Virus record (IMG/VR): IMGVR_UViG_3300008111_000056
Location: 1 to 40,649 of that record
Strand: one strand, 5' to 3'
Length of the DNA stretch: 40,649 bases
DNA from: a virus
Shown here: positions 1-40,649 of the stretch, piece by piece
Position numbering within the stretch: the first letter of the stretch is position 1
How the letters are laid out: every line of letters starts with the position of its first letter
Made by a program: the position numbers and the translations under genes
Notes under the pieces: generated by a model
Told to the model about the DNA's origin: nothing
Database searches by the model: none
Seen by the model: the letters and a program-made list of their open reading frames with translations, nothing else

Positions 1-54
1 ATGGATAAAATGATGAAAGGGGAAACCTCCCCAAGATTGAATTACCTTGCTTAA
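1..54 (+). CDS. 3' end of a family 2 glycosyltransferase gene (partial)
   Basis: The first 17 codons and the TAA at 52-54 read MDKMMKGETSPRLNYLA. They align without gaps to the last residues of the glycosyltransferase at 39036-39848, which ends MVKMMKGEIPVRLNYLD. The gene is cut by the window edge, so only its C-terminal tail is visible. Its 3' end also carries the -35 box of the promoter for the next gene, the same arrangement as at the right end of the window. Confidence 0.7.
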   Translation: MDKMMKGETSPRLNYLA

Positions 55-65
55 AATTGTATTGG
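37..65 (+). promoter_or_regulatory. Promoter with -10 next to the start codon
   Basis: TTGAAT (37-42) and TATTGG (60-65) are separated by 17 bases, and the ATG of the next gene lies 8 bases after the last -10 base. The same boxes and spacing recur at 39831-39859 in the right-hand copy. The predicted start of transcription falls at or just before the ATG, and no Shine-Dalgarno sequence is present. Confidence 0.5.
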
Positions 66-72
66 TTGAACT

Positions 73-450
73 ATGTTAGGGGCAGAAGGAGTCAAACAAT
101 TACAACAAGAACAACCAGAAGTTTTCAACCAAACAGAACAACAAACACCTGTTACTAGAGAAAACTTTGCACCAGATAGCGCTGTTATTAATTTACAAGT
201 AGCGCAAGTTTTAGGTTTAGCCTCACTTGAGGCGGGTAGGTATTCCCAAGAAATAAATGAGGCTGTCGAATGGGCAAAAGCAAATGGAGCTAAAACCCTT
301 GATGACATTTTATATGAAATTAGATACTTAACTAATAGACTTGGTAATAACCCCAACGAAAAGAAAATTAAAACTATATCAAGATATATTTTCCTAACTA
401 ATGAAAGAAATAGACTAAATACTGAAATGGAAAGATTACAAACCTCATGA
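73..450 (+). CDS. Small protein of the fibre module (125 aa), unknown function
   Basis: A 125-residue, mostly helical protein with no catalytic motif I recognise. The N-terminal 50 residues are Gln/Thr-rich and variable. The C-terminal part (about 50-125), with blocks such as LASLEAGRYSQEI and GNNPNEKKIKTISRY, is nearly identical in the second copy at 39867-40241. The ATG at 73 has no Shine-Dalgarno site but follows a -10 box. The stop overlaps the next start (ATGA at 447-450), so translation is probably coupled. Its place directly before the fibre suggests a virion or tail-assembly role, which is inferred from context only. Confidence 0.8.
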   Translation: MLGAEGVKQLQQEQPEVFNQTEQQTPVTRENFAPDSAVINLQVAQVLGLASLEAGRYSQEINEAVEWAKANGAKTLDDILYEIRYLTNRLGNNPNEKKIKTISRYIFLTNERNRLNTEMERLQTS

Positions 451-782
451 CATTCCCAGTACCTCAAACATCGCCAGAACAATTAGGCTCAGGACACATG
501 TCTCCTGAAGCTATAATGATGTGGGAACAATTAGGAAGAATTGGCGGAGTAACAGCAGGGCAAGCATTTCAAAGAGTCAGAGAAGCTGACGAAACTAAAT
601 TAATTGATATTTCAGGATCTGATATTTACATAGGTTACGCTTTACCAGGAACACTTACTACAGAAACTAAATGGAAGATTTCAAGAATTAATACTAACAA
701 CCCAATATCTATTTTCTGGGCAGACTCTTCAACACTTTATAATAAAAAGTGGGATGACCGAGTTACCTACACCTACGCATGA
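447..782 (+). CDS. Small tail/virion protein preceding the fibre (111 aa)
   Basis: A 111-residue protein. Residues 55-111 form a beta-rich module (DIYIGYALPGTLTTETKW, FWADSS, WDDRVTYTY) of a kind often seen in phage tail proteins, where the same block begins with a sentence-like 'x-Y-x-G-x-A-x-P-G'. It overlaps its neighbours by ATGA at both ends, so it is made with the 125-aa protein and the fibre. The second copy (40238-40573) is about 92 percent identical, the best conserved part of the repeated module. The precise role is unknown; a fibre-attachment or baseplate role is a guess from position. Confidence 0.8.
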   Translation: MTFPVPQTSPEQLGSGHMSPEAIMMWEQLGRIGGVTAGQAFQRVREADETKLIDISGSDIYIGYALPGTLTTETKWKISRINTNNPISIFWADSSTLYNKKWDDRVTYTYA

Positions 783-3700
783 CAATCAATGTTTTATTTG
801 ATCCAATTTTAGGTAAGTTAAGACAAAGTGATATAGGTGTAGTATCTGTTGCTTCTTTAATTGTAACTGACCCACTTGTAGTTAACAACTTGATTGTCAA
901 TTCAAATGCAAGTATAAATACTTTATATGGAAACACTATTAATGCTTCTACAGTCTCTACTAACAGGCTTATTTCAAATAATATTGCTAATAATTCAACT
1001 ATTAGTACAAATCTTTTATTTGCTAATGGAATTACTGCCTCACTTGTTTCAGCTACTGAGATACATACTCAAAAACTTTTCTCATCTACTGCAACTTTAG
1101 GTCTAACCCATATCTCAACTATTGACTGGAATCTAACCTCAGGAGCAACTGCACTTGTTGAAGGTCAAATGAACTGGGATGCAAATCAACAAACTGCAGT
1201 TATTGGTATGGCTGGGGGTAATGTTGATTTGGCTCTTGGAATGGAACTTTTATTTCCAAGAAGAGTCAGAAACTCAACAGGTTCTACAATGGCAAAAGGA
1301 ACTGTAGTTTATATAAATGGAGTATCAGGAAACACACCAACAGTTGATAGAGCAATAGCAACTAATGATATGTCATCAGCATTTACTCTTGGTATGACTG
1401 CTGAAAGTATTGCTAATGGGGCAACAGGTTGGGTAGCTACATTTGGAGAATTAACAGGAATTGATTTATCAACCTACACAGGTGGGGATACTCTTTACTT
1501 ATCAGGTGTATCAGCAGGATTATTTACTAATGTTCCACAATCAGCACCTATTCACTATGTAAGAGTAGGAACTGTTGTTAAAGCAACTACTGATGGAGCG
1601 TTAGTAGTAAATGTCATTAATGGTTATGAGTTAAATGAATTACACAATGTTGTAATTGCTTCCCTTGCTTCAGGTCAGATTTTGATGAGTAATGCTTCTA
1701 ATTACTGGTACAATGTAAATCCTGGATTTATACCTACAGCCTCGTATCCTTCACTTGGTTCTTTAGCAGTCTTAAACTCTCTGTCATACTACGCCCTTGA
1801 TTCAAGATTAAGTTTAGGTTCATTAGCAGTTCTAAATAACTTGTCTTACTATGCTTTGGATTCAAGACTTTCTCTTGGCTCACTTGCAGTACAAGACACA
1901 GTAAACTATTACAACCTTGTTTCTTATCCTTCATTAGGCAGTTTAGCTGTTCTTAATACGCTTTCATACTACGCTTTAGATTCTCGTTTATCTTTAGGTA
2001 GCCTTGCTGTACAGGATACAGTCAATTTTTATAATTTAGTCAGCTATCCATCATTAGGTAGTTTGTCAGTTCTAAATTCATTATCTTACTACGCACTTGA
2101 TAGTAGGTTGTCACTTGGGAGTTTGGCAGTACAAAATGTAGTTAACTATAACAATTTAGTTTCCTTACCATCTCTTAATGGGGATTATTTAAGATTAGAT
2201 TTAACAAACACACCACTTACAGGCAACACATTAAACTTTAATGGAAGTGCTAATAAAGCAGTAAATATTGATAGAACTACACTAACAGCAGGAAAAAACT
2301 TATCTATTACTGCAGGTGGTGCTTTATTAGGAGGCACAGACTTAGCAGGTGGGAACTTAAATCTTTCTTCAGGAATTGCCACAGGAGATAGAGGTTCTGA
2401 TATTACATTCTTAACAGCAACAGGTGGAACTTCAGGAACAACTGATAGAACACCAACTCAAAAAATGGTTATTAAAGATTCAGGTAAAGTTGGTATTGGA
2501 GAAACTAACCCTGTTTATCCTTTAACTGTTAATGGGGTTATTTATTCAAATGACCAAATACAAGCAGGAGGACAGATTTTTGGAAATGATATTAGTTCAA
2601 GCACAACAATAACTGCAGGAACTGATATAACTGCAGGTGGAAACATATCTGCTACAGGAACTGTAACAGGTTCAAACCTATCAGGAACAAATACAGGCGA
2701 CCAATTTATGCCTGTATATGGAGATGGTTCAGATGGTTTTGTAAATTTTAATGGTTCAAATACTTTTACATTTGCTACATATGATGGTGGTTCAACAACT
2801 TACACCTTAACAAGAGATGTTTTTGCTTATACTGTTGATGTTGGATTAGGAGTTATTCTAATAACAGCAGGTTACAGAATTTTCTCACAAACTTATATTT
2901 CAAACTATGGTTTAATCCATAATAAAGGAGCAAATGGTTCAGGAACTACAGGTGGTGCAGGAGGACTTGGAGGATTTTTCAAAGCAGGTGGAAATGGTGC
3001 TACAGGACTTCTTGCAGCTTCAGCAGGTGCTAATGGAACTGCACAAACAACACCTACTGCTAATACTTTAGTTGGTGGAATTGGTGGTAAAGGTGGGCAA
3101 GGCAGACAATCTACTACAACATTTACAGGTGGTATGATTACTTCTGCCAATGTTACAGTTCCTGCTGATGCTGATGGTGGCAATAAAGTTCAATCAAATT
3201 ACATAAATTACCTAACAAGATATGTTGTTGGTGCAACAAATTGGCAAATGACTCCATCAATAGGTGGAGGTTCAGGTGCTAAATCAACAACAGGAACTAC
3301 AGCAACTTCAGGTGGAGGTGGTGGTGGAGGTGGGATAGTATTTCTTGCTTCACCTATAATTGAAGGTTCAGGTCCGATAAGTGCTAATGGTGGTAATGGA
3401 GGTAATGCTGCAGGGACAGGAGGAAACTTTGGTGGAGGTGGTGATACTACTAATCTTACACAAACACCTACTGCTACAGGTGGAACAGGTGGAACATCTG
3501 TTATTGGGACAAATGGAACTTTACCTGTGGCTACAGCAAATGGAACTACAACTACTGCAACACAAACAATGACTATAACTCCAACAGTGCCTTTAACTAA
3601 AGGAAATCTTTATTTCGTTACTTTTCACCTACAAAAAACAGGTGGAATTGGTGGTTCAGGAATTAACTCAATGTCAGGGTTTGGTATGTCTTGGACTAAC

Positions 3701-4231
3701 CTAAACACGAGAGTTGAGTTTAACTCAATCGCTTCTCCTACAAGAGTTATTGAAACTTGGTATGGATATTACACAGGAACAGAACCTGACATTATAGATG
3801 ATGAAACTATTACAGTTAATCTTTCAGACTTAAATACAACTGCAAGGGCAATTATTGATGAGATACAAAACACAGATGCTTCAAATTTAATTAACCCTGT
3901 TACTGCAAACACAGCAACTAACAGTGTTGATTCAGCACTTACTTTAACAGTTACTTTACCTAATGCTTTATCTACGGGTAATTTAGTTTATTCAGTTTTT
4001 GCTCACACTGTTGTTACAGGTCTTGCTGCAGGTGCAGGTGCTGTTTTAGTAAATAATCAAACAACAGCACCAAACTTATCAAGTCAGGTTTCACAATCAC
4101 AAGCAACTACACAAACTCATACAACAACTAATGGTGCGATTGCAGGACTATCTGTTGAAATTACAAAATCAAGTGCAGGTAAAAATGGTTCAAATGGTTG
4201 GGATGGAAAGGTGGTTAGAATATATGGATAA
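779..4231 (+). CDS. Large tail fibre / receptor-binding protein with 20-residue repeats
   Basis: The product is 1150 residues. The N-terminus (about 1-30, DPILGKLRQSD) is shared with the second fibre starting at 40570 and is probably the virion-attachment part. Residues 60-320 are beta-rich and typical of fibre shafts. Residues 325-464 are seven perfect-length 20-residue repeats. Residues 465-650 contain VGIGETNP, TVNGV and SGTNTGDQ motifs common in phage and prophage fibres. Two glycine-rich stretches (about 716-790 and 830-910) follow, as in glycine-rich receptor-binding tips. I see no peptidase S74 autoprocessing domain or enzyme motif. The start overlaps the upstream stop (ATGA). It probably binds the host surface. 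Confidence 0.85.
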   Translation: MTINVLFDPILGKLRQSDIGVVSVASLIVTDPLVVNNLIVNSNASINTLYGNTINASTVSTNRLISNNIANNSTISTNLLFANGITASLVSATEIHTQKLFSSTATLGLTHISTIDWNLTSGATALVEGQMNWDANQQTAVIGMAGGNVDLALGMELLFPRRVRNSTGSTMAKGTVVYINGVSGNTPTVDRAIATNDMSSAFTLGMTAESIANGATGWVATFGELTGIDLSTYTGGDTLYLSGVSAGLFTNVPQSAPIHYVRVGTVVKATTDGALVVNVINGYELNELHNVVIASLASGQILMSNASNYWYNVNPGFIPTASYPSLGSLAVLNSLSYYALDSRLSLGSLAVLNNLSYYALDSRLSLGSLAVQDTVNYYNLVSYPSLGSLAVLNTLSYYALDSRLSLGSLAVQDTVNFYNLVSYPSLGSLSVLNSLSYYALDSRLSLGSLAVQNVVNYNNLVSLPSLNGDYLRLDLTNTPLTGNTLNFNGSANKAVNIDRTTLTAGKNLSITAGGALLGGTDLAGGNLNLSSGIATGDRGSDITFLTATGGTSGTTDRTPTQKMVIKDSGKVGIGETNPVYPLTVNGVIYSNDQIQAGGQIFGNDISSSTTITAGTDITAGGNISATGTVTGSNLSGTNTGDQFMPVYGDGSDGFVNFNGSNTFTFATYDGGSTTYTLTRDVFAYTVDVGLGVILITAGYRIFSQTYISNYGLIHNKGANGSGTTGGAGGLGGFFKAGGNGATGLLAASAGANGTAQTTPTANTLVGGIGGKGGQGRQSTTTFTGGMITSANVTVPADADGGNKVQSNYINYLTRYVVGATNWQMTPSIGGGSGAKSTTGTTATSGGGGGGGGIVFLASPIIEGSGPISANGGNGGNAAGTGGNFGGGGDTTNLTQTPTATGGTGGTSVIGTNGTLPVATANGTTTTATQTMTITPTVPLTKGNLYFVTFHLQKTGGIGGSGINSMSGFGMSWTNLNTRVEFNSIASPTRVIETWYGYYTGTEPDIIDDETITVNLSDLNTTARAIIDEIQNTDASNLINPVTANTATNSVDSALTLTVTLPNALSTGNLVYSVFAHTVVTGLAAGAGAVLVNNQTTAPNLSSQVSQSQATTQTHTTTNGAIAGLSVEITKSSAGKNGSNGWDGKVVRIYG
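1751..2170 (+). repeat. Seven in-frame 60-bp repeats in the fibre gene
   Basis: Seven units of exactly 20 codons, each starting SLGSLAV (SLGSLSV in unit 6). Two types occur: A, SLGSLAVLNxLSYYALDSRL, and B, SLGSLAVQDTVNYYNLVSYP. The order is A A B A B A B. An eighth unit begins with SLNGDY and diverges. The protein repeat is strict, but codons for the same residues differ strongly from unit to unit. Confidence 0.95.
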
Positions 4232-4445
4232 ACAAACACAAGATAAATGGAATAATATTAAATCAAATAGAAATGGACTTCTTGCTTTATCAGATTGGAC
4301 ACAACTTCCTGATGTAGAACTAACTCCAGAATTAGTAGCTCAAATGAAAACATACAGACAAAAGCTAAGAGATATAACCAAAGACTTTGAAAACCCAGAT
4401 GATGTAGTGTTTCCTGATAATCCATTAGAGCAATCTAACAGTTAA
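4224..4445 (+). CDS. Tail fibre assembly chaperone-like protein (73 aa)
   Basis: A 73-residue protein containing NRNGLLALSDWTQLPD, then MKTYRQKLRDITKDFENPDDVVFP. This is the pattern of the phage tail assembly chaperone (Phage_tail_APC-like) family that follows fibre genes in many phages. I chose the ATG at 4224, which overlaps the end of the fibre gene; an upstream in-frame ATG at 4131 would put 31 poor-looking residues inside the fibre gene. By family and position it probably helps fold or assemble the fibre. Confident on family, less on mechanism. Confidence 0.75.
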   Translation: MDKQTQDKWNNIKSNRNGLLALSDWTQLPDVELTPELVAQMKTYRQKLRDITKDFENPDDVVFPDNPLEQSNS

Positions 4446-4457
4446 AAAGATAATCTT

Positions 4458-4485
4458 TTGAATTAGACTTATTATTTTGTATTAG
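4458..4485 (+). promoter_or_regulatory. Promoter with -10 seven bases before ATG
   Basis: TTGAAT (4458-4463), a 16-base spacer and TATTAG (4480-4485) lie in the 46-bp gap before the adaptor gene. The A of the ATG at 4492 is 7 bases after the -10 box, where transcription would be expected to start. No Shine-Dalgarno sequence is present. Confidence 0.5.
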
Positions 4486-4491
4486 TTAGGT

Positions 4492-5148
4492 ATGTCAACA
4501 CACTATAACCTTTCTGATATTCTTAAATCTGTAGGAGCAATAACAGAACAAGATGCTTCTTTACCTACAGGATCAGATTTAACCCAAAGAATACAATTTG
4601 CAAATGACGCTTTAGCTGAATGGGCAGATACATATACTTGGACTGATTTAAGATCCACATTATATTTAAATACAACAAACGATTCAACTACATCCATTGG
4701 ATTACCTACTAATTTTAGAGAACCATTTAGCTCTGTAGTTAATTATTTAACTACTGGTTATAAAGAATTTTATGATTTAATTCCAGCACAGGAAAGATTT
4801 AATAAAGAATCTACTGATAAATACTGCTATATAGATGGTCTTTATAATAATAAAGCATTAATTATCCCAAATGGACTTGGTAGTGGGGCATCTTTACAAT
4901 TTGATTATTTATCTTTCCCATCAAGTTTAACTTCTATAAATGATACTGTCCCAATTAGTGCTACACAATATATGGTTAAAAAAATAGCGGCTTTAGTTTT
5001 ACAAGGAAGAGGAGACCCAAGATTTCCATCTATCCAAAATGATGCACAAAGAATACTCTCTAATGCTATTGAAGAGCAAAATGTGCCATTTGGAAGACTA
5101 AATAGAATACCTTTCTATACAGGTGGATTCGTTATTGGGCAAGACTAA
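4492..5148 (+). CDS. Head-tail adaptor / tail tube-like protein (218 aa)
   Basis: A 218-residue protein beginning with a helical segment (about 5-45) containing GSDLTQRIQFANDALAEW, followed by a beta-rich middle and a C-terminal helix ending VIGQD. The length and pattern fit the podovirus adaptor proteins that sit under the portal, comparable to T7 gp11-like or P22 gp4-like roles. It lies directly before the nozzle gene and shares its final A with the next ATG (TAATG at 5146-5150). Assignment rests on general pattern and order, not on a motif I can prove. Confidence 0.6.
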   Translation: MSTHYNLSDILKSVGAITEQDASLPTGSDLTQRIQFANDALAEWADTYTWTDLRSTLYLNTTNDSTTSIGLPTNFREPFSSVVNYLTTGYKEFYDLIPAQERFNKESTDKYCYIDGLYNNKALIIPNGLGSGASLQFDYLSFPSSLTSINDTVPISATQYMVKKIAALVLQGRGDPRFPSIQNDAQRILSNAIEEQNVPFGRLNRIPFYTGGFVIGQD

Positions 5149-5348
5149 TGCCAAGATTAGACATACCAGCAAGAGCATACGTTCCTCAACCTTCAGTTGA
5201 AATTACCTACGAGGGTTTTAATGGTGGTCTTAATACATTTTTCAAAGATACTGAAATTAAAAGAAACGAACTTGCAACTGCAGATAATACTATGCTTATA
5301 GGTAAAGGTATAGTTACAGGCAGATGGGGTAGTGAAAACTATTTTTGA
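5148..5348 (+). CDS. N-terminal part of tail nozzle/hub protein (frame 0, 66 aa)
   Basis: Only 66 codons. The sequence EGFNGGLNTFFKDTEIKRNE, then NTMLIGKGIVTGRWGSENYF, looks like the start of a long phage tail protein rather than a complete one. It ends TTT TGA at 5343-5348. The larger frame that continues the sequence overlaps it at 5332-5348 in the +1 frame. A +1 slip of the TTT codon onto the overlapping TTT at the TGA would join this part to DEYNNVQTSQ and give one protein of about 640 residues. Confidence 0.6.
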   Translation: MPRLDIPARAYVPQPSVEITYEGFNGGLNTFFKDTEIKRNELATADNTMLIGKGIVTGRWGSENYF

Positions 5349-7068
5349 TGAGTATAATAATGTTCAAACATCTCAGTCAGATTTACTCGCAATTACAGAC
5401 TCAGGTTATTTAGTTAAAAAATCAAATGCTTCATTCACAATAATTACAGGTGCTTCGTTTGCCTCGGGTGCTGTAGTATCAGGAACTCAACTTGGTAACA
5501 ACTACTACGTAGTAAGTGATTCAACAAATTTAGTTAGATATAACGGATCAAACTTAATTCCTTACTCAGGTGTATCAGCCCCAGTTATATCTGGAGTTTC
5601 GAGGTTGTCTGGAGCAACAGGAACTACTTCTTGGTCTTATAAAATTACCTCATTAACAGCAAGTGGTGAAACATTACCATCTACTGCGGTTCTAATTTTA
5701 GGATCTCCTGCTGATTACACATTACTTAATAATCAAATTACTTGGTCAACAGTAAGTGCTGCATCAGGTCTTCTTACAGGTTACGCCTTATATAGAGGGC
5801 TACCTGGAGAAGAAACATTTATAGGTAATGCTGGTACTGCCGCTACAACATTTTTAGATAATGGACTTCCACAATCAGATACTATTTTTCCACCAACCGC
5901 TGACACTACTTCAGGAGTAAAAGCAAAATATATAAAAAGATTTGAAGATAGACTTGTAATTGCAGGTATTTATAACGATCCAACAATGGTTATGATTTCA
6001 GGAAAATACCCATATCAAGACAGATTTAACTGGAACTATGGTGGTGGATATGTCAGAGTTGCACCAGATAGTGGTGATGAGATTACTGGTATTGAGGTAG
6101 CTGGAACTACATCTATTGGCGCTACAACAAACTCTTCTATTTTAGTCTTTATGAAGGAGAAAGCATTCCAAATGATTTTACCAACTATTGAACTTGGAAA
6201 TTACATTGTCTTAAATCCAATTTACCAAGAAATTGCCCCAGTAGGTGCTTCATCTTTTGGAGGAATAGTTAATATTAGAAACAATACATTCTACTTCGGT
6301 AGGGAAGGAATTAATACAGTCGGTGCTGAGGCAGCATATCTAAACCAAGTAAGAACAAGAGAAGTAAGTGCTAGGATCAGACCAACTGTACAAGCATACT
6401 CCGATAGTGTTAAAAACTCAGCAAGCGGAGGATTTATGGATTACAAATATTTACTTTCATTTAATAACAAACAAACTATAGCCTATGATTATGAAAGAGC
6501 TTGTTTTGTTGGTATTTGGACAACTCCTTTTGCAATAGCTAAATGGTTTAAATATGTTGATACAAATGGTGTGGAAAACTATCTTGCAGGATGTGATGAC
6601 GGTTATGTTAGAAAATTTTCCGATGTAATTCATACAGACAACGGAGTTAAAATAAATAAAATATTAAGACTGAAAAGAGAGGACTTTAATAGATTTAATG
6701 TAATGAAAACCATTCAATCTTTTTATCTTTTATTTAGGAATGTTTCAGGAACTTTAAATATAAATTTAATTATTGAAGATAAAAATGGTCTTAGAACTAT
6801 CGCTAAAACTATTAACATTGAAACTACAACAGGTAAAACAGGTTGGGGTACAAATATTTGGGGATCAAAAAAATGGGGACAAACTATTAATTCCGTAGTT
6901 GCATTCTTAGGTGACATCATTAGATGGGGATACCTTTATAAGACTGCAAGAACTTTACAACTTGAAATTACAACTACTGATAATTTATCTAATTTTGAAT
7001 TTGTAAGTTTTAAAACTTCTGCTCAATACCAACCAGAGGGATCTTTACCACCTTCTTACAGAATATAG
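5332..7068 (+). CDS. Main part of tail nozzle/hub protein (+1 frame)
   Basis: A 578-codon open frame with no ATG at its start. The first usable codon is GTG at 5332 with no convincing ribosome site. It is rich in short beta strands, Gly, Ser and Thr (LVRYNGSNLIPYSG, YALYRGLPGEETFIGN, NNTFYFGREGI), as expected for a beta-propeller-like podovirus nozzle/stabilisation protein. Its position after the adaptor and before other virion genes supports a tail role. The most likely product is a fusion with the 66-codon frame upstream through +1 frameshifting; independent initiation or a sequencing error remain possible. Confidence 0.7.
   Translation: MKTIFDEYNNVQTSQSDLLAITDSGYLVKKSNASFTIITGASFASGAVVSGTQLGNNYYVVSDSTNLVRYNGSNLIPYSGVSAPVISGVSRLSGATGTTSWSYKITSLTASGETLPSTAVLILGSPADYTLLNNQITWSTVSAASGLLTGYALYRGLPGEETFIGNAGTAATTFLDNGLPQSDTIFPPTADTTSGVKAKYIKRFEDRLVIAGIYNDPTMVMISGKYPYQDRFNWNYGGGYVRVAPDSGDEITGIEVAGTTSIGATTNSSILVFMKEKAFQMILPTIELGNYIVLNPIYQEIAPVGASSFGGIVNIRNNTFYFGREGINTVGAEAAYLNQVRTREVSARIRPTVQAYSDSVKNSASGGFMDYKYLLSFNNKQTIAYDYERACFVGIWTTPFAIAKWFKYVDTNGVENYLAGCDDGYVRKFSDVIHTDNGVKINKILRLKREDFNRFNVMKTIQSFYLLFRNVSGTLNINLIIEDKNGLRTIAKTINIETTTGKTGWGTNIWGSKKWGQTINSVVAFLGDIIRWGYLYKTARTLQLEITTTDNLSNFEFVSFKTSAQYQPEGSLPPSYRI
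5340..5350 (+). promoter_or_regulatory. Putative +1 programmed frameshift site (TAT TTT TGA)
   Basis: Frame 0 reads TAT TTT TGA TGA. With a P-site slip of one base at TTT, the next codon is GAT and translation continues in the long frame. The context resembles the release-factor-2 type of +1 site, where a slippery codon precedes a TGA stop. There are no intervening Shine-Dalgarno bases as strong as in prfB. Confidence 0.4.
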
Positions 7069-7084
7069 ATTTATTTTGTATTAA
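7056..7084 (+). promoter_or_regulatory. Promoter with -10 seven bases before ATG
   Basis: TTACAG (7056-7061), a 17-base spacer and TATTAA (7079-7084), with the ATG at 7091 exactly 7 bases after the -10. The sequence TTATTTTGTATTA is shared letter for letter with the promoter before 4492. Confidence 0.5.
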
Positions 7085-7090
7085 TAAGTT

Positions 7091-7984
7091 ATGGCAAACT
7101 TATACTCAGTTCCACTTGAAAATGGAGTACAACTTACATTACAAAACGCACTTTTAACAGGGCAGACTTCAACTATTACCTTTACTGGTAGTGTTACTGC
7201 AAAACTACAAGCAAGTTCAGCAATGCCTGGAATACTTGTTATTGATAGAGTTGATGCTAACGGCAACGAAACTCCAACAAAAACTGAATACATTTCTTTT
7301 ACAGGTGTAACAGGTTCAACAGTTACAGGACTTGTAAGAGCTTTATCAAACACAACAGACCAAGACCATGCAGCTGGTGCTATCGTTGAGTTAGTTCCTG
7401 ATGTTGTATGGGCAGAGGCATTAAATGATGTCTTCACAACACAACACAACTCAGATGGAACTCACAAGACATTATCTTTAATTTCTCTTGCTTCTGTAAC
7501 TATCAATAATTCTATAATTAACAGTGCTTCATTTACAGATTTTAATCTTGCAGGGGGGACATTAGCTTCTTCAACTATTTATAATTCTAAATTTACAGGA
7601 CTAAATATTGAAACTACAACTTTTACTGGGGGTTCTCTTGTTTCTATTACTACTGCCAATATGGCAACAATTCCAGTTCATACTAAAACAATCACTTCCC
7701 CAGCTTCCGCTATCTTCAACTTATCAGCTTCGAATATCTTTTCATACAACTTATCTGTTGCTACCACAGCACTTCTTGTTACAAGTCCTACAGCAGGGCA
7801 ACCATTTGTTGTCAGACTTTCTCAAGGCAGTGCAGGAAACAGAGCAGTATTCTTTGATACTATTAAGTGGGCAGGAGGCACAGCACCAACATTAACCGCA
7901 ACTTTAAATAAGACTGATGTATTCGGGTTTTTATGCACAGCATCAGGTTTCTATGATGGTTACATTGTTGGTCAAAACTTGTAA
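7091..7984 (+). CDS. Virion/tail protein (297 aa), beta-rich
   Basis: A 297-residue protein with a conserved-looking N-terminal half: PGILVIDRVD, EYISFTGVTGSTVTGLVRAL, DQDHAAGAIVELVPDVVWAE and HNSDGTHK. Proteins with this block (a 'YI.FTGV.G.T' segment, then a 'DH..G..V' segment and DGTH) are common among phage structural proteins. The C-terminal half is a beta-rich repeat-like region. It sits between the nozzle and a second beta protein, with a TAATG junction at the end. A peripheral tail or receptor-contact role is inferred. Confidence 0.7.
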   Translation: MANLYSVPLENGVQLTLQNALLTGQTSTITFTGSVTAKLQASSAMPGILVIDRVDANGNETPTKTEYISFTGVTGSTVTGLVRALSNTTDQDHAAGAIVELVPDVVWAEALNDVFTTQHNSDGTHKTLSLISLASVTINNSIINSASFTDFNLAGGTLASSTIYNSKFTGLNIETTTFTGGSLVSITTANMATIPVHTKTITSPASAIFNLSASNIFSYNLSVATTALLVTSPTAGQPFVVRLSQGSAGNRAVFFDTIKWAGGTAPTLTATLNKTDVFGFLCTASGFYDGYIVGQNL

Positions 7985-8646
7985 TGGGAATTAAACTGAA
8001 GTCAGTTGGTTTAGATACATCAGGAGGACTTAACGGAGCAGGTGCTACAACCATCTCAGGAACAGTTACTGTTGCTTCAAATTCACAAAGAATATTAATA
8101 GTAGGATATTTAGGTAGAAGTAGAACAGTTAATTCTATGACCTATGGTGGAGTTTCAATGACAAGATATCAATCTTCAGCAATCTTTGACCAATGTCTAA
8201 CTGAATGGTGGTATATAGTAAATCCTGCAGTAGGTTCAGCAACTCTTACTGCAAACTTATCTGCTAATTCAGACAGCAGAGATTTCCTTGCTTATGCAAG
8301 TTTTTATAATGTAGATACAGTTAATCCTTTTGTAACTTTTGTAACCTCAACAGGAACAGCAGCATCAGTTTCAGTATATCTAAATGGAACTTATGACAAT
8401 ACATATATGATTGGAGGTAACTTCAATACAGGTAACTTATCAGGAGATGCTATCTCACCTGCAGTTTTATTTGCAGAAAGAGACCAATCAGATTCAGGTG
8501 GGGCAAGTTATCTTCAAATTACAACTGCAGCAAACACAAACACAGGTTTTAATAATTTTTCATCAGGGTCAGCATATAGTTATCTTTATTTGGAACTAAA
8601 ACCTGCTGAATTAGATGGAGGGGGTTTTTTGTATAACTTAATATGA
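7984..8646 (+). CDS. Beta-sandwich virion protein, possible adhesin (220 aa)
   Basis: A 220-residue protein dominated by Ser/Thr/Gly/Tyr beta strands (SNSQRILIVGYLGRS, MTYGGVSMTRYQ, EWWYIVNPAVGSATLTANL). The pattern resembles carbohydrate-binding-like beta-sandwich proteins of virions and secreted adhesins, but I recognise no named family with certainty. The start is fused to the previous stop (TAATG) and the stop overlaps the next start (ATGA), so it belongs to the tail/lysis operon. Confidence 0.6.
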   Translation: MGIKLKSVGLDTSGGLNGAGATTISGTVTVASNSQRILIVGYLGRSRTVNSMTYGGVSMTRYQSSAIFDQCLTEWWYIVNPAVGSATLTANLSANSDSRDFLAYASFYNVDTVNPFVTFVTSTGTAASVSVYLNGTYDNTYMIGGNFNTGNLSGDAISPAVLFAERDQSDSGGASYLQITTAANTNTGFNNFSSGSAYSYLYLELKPAELDGGGFLYNLI

Positions 8647-8837
8647 AGTTGGACGAAAGAATGGCAAAACTTGAAGAAAAAGTTGAAAATATCAAGGAAA
8701 ACCTTGACGATGTAGTCAAACACAGACTACCTGCAATAGAAAGAAAGATAGAAGGACTTGGAAAGTATATCTATATTGGAGTTGGTCTTGCTATGGCTGC
8801 TCAAATAATTATTTCATTAATAGTAAAGGAAAAATAA
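8643..8837 (+). CDS. Coiled-coil plus single-TM protein, holin-like (64 aa)
   Basis: The 64-residue product has a charged heptad-like helix (about 3-40, LDERMAKLEEKVENIKENLD) and one transmembrane segment (about 43-60, YIYIGVGLAMAAQIIISLIV), ending in charged residues. This is the architecture of XhlA-like hemolysin/holin-associated proteins. It is directly followed by the endolysin gene with no gap, and such a protein next to an endolysin usually belongs to the lysis cassette. Whether it is the holin itself is not shown. Confidence 0.65.
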   Translation: MKLDERMAKLEEKVENIKENLDDVVKHRLPAIERKIEGLGKYIYIGVGLAMAAQIIISLIVKEK

Positions 8838-9467
8838 ATGAACTATCAAGAATTTTTTAATAAATACAATGGTACTAAAGTAGATTTTGACGGGGCATAC
8901 TCTGCTCAATGCGTAGATTTATTTAATAGATATTTAGTAGATTGTTTAGGAATTAATAACCCTATCCAAATGTTTCCAGTAGGTAGTGCTTATCAAATCT
9001 GGGATTACGCTAAAGATAATACTCAATTTACGAGGATAGAAAATACTCCAACAGGAGTTCCTCAAGTAGGGGACATTTTAATTTGGAAGAAATCACAATC
9101 TCTTCCTTACGGACACGTTGCAATATTTGACAACGGAGATGTAAATAAATTCAAATCATTTGACCAAAACTGGCCTACAGGTGCTGAATGCAAGTTAGTA
9201 GACCATAACTATAATGGACTACAAGGTTGGTTAAGACCTGTTAAGAATGAAGTTGCTCCCGAGAAACCTAAACCACCATTTATAGATTTAGTTTCTTTAT
9301 GGACTTCACTTGATGGTAATAAAACTTATGCCGCAGTAGTAGGAATGTTCTTAACTATTGTTGCTTATAACTTAGGATATATTACTGAAGAACAGTTTAA
9401 TATGTTCGATACATTATTCTTAGCATTAATGGGATTTAGTTTAAGAGACGCAATTAAGAAAAAATAA
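8838..9467 (+). CDS. CHAP-domain endolysin with C-terminal membrane domain
   Basis: Residues 1-140 form a CHAP cysteine amidase/peptidase: catalytic Cys25 in AQCVDLFNRY and His93 in YGHVAIF, with VGDILIW before the His. The enzyme would cut peptidoglycan. A Pro/Lys linker (about 138-148) leads to a C-terminal part (about 155-209) with a hydrophobic helix (TYAAVVGMFLTIVAYNLGY) and a second, shorter one (FDTLFLALMGFSL), ending in lysines. That tail looks like the small phage holin-like proteins usually made separately, so this ORF may fuse both lysis functions. Start ATG follows the previous stop immediately. Confidence 0.85.
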   Translation: MNYQEFFNKYNGTKVDFDGAYSAQCVDLFNRYLVDCLGINNPIQMFPVGSAYQIWDYAKDNTQFTRIENTPTGVPQVGDILIWKKSQSLPYGHVAIFDNGDVNKFKSFDQNWPTGAECKLVDHNYNGLQGWLRPVKNEVAPEKPKPPFIDLVSLWTSLDGNKTYAAVVGMFLTIVAYNLGYITEEQFNMFDTLFLALMGFSLRDAIKKK

Positions 9468-9554
9468 AAACTCACCTCAGGTGAATTCAAAATTATTTAT
9501 TCTTAATAATAAGACTGAGGCAAGTTTGACAAAAGAATGTTAAATCTAAAGAAC

Positions 9555-9581
9555 GGGGGTGAACTTCCCCAAGTCACCCCC
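9555..9581. terminator. Strong hairpin between converging genes
   Basis: GGGGGTG (9555-9561) and ACTT (9563-9566) pair with AAGT and CACCCCC (9571-9581), giving an 11-bp stem with one bulged A and a CCCC loop. It lies between the endolysin stop and the stop of the minus-strand ParB-like gene. It has no U-run, so it may end transcripts from both sides by structure or with a factor. Confidence 0.5.
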
Positions 9582-9609
9582 ACCCTTCACGATTTAATAA
9601 ATTATATCT

Positions 9610-10479
9610 TTAAAAAGGTAATTCATCAACATCAACTTCTTCAACTACTTTGTTTTTATCAAAAAACATTTCATCATATCTTTTTAGCTTTGAATCTTTT
9701 TTAGCGTCAAGATTATGAATTGCTACCATCATGTCGTAGTAAGTTGATAATGAATCACTTACATTAAATATTCTGTGATATGTAACTTTTCTTAAATCAG
9801 CTGATAAGTTCAAGTAAAATAACGGAAAGTTAAAATTAGCTTGCCCTTCTGATAGTCTTGTAAATGCTTTGATAAAGTTAGCAGATTCAACAACTTTCTT
9901 TAATGTCGGTGCGTGTTCTAAAACTAACTCTCTTATTCTTAGAAACTCATTTCTTTTTTGCTCACCTTTTTCTTTATTTTCAGGCATATAAAAACCCTCT
10001 TTAAAGTAAACAATATCTAAATTCTTATAAGCAAGATCGTTGAAGTTTGATAAGAAATAAACTGCAGTTGAAATTGAAATTTTATTTTTCTTATCACCAT
10101 CCTTAGCTAAGAAGTCTTTAAGATAGACATAATTTTCTTTTCCTTGAATTACATACTGTTGTAAGTAATCAGCAGGACTCCAGTTTTTAACATTTGAGTT
10201 TAACTGACTCATAAGAAATCTCATTTCCTCATCAGTCATCGGGCTTACTTCAACGTAATGAACTGTCTCATCTAATTCTACGCAAGCATCAAATCTATGT
10301 TGCCCGTCAATGATAAACCCATTAGCAACAATGATTGGTTTTGCTTCTAAGACATTTATTGCCTTAATTGATTCAATAATTTTTTGTACTTGATTTGGAT
10401 TAACTGGTCTGTTTCCTTCTAATTTTTTTAGAAGAGTGTAGTCTTTAGTAGACTTTGGTGTAAATGTGAACTTTTTCAT
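9610..10479 (-). CDS. ParB/DGQHR-like N-terminal domain protein (289 aa)
   Basis: Residues 20-90 match the ParB N-terminal (ParB/Srx-fold) pattern: NRPVNPNQVQKIIESIK, then KPIIVANGFIIDGQHRFDAC with the DGQHR motif typical of ParB-like nucleases and ATP/CTP-binding proteins. Residues 90-289 are helical and unrecognised, and the end is acidic. In phages such proteins act in partition-like, DNA-modification or regulatory roles. The ATG has a good Shine-Dalgarno (AAAGGATC, 5 bases upstream). The leader contains a variant (10521-10535) of the motif seen before the early leftward genes. Confidence 0.75.
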   Translation of the reverse strand: MKKFTFTPKSTKDYTLLKKLEGNRPVNPNQVQKIIESIKAINVLEAKPIIVANGFIIDGQHRFDACVELDETVHYVEVSPMTDEEMRFLMSQLNSNVKNWSPADYLQQYVIQGKENYVYLKDFLAKDGDKKNKISISTAVYFLSNFNDLAYKNLDIVYFKEGFYMPENKEKGEQKRNEFLRIRELVLEHAPTLKKVVESANFIKAFTRLSEGQANFNFPLFYLNLSADLRKVTYHRIFNVSDSLSTYYDMMVAIHNLDAKKDSKLKRYDEMFFDKNKVVEEVDVDELPF

Positions 10480-10672
10480 TTTAAGATCCTTTCGCCTTAG
10501 TTACGAAAACTTAAGGTCAAATAATTTTTACTATTCTTTACTTCCTAACAATAATTTGGTAAAGAAGATTTGGGCGTACCCGTTTACAATCAGCACTAGA
10601 ACATCATAGTAGTCTCTCAGACTTAAGTTAGAATTTTATTCCCTTCAATTATGAACTGATTAGGATTTTAAT

Positions 10673-11293
10673 TTAAAATGGCAGATTGTCAATATCGATT
10701 TCAATTTTTTCTTCTTCGACTTTAGGTTTTGTGATTGGTGTTAGTTTCTTTTGGCAATCAAAACATGCTACTTTACCAAATCTTGATTTAGAGAATGACG
10801 CAGTTTTTTCAGGAGTAAGTTTACCGCAGTCTGCACACTTTAAATCTGTTGGTGTAGGTGTTGTAGATGTAGCCTTTATAGGCTCTGTGGCAGGTCGTGA
10901 GGGCTTTGTTGCCATCTCACCGTCATCATCTTCACTTGGTATAAATGCTAACGCCTGAAGGGCATATCTTTTAGAGTAAGTTATAGCTGATCCAACTTCT
11001 TGTGGGTTATCTGGATTTTTACAAGCAACTCTCATAGAACTTTCAATAAATTCCCCACTTTCGTGAAGTAATATTGTTTTCAAAACATTAACTCCGTCTT
11101 CAAACATTATTGGTTGTAAAACTGTAATTCCATGATTATTAAAAGCATCTTTACAGGCTTCCATAACAGATCCAAGATCTGAATATTTCATTTTAAAAAA
11201 TGGATTAGTCGCTCCTTTTTTTGCTCCACTTATTTCCTTCTGAGCTAGAAGCAGGGCAGTGGATATTTTTGAAATGTTTGGGCTACAATTCAT
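10673..11293 (-). CDS. erf: ERF-family single-strand annealing protein
   Basis: The product is 206 residues from the ATG at 11293. Residues 5-115 follow the ERF recombinase pattern: LAQKEISGAKKGATNPFFKM, YSDLGSVMEACKDAFNNHGI, then GSAITYSKRYALQALAFI and an acidic EDDDGE. Residues 145-185 hold two Cys pairs (CADC, CFDC) that look like a zinc ribbon. The C-terminus is acidic with a DNLPF end, as in ssDNA-partner tails. ERF proteins anneal single strands in phage recombination. A longer in-frame ATG (11317) exists, but a TATTGT box lies 7 bases before the ATG at 11293, fitting leaderless initiation there. Confidence 0.85.
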   Translation of the reverse strand: MNCSPNISKISTALLLAQKEISGAKKGATNPFFKMKYSDLGSVMEACKDAFNNHGITVLQPIMFEDGVNVLKTILLHESGEFIESSMRVACKNPDNPQEVGSAITYSKRYALQALAFIPSEDDDGEMATKPSRPATEPIKATSTTPTPTDLKCADCGKLTPEKTASFSKSRFGKVACFDCQKKLTPITKPKVEEEKIEIDIDNLPF

Positions 11294-11332
11294 ATATTTA
11301 CAATATCTCAAAATCAAAATATAATCAAGACT

Positions 11333-11374
11333 GCAAAGGACATATTCATAGGCAGGAGTGTCCTTTGCTTTTTT
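11333..11374 (+). terminator. Rho-independent terminator-like hairpin, no upstream gene
   Basis: GCAAAGGACA (11333-11342) pairs perfectly with TGTCCTTTGC (11359-11368), followed by six T. It reads as a plus-strand terminator, although no plus-strand gene precedes it for more than 1.7 kb. Confidence 0.6.
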
Positions 11375-11402
11375 ATTATTTCTTGTTTGTTCATCTAATT
11401 AC

Positions 11403-11436
11403 CAAAATACCCAGCTTTTAACGGCTGGGTATTTTG
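11403..11436. terminator. Bidirectional terminator-like hairpin
   Basis: A 13-bp perfect stem, CAAAATACCCAGC with GCTGGGTATTTTG, and an 8-base loop. The A/T end of the stem supplies a U-run in either direction. Confidence 0.65.
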
Positions 11437-11595
11437 TAGTAAATAATCCGTTTAAGGATAATTGTGGAAAGTAAGTGAATGAATAAGAAACACTTACAAA
11501 AGTATTATATCAAATATTTGGGTAATATTCTCCATTGTATTTTTAAAAAAATAAAGTAAGAATTAGATAACATTTAATTAAGAAAGGCTGCCGTC

Positions 11596-12441
11596 TTGAA
11601 AATAACAGAGTTAAGTAACTCCCAACTTAACGAGAGGATCAAAAAGAAAAAAGAACTTAATGATCTAATCAAACCATTTCAAACTTATTCAGGTAAGGAT
11701 GAAGTGGTCTCCGCTCAACTGCTCAAAGAACAAATTTCTGCCGATAGTGACCAAAAGAAGTATTTAACTAATATAAAACAGTTAAATGATATTATTGGTG
11801 GATTTAAATCAGGAGATTTAATAACTATGTCGGGTATATCTGGAAACGGTAAAACCGAGTTTCTAATTTCACTTACAAAAGATTTTATAGATAGAAAGTA
11901 TAAGGTGTTGTGGATTTCCTATGAGGTAAATCCAAAAGACTTTATGAACAGGTTCGGCAATTACGAACCTGTTTTTTTTATGCCTAGACAAAACAATCCT
12001 AATAATCTTGAGTGGACTATAGACAGAATTAAAGAAGCTAAAGCTAAATACGATTGTGATATTGTTATGATTGACCATTTACATTTTCTACTTGATATGA
12101 ATACTTTAGGAAATAAAAACATATCTCACTTATTTGGTGGAATTATCAGACAAATCAAAACTATTGCATTAAAACTTGATATGACAGTCTTTTTAGTAGC
12201 ACACCTAAATAAAACTGCAACTAAGGAAGTCCCAGACTTACCAGATTTAAGAGATAGTTCATTTACTTATCAGGAAGCCGATACAGTTTTAATAATTCAT
12301 AGAGATCCTGACGGAGAGATTAATTTAAATAAAAAAGTAACTCCAGCAAGTTTAAGAATTGCTAAGAACAGGTGGGAAGGGCATATTGGTATTATAAAAC
12401 TATCTTATGACAAACCAAATAGAAGATACACAGGATATTAA
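11596..12441 (+). CDS. DnaB-type RecA-fold ATPase/helicase, N-domain missing
   Basis: A 281-residue protein. It carries Walker A GISGNGKT (80-87), a Walker B region IVMIDHLHFL (Asp160), an H-motif-like VFLVAHLNK, and RDSSFTYQEADTVLII as in DnaB-family C-terminal domains. The DnaB N-terminal domain is absent; only a short helical lead-in of about 55 residues precedes the ATPase. It is probably the phage replicative helicase or a helicase loader-like ATPase. It starts at TTG (11596) with the Shine-Dalgarno AGAAAGG 8 bases upstream. No primase domain is present. Confidence 0.8.
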   Translation: MKITELSNSQLNERIKKKKELNDLIKPFQTYSGKDEVVSAQLLKEQISADSDQKKYLTNIKQLNDIIGGFKSGDLITMSGISGNGKTEFLISLTKDFIDRKYKVLWISYEVNPKDFMNRFGNYEPVFFMPRQNNPNNLEWTIDRIKEAKAKYDCDIVMIDHLHFLLDMNTLGNKNISHLFGGIIRQIKTIALKLDMTVFLVAHLNKTATKEVPDLPDLRDSSFTYQEADTVLIIHRDPDGEINLNKKVTPASLRIAKNRWEGHIGIIKLSYDKPNRRYTGY

Positions 12442-12610
12442 TTTTGTTTTAAATGTAATTTCAAGACAAAATTGGGTTGATGAAGAAATACTTTTAACCT
12501 ATGAAAGTTGTTACAGATCAGTTAAAGCATTAATGATTGAATTTAAAGAAGATACATCTGAATTAGATAGAGTTAGAAACGAAATTATGGAACTTTATGG
12601 ACAGATTTAA
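12407..12610 (+). CDS. Small unknown protein (67 aa)
   Basis: A 67-residue, acidic, probably helical protein that overlaps the end of the ATPase gene by 35 bases and ends just before the resolvase gene. No motif recognised. The overlap and strand suggest cotranslation with the helicase. The ATG at 12407 is the only reasonable start that keeps most of the frame. Confidence 0.5.
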   Translation: MTNQIEDTQDINFVLNVISRQNWVDEEILLTYESCYRSVKALMIEFKEDTSELDRVRNEIMELYGQI

Positions 12611-12673
12611 AAACTCTTTAGTTGAAACTTTAGTCTATATACTATGGGTCTATCTTATGATACGATTATTTTT

Positions 12674-13006
12674 ATGAGTTCAAAAAAAACTGCCAGACGA
12701 AAAGGACATAACTTTGAAAGGGATGTTGCAAACTTACTTAAACCATATTATCCAGATGCTAAAAGACAACTTGAATATCAAGAAGGTCTCGGGTATGACA
12801 TTGCAAATACTGGCGACTTATCAATTCAATGCAAGGTCGGGAAATCATTTAAAATTGAAAAAGCGTTAGCTGAGGCTGTAAGAGAAAAACATATTGCTGT
12901 CGCATTTACTAAAAGAGATAGAGAAGACATTGTAGTTTCAATGTATTGGAAAGATTTTGAATACTTTTTAGTTTCATACCTTGACAAAAAAAATAAAAAA
13001 CGTTAA
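12674..13006 (+). CDS. Holliday junction resolvase-like PD-(D/E)XK nuclease (110 aa)
   Basis: From the ATG at 12674 the 110-residue protein begins MSSKKTARRKGHNFERDV. It shows the PD-(D/E)XK layout: Glu15 in NFERDV, Asp42 in GLGYDI, and the Q-x-K pair Gln52/Lys54 in IQCKVG, followed by the KALAEAV helix. This is the pattern of archaeal-type and phage Holliday junction resolvases, which cut branched DNA during recombination and before packaging. An ATG at 12644 would add ten residues that do not resemble the family. It lies in the recombination block with ERF and the ATPase. Confidence 0.75.
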   Translation: MSSKKTARRKGHNFERDVANLLKPYYPDAKRQLEYQEGLGYDIANTGDLSIQCKVGKSFKIEKALAEAVREKHIAVAFTKRDREDIVVSMYWKDFEYFLVSYLDKKNKKR

Positions 13007-13024
13007 ATTGAATGTAAGTCAAAT

Positions 13025-13071
13025 GCGAGTTAGGTAGGTTTTACAGGCAAGGTTACCTACCTAATAACCGC
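13025..13071. other. Perfect 10-bp inverted repeat between genes
   Basis: TTAGGTAGGT (13030-13039) and ACCTACCTAA (13055-13064) are perfectly complementary around a 15-base loop. An outer GCG/CGC pair (13025-13027 and 13069-13071) extends it across small internal loops. No U-run follows, so it looks more like an RNA structure or protein site than a terminator. It fills most of the gap between 13006 and 13086. Confidence 0.6.
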
Positions 13072-13085
13072 TAAGACTACCGCCC

Positions 13086-13343
13086 ATGACTGCTAAAGAT
13101 AAAATAGACAAATTTATAGGTGAACTCCCAAATTTAAAACAAGTTAATAAAATTGCGAACTACTCATTTTCGTCTGATCCTCATATCAATACGGCTTATT
13201 GGAAAGGATACAATGATGCTAAAATTGAACTTCGAGACAAACTTTACAACAAAGAAAATATTAAAATAGAAGAAACTAATACTCCCGACTGGTCACCCGA
13301 TTACAATTTAACTATTTTTGGAGAACCTATCTATGACAAATAA
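13086..13343 (+). CDS. Small unknown protein (85 aa)
   Basis: A charged 85-residue protein with a tyrosine/asparagine-rich middle (NTAYWKGYNDAKIELRDKLY). No family recognised. It follows the hairpin at 13025-13071 and overlaps the next gene by 11 bases. The AYWKGYNDAK segment resembles the 'YxxGYxxG/A' helix of several small phage proteins of unknown function. Confidence 0.6.
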   Translation: MTAKDKIDKFIGELPNLKQVNKIANYSFSSDPHINTAYWKGYNDAKIELRDKLYNKENIKIEETNTPDWSPDYNLTIFGEPIYDK

Positions 13344-13725
13344 CCCTAACTTAGCTCAATATTTAAACTCTATTACTCAAAAAATTGACTGGCTGATAAC
13401 TGCCTGTAGTGGATCAGTAGTTGCAAGAGAGAGTGCTAGAGATCATCTTATAAATGGTGTGAAAGAAATTATAAGTGAAGTTTATAACGTTGGATTTATG
13501 GCTGGCGAGAAAAGTAATTCATTTAATAATGACCAAAAATTAAGAGTTGCAAAATACAAACTTCAAGAAAGATTAGAAAAAGAAAATAAAAAAACAAGGA
13601 AAGAGATCTTAGATATTGTTTTAAAAGAATATGGACTAAAAGACGAAAAGATTAATATAAAGTTAAGAAAGAAGATTAAAGATGAAGTTGAGATGGAAAC
13701 GTCTGTTTCAGAGCAAGACGCATAA
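13333..13725 (+). CDS. Unknown charged helical protein (130 aa)
   Basis: The product is 130 residues from the ATG at 13333, which has the Shine-Dalgarno GGAGA 9 bases upstream; an in-frame TTG at 13318 is less likely. The N-terminal half has ESARDHLINGVKEIISEVYN; the C-terminal half (65-125) is a lysine/glutamate-rich, probably coiled-coil helix. No named family recognised. It is part of the plus-strand recombination operon. Confidence 0.6.
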   Translation: MTNNPNLAQYLNSITQKIDWLITACSGSVVARESARDHLINGVKEIISEVYNVGFMAGEKSNSFNNDQKLRVAKYKLQERLEKENKKTRKEILDIVLKEYGLKDEKINIKLRKKIKDEVEMETSVSEQDA

Positions 13726-14074
13726 TTTTGAAGTTGATTATTTAATTAGTGCAAAGATAAATGGAGATAATTTAAAAATGCCAAGAATATATTTAGAAGA
13801 TCAAGAGTTACAAGACCAGATTAAATCGTCTGTTGAAAATATTATACTTGATAACTTAAAGAAAAAAGAAGAAGTTAAAAAGGTTTCCAGTAACTTAGAT
13901 GAGAAATCAAGAATTAGAAACCATTTTAGAAACGTCTGTTTTAGAAAGAAGTTTAATACAATTACAGAACATATCAAATATATAGCCGATTATTATATTT
14001 TACCCGAAACTACTGTTTTAAGTTATGTTGAAGATGATTTAACTATCATTAAAAAACAATTAAATCTAAAATAA
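13682..14074 (+). CDS. Unknown lysine-rich protein (130 aa)
   Basis: A 130-codon frame overlapping the previous gene by 44 bases. The true start may instead be the ATG at 13778 (99 residues, starting MPRIYLED), which has GGAGAT upstream; the intervening residues still look coding. The C-terminal 60 residues (IRNHFRNVCFRKKF, then HIKYIADYYILPETTVLSY) suggest a small helical DNA-binding fold, but I cannot name it. Last gene before a bidirectional terminator. Confidence 0.5.
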   Translation: MKLRWKRLFQSKTHNFEVDYLISAKINGDNLKMPRIYLEDQELQDQIKSSVENIILDNLKKKEEVKKVSSNLDEKSRIRNHFRNVCFRKKFNTITEHIKYIADYYILPETTVLSYVEDDLTIIKKQLNLK

Positions 14075-14082
14075 ATTAAAAA

Positions 14083-14124
14083 GGGGCAGTCAAAGACCGC
14101 CCCGATCGTTGCAAAAGCAACTTT
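14083..14124. terminator. Bidirectional terminator, two hairpins
   Basis: Hairpin 1: GGGGC-A-GTC pairs with GAC-C-GCCCC (14083-14103) around AAA. Read on the minus strand it is followed by TTTTT, a classic terminator for the leftward operon. Hairpin 2: GTTGC AAAA GCAAC (14108-14121) followed by TTT on the plus strand, closing the rightward operon. Confidence 0.75.
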
Positions 14125-14139
14125 GTATTAATCCTATAA

Positions 14140-14592
14140 TTACTCTTTACTGTCAATAGGGTAATTCTTAAGATTTAAATACAACTGATATTCTTTTATA
14201 TGTCTCATAACTGTCATTGTATGAATTTTATATTCAAATGCCAATTCTAAAACACTTACCCCAGTTTTTCTTTTTTCCCAGATTTCTTTAGCCAAGTTTA
14301 AATCTCTTGATCTTTTATGTCTTTTGAGAGGGTTTTTTGGAGTATATCCTTTTTGATAACCCAATTCTTTTAACACGTCTAATTTAATTTCTATTTTCTT
14401 TTGTTTTTCTTCCAGTAGTTTTGCTTTCATTTCTTGTCTTTCTAGCTTTAATTTAGCTTTTAACTTCATTTTAGCTAACTTTTCTTTTCTAATCTTAGCT
14501 AATTTCTTCTTTTGTTTTCGCAATTTCTCAAATTCTTTAGCTCTCTTATACATTGAGTAGTAATTTGACATGCCTTCGTCTGTGTAATACAT
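14140..14592 (-). CDS. Coiled-coil protein with C-terminal HTH-like region (150 aa)
   Basis: The start is the ATG at 14592, which has TAGGAG 5 bases upstream; an ATG five codons earlier (14607) lacks one. Residues 15-75 are an extreme Lys/Glu/Leu helix (KKKLAKIRKEKLAKMKLKAK). Residues 100-140 (AKEIWEKRKTGVSVLELAFE, then YKIHTMTVMRHIKEY) look like a helix-turn-helix of the homeodomain/resolvase type. A DNA-binding role is likely; the target is unknown. Last gene of the leftward operon. Confidence 0.6.
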   Translation of the reverse strand: MYYTDEGMSNYYSMYKRAKEFEKLRKQKKKLAKIRKEKLAKMKLKAKLKLERQEMKAKLLEEKQKKIEIKLDVLKELGYQKGYTPKNPLKRHKRSRDLNLAKEIWEKRKTGVSVLELAFEYKIHTMTVMRHIKEYQLYLNLKNYPIDSKE

Positions 14593-14593
14593 T

Positions 14594-14905
14594 TTAACTC
14601 CTATCAATTACCTTAAAAATTACCCTGTAGTCGTCATTACTGTTTTGTAAGGTAACTACAACGTCTGGCGTCAGGTAATTTTGGATTAAAACTAAATACT
14701 CGCATATATGTTCGTAGTCGTCTTTATGAACTTCGTAAAGGAAACTGTCGGCTGTTGAGATTTTAGGCGTTCTATGAAGTGTTAGATCTTTCATTAGGTC
14801 ATCTATCAACATTTCATTTACTCTTTTAGCTAATATTTCAAGTTCGTTAGTTTCATGGGCTATGATCTTAAATACTTTTTTTATTTCAGGCAGGAAGTGT
14901 AACAT
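14594..14905 (-). CDS. Unknown early protein (103 aa)
   Basis: A 103-residue acidic helical protein, ending just before the Shine-Dalgarno of the next gene. No motif recognised. The ATG follows the upstream stop by one base, so it is translationally linked in the leftward operon. It contains NELEILAKRVNEML and DDYEHICEYLVLIQN helices. Confidence 0.6.
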   Translation of the reverse strand: MLHFLPEIKKVFKIIAHETNELEILAKRVNEMLIDDLMKDLTLHRTPKISTADSFLYEVHKDDYEHICEYLVLIQNYLTPDVVVTLQNSNDDYRVIFKVIDRS

Positions 14906-14906
14906 T

Positions 14907-15179
14907 TTAATTTATTCCTTTCTTATACTCTTGTAAAGTATTAATTAAATCGTTGTAGTCTTCGTCTGTAAGATTTACATTATTCCCTTGTATAAGATAT
15001 AAGAGTTCTACCGCGAGTGCTTTTCTAAAATCTTCAAGAGATGCATTTTTAGGCATAATAAAAAGCACTTTCTCAAAATAATCAGTCAAACCATTCTCAT
15101 CATAAAACTCTTTTAAAAGTTCCATACTCATTGTTTTAAATTGATTTTCTAAAGCACCAATTAATTCGTTTCTATTCAT
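14907..15179 (-). CDS. Unknown early protein (90 aa)
   Basis: A 90-residue acidic protein, mostly helix, ending in YNDLINTLQEYKKGIN. Its start codon overlaps the stop of the preceding gene by one base (TAATG on the minus strand). No family recognised; the context is a run of small early-type genes. Confidence 0.6.
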   Translation of the reverse strand: MNRNELIGALENQFKTMSMELLKEFYDENGLTDYFEKVLFIMPKNASLEDFRKALAVELLYLIQGNNVNLTDEDYNDLINTLQEYKKGIN

Positions 15180-15631
15180 TATTGTATTTCCTTTACTTTG
15201 TTAACTATATTACTTTTAATTGTCTTAGCCACACCTTTAAACATAAGTCCGTCTTCATAATATGAGAGATAAAACTTTAATTTAGGGTATCTTATCTGTG
15301 CTTTTTCTAACCACTTAATAGGTGGTGTCCACGCTGTCTCAAAACTTATATTCAACTCACTATTTTCTGGCTTGTAGTCAACATAATCAGTAATAGCGTC
15401 CCACTTTGTTCCCCAATTTTCTATTCGCCACTCATACCAACCCGCTTTTTTGTATTTTTCCTCGTCTTCTTTGTTATCAAACTTCGGTTCGGGAACTACA
15501 TACCCAAATGTTAGATTTTTTGAAGTTTGCCTTTGTTCCGCGTCATTATCAATCATATTATTCTCATAAAAGTCTGTGATGTCTTTTAAAGATCCAGATA
15601 CTTTTAAATTGTTATTACAATAGTTAGGCAT
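15179..15631 (-). CDS. Api92-like / DUF1281 ferredoxin-fold protein (150 aa)
   Basis: The pattern of this widespread phage and plasmid family is clear: MPNYCNNNLKVSG at the N-terminus, YVVPEP, then WYEWRIENWGTKWDA (about 84-98) and ISFETAWTPPIKWL (about 114-127). Api92-like proteins have a ferredoxin-like fold; their biological role is not established. The gene sits in the middle of the leftward operon, overlapping both neighbours by a few bases. Confidence 0.85.
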   Translation of the reverse strand: MPNYCNNNLKVSGSLKDITDFYENNMIDNDAEQRQTSKNLTFGYVVPEPKFDNKEDEEKYKKAGWYEWRIENWGTKWDAITDYVDYKPENSELNISFETAWTPPIKWLEKAQIRYPKLKFYLSYYEDGLMFKGVAKTIKSNIVNKVKEIQ

Positions 15632-15812
15632 TTGTTTGTTCTTCCATTTCTTCTAAAATACCTACTAATGCTTCAAGGTTCTCATCACTTTCTTTCAAGT
15701 TATCTATAATCTCTTGAATAAGATAATCTCTACCTAAAAACTCAGCATATAAAAAACCTAATTCTTCGGCAGATTTTTCCCATAATTTTTGTTCTACTTG
15801 TTCAATGTTCAT
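15624..15812 (-). CDS. Small acidic unknown protein (62 aa)
   Basis: A 62-residue, strongly acidic helical protein (IIDNLKESDENLEALVGILE). It overlaps the Api92-like gene by 8 bases and abuts the upstream gene. No family recognised. Very acidic small early proteins sometimes bind host nucleic-acid-binding proteins, but nothing here shows that. Confidence 0.55.
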   Translation of the reverse strand: MNIEQVEQKLWEKSAEELGFLYAEFLGRDYLIQEIIDNLKESDENLEALVGILEEMEEQTNA

Positions 15813-16115
15813 TTATAACTCACTTTCTAACTTATTAATTACATTTTCTACAACCATAATTTCATTTAAAATCATGTTGTAATCATATTCCCATCTGTTA
15901 TCTATTCTATTTTCTTTTGATTTTTCTAAATACTTTTGTTCGGCTACAAGTATTTTCTTTTCAAAAATTGCTTGCCCTAACTCACTATCAAAATCAACAA
16001 ATAAGATCTTGTCGTCTTTGTCGATTTTCCTTAATTGTTTTAGTCGTCTGTCTATTGTCCAGCCGTCAAATGTTTCTAAAATATTTACTTGTTGATCTTT
16101 TTGGATATTATCCAT
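15813..16115 (-). CDS. Unknown early protein (100 aa), operon leader gene
   Basis: A 100-residue charged helical protein, with the ATG preceded by the strong Shine-Dalgarno AAAGGAG and the promoter at 16158-16186. It is the first gene of the 14140-16115 run. No motif recognised; the mid-section (KKILVAEQKYLEKSKENR) is probably a long helix. Confidence 0.65.
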   Translation of the reverse strand: MDNIQKDQQVNILETFDGWTIDRRLKQLRKIDKDDKILFVDFDSELGQAIFEKKILVAEQKYLEKSKENRIDNRWEYDYNMILNEIMVVENVINKLESEL

Positions 16116-16140
16116 TTTTTGTTTCTCCTTTCCACGAGAG

Positions 16141-16186
16141 AATTATTTACTATAATGATTATCACTTATCGTCTGTCGTCTGTCAA
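16141..16186 (-). promoter_or_regulatory. Sigma70-type early promoter
   Basis: On the minus strand TTGACA (16181-16186), a 17-base spacer and GATAAT (16158-16163) form a near-consensus promoter. The transcript would begin around the motif ATAGTAAATAATT (16141-16153), shared with other leftward leaders. The spacer itself contains GTCGTCT repeats. Confidence 0.7.
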
Positions 16187-16224
16187 GGGTTTTTGTATCG
16201 TATGTCGTCTGTCGTCTGTCGTCT
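16168..16224. repeat. Tandem 7-bp repeats GTCGTCT flanking a -35 box
   Basis: Three perfect tandem copies lie at 16204-16224, with a degraded copy before them at 16197-16203. One full copy (16175-16181) and two partial ones lie at 16168-16184 inside the promoter spacer. The two groups bracket the TTGACA box, so the repeats look like binding sites for a regulator or an initiator protein. Confidence 0.75.
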
Positions 16225-16303
16225 TGTTAAATTAGCGGTCGGCTGACTAATAAAAAAACGGATATAATACCCGTTAATTTATCTAATAATACCCGCCGTT
16301 TTG

Positions 16304-16720
16304 TTATTGTTCGTTGTTTTTGTGCTTGTTGTATACTGTTTCAACTTCTTTTTTTGTTATCCCTAAAGGTATAAGAACGTCTAAAGCGTCCGTTATATCA
16401 TTTGAATAAAAACACTCAAAGTTATTTAATTCGTATAATATAAGGTCTTCTTTACCGTCTTTTAATTCTTTAACTTGAAACTTATACCATTTTTCAATCT
16501 TGGCTATTTCACTTTTTAACGTTGACAAGTTTTTAGCTGGAACATACCCGCCAGCACCTATAGGTGATAATTTTTCACCGTCTAATAAGATTTTATCTTG
16601 TCTTAATTTATTTACTTCTTGTTCGAATTGTTCGTTACCAAAAGCAAAAAATACGTGTAAGTCCTCGAATGTTCCGCTATATAAATCTTGTTTATGTTGT
16701 TTTAATTCTTTTATTGTCAT
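16304..16720 (-). CDS. Unknown early protein (138 aa)
   Basis: A 138-residue protein with a middle part containing GAGGYVPAKNLSTLKSE and a C-terminal helical region (DITDALDVLIPLGITKKEVE). No family recognised. It has its own promoter (TTGACA at 16772-16777) and an AAGGAT Shine-Dalgarno, followed by a gap of about 190 bp with regulatory repeats, so it may be transcribed apart from the downstream operon. Confidence 0.6.
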   Translation of the reverse strand: MTIKELKQHKQDLYSGTFEDLHVFFAFGNEQFEQEVNKLRQDKILLDGEKLSPIGAGGYVPAKNLSTLKSEIAKIEKWYKFQVKELKDGKEDLILYELNNFECFYSNDITDALDVLIPLGITKKEVETVYNKHKNNEQ

Positions 16721-16737
16721 GTTGTTGTTATCCTTAT

Positions 16738-16777
16738 TAATTATTTACTATAACAACGGGTATTATTAAATTGTCAA
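16738..16777 (-). promoter_or_regulatory. Early promoter with operator-like motif
   Basis: On the minus strand TTGACA (16772-16777) and GTTATA (16749-16754) are 17 bases apart. The spacer holds AATAATACCCGTT, also found twice at 16264-16295. The leader motif ATAGTAAATAATTA (16738-16751) overlaps the -10. Confidence 0.5.
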
Positions 16778-16784
16778 AGATCAT

Positions 16785-16834
16785 AAGTATTATTAAATAC
16801 TTTATAGATCCCATAAGTTACCTTATAGGATCTA
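16785..16834. other. Two adjacent hairpins between early genes
   Basis: AAGTATT ATTA AATACTT (16785-16802) is followed by TAGATCC-C-ATAAG, loop TTAC, CTTAT-A-GGATCTA (16805-16834), a 12-bp stem with one mismatch. They separate the stop of the 16842 gene from the promoter of the 16720 gene and may end the upstream transcript or act as operators. No clear U-run. Confidence 0.55.
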
Positions 16835-16841
16835 AAAATAC

Positions 16842-17336
16842 TTAATAGTGAAATGCTTTTGTTGAAACTTCTAGTCCGTTTAATTGTCTAGCAAGGTTAG
16901 AATAATGCACCATATCAACACCAACGAACTTATAATCCTTGCTATAATCAAGTATTTTATAATTCATAAGTGGCTGATAATTATTAACTAAACTTTCAGT
17001 TTTTAGGTCTAAAATTATATTTTTAGTTATAGGGTCTAATTCTTGAATATCAAGTGGTCTTGCAAATGGATCAGCGCCTTGCCATTCGTAAAACTTGTTT
17101 AAATATATGTTATGAGTTGATCTTAACTTTAACGGTGAATATTTATCAGCACCAGTGTTTCGGGATATATAATATTTAACTACTGCCGAATTGTTCCCGT
17201 CTATATACTCAACTTTGTATGTTTCGTTTTGTCTTGAATAAGTTGTCTTGATCTTGATCCCGTTTAATACTTGAGTTTCAATATATGCAAAAGATCCTAA
17301 CAACTTACTATTTAATAATTCTATTTTATGATCCAT
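16842..17336 (-). CDS. Unknown early protein (164 aa)
   Basis: A 164-residue protein with an alternating beta pattern (IKTTYSRQNETYKVEYIDG, VKYYISRNTG) and a C-terminal helical part. No family recognised. The ATG has AAGGAT 7 bases upstream. The leader motif ATAGTAAATAATTAT spans the stop codon of the preceding small gene, so the two are linked. Confidence 0.65.
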   Translation of the reverse strand: MDHKIELLNSKLLGSFAYIETQVLNGIKIKTTYSRQNETYKVEYIDGNNSAVVKYYISRNTGADKYSPLKLRSTHNIYLNKFYEWQGADPFARPLDIQELDPITKNIILDLKTESLVNNYQPLMNYKILDYSKDYKFVGVDMVHYSNLARQLNGLEVSTKAFHY

Positions 17337-17356
17337 TTTATTTATTATCCTTATAA

Positions 17357-17524
17357 TTATTTACTATTTAATAATCGATCTTGTAAGCTATTAACATTTT
17401 CTAACTCGACAATATAATTGTTTTGAGTGTTGACATATCCTTTATATACGTTAATTAAATACATTTGCGCTAAGCTAACTATTACAAACGCGATCGCAAT
17501 TATTTTATAGAATAAATTATCCAT
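17357..17524 (-). CDS. Small single-TM protein (55 aa)
   Basis: The 55-residue frame starts ATG GAT AAT (17524) with AAAGGATC 3 bases upstream. It encodes one hydrophobic segment (about 5-26: FYKIIAIAFVIVSLAQMYLI) and a polar C-terminus with a short amphipathic helix (VELENVNSLQDRLL). This fits a small inner-membrane protein, N-terminus first, of unknown job. It is the first gene of the leftward cluster, with its own TTGACA promoter. Confidence 0.65.
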   Translation of the reverse strand: MDNLFYKIIAIAFVIVSLAQMYLINVYKGYVNTQNNYIVELENVNSLQDRLLNSK

Positions 17525-17534
17525 TTGATCCTTT

Positions 17535-17582
17535 ATAATTATTTACTATGATTAGATTATCACTATATAAAAATAATGTCAA
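17535..17582 (-). promoter_or_regulatory. Early promoter and leader motif
   Basis: On the minus strand TTGACA (17577-17582), 17 bases, then TAATCT (17554-17559); ATAGTAAATAATTAT (17535-17549) follows at the expected transcript start. The distance from -35 to this motif equals that in the 16158-16186 promoter. Confidence 0.65.
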
Positions 17583-18523
17583 TAAGTTTTATCTTAATAT
17601 AATTTTATTTAAATAAATCAAGTGTTTTATAGGATTTAATAAGTTTATTGACTTTACATTTATAAATTGATTGATCTATTTTTTAACATAGTTCGTTGGC
17701 TAAAAATATTTCAATCCTATTAAATAAGATCAATAAATAAGACAATATATGACGACGTCGTATAACATATAAATAACGACGTTAAATAAACGTGTTATCA
17801 ATAAGATCCAATAGGATAGATATTATAGGTTACTTTATTTTATTAAATTAATAAGGGTATACCACCCGCATGAAGACACGTGGTAAAAAATCTGTAAAGT
17901 ATAATCTAAACACATAGTTTATTTAACCTAAATTACCTAATAACAATAATTTATAATTTATAAGCTCTATAACCCTCTATAAGAGGGGTAGGGTGTTAAA
18001 ACGAGTATAGTATCAGTTTTAGTATAAAAATTAATCCTAGACCTATTATATCTCCTTATAAGGCATGTTCTGATGTAGTGCTTAAGTATAGTTAAGCTTC
18101 TCTGGGTTTATAACCCAAAGATCAGTTAAGTTTAGTGAGTAATATTTATGTTCAAAATTTATTTGAAAAATGAAAAGACTTAAGGCAATAGAACGAAGTT
18201 CGAACAGTTTTTTTTTGAAAAAAGATCCAGAGCGTTGGACTTTAAATACGTAAGGCGGATACTTCCGAAGCGCATTAGTCCCCCTTCCCCCAATAAAAAA
18301 ATTGAGTTCAATTGCAATCGATTCTGTTTTCTCTCAGGATCGCAATACCTATCACACGAACCCCTGCCGTTGTAACAGAGGAAAAGAATGTATCTGTTAG
18401 GTTCAACCACATTCTCTTACAGACCATCACGTGTCCCCCATAGTGAAAACGGAACTCCTCGCGATTCAGTTTGTAGACATTAGCCTCTACAATTTAACCC
18501 CCAGCTAATATTATTTTACTAAT
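17583..18523. other. Long gene-poor region with many inverted repeats; candidate structured RNA, origin or packaging site
   Basis: About 940 bp lie between the leftward operon and the next gene with no convincing protein frame. The left part is very AT-rich with the palindrome ACGACGTCGT (17752-17761). Further hairpins: TACCAC/GTGGTA (17860-17885), CCCTCT ATA AGAGGG (17973-17987), CCTTATAAGG (18054-18063), GCTTAA/TTAAGC (18080-18097), TGGGTT TAT AACCCA (18103-18117). The right part (about 18160-18500) is richer in GC and has longer stems, listed separately. A 76-codon minus frame at 18180-18410 has odd composition and is not supported. Confidence 0.6.
18304..18492. ncRNA. Candidate structured RNA (hypothetical)
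   Basis: Stem a: ATTGC...GCAAT plus GATTCTG/CAGGATC around TTTTCTCT (18311-18346, 12 pairs, 4-base bulge). Stem b: GTTG/CAAC plus TAACAG/CTGTTA (18369-18407, 10 pairs, 4-base bulge). Stem c: TTGTAGA/TCTACAA (18471-18492). Possible closing pairs GAGTTC (18304-18309) with GAACTC (18452-18457) and ACACG (18354-18358) with CGTGT (18430-18434) would nest stems a and b. The strand is unknown. Short pairings can arise by chance, so this is a hypothesis. Confidence 0.3.
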
Positions 18524-18784
18524 TTATTTAATCTCGTCAATTGATTTTCTGAACAAAGTTAATTTGATTTCCAGCTTGAATGGAAAGAACTTCTTTTTGA
18601 GAAATGAAAAAACATACGAATACTCATCATTTATAAAACTTTCAGAAATATTAACATCATGTTCATCTTTAGTTTCATGAAAAATTGTCTTAGAAAAAGG
18701 TTTTTTTGAGATACTTTTATCTGGAAATGATTTAATTAAATCTTTATTAATTGGTTCGAATTTTGATAATTCATGTATTTTCAT
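18524..18784 (-). CDS. Unknown small protein (86 aa)
   Basis: An 86-residue lysine-, phenylalanine- and serine-rich protein (FKLEIKLTLFRKSIDEI at the end). No family recognised. It is divergent from the gene at 18801 with only 16 bp between the start codons, so the two probably share a control region. No Shine-Dalgarno is seen. Confidence 0.5.
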   Translation of the reverse strand: MKIHELSKFEPINKDLIKSFPDKSISKKPFSKTIFHETKDEHDVNISESFINDEYSYVFSFLKKKFFPFKLEIKLTLFRKSIDEIK

Positions 18785-18785
18785 C

Positions 18786-18794
18786 TGTTATAAT
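18786..18794 (+). promoter_or_regulatory. Extended -10 promoter seven bases before ATG
   Basis: TGTTATAAT (TGnTATAAT, 18786-18794) is a perfect extended -10, and the ATG at 18801 is 7 bases after its last base. It predicts a leaderless transcript. Confidence 0.55.
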
Positions 18795-18800
18795 TTTAAC

Positions 18801-19064
18801 ATGTTTACTTTCGCCCAGTTAACAGACTTTTCAAACTCTCCTAAAGATACCATTACCTGTACCCCCGACAGAAAGTACGCCCTATATAAATTTGATAGGG
18901 GTGATAAAATTGAAATTAAGTTGGAAGAAGAATTCAGAAGAGAGAAACATCATACTATAGGGTATATGGATACTATACTTAGATTCTTTATTTCCAAAGA
19001 TGAAGACTTACTGGATACACTCTATAGGTTACTTCGTAATTGTTTACTTATCGAAAGGAAATAA
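18801..19064 (+). CDS. Unknown small protein (87 aa)
   Basis: An 87-residue protein with RKYALYKFDRGDKIEIKLEE and a helical C-terminus (DLLDTLYRLLRNCLLIE). No family recognised. It starts the rightward run of small genes, overlaps the next start by one base (TAATG) and has no Shine-Dalgarno. Confidence 0.55.
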   Translation: MFTFAQLTDFSNSPKDTITCTPDRKYALYKFDRGDKIEIKLEEEFRREKHHTIGYMDTILRFFISKDEDLLDTLYRLLRNCLLIERK

Positions 19065-19294
19065 TGGCAAGACCATATAATTACAACAAACCAGTAATGA
19101 CCCCACTACAAGTACAAATGCACCTATCATCACTTTCTAAAGAGGAGATCACTGCACTTTTAATTGATTCTATTTCCAGACTTGAAATGAAAGAATTTAT
19201 ATTCCAGAACTGGAAAGATGGTAATACTTTGAAAAGATATAATATTGAAAGACATTTAAGAAAAAGTAGTAATGACGAAAGGGAAAAGAAATGA
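19064..19294 (+). CDS. Unknown small protein (76 aa)
   Basis: I chose the ATG at 19064 because AAAGGA stands 4 bases upstream; a TTG at 19040 in frame would overlap the previous gene. The 76 residues contain MTPLQVQMHLSSLSKEE and a basic C-terminus with TLKRYNIERHLRKSS, perhaps a small nucleic-acid-binding helix pair. No family recognised. The stop overlaps the next start by ATGA. Confidence 0.55.
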   Translation: MARPYNYNKPVMTPLQVQMHLSSLSKEEITALLIDSISRLEMKEFIFQNWKDGNTLKRYNIERHLRKSSNDEREKK

Positions 19295-19407
19295 CACCAA
19301 CTTTAAGTGGGGGGTACAATAACATAGGGTGGGAATTTTTCATCTCAGTATCTATTCAACTGTTTTTTGTGATTGGTTTATATTTTATTCTTATGAAAAA
19401 CAAATGA
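19291..19407 (+). CDS. Tiny single-TM protein (38 aa)
   Basis: The frame starts at the ATG overlapping the previous TGA, with AAGGG 8 bases upstream. Its 38 residues include a transmembrane helix (about 15-34: FFISVSIQLFFVIGLYFILM) and end MKNK. The next tiny gene overlaps its stop by ATGA. A small membrane protein made as a pair with its neighbour; function unknown, and a holin or spanin-type role would be a guess. Confidence 0.5.
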   Translation: MTPTLSGGYNNIGWEFFISVSIQLFFVIGLYFILMKNK

Positions 19408-19514
19408 ATGAACCCCTAATTAAAATTACTATGAATTGGGATGAGTTTGGTTGTTGTGGGTGTGGTTGTTTGATTGTAACATTAGTTGCAGTTTCAATTT
19501 ATTATTTAGTTTAG
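19404..19514 (+). CDS. Tiny Cys-rich membrane protein (36 aa)
   Basis: The 36-residue frame starts at the ATG overlapping the upstream stop. A CCGCGC cysteine cluster (about 16-21) sits directly before a transmembrane segment (LIVTLVAVSIYYLV) at the very C-terminus. Four clustered cysteines next to a membrane helix suggest metal binding or lipidation-like chemistry, but I cannot name a family. Confidence 0.45.
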   Translation: MNEPLIKITMNWDEFGCCGCGCLIVTLVAVSIYYLV

Positions 19515-19527
19515 AAAGGGTAAACAA

Positions 19528-19944
19528 ATGAGAGAAATTAAGTTTAGAGTTTGGTTGAAGGATAAACAAGTTATGGAAAAAGTAAGAAGTATTGAATGGG
19601 CTGGGATAGCAGTTTCATCAGGTTTTATAAAAAATATAGATACTATAAGTGATAGATATTATTCAAAAGATTATAATGGAATTGAAAACTATATAATAAT
19701 GCAATACACAGGACTAAAAGATGCTAATGGTAAAGAGATTTATGAGGGTGATATTGTTAAAATAACAAATTTTATTGATATGAAAACAATATATGAAATT
19801 ATTTGGAATGAAGAAGTAGCTTCTTTTGAGTATAAAGATGGCCCTTATATTAATGAATACGGGGATATAATTCCTGGAATACATTATCCAAATGAATGTA
19901 CTGTCGTTGGAAACATTTGTGAGAACCCAGAACTTTTAAATTAA
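19528..19944 (+). CDS. YopX-family protein (138 aa)
   Basis: The YopX phage-protein pattern is plain: MREIKFRVWLKDKQVM at the N-terminus, MQYTGLKDANGKEIYEGDIV (about 71-90) and TVVGNICENPELL at the C-terminus. The role of YopX proteins is unknown; they are common in phages of low-GC hosts. AAAGG stands 8 bases before the ATG. The 3' end overlaps the convergent TerS-like gene by 9 bases. Confidence 0.9.
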   Translation: MREIKFRVWLKDKQVMEKVRSIEWAGIAVSSGFIKNIDTISDRYYSKDYNGIENYIIMQYTGLKDANGKEIYEGDIVKITNFIDMKTIYEIIWNEEVASFEYKDGPYINEYGDIIPGIHYPNECTVVGNICENPELLN

Positions 19945-20406
19945 TGGTTGCTCTAATTTTTCTTCTTGTACGATATTAAATTTCTTCTTAACAGAATCTG
20001 GCATTACAATCTGAATATTAGTTTGAGCATGAGGATTATTTGCTACATTACTTGATTGTCTAAACATCTCAGCAGTCTTAATTAATTCCCCATACTTAGC
20101 CTCACCCATCTTACCCTGTAACTCTTTATAAGCCATTAGTTCAAGATCCTTGGCTACAGCTTTGATATGAATATCTTTCATTTTATTTAGTCTATCTACC
20201 TCAGAAGATAGCCCCCTAAGTAAATCATCATTTAATTCTGCATTTTTTAACTTTGAAATCATCATAGCCGATACTCCAAACATCTCAGCAATCTCAGCTT
20301 GAGTGTAATCTGCAGCAACGAGATCTTTTACTACTTTTTGTTTTACTGGTGTTGGTACTTTTTTAAATGTATTTTTAATTTCTGACTCTTTAATTTTCTT
20401 TGGCAT
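19936..20406 (-). CDS. Putative terminase small subunit / HTH protein (156 aa)
   Basis: Residues 15-55 contain a helix-turn-helix (VKDLVAADYTQAEIAEMFGV then SAMMISKLKNAEL), followed by a long helical region (65-130) suitable for oligomerisation and an acidic C-terminus. Together with its location beside the large terminase this suggests a small subunit that recognises DNA for packaging. It is oddly on the opposite strand from TerL, sharing a 29-bp divergent promoter region (TACAAT lies 7 bases before its ATG). It could instead be an HTH regulator. Confidence 0.55.
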   Translation of the reverse strand: MPKKIKESEIKNTFKKVPTPVKQKVVKDLVAADYTQAEIAEMFGVSAMMISKLKNAELNDDLLRGLSSEVDRLNKMKDIHIKAVAKDLELMAYKELQGKMGEAKYGELIKTAEMFRQSSNVANNPHAQTNIQIVMPDSVKKKFNIVQEEKLEQPLI

Positions 20407-20427
20407 AGTGTTATTGTAACCTATAAT
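20400..20427 (+). promoter_or_regulatory. Promoter for the large terminase gene
   Basis: TTGGCA (20400-20405), 16 bases, TATAAT (20422-20427); the ATG at 20436 follows 9 bases after the -10. The -35 lies over the start codon of the divergent TerS-like gene, so the two promoters interlock. Confidence 0.6.
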
Positions 20428-20435
20428 ACTAAAAT

Positions 20436-21722
20436 ATGAGAGACTTCCATCCTTCCCAGCTTAAAATATACGAGCATCCAGCAAGATTTAAAGTAGTTTG
20501 TGCTGGTAGGCGATTTGGTAAGTCAGAGTTATCTATTATTTCTATGATGTACTTTGCCCTTCTTAATCCTGCCTCAAAGGTAGTGTATTTTGCCCCTACT
20601 ATTTCCCAAGCTAGAGACATTGTCTGGAATAATCTTAAAAACTATTCGAAAGAAGCAGGTCTTTGGGCAGGAGAACCAAATGAATCTCGAATGGAAATAC
20701 CCATTAAAAACATAGATAAGTCTGGTAATTTACTGCCCACTACCTCAGTAATTTGGCTTAGAGGTACTGAAAATATTGAATCGGCGAGAGGTAACAAGAT
20801 TGATTATTTAGTCGTTGACGAGGTGGCCAGTATGCGTAATTGGAGTTATATCTGGGCTGACGTACTGCGACCAACACTTACCGACTCTAAAGGTCAGGCA
20901 ATGTTTATTTCAACTCCAAAAGGATTTAATCACTTCTACCAAATGTTTAACAGGGATAAAGAAGATACTGACTACGCGTCTTTTAGGTTCACTTCCTACG
21001 ATAACCCGTTTCTTGCAGTTGACGAACTTGAAAAAGCTAAACTTGAGGTAGCCGAAGACTCATTTAAACAAGAATATATGGCTGAATTTGTATCGGTTTC
21101 AGGCCAAGTTTATAAAGAATTTGACGTTGTAAGGCAATTTACAACTGTTGATTATGATCCTTATCTTGAACTTCACGTTACTATGGACTTTGGAGTTAAT
21201 GACCCTACATCAATCATCTGGTTACAACCAAATGGTAGTGAATACCGAGTTATTGACTATCACGAGGAACAAAATGCCAATGTTGACTACTTTGCAGCGT
21301 TAATTAAGTCTAAACCATACCGAGAACCATCTCTTTTCACAGGAGACCCCGCAGGTAACGCAAGATCCATTGTAACTAACACTTCACCTATTGAAGAATA
21401 TGCACGTCATGGTATCCATATTAGATCTAAAACTGGGGTTAGAATACCTGAACAAATCAGAATTACACATAAACATATTAAATCTATGTATGTTGATAAC
21501 AAGTTAGAAAGATTTAGAGACTGTTTACTTAACTACAGATACCCTGATAGGAAAGCTAATATGTACTCAACCTCAAATGAAACCCCAATTCACGATGAGT
21601 ATTCCCACGCTATGAGGGCTTTAGAGTATTATTTTGTAAATGTAGATACAGGAGGATTCTTATCAAAGAACCATCAGTACGTGTTGCCACAGAGCGATGT
21701 CAACAAATGGACATTTGAATAG
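20436..21722 (+). CDS. terL: Terminase large subunit (428 aa)
   Basis: ATPase domain: Walker A GRRFGKSE (24-31), Walker B YLVVDEVASM (Asp128, Glu129), coupling motif STPKG. Nuclease domain: TMDFGVNDPTS with Asp251 as the first metal-binding residue, and FTGDPAGNA (Asp near 304). Together these package DNA into the prohead through the portal. Length is typical for short terminases. No Shine-Dalgarno; the start is placed by the promoter and by the N-terminal pattern RDFHPSQLKIYEHPARFKVV. The portal gene follows after 19 bases. Confidence 0.95.
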   Translation: MRDFHPSQLKIYEHPARFKVVCAGRRFGKSELSIISMMYFALLNPASKVVYFAPTISQARDIVWNNLKNYSKEAGLWAGEPNESRMEIPIKNIDKSGNLLPTTSVIWLRGTENIESARGNKIDYLVVDEVASMRNWSYIWADVLRPTLTDSKGQAMFISTPKGFNHFYQMFNRDKEDTDYASFRFTSYDNPFLAVDELEKAKLEVAEDSFKQEYMAEFVSVSGQVYKEFDVVRQFTTVDYDPYLELHVTMDFGVNDPTSIIWLQPNGSEYRVIDYHEEQNANVDYFAALIKSKPYREPSLFTGDPAGNARSIVTNTSPIEEYARHGIHIRSKTGVRIPEQIRITHKHIKSMYVDNKLERFRDCLLNYRYPDRKANMYSTSNETPIHDEYSHAMRALEYYFVNVDTGGFLSKNHQYVLPQSDVNKWTFE

Positions 21723-21741
21723 GATATTGTATTGATAATTT

Positions 21742-23811
21742 ATGGATAATAAAAACAACCCACCAATTAACACCATTCCAGAGGTAGCAGGAATGGATAA
21801 TGGTTATAACTCGCTTTTTGCTGAAGTAAACTACCATTACACCTACGGAACTCAGGACATGGAACAAAGAAAACTTCGTAAAAATGGGTGGGATGATATT
21901 ATCAGAGCTTATTACGGAAAATTACCAAACAACTGGCCATATTTATCAAAAATTGTAGATCCTGTTATTAGAACTGCTCTTATGGAGAAGACTTCCAGGC
22001 TTTTTAATGGAAAATTAAGAGGTACAGTAGTCCCAAGAGAATCAGGAGATAACGTTAAGGCTAAAATACTTAATGCAATACTCGACTATTACTGGGATAA
22101 TGCTCAACTTGGTGGTTCCATGCTTGAAAAATGGGCATTAATGGACACATACACAAGACTATTTGGTGCGGCATTCGCGCTTTGCTACTGGAGAAAGACA
22201 GATGACTACGATGGAGTTGAGTTTAAAGTACTTGATAACAGAGATGTCTTCGTTGACTACCAAGCAAACCACGTTAAAAATGCTAACTGGGTACAGGTCA
22301 GAGAGTGGAGAACACTACAAGACCTTAAAAATACTACAATTAACGGTGAAAATTTATATGAAAACTTAGATGAACTTGAAAGAATGATATTTGCTGAATA
22401 TCAAGGAGATAGAAGAGACGTTAGATACACATCTGTTGTCAAACAACTAAGAGGCTTAGAAGATAGAGTCGGACAAGACATTTATTTTAAAACTGTTGAA
22501 GTTGTAACTGAATATAGAAAAGATAGATGGATTACATTTACCCCTAGATATGGACTTATCTTAAGAGATATTGAAAACCCACTTGATTCAAAGATTATCC
22601 CTGTAGTTCAACTTAGATACTACCAAAATGGAGATGATGTTTATGGTGAAAGTGAATTTGAATCAGTACTTCCAATTCAAAGAGCAATTAATGCTAACCT
22701 TTGTGCCTTCCAAGACCAAATTAACTTCTCTCTAAGACCCCCAATCAAGGTGGCAAACAATGCTGATGGAGTTAGACTTGATACTATTGTTTATGCCCCT
22801 AATGCTTTGTGGCTTACAGGTTCTACACCTAACAATATTATTGAACATCAATCTGGAACTCAAGTAGTACAGCAATTCTCTACTACTTACCAGGTATTAA
22901 AGAGTGCTTTCAACACAGCACTTGGTGAATTATCAGCAGGAGTTTCAAACGTTAATCCAATGGCTACTGAAAAGACAGCAACTGAGGTAAGAGCTACTTT
23001 CAGTCAAATGCAATCAAGAGACCAATTTAATCAATTATTCTTAACAGAGGCACTAAAAGACCAAATGATAATGTGGATTAAATTAATTCAACAATTTTTA
23101 TTTGATGATCCTTCAAAGTACTCAATGATTTTTAAAATTACTGGAATGGAAACCTTAAATGAATTAAAGAGATATGCTCTTGACGATATGGAAGTACCTG
23201 ATGAAATAACAAACAGTATCGCAGACATGGTACAGAACGATCCAAACTCTATGGATGAATCAATGATTCAAACAATTATTGAACAAACAGCAATCCCTGC
23301 TTACCCAGTCAATATGAAACCATCAGGTAAAACTGGTGATTTTATGCCAAAAATGGAGATGGATAAGTACGGAGAGTTTGCAGTATTGAGAGTTACAAAA
23401 GATGATATGGAAGGAAATTATGATTATATTCCAGATGTTAAATCAATGTCTGTTGGAATGACAGAACAATTAGTTAACGGAAGAAATCAATTATTAAACT
23501 TACTACTATCACCTAATGTAAATATGCAATTACAAAGTGAAGGAGACAAGATAAAAGTAAAAGATTTAATTATCGCGATAGCGGAAGATAACGGAGTAAG
23601 AAATGCAGGAAAATTTTTTGAATCAGTACAACAAGGAGCTGGACAACCAGCAATGGGCGGAGGATTACCAACCGACCTTAACCAAACAGCAGGAGGAGCT
23701 ATTAACCCAAGCCAAATTAATCTTGGAGCTACAGGATCACAAGGGCTTCCAACTTCTACAGAATTATTTGGTGAGCAAGGTGCAGGAGTTCCCCAATCCA
23801 TCGGTCTATAA
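21742..23811 (+). CDS. Portal protein (689 aa), podovirus type
   Basis: A long portal: an N-terminal helical part with WDDIIRAYYGKLPNNWPYLS, a core with DNRDVFVDYQANHVKNANWV and VVQLRYYQNGDDVYGESEFE, the helix LPIQRAINANLCAFQDQINF, and a wing/crown region containing TATEVRATFSQMQSRDQFNQ (about 415-435). A C-terminal Gln/Gly/Pro-rich tail (about 630-689) is probably disordered. The portal forms the dodecameric DNA gate at the head vertex and docks TerL. TATTGA lies 7 bases before the ATG. The 3' end overlaps a possible small gene. Confidence 0.9.
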   Translation: MDNKNNPPINTIPEVAGMDNGYNSLFAEVNYHYTYGTQDMEQRKLRKNGWDDIIRAYYGKLPNNWPYLSKIVDPVIRTALMEKTSRLFNGKLRGTVVPRESGDNVKAKILNAILDYYWDNAQLGGSMLEKWALMDTYTRLFGAAFALCYWRKTDDYDGVEFKVLDNRDVFVDYQANHVKNANWVQVREWRTLQDLKNTTINGENLYENLDELERMIFAEYQGDRRDVRYTSVVKQLRGLEDRVGQDIYFKTVEVVTEYRKDRWITFTPRYGLILRDIENPLDSKIIPVVQLRYYQNGDDVYGESEFESVLPIQRAINANLCAFQDQINFSLRPPIKVANNADGVRLDTIVYAPNALWLTGSTPNNIIEHQSGTQVVQQFSTTYQVLKSAFNTALGELSAGVSNVNPMATEKTATEVRATFSQMQSRDQFNQLFLTEALKDQMIMWIKLIQQFLFDDPSKYSMIFKITGMETLNELKRYALDDMEVPDEITNSIADMVQNDPNSMDESMIQTIIEQTAIPAYPVNMKPSGKTGDFMPKMEMDKYGEFAVLRVTKDDMEGNYDYIPDVKSMSVGMTEQLVNGRNQLLNLLLSPNVNMQLQSEGDKIKVKDLIIAIAEDNGVRNAGKFFESVQQGAGQPAMGGGLPTDLNQTAGGAINPSQINLGATGSQGLPTSTELFGEQGAGVPQSIGL

Positions 23812-23956
23812 AACTTCAGAAGAGTTAGCGATGGCTTATAATAAACAATATGGAAAAGCAGAACTTATCAGAGAATATAACCAGTTCATCACAAGTCAAA
23901 GAGCAATCATTGACAACATCACAGGAAATAATCGAGAAATCTCAAACTCCGAGTAA
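23780..23956 (+). CDS. Possible small protein overlapping the portal end (58 aa)
   Basis: A frame from GTG 23780 (GGTGAG upstream) or ATG 23832 gives FPNPSVYKTSEELAMAYNKQ, then YGKAELIREYNQF, an amphipathic helical sequence that looks coding. It overlaps the portal by 32 bases if started at GTG and overlaps the next gene by about 107 bases. Only one of the two overlapping frames may be real; I cannot decide from sequence alone. Confidence 0.4.
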   Translation: MQEFPNPSVYKTSEELAMAYNKQYGKAELIREYNQFITSQRAIIDNITGNNREISNSE

Positions 23957-24092
23957 GTTACATCTAACTATCTTAAAGATGGAAAAATGTAATCATTCCT
24001 TTAAAAGGGTAAGACCAAATCAGGTCGAATGTAATAAATGTGGGTACGGATTATTCGATACACCAGAAAAACCTTTTGTATTGACAAGATAA
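23850..24092 (+). CDS. Small protein with possible zinc ribbon (80 aa)
   Basis: An 80-codon frame. The last 37 residues start MEKCNHSFKRVRPNQVECNK and continue CGYGLFD, with a Cys-x-His and a Cys-x2-Cys that could bind zinc. The first 43 residues are Gln/Ser/Thr/Glu-rich and lie in the overlap with the frame ending at 23956. A shorter start at ATG 23982 would leave only the zinc part. No named family recognised. Confidence 0.5.
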   Translation: MEKQNLSENITSSSQVKEQSLTTSQEIIEKSQTPSKLHLTILKMEKCNHSFKRVRPNQVECNKCGYGLFDTPEKPFVLTR

Positions 24093-24097
24093 TTTTG

Positions 24098-24103
24098 TAT
24101 TAA
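24098..24103 (+). promoter_or_regulatory. -10 box eight bases before ATG
   Basis: AATTTTGTATTAAT (24091-24104) contains TATTAA at 24098-24103; the ATG at 24111 follows by 8 bases. Same TTTTGTATTA core as before 4492 and 7091. The -35 is poorly defined (TTTGTA at 24075 with 17-base spacing). Confidence 0.45.
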
Positions 24104-24110
24104 TTTGTTT

Positions 24111-25286
24111 ATGGATAAGTTTCAATCACCTTTTTTACCAAATACTGATAGATTTACTAAATCAAAATTTCTACCAGATACTAGTAAATATGATTTTAAT
24201 ATAAATAAATATTCTGTTCAGCAAAAACCTCAAATGAGTTTTGCTAATGCTGCAAAAAATGCAGTATCATCTACAGCTAAGGTTGTTTCAACACAACCTA
24301 AACCTACAACTACTGTTTCTAAACTAAGTTCTGCAAAACCAACTACTCAAAAAACTGTTAAAACAAAATCAGCAGAAGAGAAATACCAAGAAGATTTAAG
24401 AAAACAAATTGAAGCTGGATATAAAACTCAAATTGATTTCTTATCATCCCAAGAAAGAGCAGCGCAACAAGCATTGCCTGGGCAACTATCTCAAATTGAA
24501 TCTGAGTTTGGTGTAATTCAACCACAACTTGAAGCTCAACTTGCCGAACAACAACTAAGAGGAACTCAACAAGTTGAAAGTTTAAGAGGTCAAGAACAAT
24601 TAGGACTTGCTGAAACAAGAAGAAGAGCAGAAGAAGCCTCCCAAAGAGCAATTCAACAATTTGGAGGTGTTGGGGGGTCATCAACAGCTCAGGCTGCTGG
24701 GGAATTAATCGGTAGAGAGCAACTAAGAACTGCTGGAGCAATCCAACAACAAAGAGTTGCAGGTATCCAAGATGTTACAAACCAATTAAGAACAATACAA
24801 GCTGAATTTAACGCTAATGTAAATAAATTACAACTTGAGAAACAAAAAGCTCTTGAAGGAGTTAGAAATCAATTTAATCAAAGCATTAAAGAAATACAAG
24901 CTGCCAAAATGTCAGCTGGTGTAACTAAAGCAAATCAAACAATTACAGCTTTACAAGAATTTGCGACAAGAAGAAGACAGATTGAAGATCAATCTACTGC
25001 TTTACAAAATGCACTTCAACAAGCAAGGGAAAATGCTTCTTTACAACTTCAAAGTTTATCTTTACAAAATCAACTACAGGTAGGTAGCCCTATAACTTAT
25101 AGTGCGTTTACAAACCCAACCGAAAGAGGAAAGGTAATTAGTACAGTACTTGCAAGAGCTGGAAGTAACCCAGAAATACTTGCTCAATACGGGCTAAGAA
25201 AAGTTCCTGGCGTTGGCGGCGGAGAAGATTTATTCATAGACGCAGAAGGTAGTGTCTATAATATGAGCGGTGTCCAATACAAGTAA
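24111..25286 (+). CDS. Coiled-coil virion-type protein (391 aa)
   Basis: The product is 391 residues from the ATG at 24111 (a TTG two codons earlier is unnecessary). The N-terminus is Pro/Lys/Thr-rich and disordered-looking (1-85). Residues 85-325 form long Gln/Glu/Ala/Arg helices (EKYQEDLRKQIEAGYKTQI, EQQLRGTQQVESLRGQEQLG). The end (330-391) contains a small beta region, EDLFIDAEGSVYNMSGVQ. Its place between portal and the large internal protein suggests an ejected or internal virion protein. No family recognised. Confidence 0.65.
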   Translation: MDKFQSPFLPNTDRFTKSKFLPDTSKYDFNINKYSVQQKPQMSFANAAKNAVSSTAKVVSTQPKPTTTVSKLSSAKPTTQKTVKTKSAEEKYQEDLRKQIEAGYKTQIDFLSSQERAAQQALPGQLSQIESEFGVIQPQLEAQLAEQQLRGTQQVESLRGQEQLGLAETRRRAEEASQRAIQQFGGVGGSSTAQAAGELIGREQLRTAGAIQQQRVAGIQDVTNQLRTIQAEFNANVNKLQLEKQKALEGVRNQFNQSIKEIQAAKMSAGVTKANQTITALQEFATRRRQIEDQSTALQNALQQARENASLQLQSLSLQNQLQVGSPITYSAFTNPTERGKVISTVLARAGSNPEILAQYGLRKVPGVGGGEDLFIDAEGSVYNMSGVQYK

Positions 25287-25288
25287 CT

Positions 25289-25316
25289 TTGATTTCCATC
25301 TTTATTTTTATATTAT
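25289..25316 (+). promoter_or_regulatory. Promoter with -10 seven bases before ATG
   Basis: TTGATT (25289-25294), 16 bases, TATTAT (25311-25316); the ATG at 25323 follows by 7 bases. No Shine-Dalgarno. Confidence 0.45.
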
Positions 25317-25322
25317 TTACAC

Positions 25323-28300
25323 ATGGATACAAAAGATTTAGCCACCCAACAGGCCATTGAGAATTTTAAAAAATTACAATCGGCATCTCAAGCAAAACCA
25401 CAAAACCAATCACAACCACAAACTGGAGGATATTTTGAAAAAGGAGTTGACATCGGGGGTATTAATACTGCCTCTGATTTATTAAATCCACTTGCGTGGG
25501 GAGGACAGATACTTGAAGATATTTTAAACATTCCTTCAAACATTATTGGTGGTACTGGAGATATTTTAAAAGGACAATATTATAAAGGTTTAGGTAGGGT
25601 TGGTACTGGAATATTCGATGTTGCTACAACAGTATACGCCCCTGGTAAAGCATTAAAATTTGGTAAAGCTGCAACTACTGCCTTAAAACCTACTGCTGGA
25701 CAACTTATTAAAACTGGAGCTAAAGAAGGTGTCAAATTTGGCGCTATAAGTGGAGGCTTTCAAGGGTTACAACAAGCCCAAGATGTCTCCCCTGCTGACA
25801 GGTTTTCAACTGTCGCTACAAATATAGTTTCAGGCGGTCTTACTGGCGGTTTAACTGGAGGGGGTCTTTCTTATTTAGGAAGTAAGATTACTGGTACTGG
25901 TCGTGCGCAGAAAGTATTTCAAGGCGCTTCTAAAGAGACTAATGATTACATTAACAAAACTATTAATAAGCAATTAGATGCCCAAGCAGCACAACCTACT
26001 GGATTTTTAGGTAACCTTGCTAGACAAATTGACATTAAATTACAAGATTTTACCCAACCTTTAAATGAAGCTTTAGTTAACGCAAGAAAAAAAGGACTAA
26101 CTTACTTACAAGAAATTAAAGTACAAGACAAGATTGATAGGGTACTAAGATCTACATCGCTAGCTAATAATTACTTAAAAAATAATTTTAATGCAACAAT
26201 TCAAAAAATTGACGACTTAGAATTATTCAATCAATATTTAATTGCTAAAAGAGGTGTTGAACTTGCAAATAAAAACATCAAAACAGGTAGAGATTTAAAT
26301 ATGGATAAGAAACTAATTCAAGAGTTTCAAGGTAAATATGAGCCAATCGCGCAAGAAGTATATAAATATACCGCTAAACTATTAAATGACTACAAAGACG
26401 CAGGTCTTATTTCTAAAGAACTTTACCAAGAACTAAGACAAGCAAATAAAGAATACGTTCCATTTCAAAGAGTATTTTCTGTTTTAGATGAAAATCTTTC
26501 TAAAGGCGGAGGTATTGGGGTGGCTTCTGTTTACAAACAACAGTTAGTTAAAAGACTTCAAGGTTCTGAAAGAGAAGTTAAAAACCCTATTGAATCAATA
26601 TTTTCTAATACCTATTTAGCAATAAAACAAATTGAGAAAAATAATGCAGCAAAAGAAATCTATAATTTGGTAGATCAAGGATTTTTACCTGGAAGGATAA
26701 TTAAAAAAGGGGAAGACTTCAATACTTCAGATGTTATTTACGTTTTAATTGACGGTAAAAAAGTTGCAGTTGAAGTAGGCAAGGATATTGCGGGAGCGTT
26801 AAAAAATTTAAATACTGAAAATATTGGTTTGTTAGGTAAAATATTTGCATTTCCTACCGCAGTATTAAGAGCGGGTGCTGTAGGTCTAAACTTACCATTT
26901 GTTATAAGAAATTTAGTGAAAGACCAACAGACAGCAGCGATATTTTCCAAATCTCCTTTAAAATCAACTATTTTAAATCCTGTAAATTTCGCTAAATCCA
27001 TTTTTGAAATTTCTAAAAATGGAAAGCTATACCAAGATTTTATAGAAGCAGGGGCTGGTTACTCCTCTATGGATATTGGAAGAGATTTAACTAAAACTAT
27101 CGAAAGAGTAAGATCTGAGAGAAGTATTAAGCAGAGAGCTGCTTTTACTGCTAAGAATCCAATGGATTTATTTAGAATTTTAGAAGACGTTATTGGAGTT
27201 TCAGAACTTATACCAAGGGTACAAAACTTTGGCGCAAGAAGAGATTTCTATATGAAGAAAGGTTACTCTTTACAAGACGCTACAGTTCTTGCTGCAAATG
27301 AAGCTAGAAACCTGACTGCTAACTTTGCAAGAAGAGGTGAGTGGAGTAATACAATCAACGCAGTAATCCCGTTTTTCAATGCAAGTATTCAAGGAGCAAG
27401 ACAACTTAGAAACAGATTTGTAGATGATCCTAAAAGAACAACTCTCCAATTTACAGCAACATTAGGATTACCTATCACAGTAGCAACTTTGTGGAATAAT
27501 GCAGATCCTGAAAGAAAAAAAGCATACGAACAAGTTCCTGAATACGAAAAAGAAAGGGCTTTAATTATTATCCCCCCAGTTCCAAGTTATGATCCCGAAG
27601 GAAACCCTTTTTATATTAGAATCCCATTAGCACCTGGACTTTCAAACTTAGTTAACCCTATTAGAAAATTAATTGATGGTAGTTACCAAGGTCTTGGCGA
27701 TGCTGCTTCTGGAATTGCAAGTGATATGACATCTGCTTTATACTCACAGCCACTACCTTTAGATGAACAGGCTAGAAGAAGAACACTATCCACTCTAACC
27801 CCACAAATATTAAAACCAGGATTAGAGTCAACTTTAAACGTAAACCTTTACACAGGCGCTCCTATCATTCCTAGAGGTATGGAAAACCTACCTCCTGAAT
27901 ACCAAGTGAAAGAAACAACTTCACAAAGTGCTAGAAACATTGGGAGAGTATTTAATGTCTCTCCTCTAATTGTAGAAAACACAATTACAACAACTGGAGC
28001 TGGTGTAGGTAAACAAGCTTTAGATTTTCTTGATTTAGTATCAGGTGTTCCTGCAGAACAAAGAGGCGGAAGAAGTATTGTTGAAGATTTAGCAGAGTCC
28101 TTTTACAGAGCGCAAGGTGGGGCTGAGGTATCAAAACTTTATGATCAGTTAAAAGTTATTGACCAAGAAAAAGCACTTCTTAATCTTAAAATAAAAGACG
28201 CTATTGCTAAAGGGGATACTGCTACCGTACAAAGTTTATCAAATCAGATTACTTCTCAGCAGTACGCAGCTCTTAGAAGAAGTGTTGAAACTAAAGAGTT

Positions 28301-28604
28301 AACTAAAAATCTTTCCGCTGAAGAAAGAGCAATTTACAAACTAACTGATTCTGAAAGAGAGTCTTTATCTAAATCAAACCCACAATTAAAAACAACAATA
28401 GATAGAGTAACACAGTTAAAAGATATTGAAAGCAATGCTATTAGTCCGTCTTTTGATGCTTCCAATTTTAAGTTTAAAGGTGGAAAAATTAAAAAACCTA
28501 AAAAAATTAGATTTAAAAAACCAAGAACAAAAAAGATTAAGGGATTCAAAATCAAAAAACCTAAAATCAAAAAATTAAAACCTATAAAAGCAGTACAAAT
28601 TTAG
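25323..28604 (+). CDS. Large internal/ejection-type virion protein with LPD38-like region (1093 aa)
   Basis: A 1093-residue protein. Residues 50-190 are Gly/Ala-rich hydrophobic (glycine-zipper-like, e.g. FGAISGGFQGLQQ). Residues 520-720 contain AVGLNLPFVIRNLVKDQQ, EARNLTANFARRGEW and AVIPFFNASIQGARQLRNRF, the pattern of the large polyvalent protein-associated domain 38. Residues 1053-1092 are a Lys-rich tail (KKPKKIRFKKPRTKK). In podoviruses a protein of this size between portal and scaffold is typically packed in the head and ejected with DNA; the glycine-zipper would suit membrane insertion. This role is inferred. Confidence 0.75.
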   Translation: MDTKDLATQQAIENFKKLQSASQAKPQNQSQPQTGGYFEKGVDIGGINTASDLLNPLAWGGQILEDILNIPSNIIGGTGDILKGQYYKGLGRVGTGIFDVATTVYAPGKALKFGKAATTALKPTAGQLIKTGAKEGVKFGAISGGFQGLQQAQDVSPADRFSTVATNIVSGGLTGGLTGGGLSYLGSKITGTGRAQKVFQGASKETNDYINKTINKQLDAQAAQPTGFLGNLARQIDIKLQDFTQPLNEALVNARKKGLTYLQEIKVQDKIDRVLRSTSLANNYLKNNFNATIQKIDDLELFNQYLIAKRGVELANKNIKTGRDLNMDKKLIQEFQGKYEPIAQEVYKYTAKLLNDYKDAGLISKELYQELRQANKEYVPFQRVFSVLDENLSKGGGIGVASVYKQQLVKRLQGSEREVKNPIESIFSNTYLAIKQIEKNNAAKEIYNLVDQGFLPGRIIKKGEDFNTSDVIYVLIDGKKVAVEVGKDIAGALKNLNTENIGLLGKIFAFPTAVLRAGAVGLNLPFVIRNLVKDQQTAAIFSKSPLKSTILNPVNFAKSIFEISKNGKLYQDFIEAGAGYSSMDIGRDLTKTIERVRSERSIKQRAAFTAKNPMDLFRILEDVIGVSELIPRVQNFGARRDFYMKKGYSLQDATVLAANEARNLTANFARRGEWSNTINAVIPFFNASIQGARQLRNRFVDDPKRTTLQFTATLGLPITVATLWNNADPERKKAYEQVPEYEKERALIIIPPVPSYDPEGNPFYIRIPLAPGLSNLVNPIRKLIDGSYQGLGDAASGIASDMTSALYSQPLPLDEQARRRTLSTLTPQILKPGLESTLNVNLYTGAPIIPRGMENLPPEYQVKETTSQSARNIGRVFNVSPLIVENTITTTGAGVGKQALDFLDLVSGVPAEQRGGRSIVEDLAESFYRAQGGAEVSKLYDQLKVIDQEKALLNLKIKDAIAKGDTATVQSLSNQITSQQYAALRRSVETKELTKNLSAEERAIYKLTDSERESLSKSNPQLKTTIDRVTQLKDIESNAISPSFDASNFKFKGGKIKKPKKIRFKKPRTKKIKGFKIKKPKIKKLKPIKAVQI

Positions 28605-28616
28605 TATTTATTGATT

Positions 28617-28802
28617 ATGAAATTACAGGAATTTGCAAATCTATATTTTAAACTAATGGATCTAAAAGAAAAAGTAAAAGAACCATTAGAAAAAAAAATG
28701 GAAATGATGGATGAAAAAAGCGATATGGCTGAAGAAAAAGCCAAGAAAGCTATGTATAAAAAGGTACAAAAAGAAGTAATTAAAAAGGCGAAAGGAAAAT
28801 AA
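28617..28802 (+). CDS. Small lysine-rich coiled-coil protein (61 aa)
   Basis: Starts at the ATG at 28617, which lies 7 bases after TATTTA (28605-28610); an in-frame TTG at 28611 is less likely. It is Lys/Glu/Met-rich helix throughout (DLKEKVKEPLEKKMEMMDEK). First of five tiny basic genes between the internal protein and endonuclease VII. Function unknown. Confidence 0.6.
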   Translation: MKLQEFANLYFKLMDLKEKVKEPLEKKMEMMDEKSDMAEEKAKKAMYKKVQKEVIKKAKGK

Positions 28803-28805
28803 AAT

Positions 28806-28940
28806 ATGCCAATGGTAGGAAATAAAAAATTTGCTTATGATGCAAAAGGTAAAAAGATGGCTAAAGAATATGCCAAAAAGTCTGGAATGAAAATGATGGA
28901 CAAAAAGAAAATGATGAAGAAAGGCGAGAAGAAAAAATAA
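28806..28940 (+). CDS. Tiny lysine/methionine-rich protein (44 aa)
   Basis: A 44-residue protein, MPMVGNKKFAYDAKGKKMAK onwards, ending in a Lys/Met run. The 'G-K-K-F-x-Y-x-x-x-G-x-x-x-A-x-x-Y-A-K-K' pattern is common in tiny phage proteins that flank structural genes. Its stop overlaps the next ATG (TAATG). Confidence 0.65.
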   Translation: MPMVGNKKFAYDAKGKKMAKEYAKKSGMKMMDKKKMMKKGEKKK

Positions 28941-29098
28941 TGCCACTCGGTAAAAGTGTTTCTAAAAATGTTAGAGAACTAATTGCCGACAATAAAAAGA
29001 AAGGCAAGGAAAGAGGTGCTAACGGGAAACCAAGAAGTAGAGCACAAATCCTTGCCATTTCTCTTGCCGCAGCAGGTAAGTCTAAAAAGAAAAAATAA
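28940..29098 (+). CDS. DUF6496-like tiny basic protein (52 aa)
   Basis: A 52-residue protein with KSVSKNVRELIADNKKKGKE and then PRSRAQILAISLAAAGKSKK. This fits the DUF6496-type pattern of tiny phage proteins, which end 'RKQAIAIALSEAGKSKK'. Function not established. The start overlaps the preceding stop, the stop overlaps the next ATG. Confidence 0.7.
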   Translation: MPLGKSVSKNVRELIADNKKKGKERGANGKPRSRAQILAISLAAAGKSKKKK

Positions 29099-29250
29099 TG
29101 AGAAAAACAATCGAACAATTAAAAAAGATGAAGAATAGTTTGGTTAAAAATATTGCACTTGCAAGGAGGCAAGGTACTTCTAAACCAAAATCAAAATCAA
29201 CAGTTAGCAAAAAAGAATTTGCAAAACTAAAAACATACAAAAAGAAATAA
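29098..29250 (+). CDS. Tiny lysine-rich protein (50 aa)
   Basis: A 50-residue, extremely basic protein (KKMKNSLVKNIALARRQGTS). TAATG overlaps at both ends. No family recognised; likely nucleic-acid binding given charge, which is inference. Confidence 0.55.
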   Translation: MRKTIEQLKKMKNSLVKNIALARRQGTSKPKSKSTVSKKEFAKLKTYKKK

Positions 29251-29408
29251 TGTTAAAACAACTTAAAGACTTAGTGAGAGATTTAAAATCTGATACTAGG
29301 GAACTCAAAAAATTAATAATGAATAAAAAAGCAGGACTTGACGAAGTCTTAAATCTTAAAGTCAAATTTGTGGTAAGATTACTACAGGTTATATTTAAGA
29401 GAAAGTAG
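29250..29408 (+). CDS. Tiny basic helical protein (52 aa)
   Basis: A 52-residue protein with amphipathic helices (LKQLKDLVRDLKSDTRELKK) and a hydrophobic-basic end (VKFVVRLLQVIFKRK). Last of the overlapping chain of tiny genes; the endonuclease VII gene starts one base after its TAG. Confidence 0.55.
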   Translation: MLKQLKDLVRDLKSDTRELKKLIMNKKAGLDEVLNLKVKFVVRLLQVIFKRK

Positions 29409-29409
29409 G

Positions 29410-29790
29410 TTGGGTAAGAAATGCTTAATCTGCCGAACGGTTAAACCGAAGGCAGACTATTACTATAATAAGAAAAATCGTAAATTCACTTCGTATTGCA
29501 GACCTTGTTGGAAAACAAAATACCGATACGATAAATATAAAACTACCGAAGAAATCATACTTAAAATTTTAAAAAACCAAAACAACAAATGCTGTATTTG
29601 TAGTACGGACATTACAGATAACTTTGTTGTAGATCATAACCACCATTCTAAAGAAGTAAGAGGGTTACTCTGTAGTAACTGTAATACAGGGCTCGGTAAA
29701 TTTAAAGACCGAATTGACTTATTATCACGTGCTGTTGTATTTCTTTATGAGCGGGGAACTTATGGCATTAAACATCAGGAAAACAACTAA
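29410..29790 (+). CDS. Recombination endonuclease VII-like HNH nuclease (126 aa)
   Basis: The T4 endonuclease VII pattern is present: CCICSTDI (61-68), VVDHNHHSKEVRGLLCSNC (73-91, with DHNHH and the zinc cysteines 64, 88, 91) and LGKFKDRIDLL. It resolves branched DNA before packaging. An N-terminal extra zinc ribbon (Cys5, Cys8, Cys30, Cys33) precedes it. The start is TTG 29410 with no strong Shine-Dalgarno, a base after the previous stop. It overlaps the DUF6321 gene by 29 bases. Confidence 0.85.
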   Translation: MGKKCLICRTVKPKADYYYNKKNRKFTSYCRPCWKTKYRYDKYKTTEEIILKILKNQNNKCCICSTDITDNFVVDHNHHSKEVRGLLCSNCNTGLGKFKDRIDLLSRAVVFLYERGTYGIKHQENN

Positions 29791-30013
29791 AGGTAAAAAT
29801 AGAAACTTTCTAACTACAAAGGAAGGTGCTGGAATGACGGCTAAAGGAGTTGCTGCTTATAGAAGAGCTAATCCTGGCAGTCGTTTACAAACAGCAGTAA
29901 CTGAAGCAAACCCTTCTCCTGAAAGAGCGAAGAGAAGAAAAGCGTTCTGTAGTAGGTCTAAATCTTGGACTGGTGAAAGAGGCAAAGCTGCTCGAAAAAG
30001 ATGGAAGTGTTAA
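29762..30013 (+). CDS. DUF6321 protein (83 aa)
   Basis: The 83 residues from the ATG at 29762 (GCGGGGA upstream) match the DUF6321 pattern of T4-like and other phages: GAGMTAKGVAAYRRANPGSR, then LQTAVTEANPSPERAKRRKA and FCSRSKSW. The function is unknown; it is often near head or nuclease genes. It is strongly basic. Its 3' end overlaps the convergent HTH gene by 4 bases. Confidence 0.85.
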   Translation: MALNIRKTTKGKNRNFLTTKEGAGMTAKGVAAYRRANPGSRLQTAVTEANPSPERAKRRKAFCSRSKSWTGERGKAARKRWKC

Positions 30014-30306
30014 TCTTTAAAGTGAGAACTTGTTCTATCTAAAAAATCAAATTCCTCAACATCTTCATTTCTATCAACAACAAATATTTTTTTATTGAAT
30101 ACTTTTAAAAATTCCATTATAACTTCCATTGAAGGTTTTACTCTCTTTGCTTCATAAGCAGCAATAGTCTTACCACTTACTTTTAAAAGCCTGCCCATCT
30201 CTTCTTGAGAGAAACCGTTGGATTCCCTTTCATCATATATTGCTTGGTTAAAAACCCATTGATTCATTGATTTCTTGAAGTATTTATTATTCTTCTCAGT
30301 TGGCAT
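30010..30306 (-). CDS. XRE/Cro-like HTH regulator (98 aa)
   Basis: Residues 29-75 form a Cro/CI-type helix-turn-helix: GFSQEEMGRLLKVSGKTIAA, then YEAKRVKPSMEVIMEFLKVF. The N-terminus (KYFKKSMNQWVFNQAIYDE) resembles antitoxin-like XRE proteins, and the C-terminus is acidic. It is the only minus-strand gene inside a long rightward block. It is divergent from a small cassette with a symmetric promoter/operator between them (30312-30346), so it probably controls itself and its neighbours. Confidence 0.8.
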   Translation of the reverse strand: MPTEKNNKYFKKSMNQWVFNQAIYDERESNGFSQEEMGRLLKVSGKTIAAYEAKRVKPSMEVIMEFLKVFNKKIFVVDRNEDVEEFDFLDRTSSHFKD

Positions 30307-30311
30307 TAAAT

Positions 30312-30346
30312 AAATTATATCACTCGTAAGTTATAATTTGTATTAG
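30312..30346. promoter_or_regulatory. Divergent promoters with perfect inverted repeat
   Basis: AAATTATA (30312-30319) and TATAATTT (30332-30339) are an 8-bp perfect inverted repeat with 12 bases between. On each strand it supplies a TATAAT -10: minus for the HTH gene (8 bases before its ATG) and plus for the 30366 gene. A second -10-like TTGTATTAG lies at 30338-30346. The symmetry suggests an operator for the HTH protein. Confidence 0.6.
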
Positions 30347-30365
30347 TTTTAGCAGGAGGTGAGAT

Positions 30366-30584
30366 ATGCCCCACTTTTCATTTCTGCTTCACATTATTTT
30401 GGTGAAAGCGGAGGAGAAACCTGTCCATATGTCAAGGCGGGTTCTCGACATCTATATGAGTACTTATGTTCAACTTGCTTACCATATGGCTGAAAGCTAT
30501 ATCAAGAAAGGTTGGGCTATTAAAAGTATTCAGATGGAAGACTTTATTTTCTTGGGTTATGACTCTCTTACTTGGCCTGATTAG
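30366..30584 (+). CDS. Small unknown protein, paralogue of the next (72 aa)
   Basis: A 72-residue protein with QLAYHMAESYIKKGWAIKSI, then QMEDFIFLGYDS. The motif 'M-A-x-x-Y-I-K-x-G-W' recurs in the following 58-aa protein. Start ATG has a strong Shine-Dalgarno (AGGAGGT, 7 bases upstream). First gene of the HNH cassette. No family recognised. Confidence 0.65.
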   Translation: MPHFSFLLHIILVKAEEKPVHMSRRVLDIYMSTYVQLAYHMAESYIKKGWAIKSIQMEDFIFLGYDSLTWPD

Positions 30585-30592
30585 GAGGATTT

Positions 30593-30769
30593 ATGAAGCC
30601 CCATATGGTTCGAATTAAAATGGTTAAGGACAACCTTTGTCTTTACTATGTAGAACCTTTCGACTTCATTCACAAGGATTTTATGGTTCAAGCCGCTGAA
30701 ATGGCTAAACCATATATCAAAGAAGGTTGGAAACTTGTTCACGCAATGATGGTGGACTTTAACTACTAA
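30593..30769 (+). CDS. Small unknown protein, paralogue of the previous (58 aa)
   Basis: The 58-residue frame from the ATG at 30593 (AGGAGG, 5 bases upstream) contains VQAAEMAKPYIKEGWKLVHA, then MMVDFNY, aligning with the C-terminal half of the 30366 protein. It lies 8 bases after that gene. No known family. Confidence 0.6.
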   Translation: MKPHMVRIKMVKDNLCLYYVEPFDFIHKDFMVQAAEMAKPYIKEGWKLVHAMMVDFNY

Positions 30770-30782
30770 CAGGAGGTGTAAC

Positions 30783-31055
30783 TTGAAGACACCAAAACTC
30801 AAGAGAGAGGAGCGGTATGCAATCTTAGAACGGGATAATTTCCACTGCGTTATTTGTGGTAGTGGAGGTAAAACCTCAAGAGTAATCTTAGAAGTTGACC
30901 ATATCATTCCAAGAGTTGCAGGAGGTACAAACCACCCTAACAACCTTCAAACCTTATGTGTTGTGTGTCACGACATCAAACATTATGGTAAGTGGACTGG
31001 AAGGGCAACAATGTTTGATGCTATTTACCGCCGTCAAAGAGAGGGGGAGGAGTAA
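30783..31055 (+). CDS. HNH endonuclease (90 aa)
   Basis: A compact HNH nuclease: CVIC (22-25), EVDHIIPRVAGG (37-48, His40), NHPNNLQTLCVVCH (50-63, Asn54, Cys59, Cys62, His63). The zinc-finger type HNH of small phages often assists packaging beside terminase or cuts DNA as a free-standing homing enzyme. It begins at TTG 30783 with AGGAGGTG 5 bases upstream. Not adjacent to TerL here, so a homing role is also possible. Confidence 0.85.
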   Translation: MKTPKLKREERYAILERDNFHCVICGSGGKTSRVILEVDHIIPRVAGGTNHPNNLQTLCVVCHDIKHYGKWTGRATMFDAIYRRQREGEE

Positions 31056-31082
31056 AATCCTTCCCCTATGCTATAATTCAGT

Positions 31083-31403
31083 ATGCGAAGAGATGAATTT
31101 TCAATTAAATCAAATCAGCAAATAGAGGAGGTATTCAATATCATTATAAATAAAGGCAGTGAGTACCAATTAGATGATGATGTATTATCCAACTTTAAAA
31201 GTAACGCTAAAGACTTAGGTCTTACTCCTTATCAGATATGGGCAATATATTTTACAAAACATACTAAATCAATAATTAACCAAATAAAAAAGAACCCAAA
31301 TAACCCTAATGATACTAATTCAGTTGAAAATACTAAGTCAAGAATAACTGACGCTATTGCCTATCTGTTATTTTTAAACGCTCTTATTGAAGAACAAAAA
31401 TAA
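31083..31403 (+). CDS. Helical protein with KGSEYQLDDD motif (106 aa)
   Basis: A 106-residue protein containing NKGSEYQLDDDVLSNFKSNA (about 29-48), LGLTPYQIWAIYFTKHTKSI and SRITDAIAYLLFLNALI. This is reminiscent of a small phage family with 'KGxEYxxDDDxxxNFK' that I associate loosely with nucleotide-modification or all-alpha pyrophosphatase-like proteins; that link is tentative. TATAAT lies 6 bases before the ATG, and no Shine-Dalgarno is seen. Confidence 0.6.
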   Translation: MRRDEFSIKSNQQIEEVFNIIINKGSEYQLDDDVLSNFKSNAKDLGLTPYQIWAIYFTKHTKSIINQIKKNPNNPNDTNSVENTKSRITDAIAYLLFLNALIEEQK

Positions 31404-31412
31404 CTTCCACTA

Positions 31413-31493
31413 TTGACATCCCCCATAGAAATTATATTTCTCAATTAAGTTCTGGGTGATGCTCGCCCTAACCACTATTTAATTGAGCAGGAG
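31413..31493 (+). promoter_or_regulatory. Promoter and structured leader of the scaffold/capsid genes
   Basis: TTGACA (31413-31418), 16 bases, TATTTC (31435-31440). The leader that follows contains CTCAATTAA (31440-31448) pairing with TTAATTGAG (31479-31487), and inside it GGGTGA TGC TCGCCC (31454-31468). The Shine-Dalgarno AGGAG (31489-31493) lies directly after the outer stem, unusually well placed for a highly expressed head gene. Confidence 0.55.
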
Positions 31494-31501
31494 AACTGTA
31501 A

Positions 31502-32275
31502 ATGGATAATATCCAAAACGGCACTATGGACAATTTGGAAGTCCAAGAAGTTGATGTAGCATCTTCAGGTAATTTGCCAGACCAACAAACAACTACACAG
31601 GGAGAACCAAATCTTCCAGAAAACGCTGCAGAGCGTACTCGTAAAGAATTTGAAAAGCTATTAGCTTCTAATAAAGAACTAAAAGCTAGACTGAAAGAAC
31701 TTGAATCTACCACTCAGTCAGGTAGTTCAAACACTAAAAGTTCTGTGTTTGATAACTCAAGTAACGTTTCAGAGGATATGGGAGACTATATCGATGAAGA
31801 AGGAAATGTTCTTATCGATAAGTTAAATAAAGATCTCAGAGCTTTGAAATTGTCCACACTTGAGGCTAAGGCCTTAGCAGAGGATGCTAAGAACACAATC
31901 GAGGTTGAAAAGGCTGTTACAAAACACCCTTACCTTGACCCAGCTAGTTCTGAATATGACCCTCAGTTTACTGAGTTAGTCAAAGACAGGATGGCAAGAC
32001 ATCAGTTAGAAGGAAAAAGCTCAAACTTGTCTTTCGCAGCTGATGAAGTATTAAAGGTTTATAAGCCAGCAAATTCTTCTCTTAGAGAGAAAGAAGAGGC
32101 TGTAGCAGAATACAAAAAGTCTCAAGTCGCTAAAGCGCAAGTAGGGGCAGTTAACTCAGGTAGAAATATTAGAGTTGACCAAACTACCGAAGATTTGAAG
32201 CGAAAAATGTACTCATATAATTCTGCTGACAGATCTTCTGCAATTCAAGAGAGATTGAAAAGTATCGGTTTATAA
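31502..32275 (+). CDS. Scaffolding protein (257 aa, likely)
   Basis: A 257-residue, acidic, low-hydrophobic protein, helical and partly disordered: RTRKEFEKLLASNKELKARL (about 46-65), LREKEEAVAEYKKSQVAKA (about 197-215). It lies immediately before the capsid gene and has a strong Shine-Dalgarno. Size, charge and position match phage scaffolds, which guide prohead assembly and leave before packaging. No protease is visible, so it probably exits intact. Assigned by context rather than by motif. Confidence 0.65.
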   Translation: MDNIQNGTMDNLEVQEVDVASSGNLPDQQTTTQGEPNLPENAAERTRKEFEKLLASNKELKARLKELESTTQSGSSNTKSSVFDNSSNVSEDMGDYIDEEGNVLIDKLNKDLRALKLSTLEAKALAEDAKNTIEVEKAVTKHPYLDPASSEYDPQFTELVKDRMARHQLEGKSSNLSFAADEVLKVYKPANSSLREKEEAVAEYKKSQVAKAQVGAVNSGRNIRVDQTTEDLKRKMYSYNSADRSSAIQERLKSIGL

Positions 32276-32313
32276 GTTCAAATGGTGAGAAAGGACACTA
32301 AAAAAATTAGACT

Positions 32314-33213
32314 ATGTTGTACACTTATACAGACAATTCAAGAAGAGAAGATTTATTATCAATTCTTAGAGATGTATCTCCTTTAGGTGGAAACTATTTG
32401 GTTGGTAATCTTGGAACTTCTGTTGCAAGAAACACTCTTCACGAGTGGGTAACTTACAACCAATCAAGACCAACTGAAGTAACTTTCACTGTTGAAGGTG
32501 CTGACGCTTCTTATAGCTCACTATCAACTCCTTTAAGATCCAATAACATTACCGCAATATTAACCGAAACCGTAAGAGTATCTGGAACTGAAAGAGCTGT
32601 TAGCGTAGCTACAAATCAAGATCCGTACGCATTCCAAAAGGAAAAAGCTTTAATGAGAATGAACGCTAGAATGGAATTTGCAGTATTAAACGGAGCTTAT
32701 GCTTCTGGTAATGCTTCCACAGCAAGAGGAATGGCTGGTATTGACGCATGTATCTCAACAAACATCGTTAACAAATCAGTTTCTTCTTTATCAATCAATG
32801 GACTTGAAGACGTTCTACAATTATCTTACGACCAAGTCGGAATGGAATACATCGCTGACGTTATCCTAGTACCTATGGTATTAAAGAGAAAGATTTCAAC
32901 TTTCACTACAAATATCACTAACTATGTTAACGAAACTGATACTCTATACAGAAATATTTCTGTTTATGATTCTTCATTCGGACAAGTCAGAATTATCCCT
33001 CACAGAGATGTGAAAGCTGCTACAAACAGCATTCACTTATATGCTCTAAGAATGGATACATTCAAGATTGCTTTCTTAGAAGGCAGACAACCACAGTTCA
33101 CAGAGCTTCCAGCTACTGGAGACTACAGCAACGGACAATACTTAACTGAAATGACAGTTGAGTCCTTAGCACAAAGAGCATCTGTCAAATCATACGGTTG
33201 GACAAACGCTTAG
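32314..33213 (+). CDS. Major capsid protein, SU10/DUF5309-like (299 aa)
   Basis: The protein has NTLHEWVTYNQSRPTEVTFT (about 31-50), VEGADASYSS, LSTPLRSNNITAILTETVRV, SGTERAVSVATNQD and MEFAVLNGAYASGN. This series (HEW, VEGAD, N.T.I...T..VSGT.RAV) is that of the SU10-like/DUF5309 capsid family, with an HK97-type fold. It forms the head shell. The C-terminus runs to SYGWTNA. No near Shine-Dalgarno stands before the ATG at 32314 (AAAGGA is 20 bases away). A terminator/promoter follows. Confidence 0.85.
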   Translation: MLYTYTDNSRREDLLSILRDVSPLGGNYLVGNLGTSVARNTLHEWVTYNQSRPTEVTFTVEGADASYSSLSTPLRSNNITAILTETVRVSGTERAVSVATNQDPYAFQKEKALMRMNARMEFAVLNGAYASGNASTARGMAGIDACISTNIVNKSVSSLSINGLEDVLQLSYDQVGMEYIADVILVPMVLKRKISTFTTNITNYVNETDTLYRNISVYDSSFGQVRIIPHRDVKAATNSIHLYALRMDTFKIAFLEGRQPQFTELPATGDYSNGQYLTEMTVESLAQRASVKSYGWTNA

Positions 33214-33245
33214 TAGCGATTGCAGTATTTCCTTTTAGGTAATAT

Positions 33246-33284
33246 TGTTATACTATAGGGTAGGGGTAAAACCCTACCCTTTTG
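33246..33284 (+). terminator. Terminator overlapping a promoter
   Basis: GGGTAGGG (33258-33265) and CCCTACCC (33272-33279) form an 8-bp stem, followed by TTTT (33280-33283). Just before it is an extended -10, TGTTATACT (33246-33254), whose start point would fall inside the stem. Upstream capsid transcripts would end here, while those started at this promoter would lack the full hairpin. Confidence 0.65.
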
Positions 33285-33287
33285 AAT

Positions 33288-33692
33288 ATGAACGATGTAT
33301 TTTTAGATAAACCTGAATATGTTGCTGTATCCCCAACTAAATTAAAATTAGTTGATGAGATTGTTTTTAAAGTAAGACATAATACTTCTGGAACTGTTGA
33401 GTCAGATCAAGAATGGGAAGCAATAGTTTTAATGTTTAAATTATTCACAATCGAATATCCTGAGCATTACGAATGGTTTATAGACAAAATTAAATTTTAC
33501 AGAAACGCAACTCAAGATACTCATGGAATTATTAAAGACGAATCTGGTGATTCAATGCAACACCAATTAGAAATCCCTGAAGGATTCCACATGTACGTAC
33601 ACACAATGTTTCCAAATCAAAAATGGGACAAGAAGTTTGTCAGAAGACTTATTAGTGAACTTCCTATCCTCAAAATCTCAGATAAAGTGTAG
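33288..33692 (+). CDS. Unknown protein after the capsid gene (134 aa)
   Basis: The start is the ATG at 33288 (an in-frame TTG two codons earlier is not needed). Its 134 residues contain EWEAIVLMFKLFTIEYPEHY, then EWFIDKIKFY, and KWDKKFVRRLISELPILKI. No family recognised. It lies between the capsid and the glycosyltransferase operon with its own promoter; a virion-associated or early role cannot be decided. Confidence 0.65.
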   Translation: MNDVFLDKPEYVAVSPTKLKLVDEIVFKVRHNTSGTVESDQEWEAIVLMFKLFTIEYPEHYEWFIDKIKFYRNATQDTHGIIKDESGDSMQHQLEIPEGFHMYVHTMFPNQKWDKKFVRRLISELPILKISDKV

Positions 33693-33694
33693 TA

Positions 33695-33725
33695 TTGACT
33701 ATAACCTATAATTAGTTATTATAGG
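33695..33725 (+). promoter_or_regulatory. Promoter and inverted repeat before the glycosyltransferase operon
   Basis: TTGACT (33695-33700), 16 bases, TATTAT (33717-33722), ATG at 33730 (8 bases on). CCTATAAT (33705-33712) and ATTATAGG (33718-33725) form a perfect 8-bp inverted repeat across the -10, a natural operator or hairpin. Confidence 0.6.
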
Positions 33726-33729
33726 TATA

Positions 33730-35544
33730 ATGTCAGCTAAGATAGCACTTACTTACATTGTTAAGGACAACTCTGAATTGTCTTTATTTCAAAACTCTCT
33801 CAAATCATTCATGCCATACTTTGACGGTCTATTCGTTGTAGTCAATGGATTATCAAAACAACACGAGAAGATTCACCAAGAAGTTAAAAAGTGGAAAGGT
33901 AAATCCATTTCTATTAGTCCTGAAACACACCCACATGTCTACAATCAAAAAGAAGATGGAACTTGGGAGTTTGTTAATTTTGCAGGAGCAAGACAAGCTT
34001 CTTTTGATTTAGTTACTTCAGACTTTGAATACATATCCTGGGCAGATACAGATGACCTTTTACAAGGTGGTACTGAAATAAGAAATATAGTTCAAGCTGC
34101 TAAACAACAAGGTATTGATATGGTTTATTGTACCTATTACTACTCTTGTATATTTAATAAAGATGGATCAGTTAAAGAACCCGTTATCTTCCACGAAAGA
34201 GAAAGAATTATTAAAAATAGTCCTGAATTTAAATGGGACAAATGGTTACACGAAGTCTGTATTCCAAAAGATAAACCTGTTACAGCATTTAAGATGCAAA
34301 AACATTCATATAATCCTAAAAACGGAGTTAACCTTTTATGGGTACATACTGCTGATATAAACAAATCGACTCAAGCATTGATGAGGAATGTTCACATTTT
34401 AGAATTACAAGCAAAATACGAAGAATACAAAGATCCAAGAACAATACTTTATATTGCTAAAACTTACTTTGATATTGGAGGTGAAGATAAATTAATTCAG
34501 GCTGATAAATATCTTGATATGTATTTACCAATGTCTGGATGGGATGAAGAGATTGCTGTAGCTTATCATTACAAGGGACTTATAAGACAAAGACTTGGAA
34601 GAGATAAAGAGGCAGTACCTTTTTATAAGGAAGCAATTAAAGTCTACCCTAAAAATCACATAGATTACTTAAGACTTACTGACGCGTTATTTAAGTTAGG
34701 AGACTTTGAATCAGGGTCTCTTTACTTAGCTCAAGCAGCAGTACTTCCTGAAATGGAATCTAAAGCAACTATTGGAAATCCTTTTGAGGTAAAGATTTTA
34801 TTCCTAACTTTAAAGTACCAAGAAGCCCAACAAAAGGGTGACTTAAACGGTATGGAAGAATACGCTAAATTAAGAAGCGAGTATGTTAAAGATGCTCTTC
34901 TTGAAGATGTTACAAGAACAAAAGAATTAAATGATGTTGCAAAAGGAATTTATAACTATGCAATTTACTTACTTAAAAACCAACCACAACATTTAGAAGA
35001 TTTAATATTAACAATTAAGAAACCATTTATTGATGAAAACTTTGTATTGCAATTATCTAATTCTAAACCAATTAAAGAGTGGAAAGATAATGAAATTGTT
35101 TACTATGCGTCATTTGGACAAAAGCACTTTGAAGAATGGACTGCTAAAAATCTTGAATCTGGAATTGGTGGATCAGAATCCGCTGTTATCTATCTCTCGA
35201 AAGAATGGGTAAAACAAGGGTACAGAGTAGTAGTTTATTGTGATTGTGGTAATGATGCTGGAATTTACGATGGTGTTGAATACAGACACTATAATACTAT
35301 TAACTTTAAAGATAAGTTCTCAACTATAATTTTCTGGAGGTCTCCTCACTTACTTGATATTCCATTTTTAGAAGCAAAAAGAATATTTATGGATTTACAT
35401 GATATAGCCGATATGACACATTGGACTCCTGAAAGAGTTAAGAAGGTAGATAAAGTTTTCTTTAAAAGCAAATGGCACAGAAGAAACTTACCTAACATAC
35501 CAAATGACAAAGCAGTTATTATTTCAAATGGAATTAACTTATGA
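33730..35544 (+). CDS. GT2-TPR-GT-B N-half glycosyltransferase fusion (604 aa)
   Basis: Residues 1-220 form a GT-A/family 2 glycosyltransferase (ALTYIVKDNSELSLFQNSLK, the DxD site WADTDD near 105-109). Residues 220-400 are TPR-like helices (AVAYHYKGLIRQRLGRDKEA). Residues 450-604 look like the N-terminal Rossmann half of a GT-B enzyme (GIGGSESAVIYLSKEW, 478-493) and end at VIISNGINL, exactly where the second half should begin. The next gene, starting at the overlapping ATGA, is that second half. It probably transfers sugar to DNA, virion or host surface; the target is unknown. Confidence 0.8.
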   Translation: MSAKIALTYIVKDNSELSLFQNSLKSFMPYFDGLFVVVNGLSKQHEKIHQEVKKWKGKSISISPETHPHVYNQKEDGTWEFVNFAGARQASFDLVTSDFEYISWADTDDLLQGGTEIRNIVQAAKQQGIDMVYCTYYYSCIFNKDGSVKEPVIFHERERIIKNSPEFKWDKWLHEVCIPKDKPVTAFKMQKHSYNPKNGVNLLWVHTADINKSTQALMRNVHILELQAKYEEYKDPRTILYIAKTYFDIGGEDKLIQADKYLDMYLPMSGWDEEIAVAYHYKGLIRQRLGRDKEAVPFYKEAIKVYPKNHIDYLRLTDALFKLGDFESGSLYLAQAAVLPEMESKATIGNPFEVKILFLTLKYQEAQQKGDLNGMEEYAKLRSEYVKDALLEDVTRTKELNDVAKGIYNYAIYLLKNQPQHLEDLILTIKKPFIDENFVLQLSNSKPIKEWKDNEIVYYASFGQKHFEEWTAKNLESGIGGSESAVIYLSKEWVKQGYRVVVYCDCGNDAGIYDGVEYRHYNTINFKDKFSTIIFWRSPHLLDIPFLEAKRIFMDLHDIADMTHWTPERVKKVDKVFFKSKWHRRNLPNIPNDKAVIISNGINL

Positions 35545-36098
35545 AGATGATATACGCCAGCTCCTACGATAGGGGTTTGGAACACTTACTTAAAATGTGG
35601 CCTGATATTAAAAAACAATTACCTGATGCAAAGTTAGAAATTTGTTACGGGTGGGCGCTTTTTGACTTAGGTTACGCAGGCAACCCTTACATGATGAAAT
35701 GGAAAGAAGAAATGGAAACCTTAATGAAGCAGGAGGGTATTACTCATCATGGTAGGCTATCAAAAAAGAAATTAGATAACCTATCGGAAACTTGTGACTT
35801 ATGGGTTTATCCAACACACTTCGAAGAAACTTTTTGTATAACCGCAGTTCGAATGCAATCACTTGGGGTTGTGCCTGTAACCATCAATCTTGCGGCATTG
35901 CAAGATACGGTTTTTTCAGGGGTTAAGATTGATGGGGATATCCAAGAACAAGAAACCAAGGATTTATTCTTAAAAGAATTAGTAGCACTATCTATTGATG
36001 GTTTTAGAATGGCGACTGAAAAAGACAAAGCAGTTAAAGGGGCAAAGGCTTATGCTTGGAGCAACATTGCTACCGAGTGGGAAAAGCACTTTAAATGA
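35541..36098 (+). CDS. GT-B C-terminal half glycosyltransferase (185 aa)
   Basis: Begins with MKMIYASSYDRGLEHLLKMW, then IKKQLPDAKLEICYGW, the start of a family 4-type donor-binding domain; ends in a region with THFEETFCITAVRMQSLGVV and VTINLAALQDTV, the usual E-x7-E-like sugar-nucleotide site. It completes the N-half encoded upstream, joined only by ATGA overlap. It overlaps the methyltransferase gene by 4 bases. Probably acts as the second subunit. Confidence 0.75.
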   Translation: MKMIYASSYDRGLEHLLKMWPDIKKQLPDAKLEICYGWALFDLGYAGNPYMMKWKEEMETLMKQEGITHHGRLSKKKLDNLSETCDLWVYPTHFEETFCITAVRMQSLGVVPVTINLAALQDTVFSGVKIDGDIQEQETKDLFLKELVALSIDGFRMATEKDKAVKGAKAYAWSNIATEWEKHFK

Positions 36099-36931
36099 AG
36101 TATATAAGTTTATTCGCAGGAATAGGGGGATTTGATTTAGCATTAGATAGGCTCGGTCACGAGTGTGTATACACAAGTGAATGGGATAAGCATGCTACAA
36201 AAGTTTATGAAACAAGATTTAACAGACCAGTCGACACAAGAGACATTAGAACAGTACAAACAGAAGAAATTCCAGAGCACGACTTACTTGTCGGGGGATT
36301 CCCTTGCCAAGCTTTTTCAGTCGCTGGAAAACGACTCGGATTTGATGACACAAGAGGAACTCTCTTCTTTGAAATCGCAAGGATACTTAAAGATAGGCAG
36401 CCGAAGTACTTTATACTCGAAAATGTTAAAGGACTCTTATCTCATAACTCAGGACAAACTTTCAGAACCATCGTGTCCACGCTTACAGAATTGGGGTACG
36501 ACCTTCAATGGAATGTGCTTAACAGCAAGAATTTTGGAGTCCCCCAAAATCGTGAAAGGGTATATATTGTCGGACATCTTAGAGGACAACCCAGACCAAA
36601 AATATTTCCTATCACAGGAAAAAGTTGCAAGATTGTTAGAAAAAAAAGGAACAATATAAGTATTGCTGACTTTAGATATGACGAAGGATTAAGGATAAGA
36701 AAAGATTTTATTTCCCCAACTCTAACTGTTGGAAATGGTGGGAATGGTTTGTCACAAGTAAACTATCTTCTTGATGGTTTAAAAATAAGAAGACTAACCG
36801 AAATAGAATGTGAAAGACTACAAGGTTTTCCAGACAACTGGACAGAAACTATACCATCAACACAAAGATATAAATGTTTAGGTAATGCAGTAACAGTAAA
36901 TGTAGTTTATGAGGTAGCAAAAAATTTATGA
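36095..36931 (+). CDS. DNA cytosine-5 methyltransferase (278 aa)
   Basis: All key C5-MTase motifs are present: motif I FAGIGGFDLALD (7-18), motif IV GGFPCQAFS with the catalytic Cys71, motif VI ENV (109-111), motif VIII QNRERVYIVG (151-160), and IX/X LTEIECERLQGFPDNW and KCLGNAVTVNV. It is short, like M.HaeIII. No restriction enzyme is beside it, so it probably protects phage DNA or alters host DNA. It is embedded in a glycosyltransferase operon and overlaps both neighbours by ATGA. Confidence 0.95.
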   Translation: MKYISLFAGIGGFDLALDRLGHECVYTSEWDKHATKVYETRFNRPVDTRDIRTVQTEEIPEHDLLVGGFPCQAFSVAGKRLGFDDTRGTLFFEIARILKDRQPKYFILENVKGLLSHNSGQTFRTIVSTLTELGYDLQWNVLNSKNFGVPQNRERVYIVGHLRGQPRPKIFPITGKSCKIVRKKRNNISIADFRYDEGLRIRKDFISPTLTVGNGGNGLSQVNYLLDGLKIRRLTEIECERLQGFPDNWTETIPSTQRYKCLGNAVTVNVVYEVAKNL

Positions 36932-37785
36932 ACAATACAAAAGTAGCAGTACTATTTGGAAATAAAAGAAACCATAACTACTATTTAAATAATAGGTTAG
37001 GAATAATAGAAGCTTTTATGAAGTTACCTAAAAACTTTCAAACTCAGTTTTTTGCAATGACTGATGTTATGAATGCTTATGAAAGAGAAGGTAGGGTAAC
37101 TTGGTTTGTTAATACAGTTAAAGCAATGAAGTTTGCAATAAACGAAAGGTTCGAACCTGACGTAGTATTTTGTGTAGGAGATCCAAACTACGAATGGGAT
37201 AAAGTTTTAGTAGGTAAGTATAGAAAATATTTTATATATGATTCTTATGAAGAACCTAAAAAGTTTTTTGATTGGGACAATATTATAGTTCCGACTTTCG
37301 AAGATCTTATATTCTTCCCTAAAGCAATGGTAGGGGCAGTTTATAATGATTTAATTTTTAAAGATAATAAAAGGGAATTAAAACCATTTCAAATATTTTA
37401 CCCACAGTTAATTCAGAACTTAGATTTGTTTTTAGATATACAACACGATGATTTAGTAGTTGGTATGAATGACAGGGAAAACATACTTCTACTATCAGAT
37501 ATGTCAACTCCAATGATTGCTGACATTGTAAACCAATCCAAGTCTGTAGTTTTAATTGAAAAAGAAAATGATATTGAACTTGCGTTGTCCGCACTTGCAT
37601 GTAATGTACCTGTACTTACAGTCGAGGATAATAAATCATCTTTCTTAGATGGTGTGTTTGTATCACTTGCAACTACACCTGATTTCTTAGTGGCTCTCAA
37701 TGATATAAAATCTATATCTATGGATACTGATCTAACTCAATATACAACATCGGCTTTTGCTAAAAAAGTAAGGGAGCTATTATGA
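36928..37785 (+). CDS. Glycosyltransferase-like protein (285 aa)
   Basis: Rossmann-like pattern: KVAVLFGNKRNHNYYLNNRL at the N-terminus, PDVVFCVGDPNYEW, and a C-terminal half with LLLSDMSTPMIADIVNQ, IELALSALACNVPVLTVEDN that resembles the GT-B donor-binding half (a glycine-poor variant). No DxD motif obvious. Operon position among glycosyltransferases supports the call; confidence is moderate. Confidence 0.6.
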   Translation: MNNTKVAVLFGNKRNHNYYLNNRLGIIEAFMKLPKNFQTQFFAMTDVMNAYEREGRVTWFVNTVKAMKFAINERFEPDVVFCVGDPNYEWDKVLVGKYRKYFIYDSYEEPKKFFDWDNIIVPTFEDLIFFPKAMVGAVYNDLIFKDNKRELKPFQIFYPQLIQNLDLFLDIQHDDLVVGMNDRENILLLSDMSTPMIADIVNQSKSVVLIEKENDIELALSALACNVPVLTVEDNKSSFLDGVFVSLATTPDFLVALNDIKSISMDTDLTQYTTSAFAKKVRELL

Positions 37786-38558
37786 AAGTGTTATTTGTAG
37801 GTGATTATAAATATAATGTCAAAGATGGTCTTTGGGCTGCAATTAGTATCTTAGGTTTTGATAGATACAATATTGGTGATGATATTCCAAACTTTGAAGA
37901 GTATGACTTTATATTAGGTCATGGGGCATTTCACTCTAAGGTTGATATGCTACTTAGATCACTACCTAATAAAAAAGGATTATGTATAGCTGGCAATGTT
38001 TATCCACAAGATACAGATTGCTATGATGTATTATTTTACGAAACAGAGTGGGTTAAAAACTTTCTTAATTTAAAAGGTAATCTGGTACACGCATTTGGAA
38101 TTAATTCAAAAATATTTAACCAAGAAGATCCAACACTTTGGAGATACAAATTAATAGACTATTTATCAGTTGGAACTTTTGCAACTTGGAAAAGACACGA
38201 TAAATTGATTTCTTTTAAAGGGAACAAAGTCTGTGTTGGTGATATTCAAAAAGATAATATAGAAGAAAGCATGGGTATTATAAATCAACTTTTATCAAAT
38301 GAAGTTGGGGTAATACCAAGAATTACATCCGACAAGTTAGTAAGGTTTTACCATTCGTCAATTAATGTTCATATCCCAGCAACTATTTATGGTGGTGGTG
38401 AAAGAGCAGTTCTTGAAGCTAGGGCTTGTGGTTGCAATGTATCAACTTGTGATGATAATGATAAATTAAAAGAACTACTTATTAGCCCTATTTGGGATGA
38501 AAATTATTATGCTAATCAAATTAAAAACGGGATTGAAAAATATGGCAAAAATGTTTAA
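37782..38558 (+). CDS. Glycosyltransferase, family 4-like (258 aa)
   Basis: The C-terminal part (about 195-235) has INVHIPATIYGGGERAVLEA, then RACGCNVSTCDDNDKL, the typical GT4 'GGGExxxLEAxAcG' donor-binding segment. The N-terminal half (KVLFVGDYKYNVKDGLWAAI) is a reduced Rossmann half. The enzyme is short for GT4. The Shine-Dalgarno GGGAG stands 6 bases upstream and the ATG overlaps the previous stop. Confidence 0.75.
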   Translation: MKVLFVGDYKYNVKDGLWAAISILGFDRYNIGDDIPNFEEYDFILGHGAFHSKVDMLLRSLPNKKGLCIAGNVYPQDTDCYDVLFYETEWVKNFLNLKGNLVHAFGINSKIFNQEDPTLWRYKLIDYLSVGTFATWKRHDKLISFKGNKVCVGDIQKDNIEESMGIINQLLSNEVGVIPRITSDKLVRFYHSSINVHIPATIYGGGERAVLEARACGCNVSTCDDNDKLKELLISPIWDENYYANQIKNGIEKYGKNV

Positions 38559-39039
38559 AGGAATGAAAATTGATATAGGAGCGGGTAACCCTAAGGAAGG
38601 TGAAAACCAAGCTGGGGCAGGGTACTTACTACAGGATATTGATGCGCATGAAGGTATTGATGTAGTCTGCGATATTAGAGATTTAAAACAAACTATAGGC
38701 GACAACCTATGCTCAGAAGTAAGAGCTTCTCATGTTCTAGAACATTTTCACATGAACGAACTTAAAAAAGATATTTTACCAATGCTTAGGGAATGTTTGA
38801 CAGACGATGGTATTTTAAACATTATTGTACCTAACTTCGAATGGCACTGTGATTTGGTTAAAGCAGGTCACGATGAAAAAGCAGTTTACTATAGTTTCGG
38901 CGGAGGACTCGATAAATATGACCACCATTATACAGCATGGACACCAAGACTTGCTTATAGATGGTTATTTGATGCAGGGTTCGAAATATTTGAATTAACT
39001 GGTGTTGATTGTATTCACATAAAGGCAAGGAAACAATGA
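38542..39039 (+). CDS. Class I SAM-dependent methyltransferase-like (165 aa)
   Basis: The ATG at 38542 starts MAKMFKGMKIDIGAGNPKEG, matching the SAM-binding motif I (DIGAGN). Next come VVCDIRDLKQ, ASHVLEHFHMNEL (like 'xVLEHF' of Methyltransf_11), LRECLTDDGILNIIVPNFEW, and YHYTAW-like DHHYTAWTPRLAYRWLFDAG. It probably methylates a sugar or small molecule. A longer start at 38497 would overlap the previous gene by 62 bases. Confidence 0.75.
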   Translation: MAKMFKGMKIDIGAGNPKEGENQAGAGYLLQDIDAHEGIDVVCDIRDLKQTIGDNLCSEVRASHVLEHFHMNELKKDILPMLRECLTDDGILNIIVPNFEWHCDLVKAGHDEKAVYYSFGGGLDKYDHHYTAWTPRLAYRWLFDAGFEIFELTGVDCIHIKARKQ

Positions 39040-39848
39040 TTTCAATAATATATATTTCAAATAGGTATGGCGGACTTGATATATTAAAAAGTAATCTACA
39101 AAGACAAACTGTCCAAGACTTCGAGCTTGTATTTGTTGATGGGCTTTATAATGAACGAAAAGATTTAGTTAAAGATTATTTTAAAAATTTCAACATAAAA
39201 CATTTGAACGAAGACTTTGATAGAACTGGAAACTATTTATCTTCTCTTGCTAGGGCAGATAATCTCGCATTTAAAAATTGTGATGGGGAGTTAATTGTAT
39301 GCTTACAAGATTACATTTATATACCTTCTACAGGACTTGAAAAATTCCTAAATCTGCATAATCAATATGCTGGTAAAGTACTTTTAACAGGTAAGGGGCA
39401 TCAATATTGGTATCCCGAAGCAGAAGAAATTGTTAACCCAAAAGGGCTCATTACTGTATTTGAAAAAGACTATACAAAAAAACCTGACATTAAATTCTGG
39501 ACTGACCCAAGAGATAACGGAATGGGTGTAAGAGAAGCCTACCCTGTAGAGTGGGAAATGAACTGGGCAGCAATACCAACAAGCATCGTTAAAGAACTTG
39601 GAGGTATGGATGAGCAATATGACAAAGAGGGGTTTGGTTGGGATAATACAAATATTGCAACAAGGGCCGCTATTTTAGGGTATAAGATTTATATTGATCT
39701 AACTAACGAATGCTTTGGATTTAACCACGATGGTTGGTGGCCCAACCCATTAAAAGTTAACAGAGTCAGTCCTGAAAAATATCATTTTGAACAAATGGTA
39801 AAGATGATGAAGGGCGAAATCCCCGTAAGATTGAATTACCTGGACTAA
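39036..39848 (+). CDS. Family 2 glycosyltransferase (270 aa)
   Basis: Starts at the ATG at 39036 (AAGG 5 bases upstream, ATGA overlap). GT-A fold: MISIIYISNRYGGLDILKSN, FELVFVDGLYNERKDL, ARADNLAFKNCDGELIVCLQ (DxD-like DGEL... LQDYIY), then EMNWAAIPTSIVKELGGMDE and EGFGWDNTNIATRAAILGYK. The C-terminus MVKMMKGEIPVRLNYLD matches the fragment at 1-54. It may add the last sugar in the pathway of the operon. Ends just before a promoter and fibre module. Confidence 0.85.
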   Translation: MISIIYISNRYGGLDILKSNLQRQTVQDFELVFVDGLYNERKDLVKDYFKNFNIKHLNEDFDRTGNYLSSLARADNLAFKNCDGELIVCLQDYIYIPSTGLEKFLNLHNQYAGKVLLTGKGHQYWYPEAEEIVNPKGLITVFEKDYTKKPDIKFWTDPRDNGMGVREAYPVEWEMNWAAIPTSIVKELGGMDEQYDKEGFGWDNTNIATRAAILGYKIYIDLTNECFGFNHDGWWPNPLKVNRVSPEKYHFEQMVKMMKGEIPVRLNYLD

Positions 39849-39859
39849 AATTGTATTGG
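39831..39859 (+). promoter_or_regulatory. Promoter of the right module
   Basis: TTGAAT (39831-39836), 17 bases, TATTGG (39854-39859), ATG 8 bases later at 39867. Identical in boxes and spacing to 37-65, which supports functional importance since neighbouring bases differ. Confidence 0.5.
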
Positions 39860-39866
39860 TTAAGAT

Positions 39867-40241
39867 ATGTTAGGCGCTGAAGGAGTTAAACAATTACAAA
39901 CAGAACAACCTCAAATTTTTCAAAAACCTGAAGCAACACCTCAAGTTACAGAAAATTTTACTCCTGATAATTCAATAGTTAGCAGTCAAGTTGCATCTGT
40001 GCTAGGTCTTGCTTCTCTTGAAACTGGTAGATACTCCCAAGAAATTACTGATTTAATTGATTGGGCAAAAGCAAATGGAGCTAAGACTATGGACGATATA
40101 TTATATGAAATTAGGTATTTATCAAATAAATTAGGTAATAATCCTAATGAAAAAAAGATAAAAACAATATCAAGATACGTTTACTTATCAGGTGAAAGAA
40201 GCAGACTCAATACTGAGTTAGAAAGAATGCAAACATTATGA
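39867..40241 (+). CDS. Second copy of the small fibre-module protein (124 aa)
   Basis: A 124-residue homologue of the protein at 73-450. The N-terminal 45 residues are the variable part (TEQPQIFQKPEATPQVTENF), while ANGAKTMDDILYEIRYLSNK and GNNPNEKKIKTISRY in the C-terminal half are conserved. One residue shorter. It uses the same TATTGG-to-ATG spacing and ATGA overlap with the next gene. Confidence 0.8.
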   Translation: MLGAEGVKQLQTEQPQIFQKPEATPQVTENFTPDNSIVSSQVASVLGLASLETGRYSQEITDLIDWAKANGAKTMDDILYEIRYLSNKLGNNPNEKKIKTISRYVYLSGERSRLNTELERMQTL

Positions 40242-40573
40242 CATTCCCAGTACCACAAACATCTCCAGAACAATTAGGATCAGGACACATGTCTCCTGAG
40301 GCTATTATGATGTGGGAACAACTAGGTAGAATTGGTGGGGTAACAGCAGGACAAGCATTTCAAAGAGTTAGAGAAGCTGATGAAACAAAACTAATTGATA
40401 TTAATGGTGCAGATATTTACGTTGCTTACGCACTACCTGGAACTTTAACTTCTGAGTCAAAATGGAAAATTTCAAAAATTAATACTAATAACCCTATATC
40501 TATTTTTTGGGCAGACTCTTCTACACTTTATAACAAAAAGTTTGATGATAGAGCTACCTATACCTACGCATGA
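40238..40573 (+). CDS. Second copy of the small tail protein (111 aa)
   Basis: Nine substitutions in 111 residues relative to 447-782, mostly conservative (Ile to Val, Thr to Ser, Arg to Lys) and clustered in the beta-rich C-terminal half. Residues 1-54 are identical. The start overlaps the previous stop and the stop overlaps the next ATG. Confidence 0.85.
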   Translation: MTFPVPQTSPEQLGSGHMSPEAIMMWEQLGRIGGVTAGQAFQRVREADETKLIDINGADIYVAYALPGTLTSESKWKISKINTNNPISIFWADSSTLYNKKFDDRATYTYA

Positions 40574-40649
40574 CAACTATTATTCCTTACTTTGATCCGA
40601 TACTTGGCAAACTAAGAAATAGCGATGTCGCATTAATATCTCTTGCCAC
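40570..40649 (+). CDS. 5' end of a second tail fibre gene (partial)
   Basis: 26 codons visible: MTTIIPYFDPILGKLRNSDV and ALISLA, aligning with the N-terminus of the fibre at 779 (FDPILGKLR-x-SD conserved). The gene is cut by the window end, so its shaft and tip are unknown. Confidence 0.75.
   Translation, partial: MTTIIPYFDPILGKLRNSDVALISLA

Follow-up and report, generated by a model that had tools for sequence, protein, structure and literature searches.

A previously undescribed family of predicted structured RNAs beside terminase or portal genes of freshwater phages

At the level of gene content, the window –the whole stretch of DNA analysed, 40,649 nt of the IMG/VR virus record IMGVR_UViG_3300008111_000056– is divided at positions 17583-18523 by a gap between leftward genes and a rightward block; one short ORF, also leftward (18524-18784), lies between. 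The original prediction had called this divider gene-free, and we agree: no plausible gene is present in 17525-18523, where the frames are short, overlapping and 46-76 aa long. A conserved protein frame was looked for across four homologous regions and was absent. The translated matches were weak, lay in several frames and on both strands, and read through stops. Thus, no one reading frame is conserved, and we rejected a coding reading of the gap. A tRNA search of the window found none.

The gap consists of two joined parts, the left with 26% GC and the right (about 18240-18510) with 43-44% GC. The right third had been described as richer in GC, and it is (0.439 in 18304-18492 vs. 0.258 in 17583-18240, with flanks of 0.29-0.30). 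The density of hairpins, also predicted, held in part. We counted perfect inverted repeats by minimum stem length, with 60 dinucleotide shuffles as the control. Stems of at least 6 bp were in real but mild excess (26 vs. 15.8 ± 4.3; 1/60 shuffles as high), those of at least 7 bp numbered 7 vs. 4.2 (7/60 shuffles as high), and stems of at least 8 bp were not in excess (0 vs. 1.3), so the region is modestly hairpin-dense by count. Since the excess is found at 6 bp or more and not at 8 bp or more, hairpin density alone is weak evidence. The folding energy of 17830-18510 gave z = -3.3 on the plus strand. The features described below are collected in Table 1.

Table 1. Position, strand and basis of the features in and beside the gap
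Feature	Position	Strand	Basis or remark
-35 element TTGACG	18535..18540	-	scan; equivalent sites in L003, L184, L148, L087, L093
-10 element TAAAAT	18513..18518	-	16-nt spacer; inferred start about 18506
Inferred noncoding RNA	18218..18506	-	5' end from promoter; 3' end tentative
5' hairpin, 7 bp, loop of 8	18471..18492	-	folding; unlike the 5' hairpin of L184, L148, L087 and L093
Candidate long-range helix P4, ACACG (18434-18430) with CGTGT (18358-18354)	18354..18434	-	by eye
Conserved core, about 145 nt	18273..18417	-	match of covariance model R2
Helix P3, 18418-18410 with 18390-18382, 9 bp, one G-U	18382..18418	-	alignment A9
Helix P2, 18381-18376 with 18366-18361, 6 bp, one G-U	18361..18381	-	alignment A9
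Conserved joining segment UGUGAUA	18350..18356	-	same in 5/6 members; UGUGAAA in L184
Helix P1, outer 18344-18339/18318-18313, inner 18338-18335/18326-18323	18313..18344	-	alignment A9
Candidate hairpin P5, 18306-18301 with 18294-18289	18289..18306	-	by eye; opens into the G tract
Conserved GGGGG(N)AGGGGGACUAA tract	18276..18291	-	6/6 members, length varies
Possible weak terminator, GTCCA-acgctc-TGGAT, then C and six T	18218..18240	-	sequence; below terminator-scan stringency
Left part, AT-rich	17800..18264	not assigned	weak similarity, L003 only

Homologues of the element were reached by several routes. A search with the terminase large subunit (20436-21722) gave contig 3300036770_002282 (locus L003), whose protein is 89% identical and whose gap at the equivalent place holds a recognisable counterpart of the window element. 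Pattern scans for shared motifs, biased toward the motifs chosen for them and confirmed with nhmmer, gave L087, L093, L145, L146 and L148 among the matches listed; L145 and L146 are identical to L093 across the core. The CHAP-domain lysin is 69-80% identical among the window, L003's contig, L087 and L093/L145, and a search with it returned 16 contigs and one new carrier, L184. Its RNA scored 119.7 bits with the covariance model R1 (described below), and its motifs are altered beyond the reach of the patterns. L184 is thus an independent route, reached through lysin homology and not through RNA patterns. Altogether, at least six distinct sequences (the window, L003, L184, L148, L087 and L093) from different viral contigs carry the element.

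Other searches added no members. The 86-aa neighbour gene as query gave nothing new, the 87-aa neighbour returned the known L003 contig alone, and a pattern search of GTDB genomes gave 10 matches, none of which fits the model. Weak model matches in G019, G020, G022 and G023 were rejected because they resemble coding sequence or are without the conserved parts. At L218 2458-2477 (G023), GGGGGUGGGGGGUCUAGCA resembles the G-rich tail of the RNA, with the rest of the fold absent. Several contigs sharing the lysin or the terminase, possibly fragments, had no detectable copy. Judging from these sequences, the RNA is not universal among phages with a related lysin or terminase.

The relationship was tested with models that had not seen the window. 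R1, built from L003, L148, L093 and L087, matched the window with 69 bits (E=1.3e-13). R2, in the opposite orientation and built from L148, L184, L087 and L093 without the window and L003, found the window's core on the minus strand with 86.5 bits (E=3.8e-20) and L003 with 82.5 bits (E=4e-19). The alignment of the six distinct sequences (A9) has 23 pairs, and was compared with 500 shuffles and with a control in which partners were slid by 1-3 columns. Pairs form in 135/138 cells (97.8%, vs. 76.2% in shuffles). Changes on both sides were found in 17/23 pairs (7.0 shuffled) and in 32 cells (8.6 shuffled), no shuffle of the 500 matched A9 in paired percentage, double-change or covariation values, and pairing fell to 39-46% in the slid controls. 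A9 was fitted to the model structure, so these values are somewhat inflated toward it; this fitting does not account for the blind matches to the window and L003. Structures were drawn up by hand, not taken from an RNAalifold consensus, and then tested by counts. Thus, compensatory changes keep the pairing beyond controls, as is generally expected of a structured RNA, and the conservation and covariation that the original prediction proposed to look for in related phages are present.

Within the core, helix P2 had all six pairs doubly changed and P3 four of the seven counted, both with 100% of cells paired, and P1 had double changes in 5/6 outer and 2/4 inner pairs. Sequence conservation is mostly in unpaired segments: the P3 loop UUGAACCUAACAGAUA, the joining segment UGUGAUA, the invariant P1 loop AGAGAAAA (18334-18327) and the tail GGGGGUAGGGGGACUAAC. 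The letters of the helices are free to vary and the pairing is kept. Candidate helix P4 probably encloses P3 and P2, and its counterpart in L003 (CATCAG/CTGATG) is a change that supports pairing. Candidate hairpin P5 has pairing counterparts in four members (CCAT/ATGG, CCAA/TTGG, CCCA/TGGG and CAAU/AUUG) and runs on into GGGGGAAGGGGGACUAA. In the 5' domain, L184, L148, L087 and L093 are mutually alignable and, by eye, open with a helix GTCG/CGAC (ATCG/CGAT in L148), whereas the window and L003 do not align with them.

Two short motifs were looked at separately. In the P3 loop of the window (18408-18391, minus strand), UUGAACC is perfectly complementary to GGUUCAA, a common sequence of the tRNA T arm, which may be chance; the same site reads UUGAACA in L148 and L184 and UUGACCU in L003. 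A hammerhead-like CUGAUG was rejected, as it is absent from the window's copy and has no Rfam match.

In all six sequences, a sigma-70-like site with a spacer of 16-17 bases ends some 6 nt ahead of the predicted 5' end. Shuffle P values were 0.008 for the window, 0.012 for L003, 0.023 for L184, 0.142 for L148 (a weak match), 0.041 for L087 and 0.043 for L093, the last two being one lineage, so that these values cover five lineages. They are optimistic, since the anchor for the window and L003 was chosen after seeing the site. The sites keep their place even where the 5' flanks cannot otherwise be aligned, as in the window and L003. From this promoter-like site before the 5' end in six sequences, we infer leftward transcription from about 18506, and the transcript would be about 290-300 nt, possibly longer.

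The strand was less evident from folding energies. The whole 670-base gap folded better against its own shuffles on the plus strand, which opposes a minus reading, and for the window and L003 alike the plus-strand z of the whole region was about -3. Besides, L003 has a strong promoter-like site antisense to the RNA, seen in this locus only (5229-5257, plus strand, TTGACG-17-TATAAT with TG). The plus-strand reading that the gap's folding energy and this promoter had first suggested was dropped, because A-C mismatches become G-U pairs on the minus strand, promoters point inward in 6/6 sequences, and core folding favours minus in 4/5. In the first alignment, where L003 was partly misaligned, mismatches in plus-strand helices were mostly A-C, i.e., G-U on the minus strand; in A9 the asymmetry still favours the minus strand, by about 6 to 2 only. 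For the core (18275-18510), z was -3.0 on the minus strand vs. -0.9 on the plus strand, and the loops are A-rich when read on the minus strand. Together, these sequence features support reading the RNA on the minus strand.

Terminase or portal genes adjoin the RNA in every carrier, in three arrangements. In the window and L003, the early leftward genes lie on one side of it and the rightward block leading to the terminase on the other; in L184, it lies directly before TerS-TerL. All three copies are directed away from the terminase. The L148 copy and TerS-TerL are divergent, and the downstream side of this RNA runs off the contig. In L087 and L093 it lies between the terminase and portal genes, co-directional with both and with the portal about 130 nt downstream; in L093, one extra ORF separates the terminase from the RNA. 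Some carriers have terminase large subunits that did not match each other: that of L148 finds nothing in L145's contig. No conserved partner gene for the RNA was found.

Some neighbouring features were recorded in their own right. G019 has a TerL 77% like that of L148, and its equivalent upstream gap (L217 3660-4121) is noncoding, with two near-identical repeats of about 26 bases and C-rich stretches, and the RNA is absent. The CHAP lysin, with an adjacent 62-64 aa protein (window 8643-9467, L093 5560-6392, L087 4343-5178, L184 3964-4805), is about 70% or more identical though terminase and portal proteins clearly differ, which hints at a common host group or at exchange of modules. At both ends of the window (73-782 and 39867-40573) there is a gene pair (MLGAEGVKQL..., MTFPVPQTSPEQLGSGHM...), similar and not identical; the left-end pair precedes a putative tail-fibre gene (1150 aa), and this arrangement suggests that a tail-fibre module was duplicated.

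We consider it likely that the phage encodes here a free-standing noncoding RNA, of a family absent from Rfam and with its own sigma-70-like promoter, and that this RNA acts in trans. Leftward transcription from about 18506 would give an RNA of about 290 nt, whose core would fold into hairpins P3, P2 and P1 with a short G-rich tail. That conservation is restricted to loops and joining segments points to a scaffold, which would hold single-stranded segments that contact a protein or RNA partner. Action in trans is probable; that the partner is the host gene-expression machinery during takeover is a guess that we regard as rather doubtful.

A cis-acting leader would mean that the promoter begins an operon whose transcription or translation is controlled by the fold, in the way that HK022 put acts in antitermination; this seems unlikely. 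Such a leader would have its own promoter site, as here, and would always precede its operon in the same direction. The RNA is co-directional with the next genes in L087 and L093 and, for the window and L003, with the leftward operon at a distance. However, that distance is about 0.75-1.0 kb of noncoding DNA between the core and the next gene, the genes behind the RNA differ among carriers (early genes or portal), the weak terminator candidate would end the window's RNA, and the gene met next in the RNA's direction in L184 (11579-12109, plus strand) is convergent with it. Position, promoter and this convergent gene argue against a simple leader. We also weighed whether the core belongs as a single domain to a larger, ornate RNA (17830-18506, about 650-700 nt), like GOLLD or ROOL in kind, which we find quite improbable. 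Between the left part of the gap (17800-18264) and L003 5201-5735 there is collinearity beyond chance (local alignment score of 160 vs. 121.7 ± 9.5 in shuffles), and the plus-strand folding of the whole region in both sequences agrees with a larger RNA. However, the left part has no similarity to L148, marginal similarity to L184 and no clear match in other members, so it is comparable in two sequences only; folding of the left region in L003 favours the plus strand, the whole gap before the portal in L087 and L093 is about 430 nt, and 17525-17800 is unconserved even against L003. The left 600 bases (17583-18240) are weakly conserved and may be a longer RNA form, a regulatory region or drifting DNA. 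The original prediction of a large structured RNA such as GOLLD or ROOL stands in part: for the right third, a structured RNA is strongly supported by homology, covariation and a promoter site at a conserved position, but it is read on the minus strand, its well-supported core is about 145 nt, and no GOLLD or ROOL match was found.

The proximity to terminase and portal genes in all members raises two more readings. This position, in three arrangements and with some terminases not recognisably related, might suggest that the RNA serves in assembling heads or packaging DNA of phages with ordinary terminases, a role that we regard as very unlikely. A DNA element –a replication origin or a terminase recognition site, with hairpins working as DNA– would fit the same neighbourhood and a local minimum of cumulative GC skew near 18-19 kb. 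However, the skew change coincides with the gene-strand switch, orientation to the terminase varies (co-directional in L087 and L093; opposite in the window, L003, L184 and L148), and the conserved loops, the tolerance of G-U pairs and the promoter site directed at the 5' end are characteristic of an RNA. As readings of the right third, the origin and packaging-site candidates are a poor fit and unneeded, and we hold a DNA element to be highly improbable.

On the sequence evidence, the RNA represents a previously undescribed family found in freshwater phages, with a fold common to six viral sequences despite changed letters. In genomes as packed as those of phages, a folded RNA kept through heavy sequence change and in different gene arrangements must serve some use. 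The family is compact, backed by covariation and near-invariant in its loops, and together with a working model it gives a handle on phage RNAs of unassigned function: the conserved loops mark where a partner should bind, and the core is of a size amenable to probing, pull-down and structural studies. Many such families have been described, and this one adds a further class; the advance is real, if incremental until the function is known.

Regarding known RNAs, the Rfam covariance search proposed as a check matched no known family: there was no gathering-score match in the whole window, and at cutoffs as lax as E=3-5 the window element, L003, L148, L184, L087 and L093 gave chance-level scores far below gathering cutoffs. 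DNA similarity to 50,697 phage records returned nothing related, and no description was found in a literature search with thin coverage of subscription journals. Membership in GOLLD, ROOL or packaging RNAs is thus not supported. GOLLD (RF01998) was first known partly from lake metagenomes and, like the present RNA, is a phage-encoded structured noncoding RNA whose function is also unassigned; ROOL (RF03087), a noncoding RNA of phages and prophages, shares this. GOLLD is often over 800 nt, and both are often near tRNA islands (PMC12286853). In contrast, the present RNA is limited by its short core and the short gap of L087 and L093, has no tRNA in the window, matches neither family and adjoins terminase or portal genes. 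HK022 put, a cis-acting antitermination RNA of about 70 nt with two stems, is also a promoter-proximal phage RNA with small hairpins, but size and arrangement differ here, and a convergent gene lies downstream in L184. Finally, the pRNA of phi29-like phages, which have their own packaging ATPase, forms an oligomer on the portal and is required for packaging. The present RNA is likewise a structured phage RNA and lies beside terminase or portal genes, but these phages carry TerL-type terminases and the Rfam match is absent; if it did take part in packaging, it would be a second, independent packaging-type RNA outside the phi29 group.
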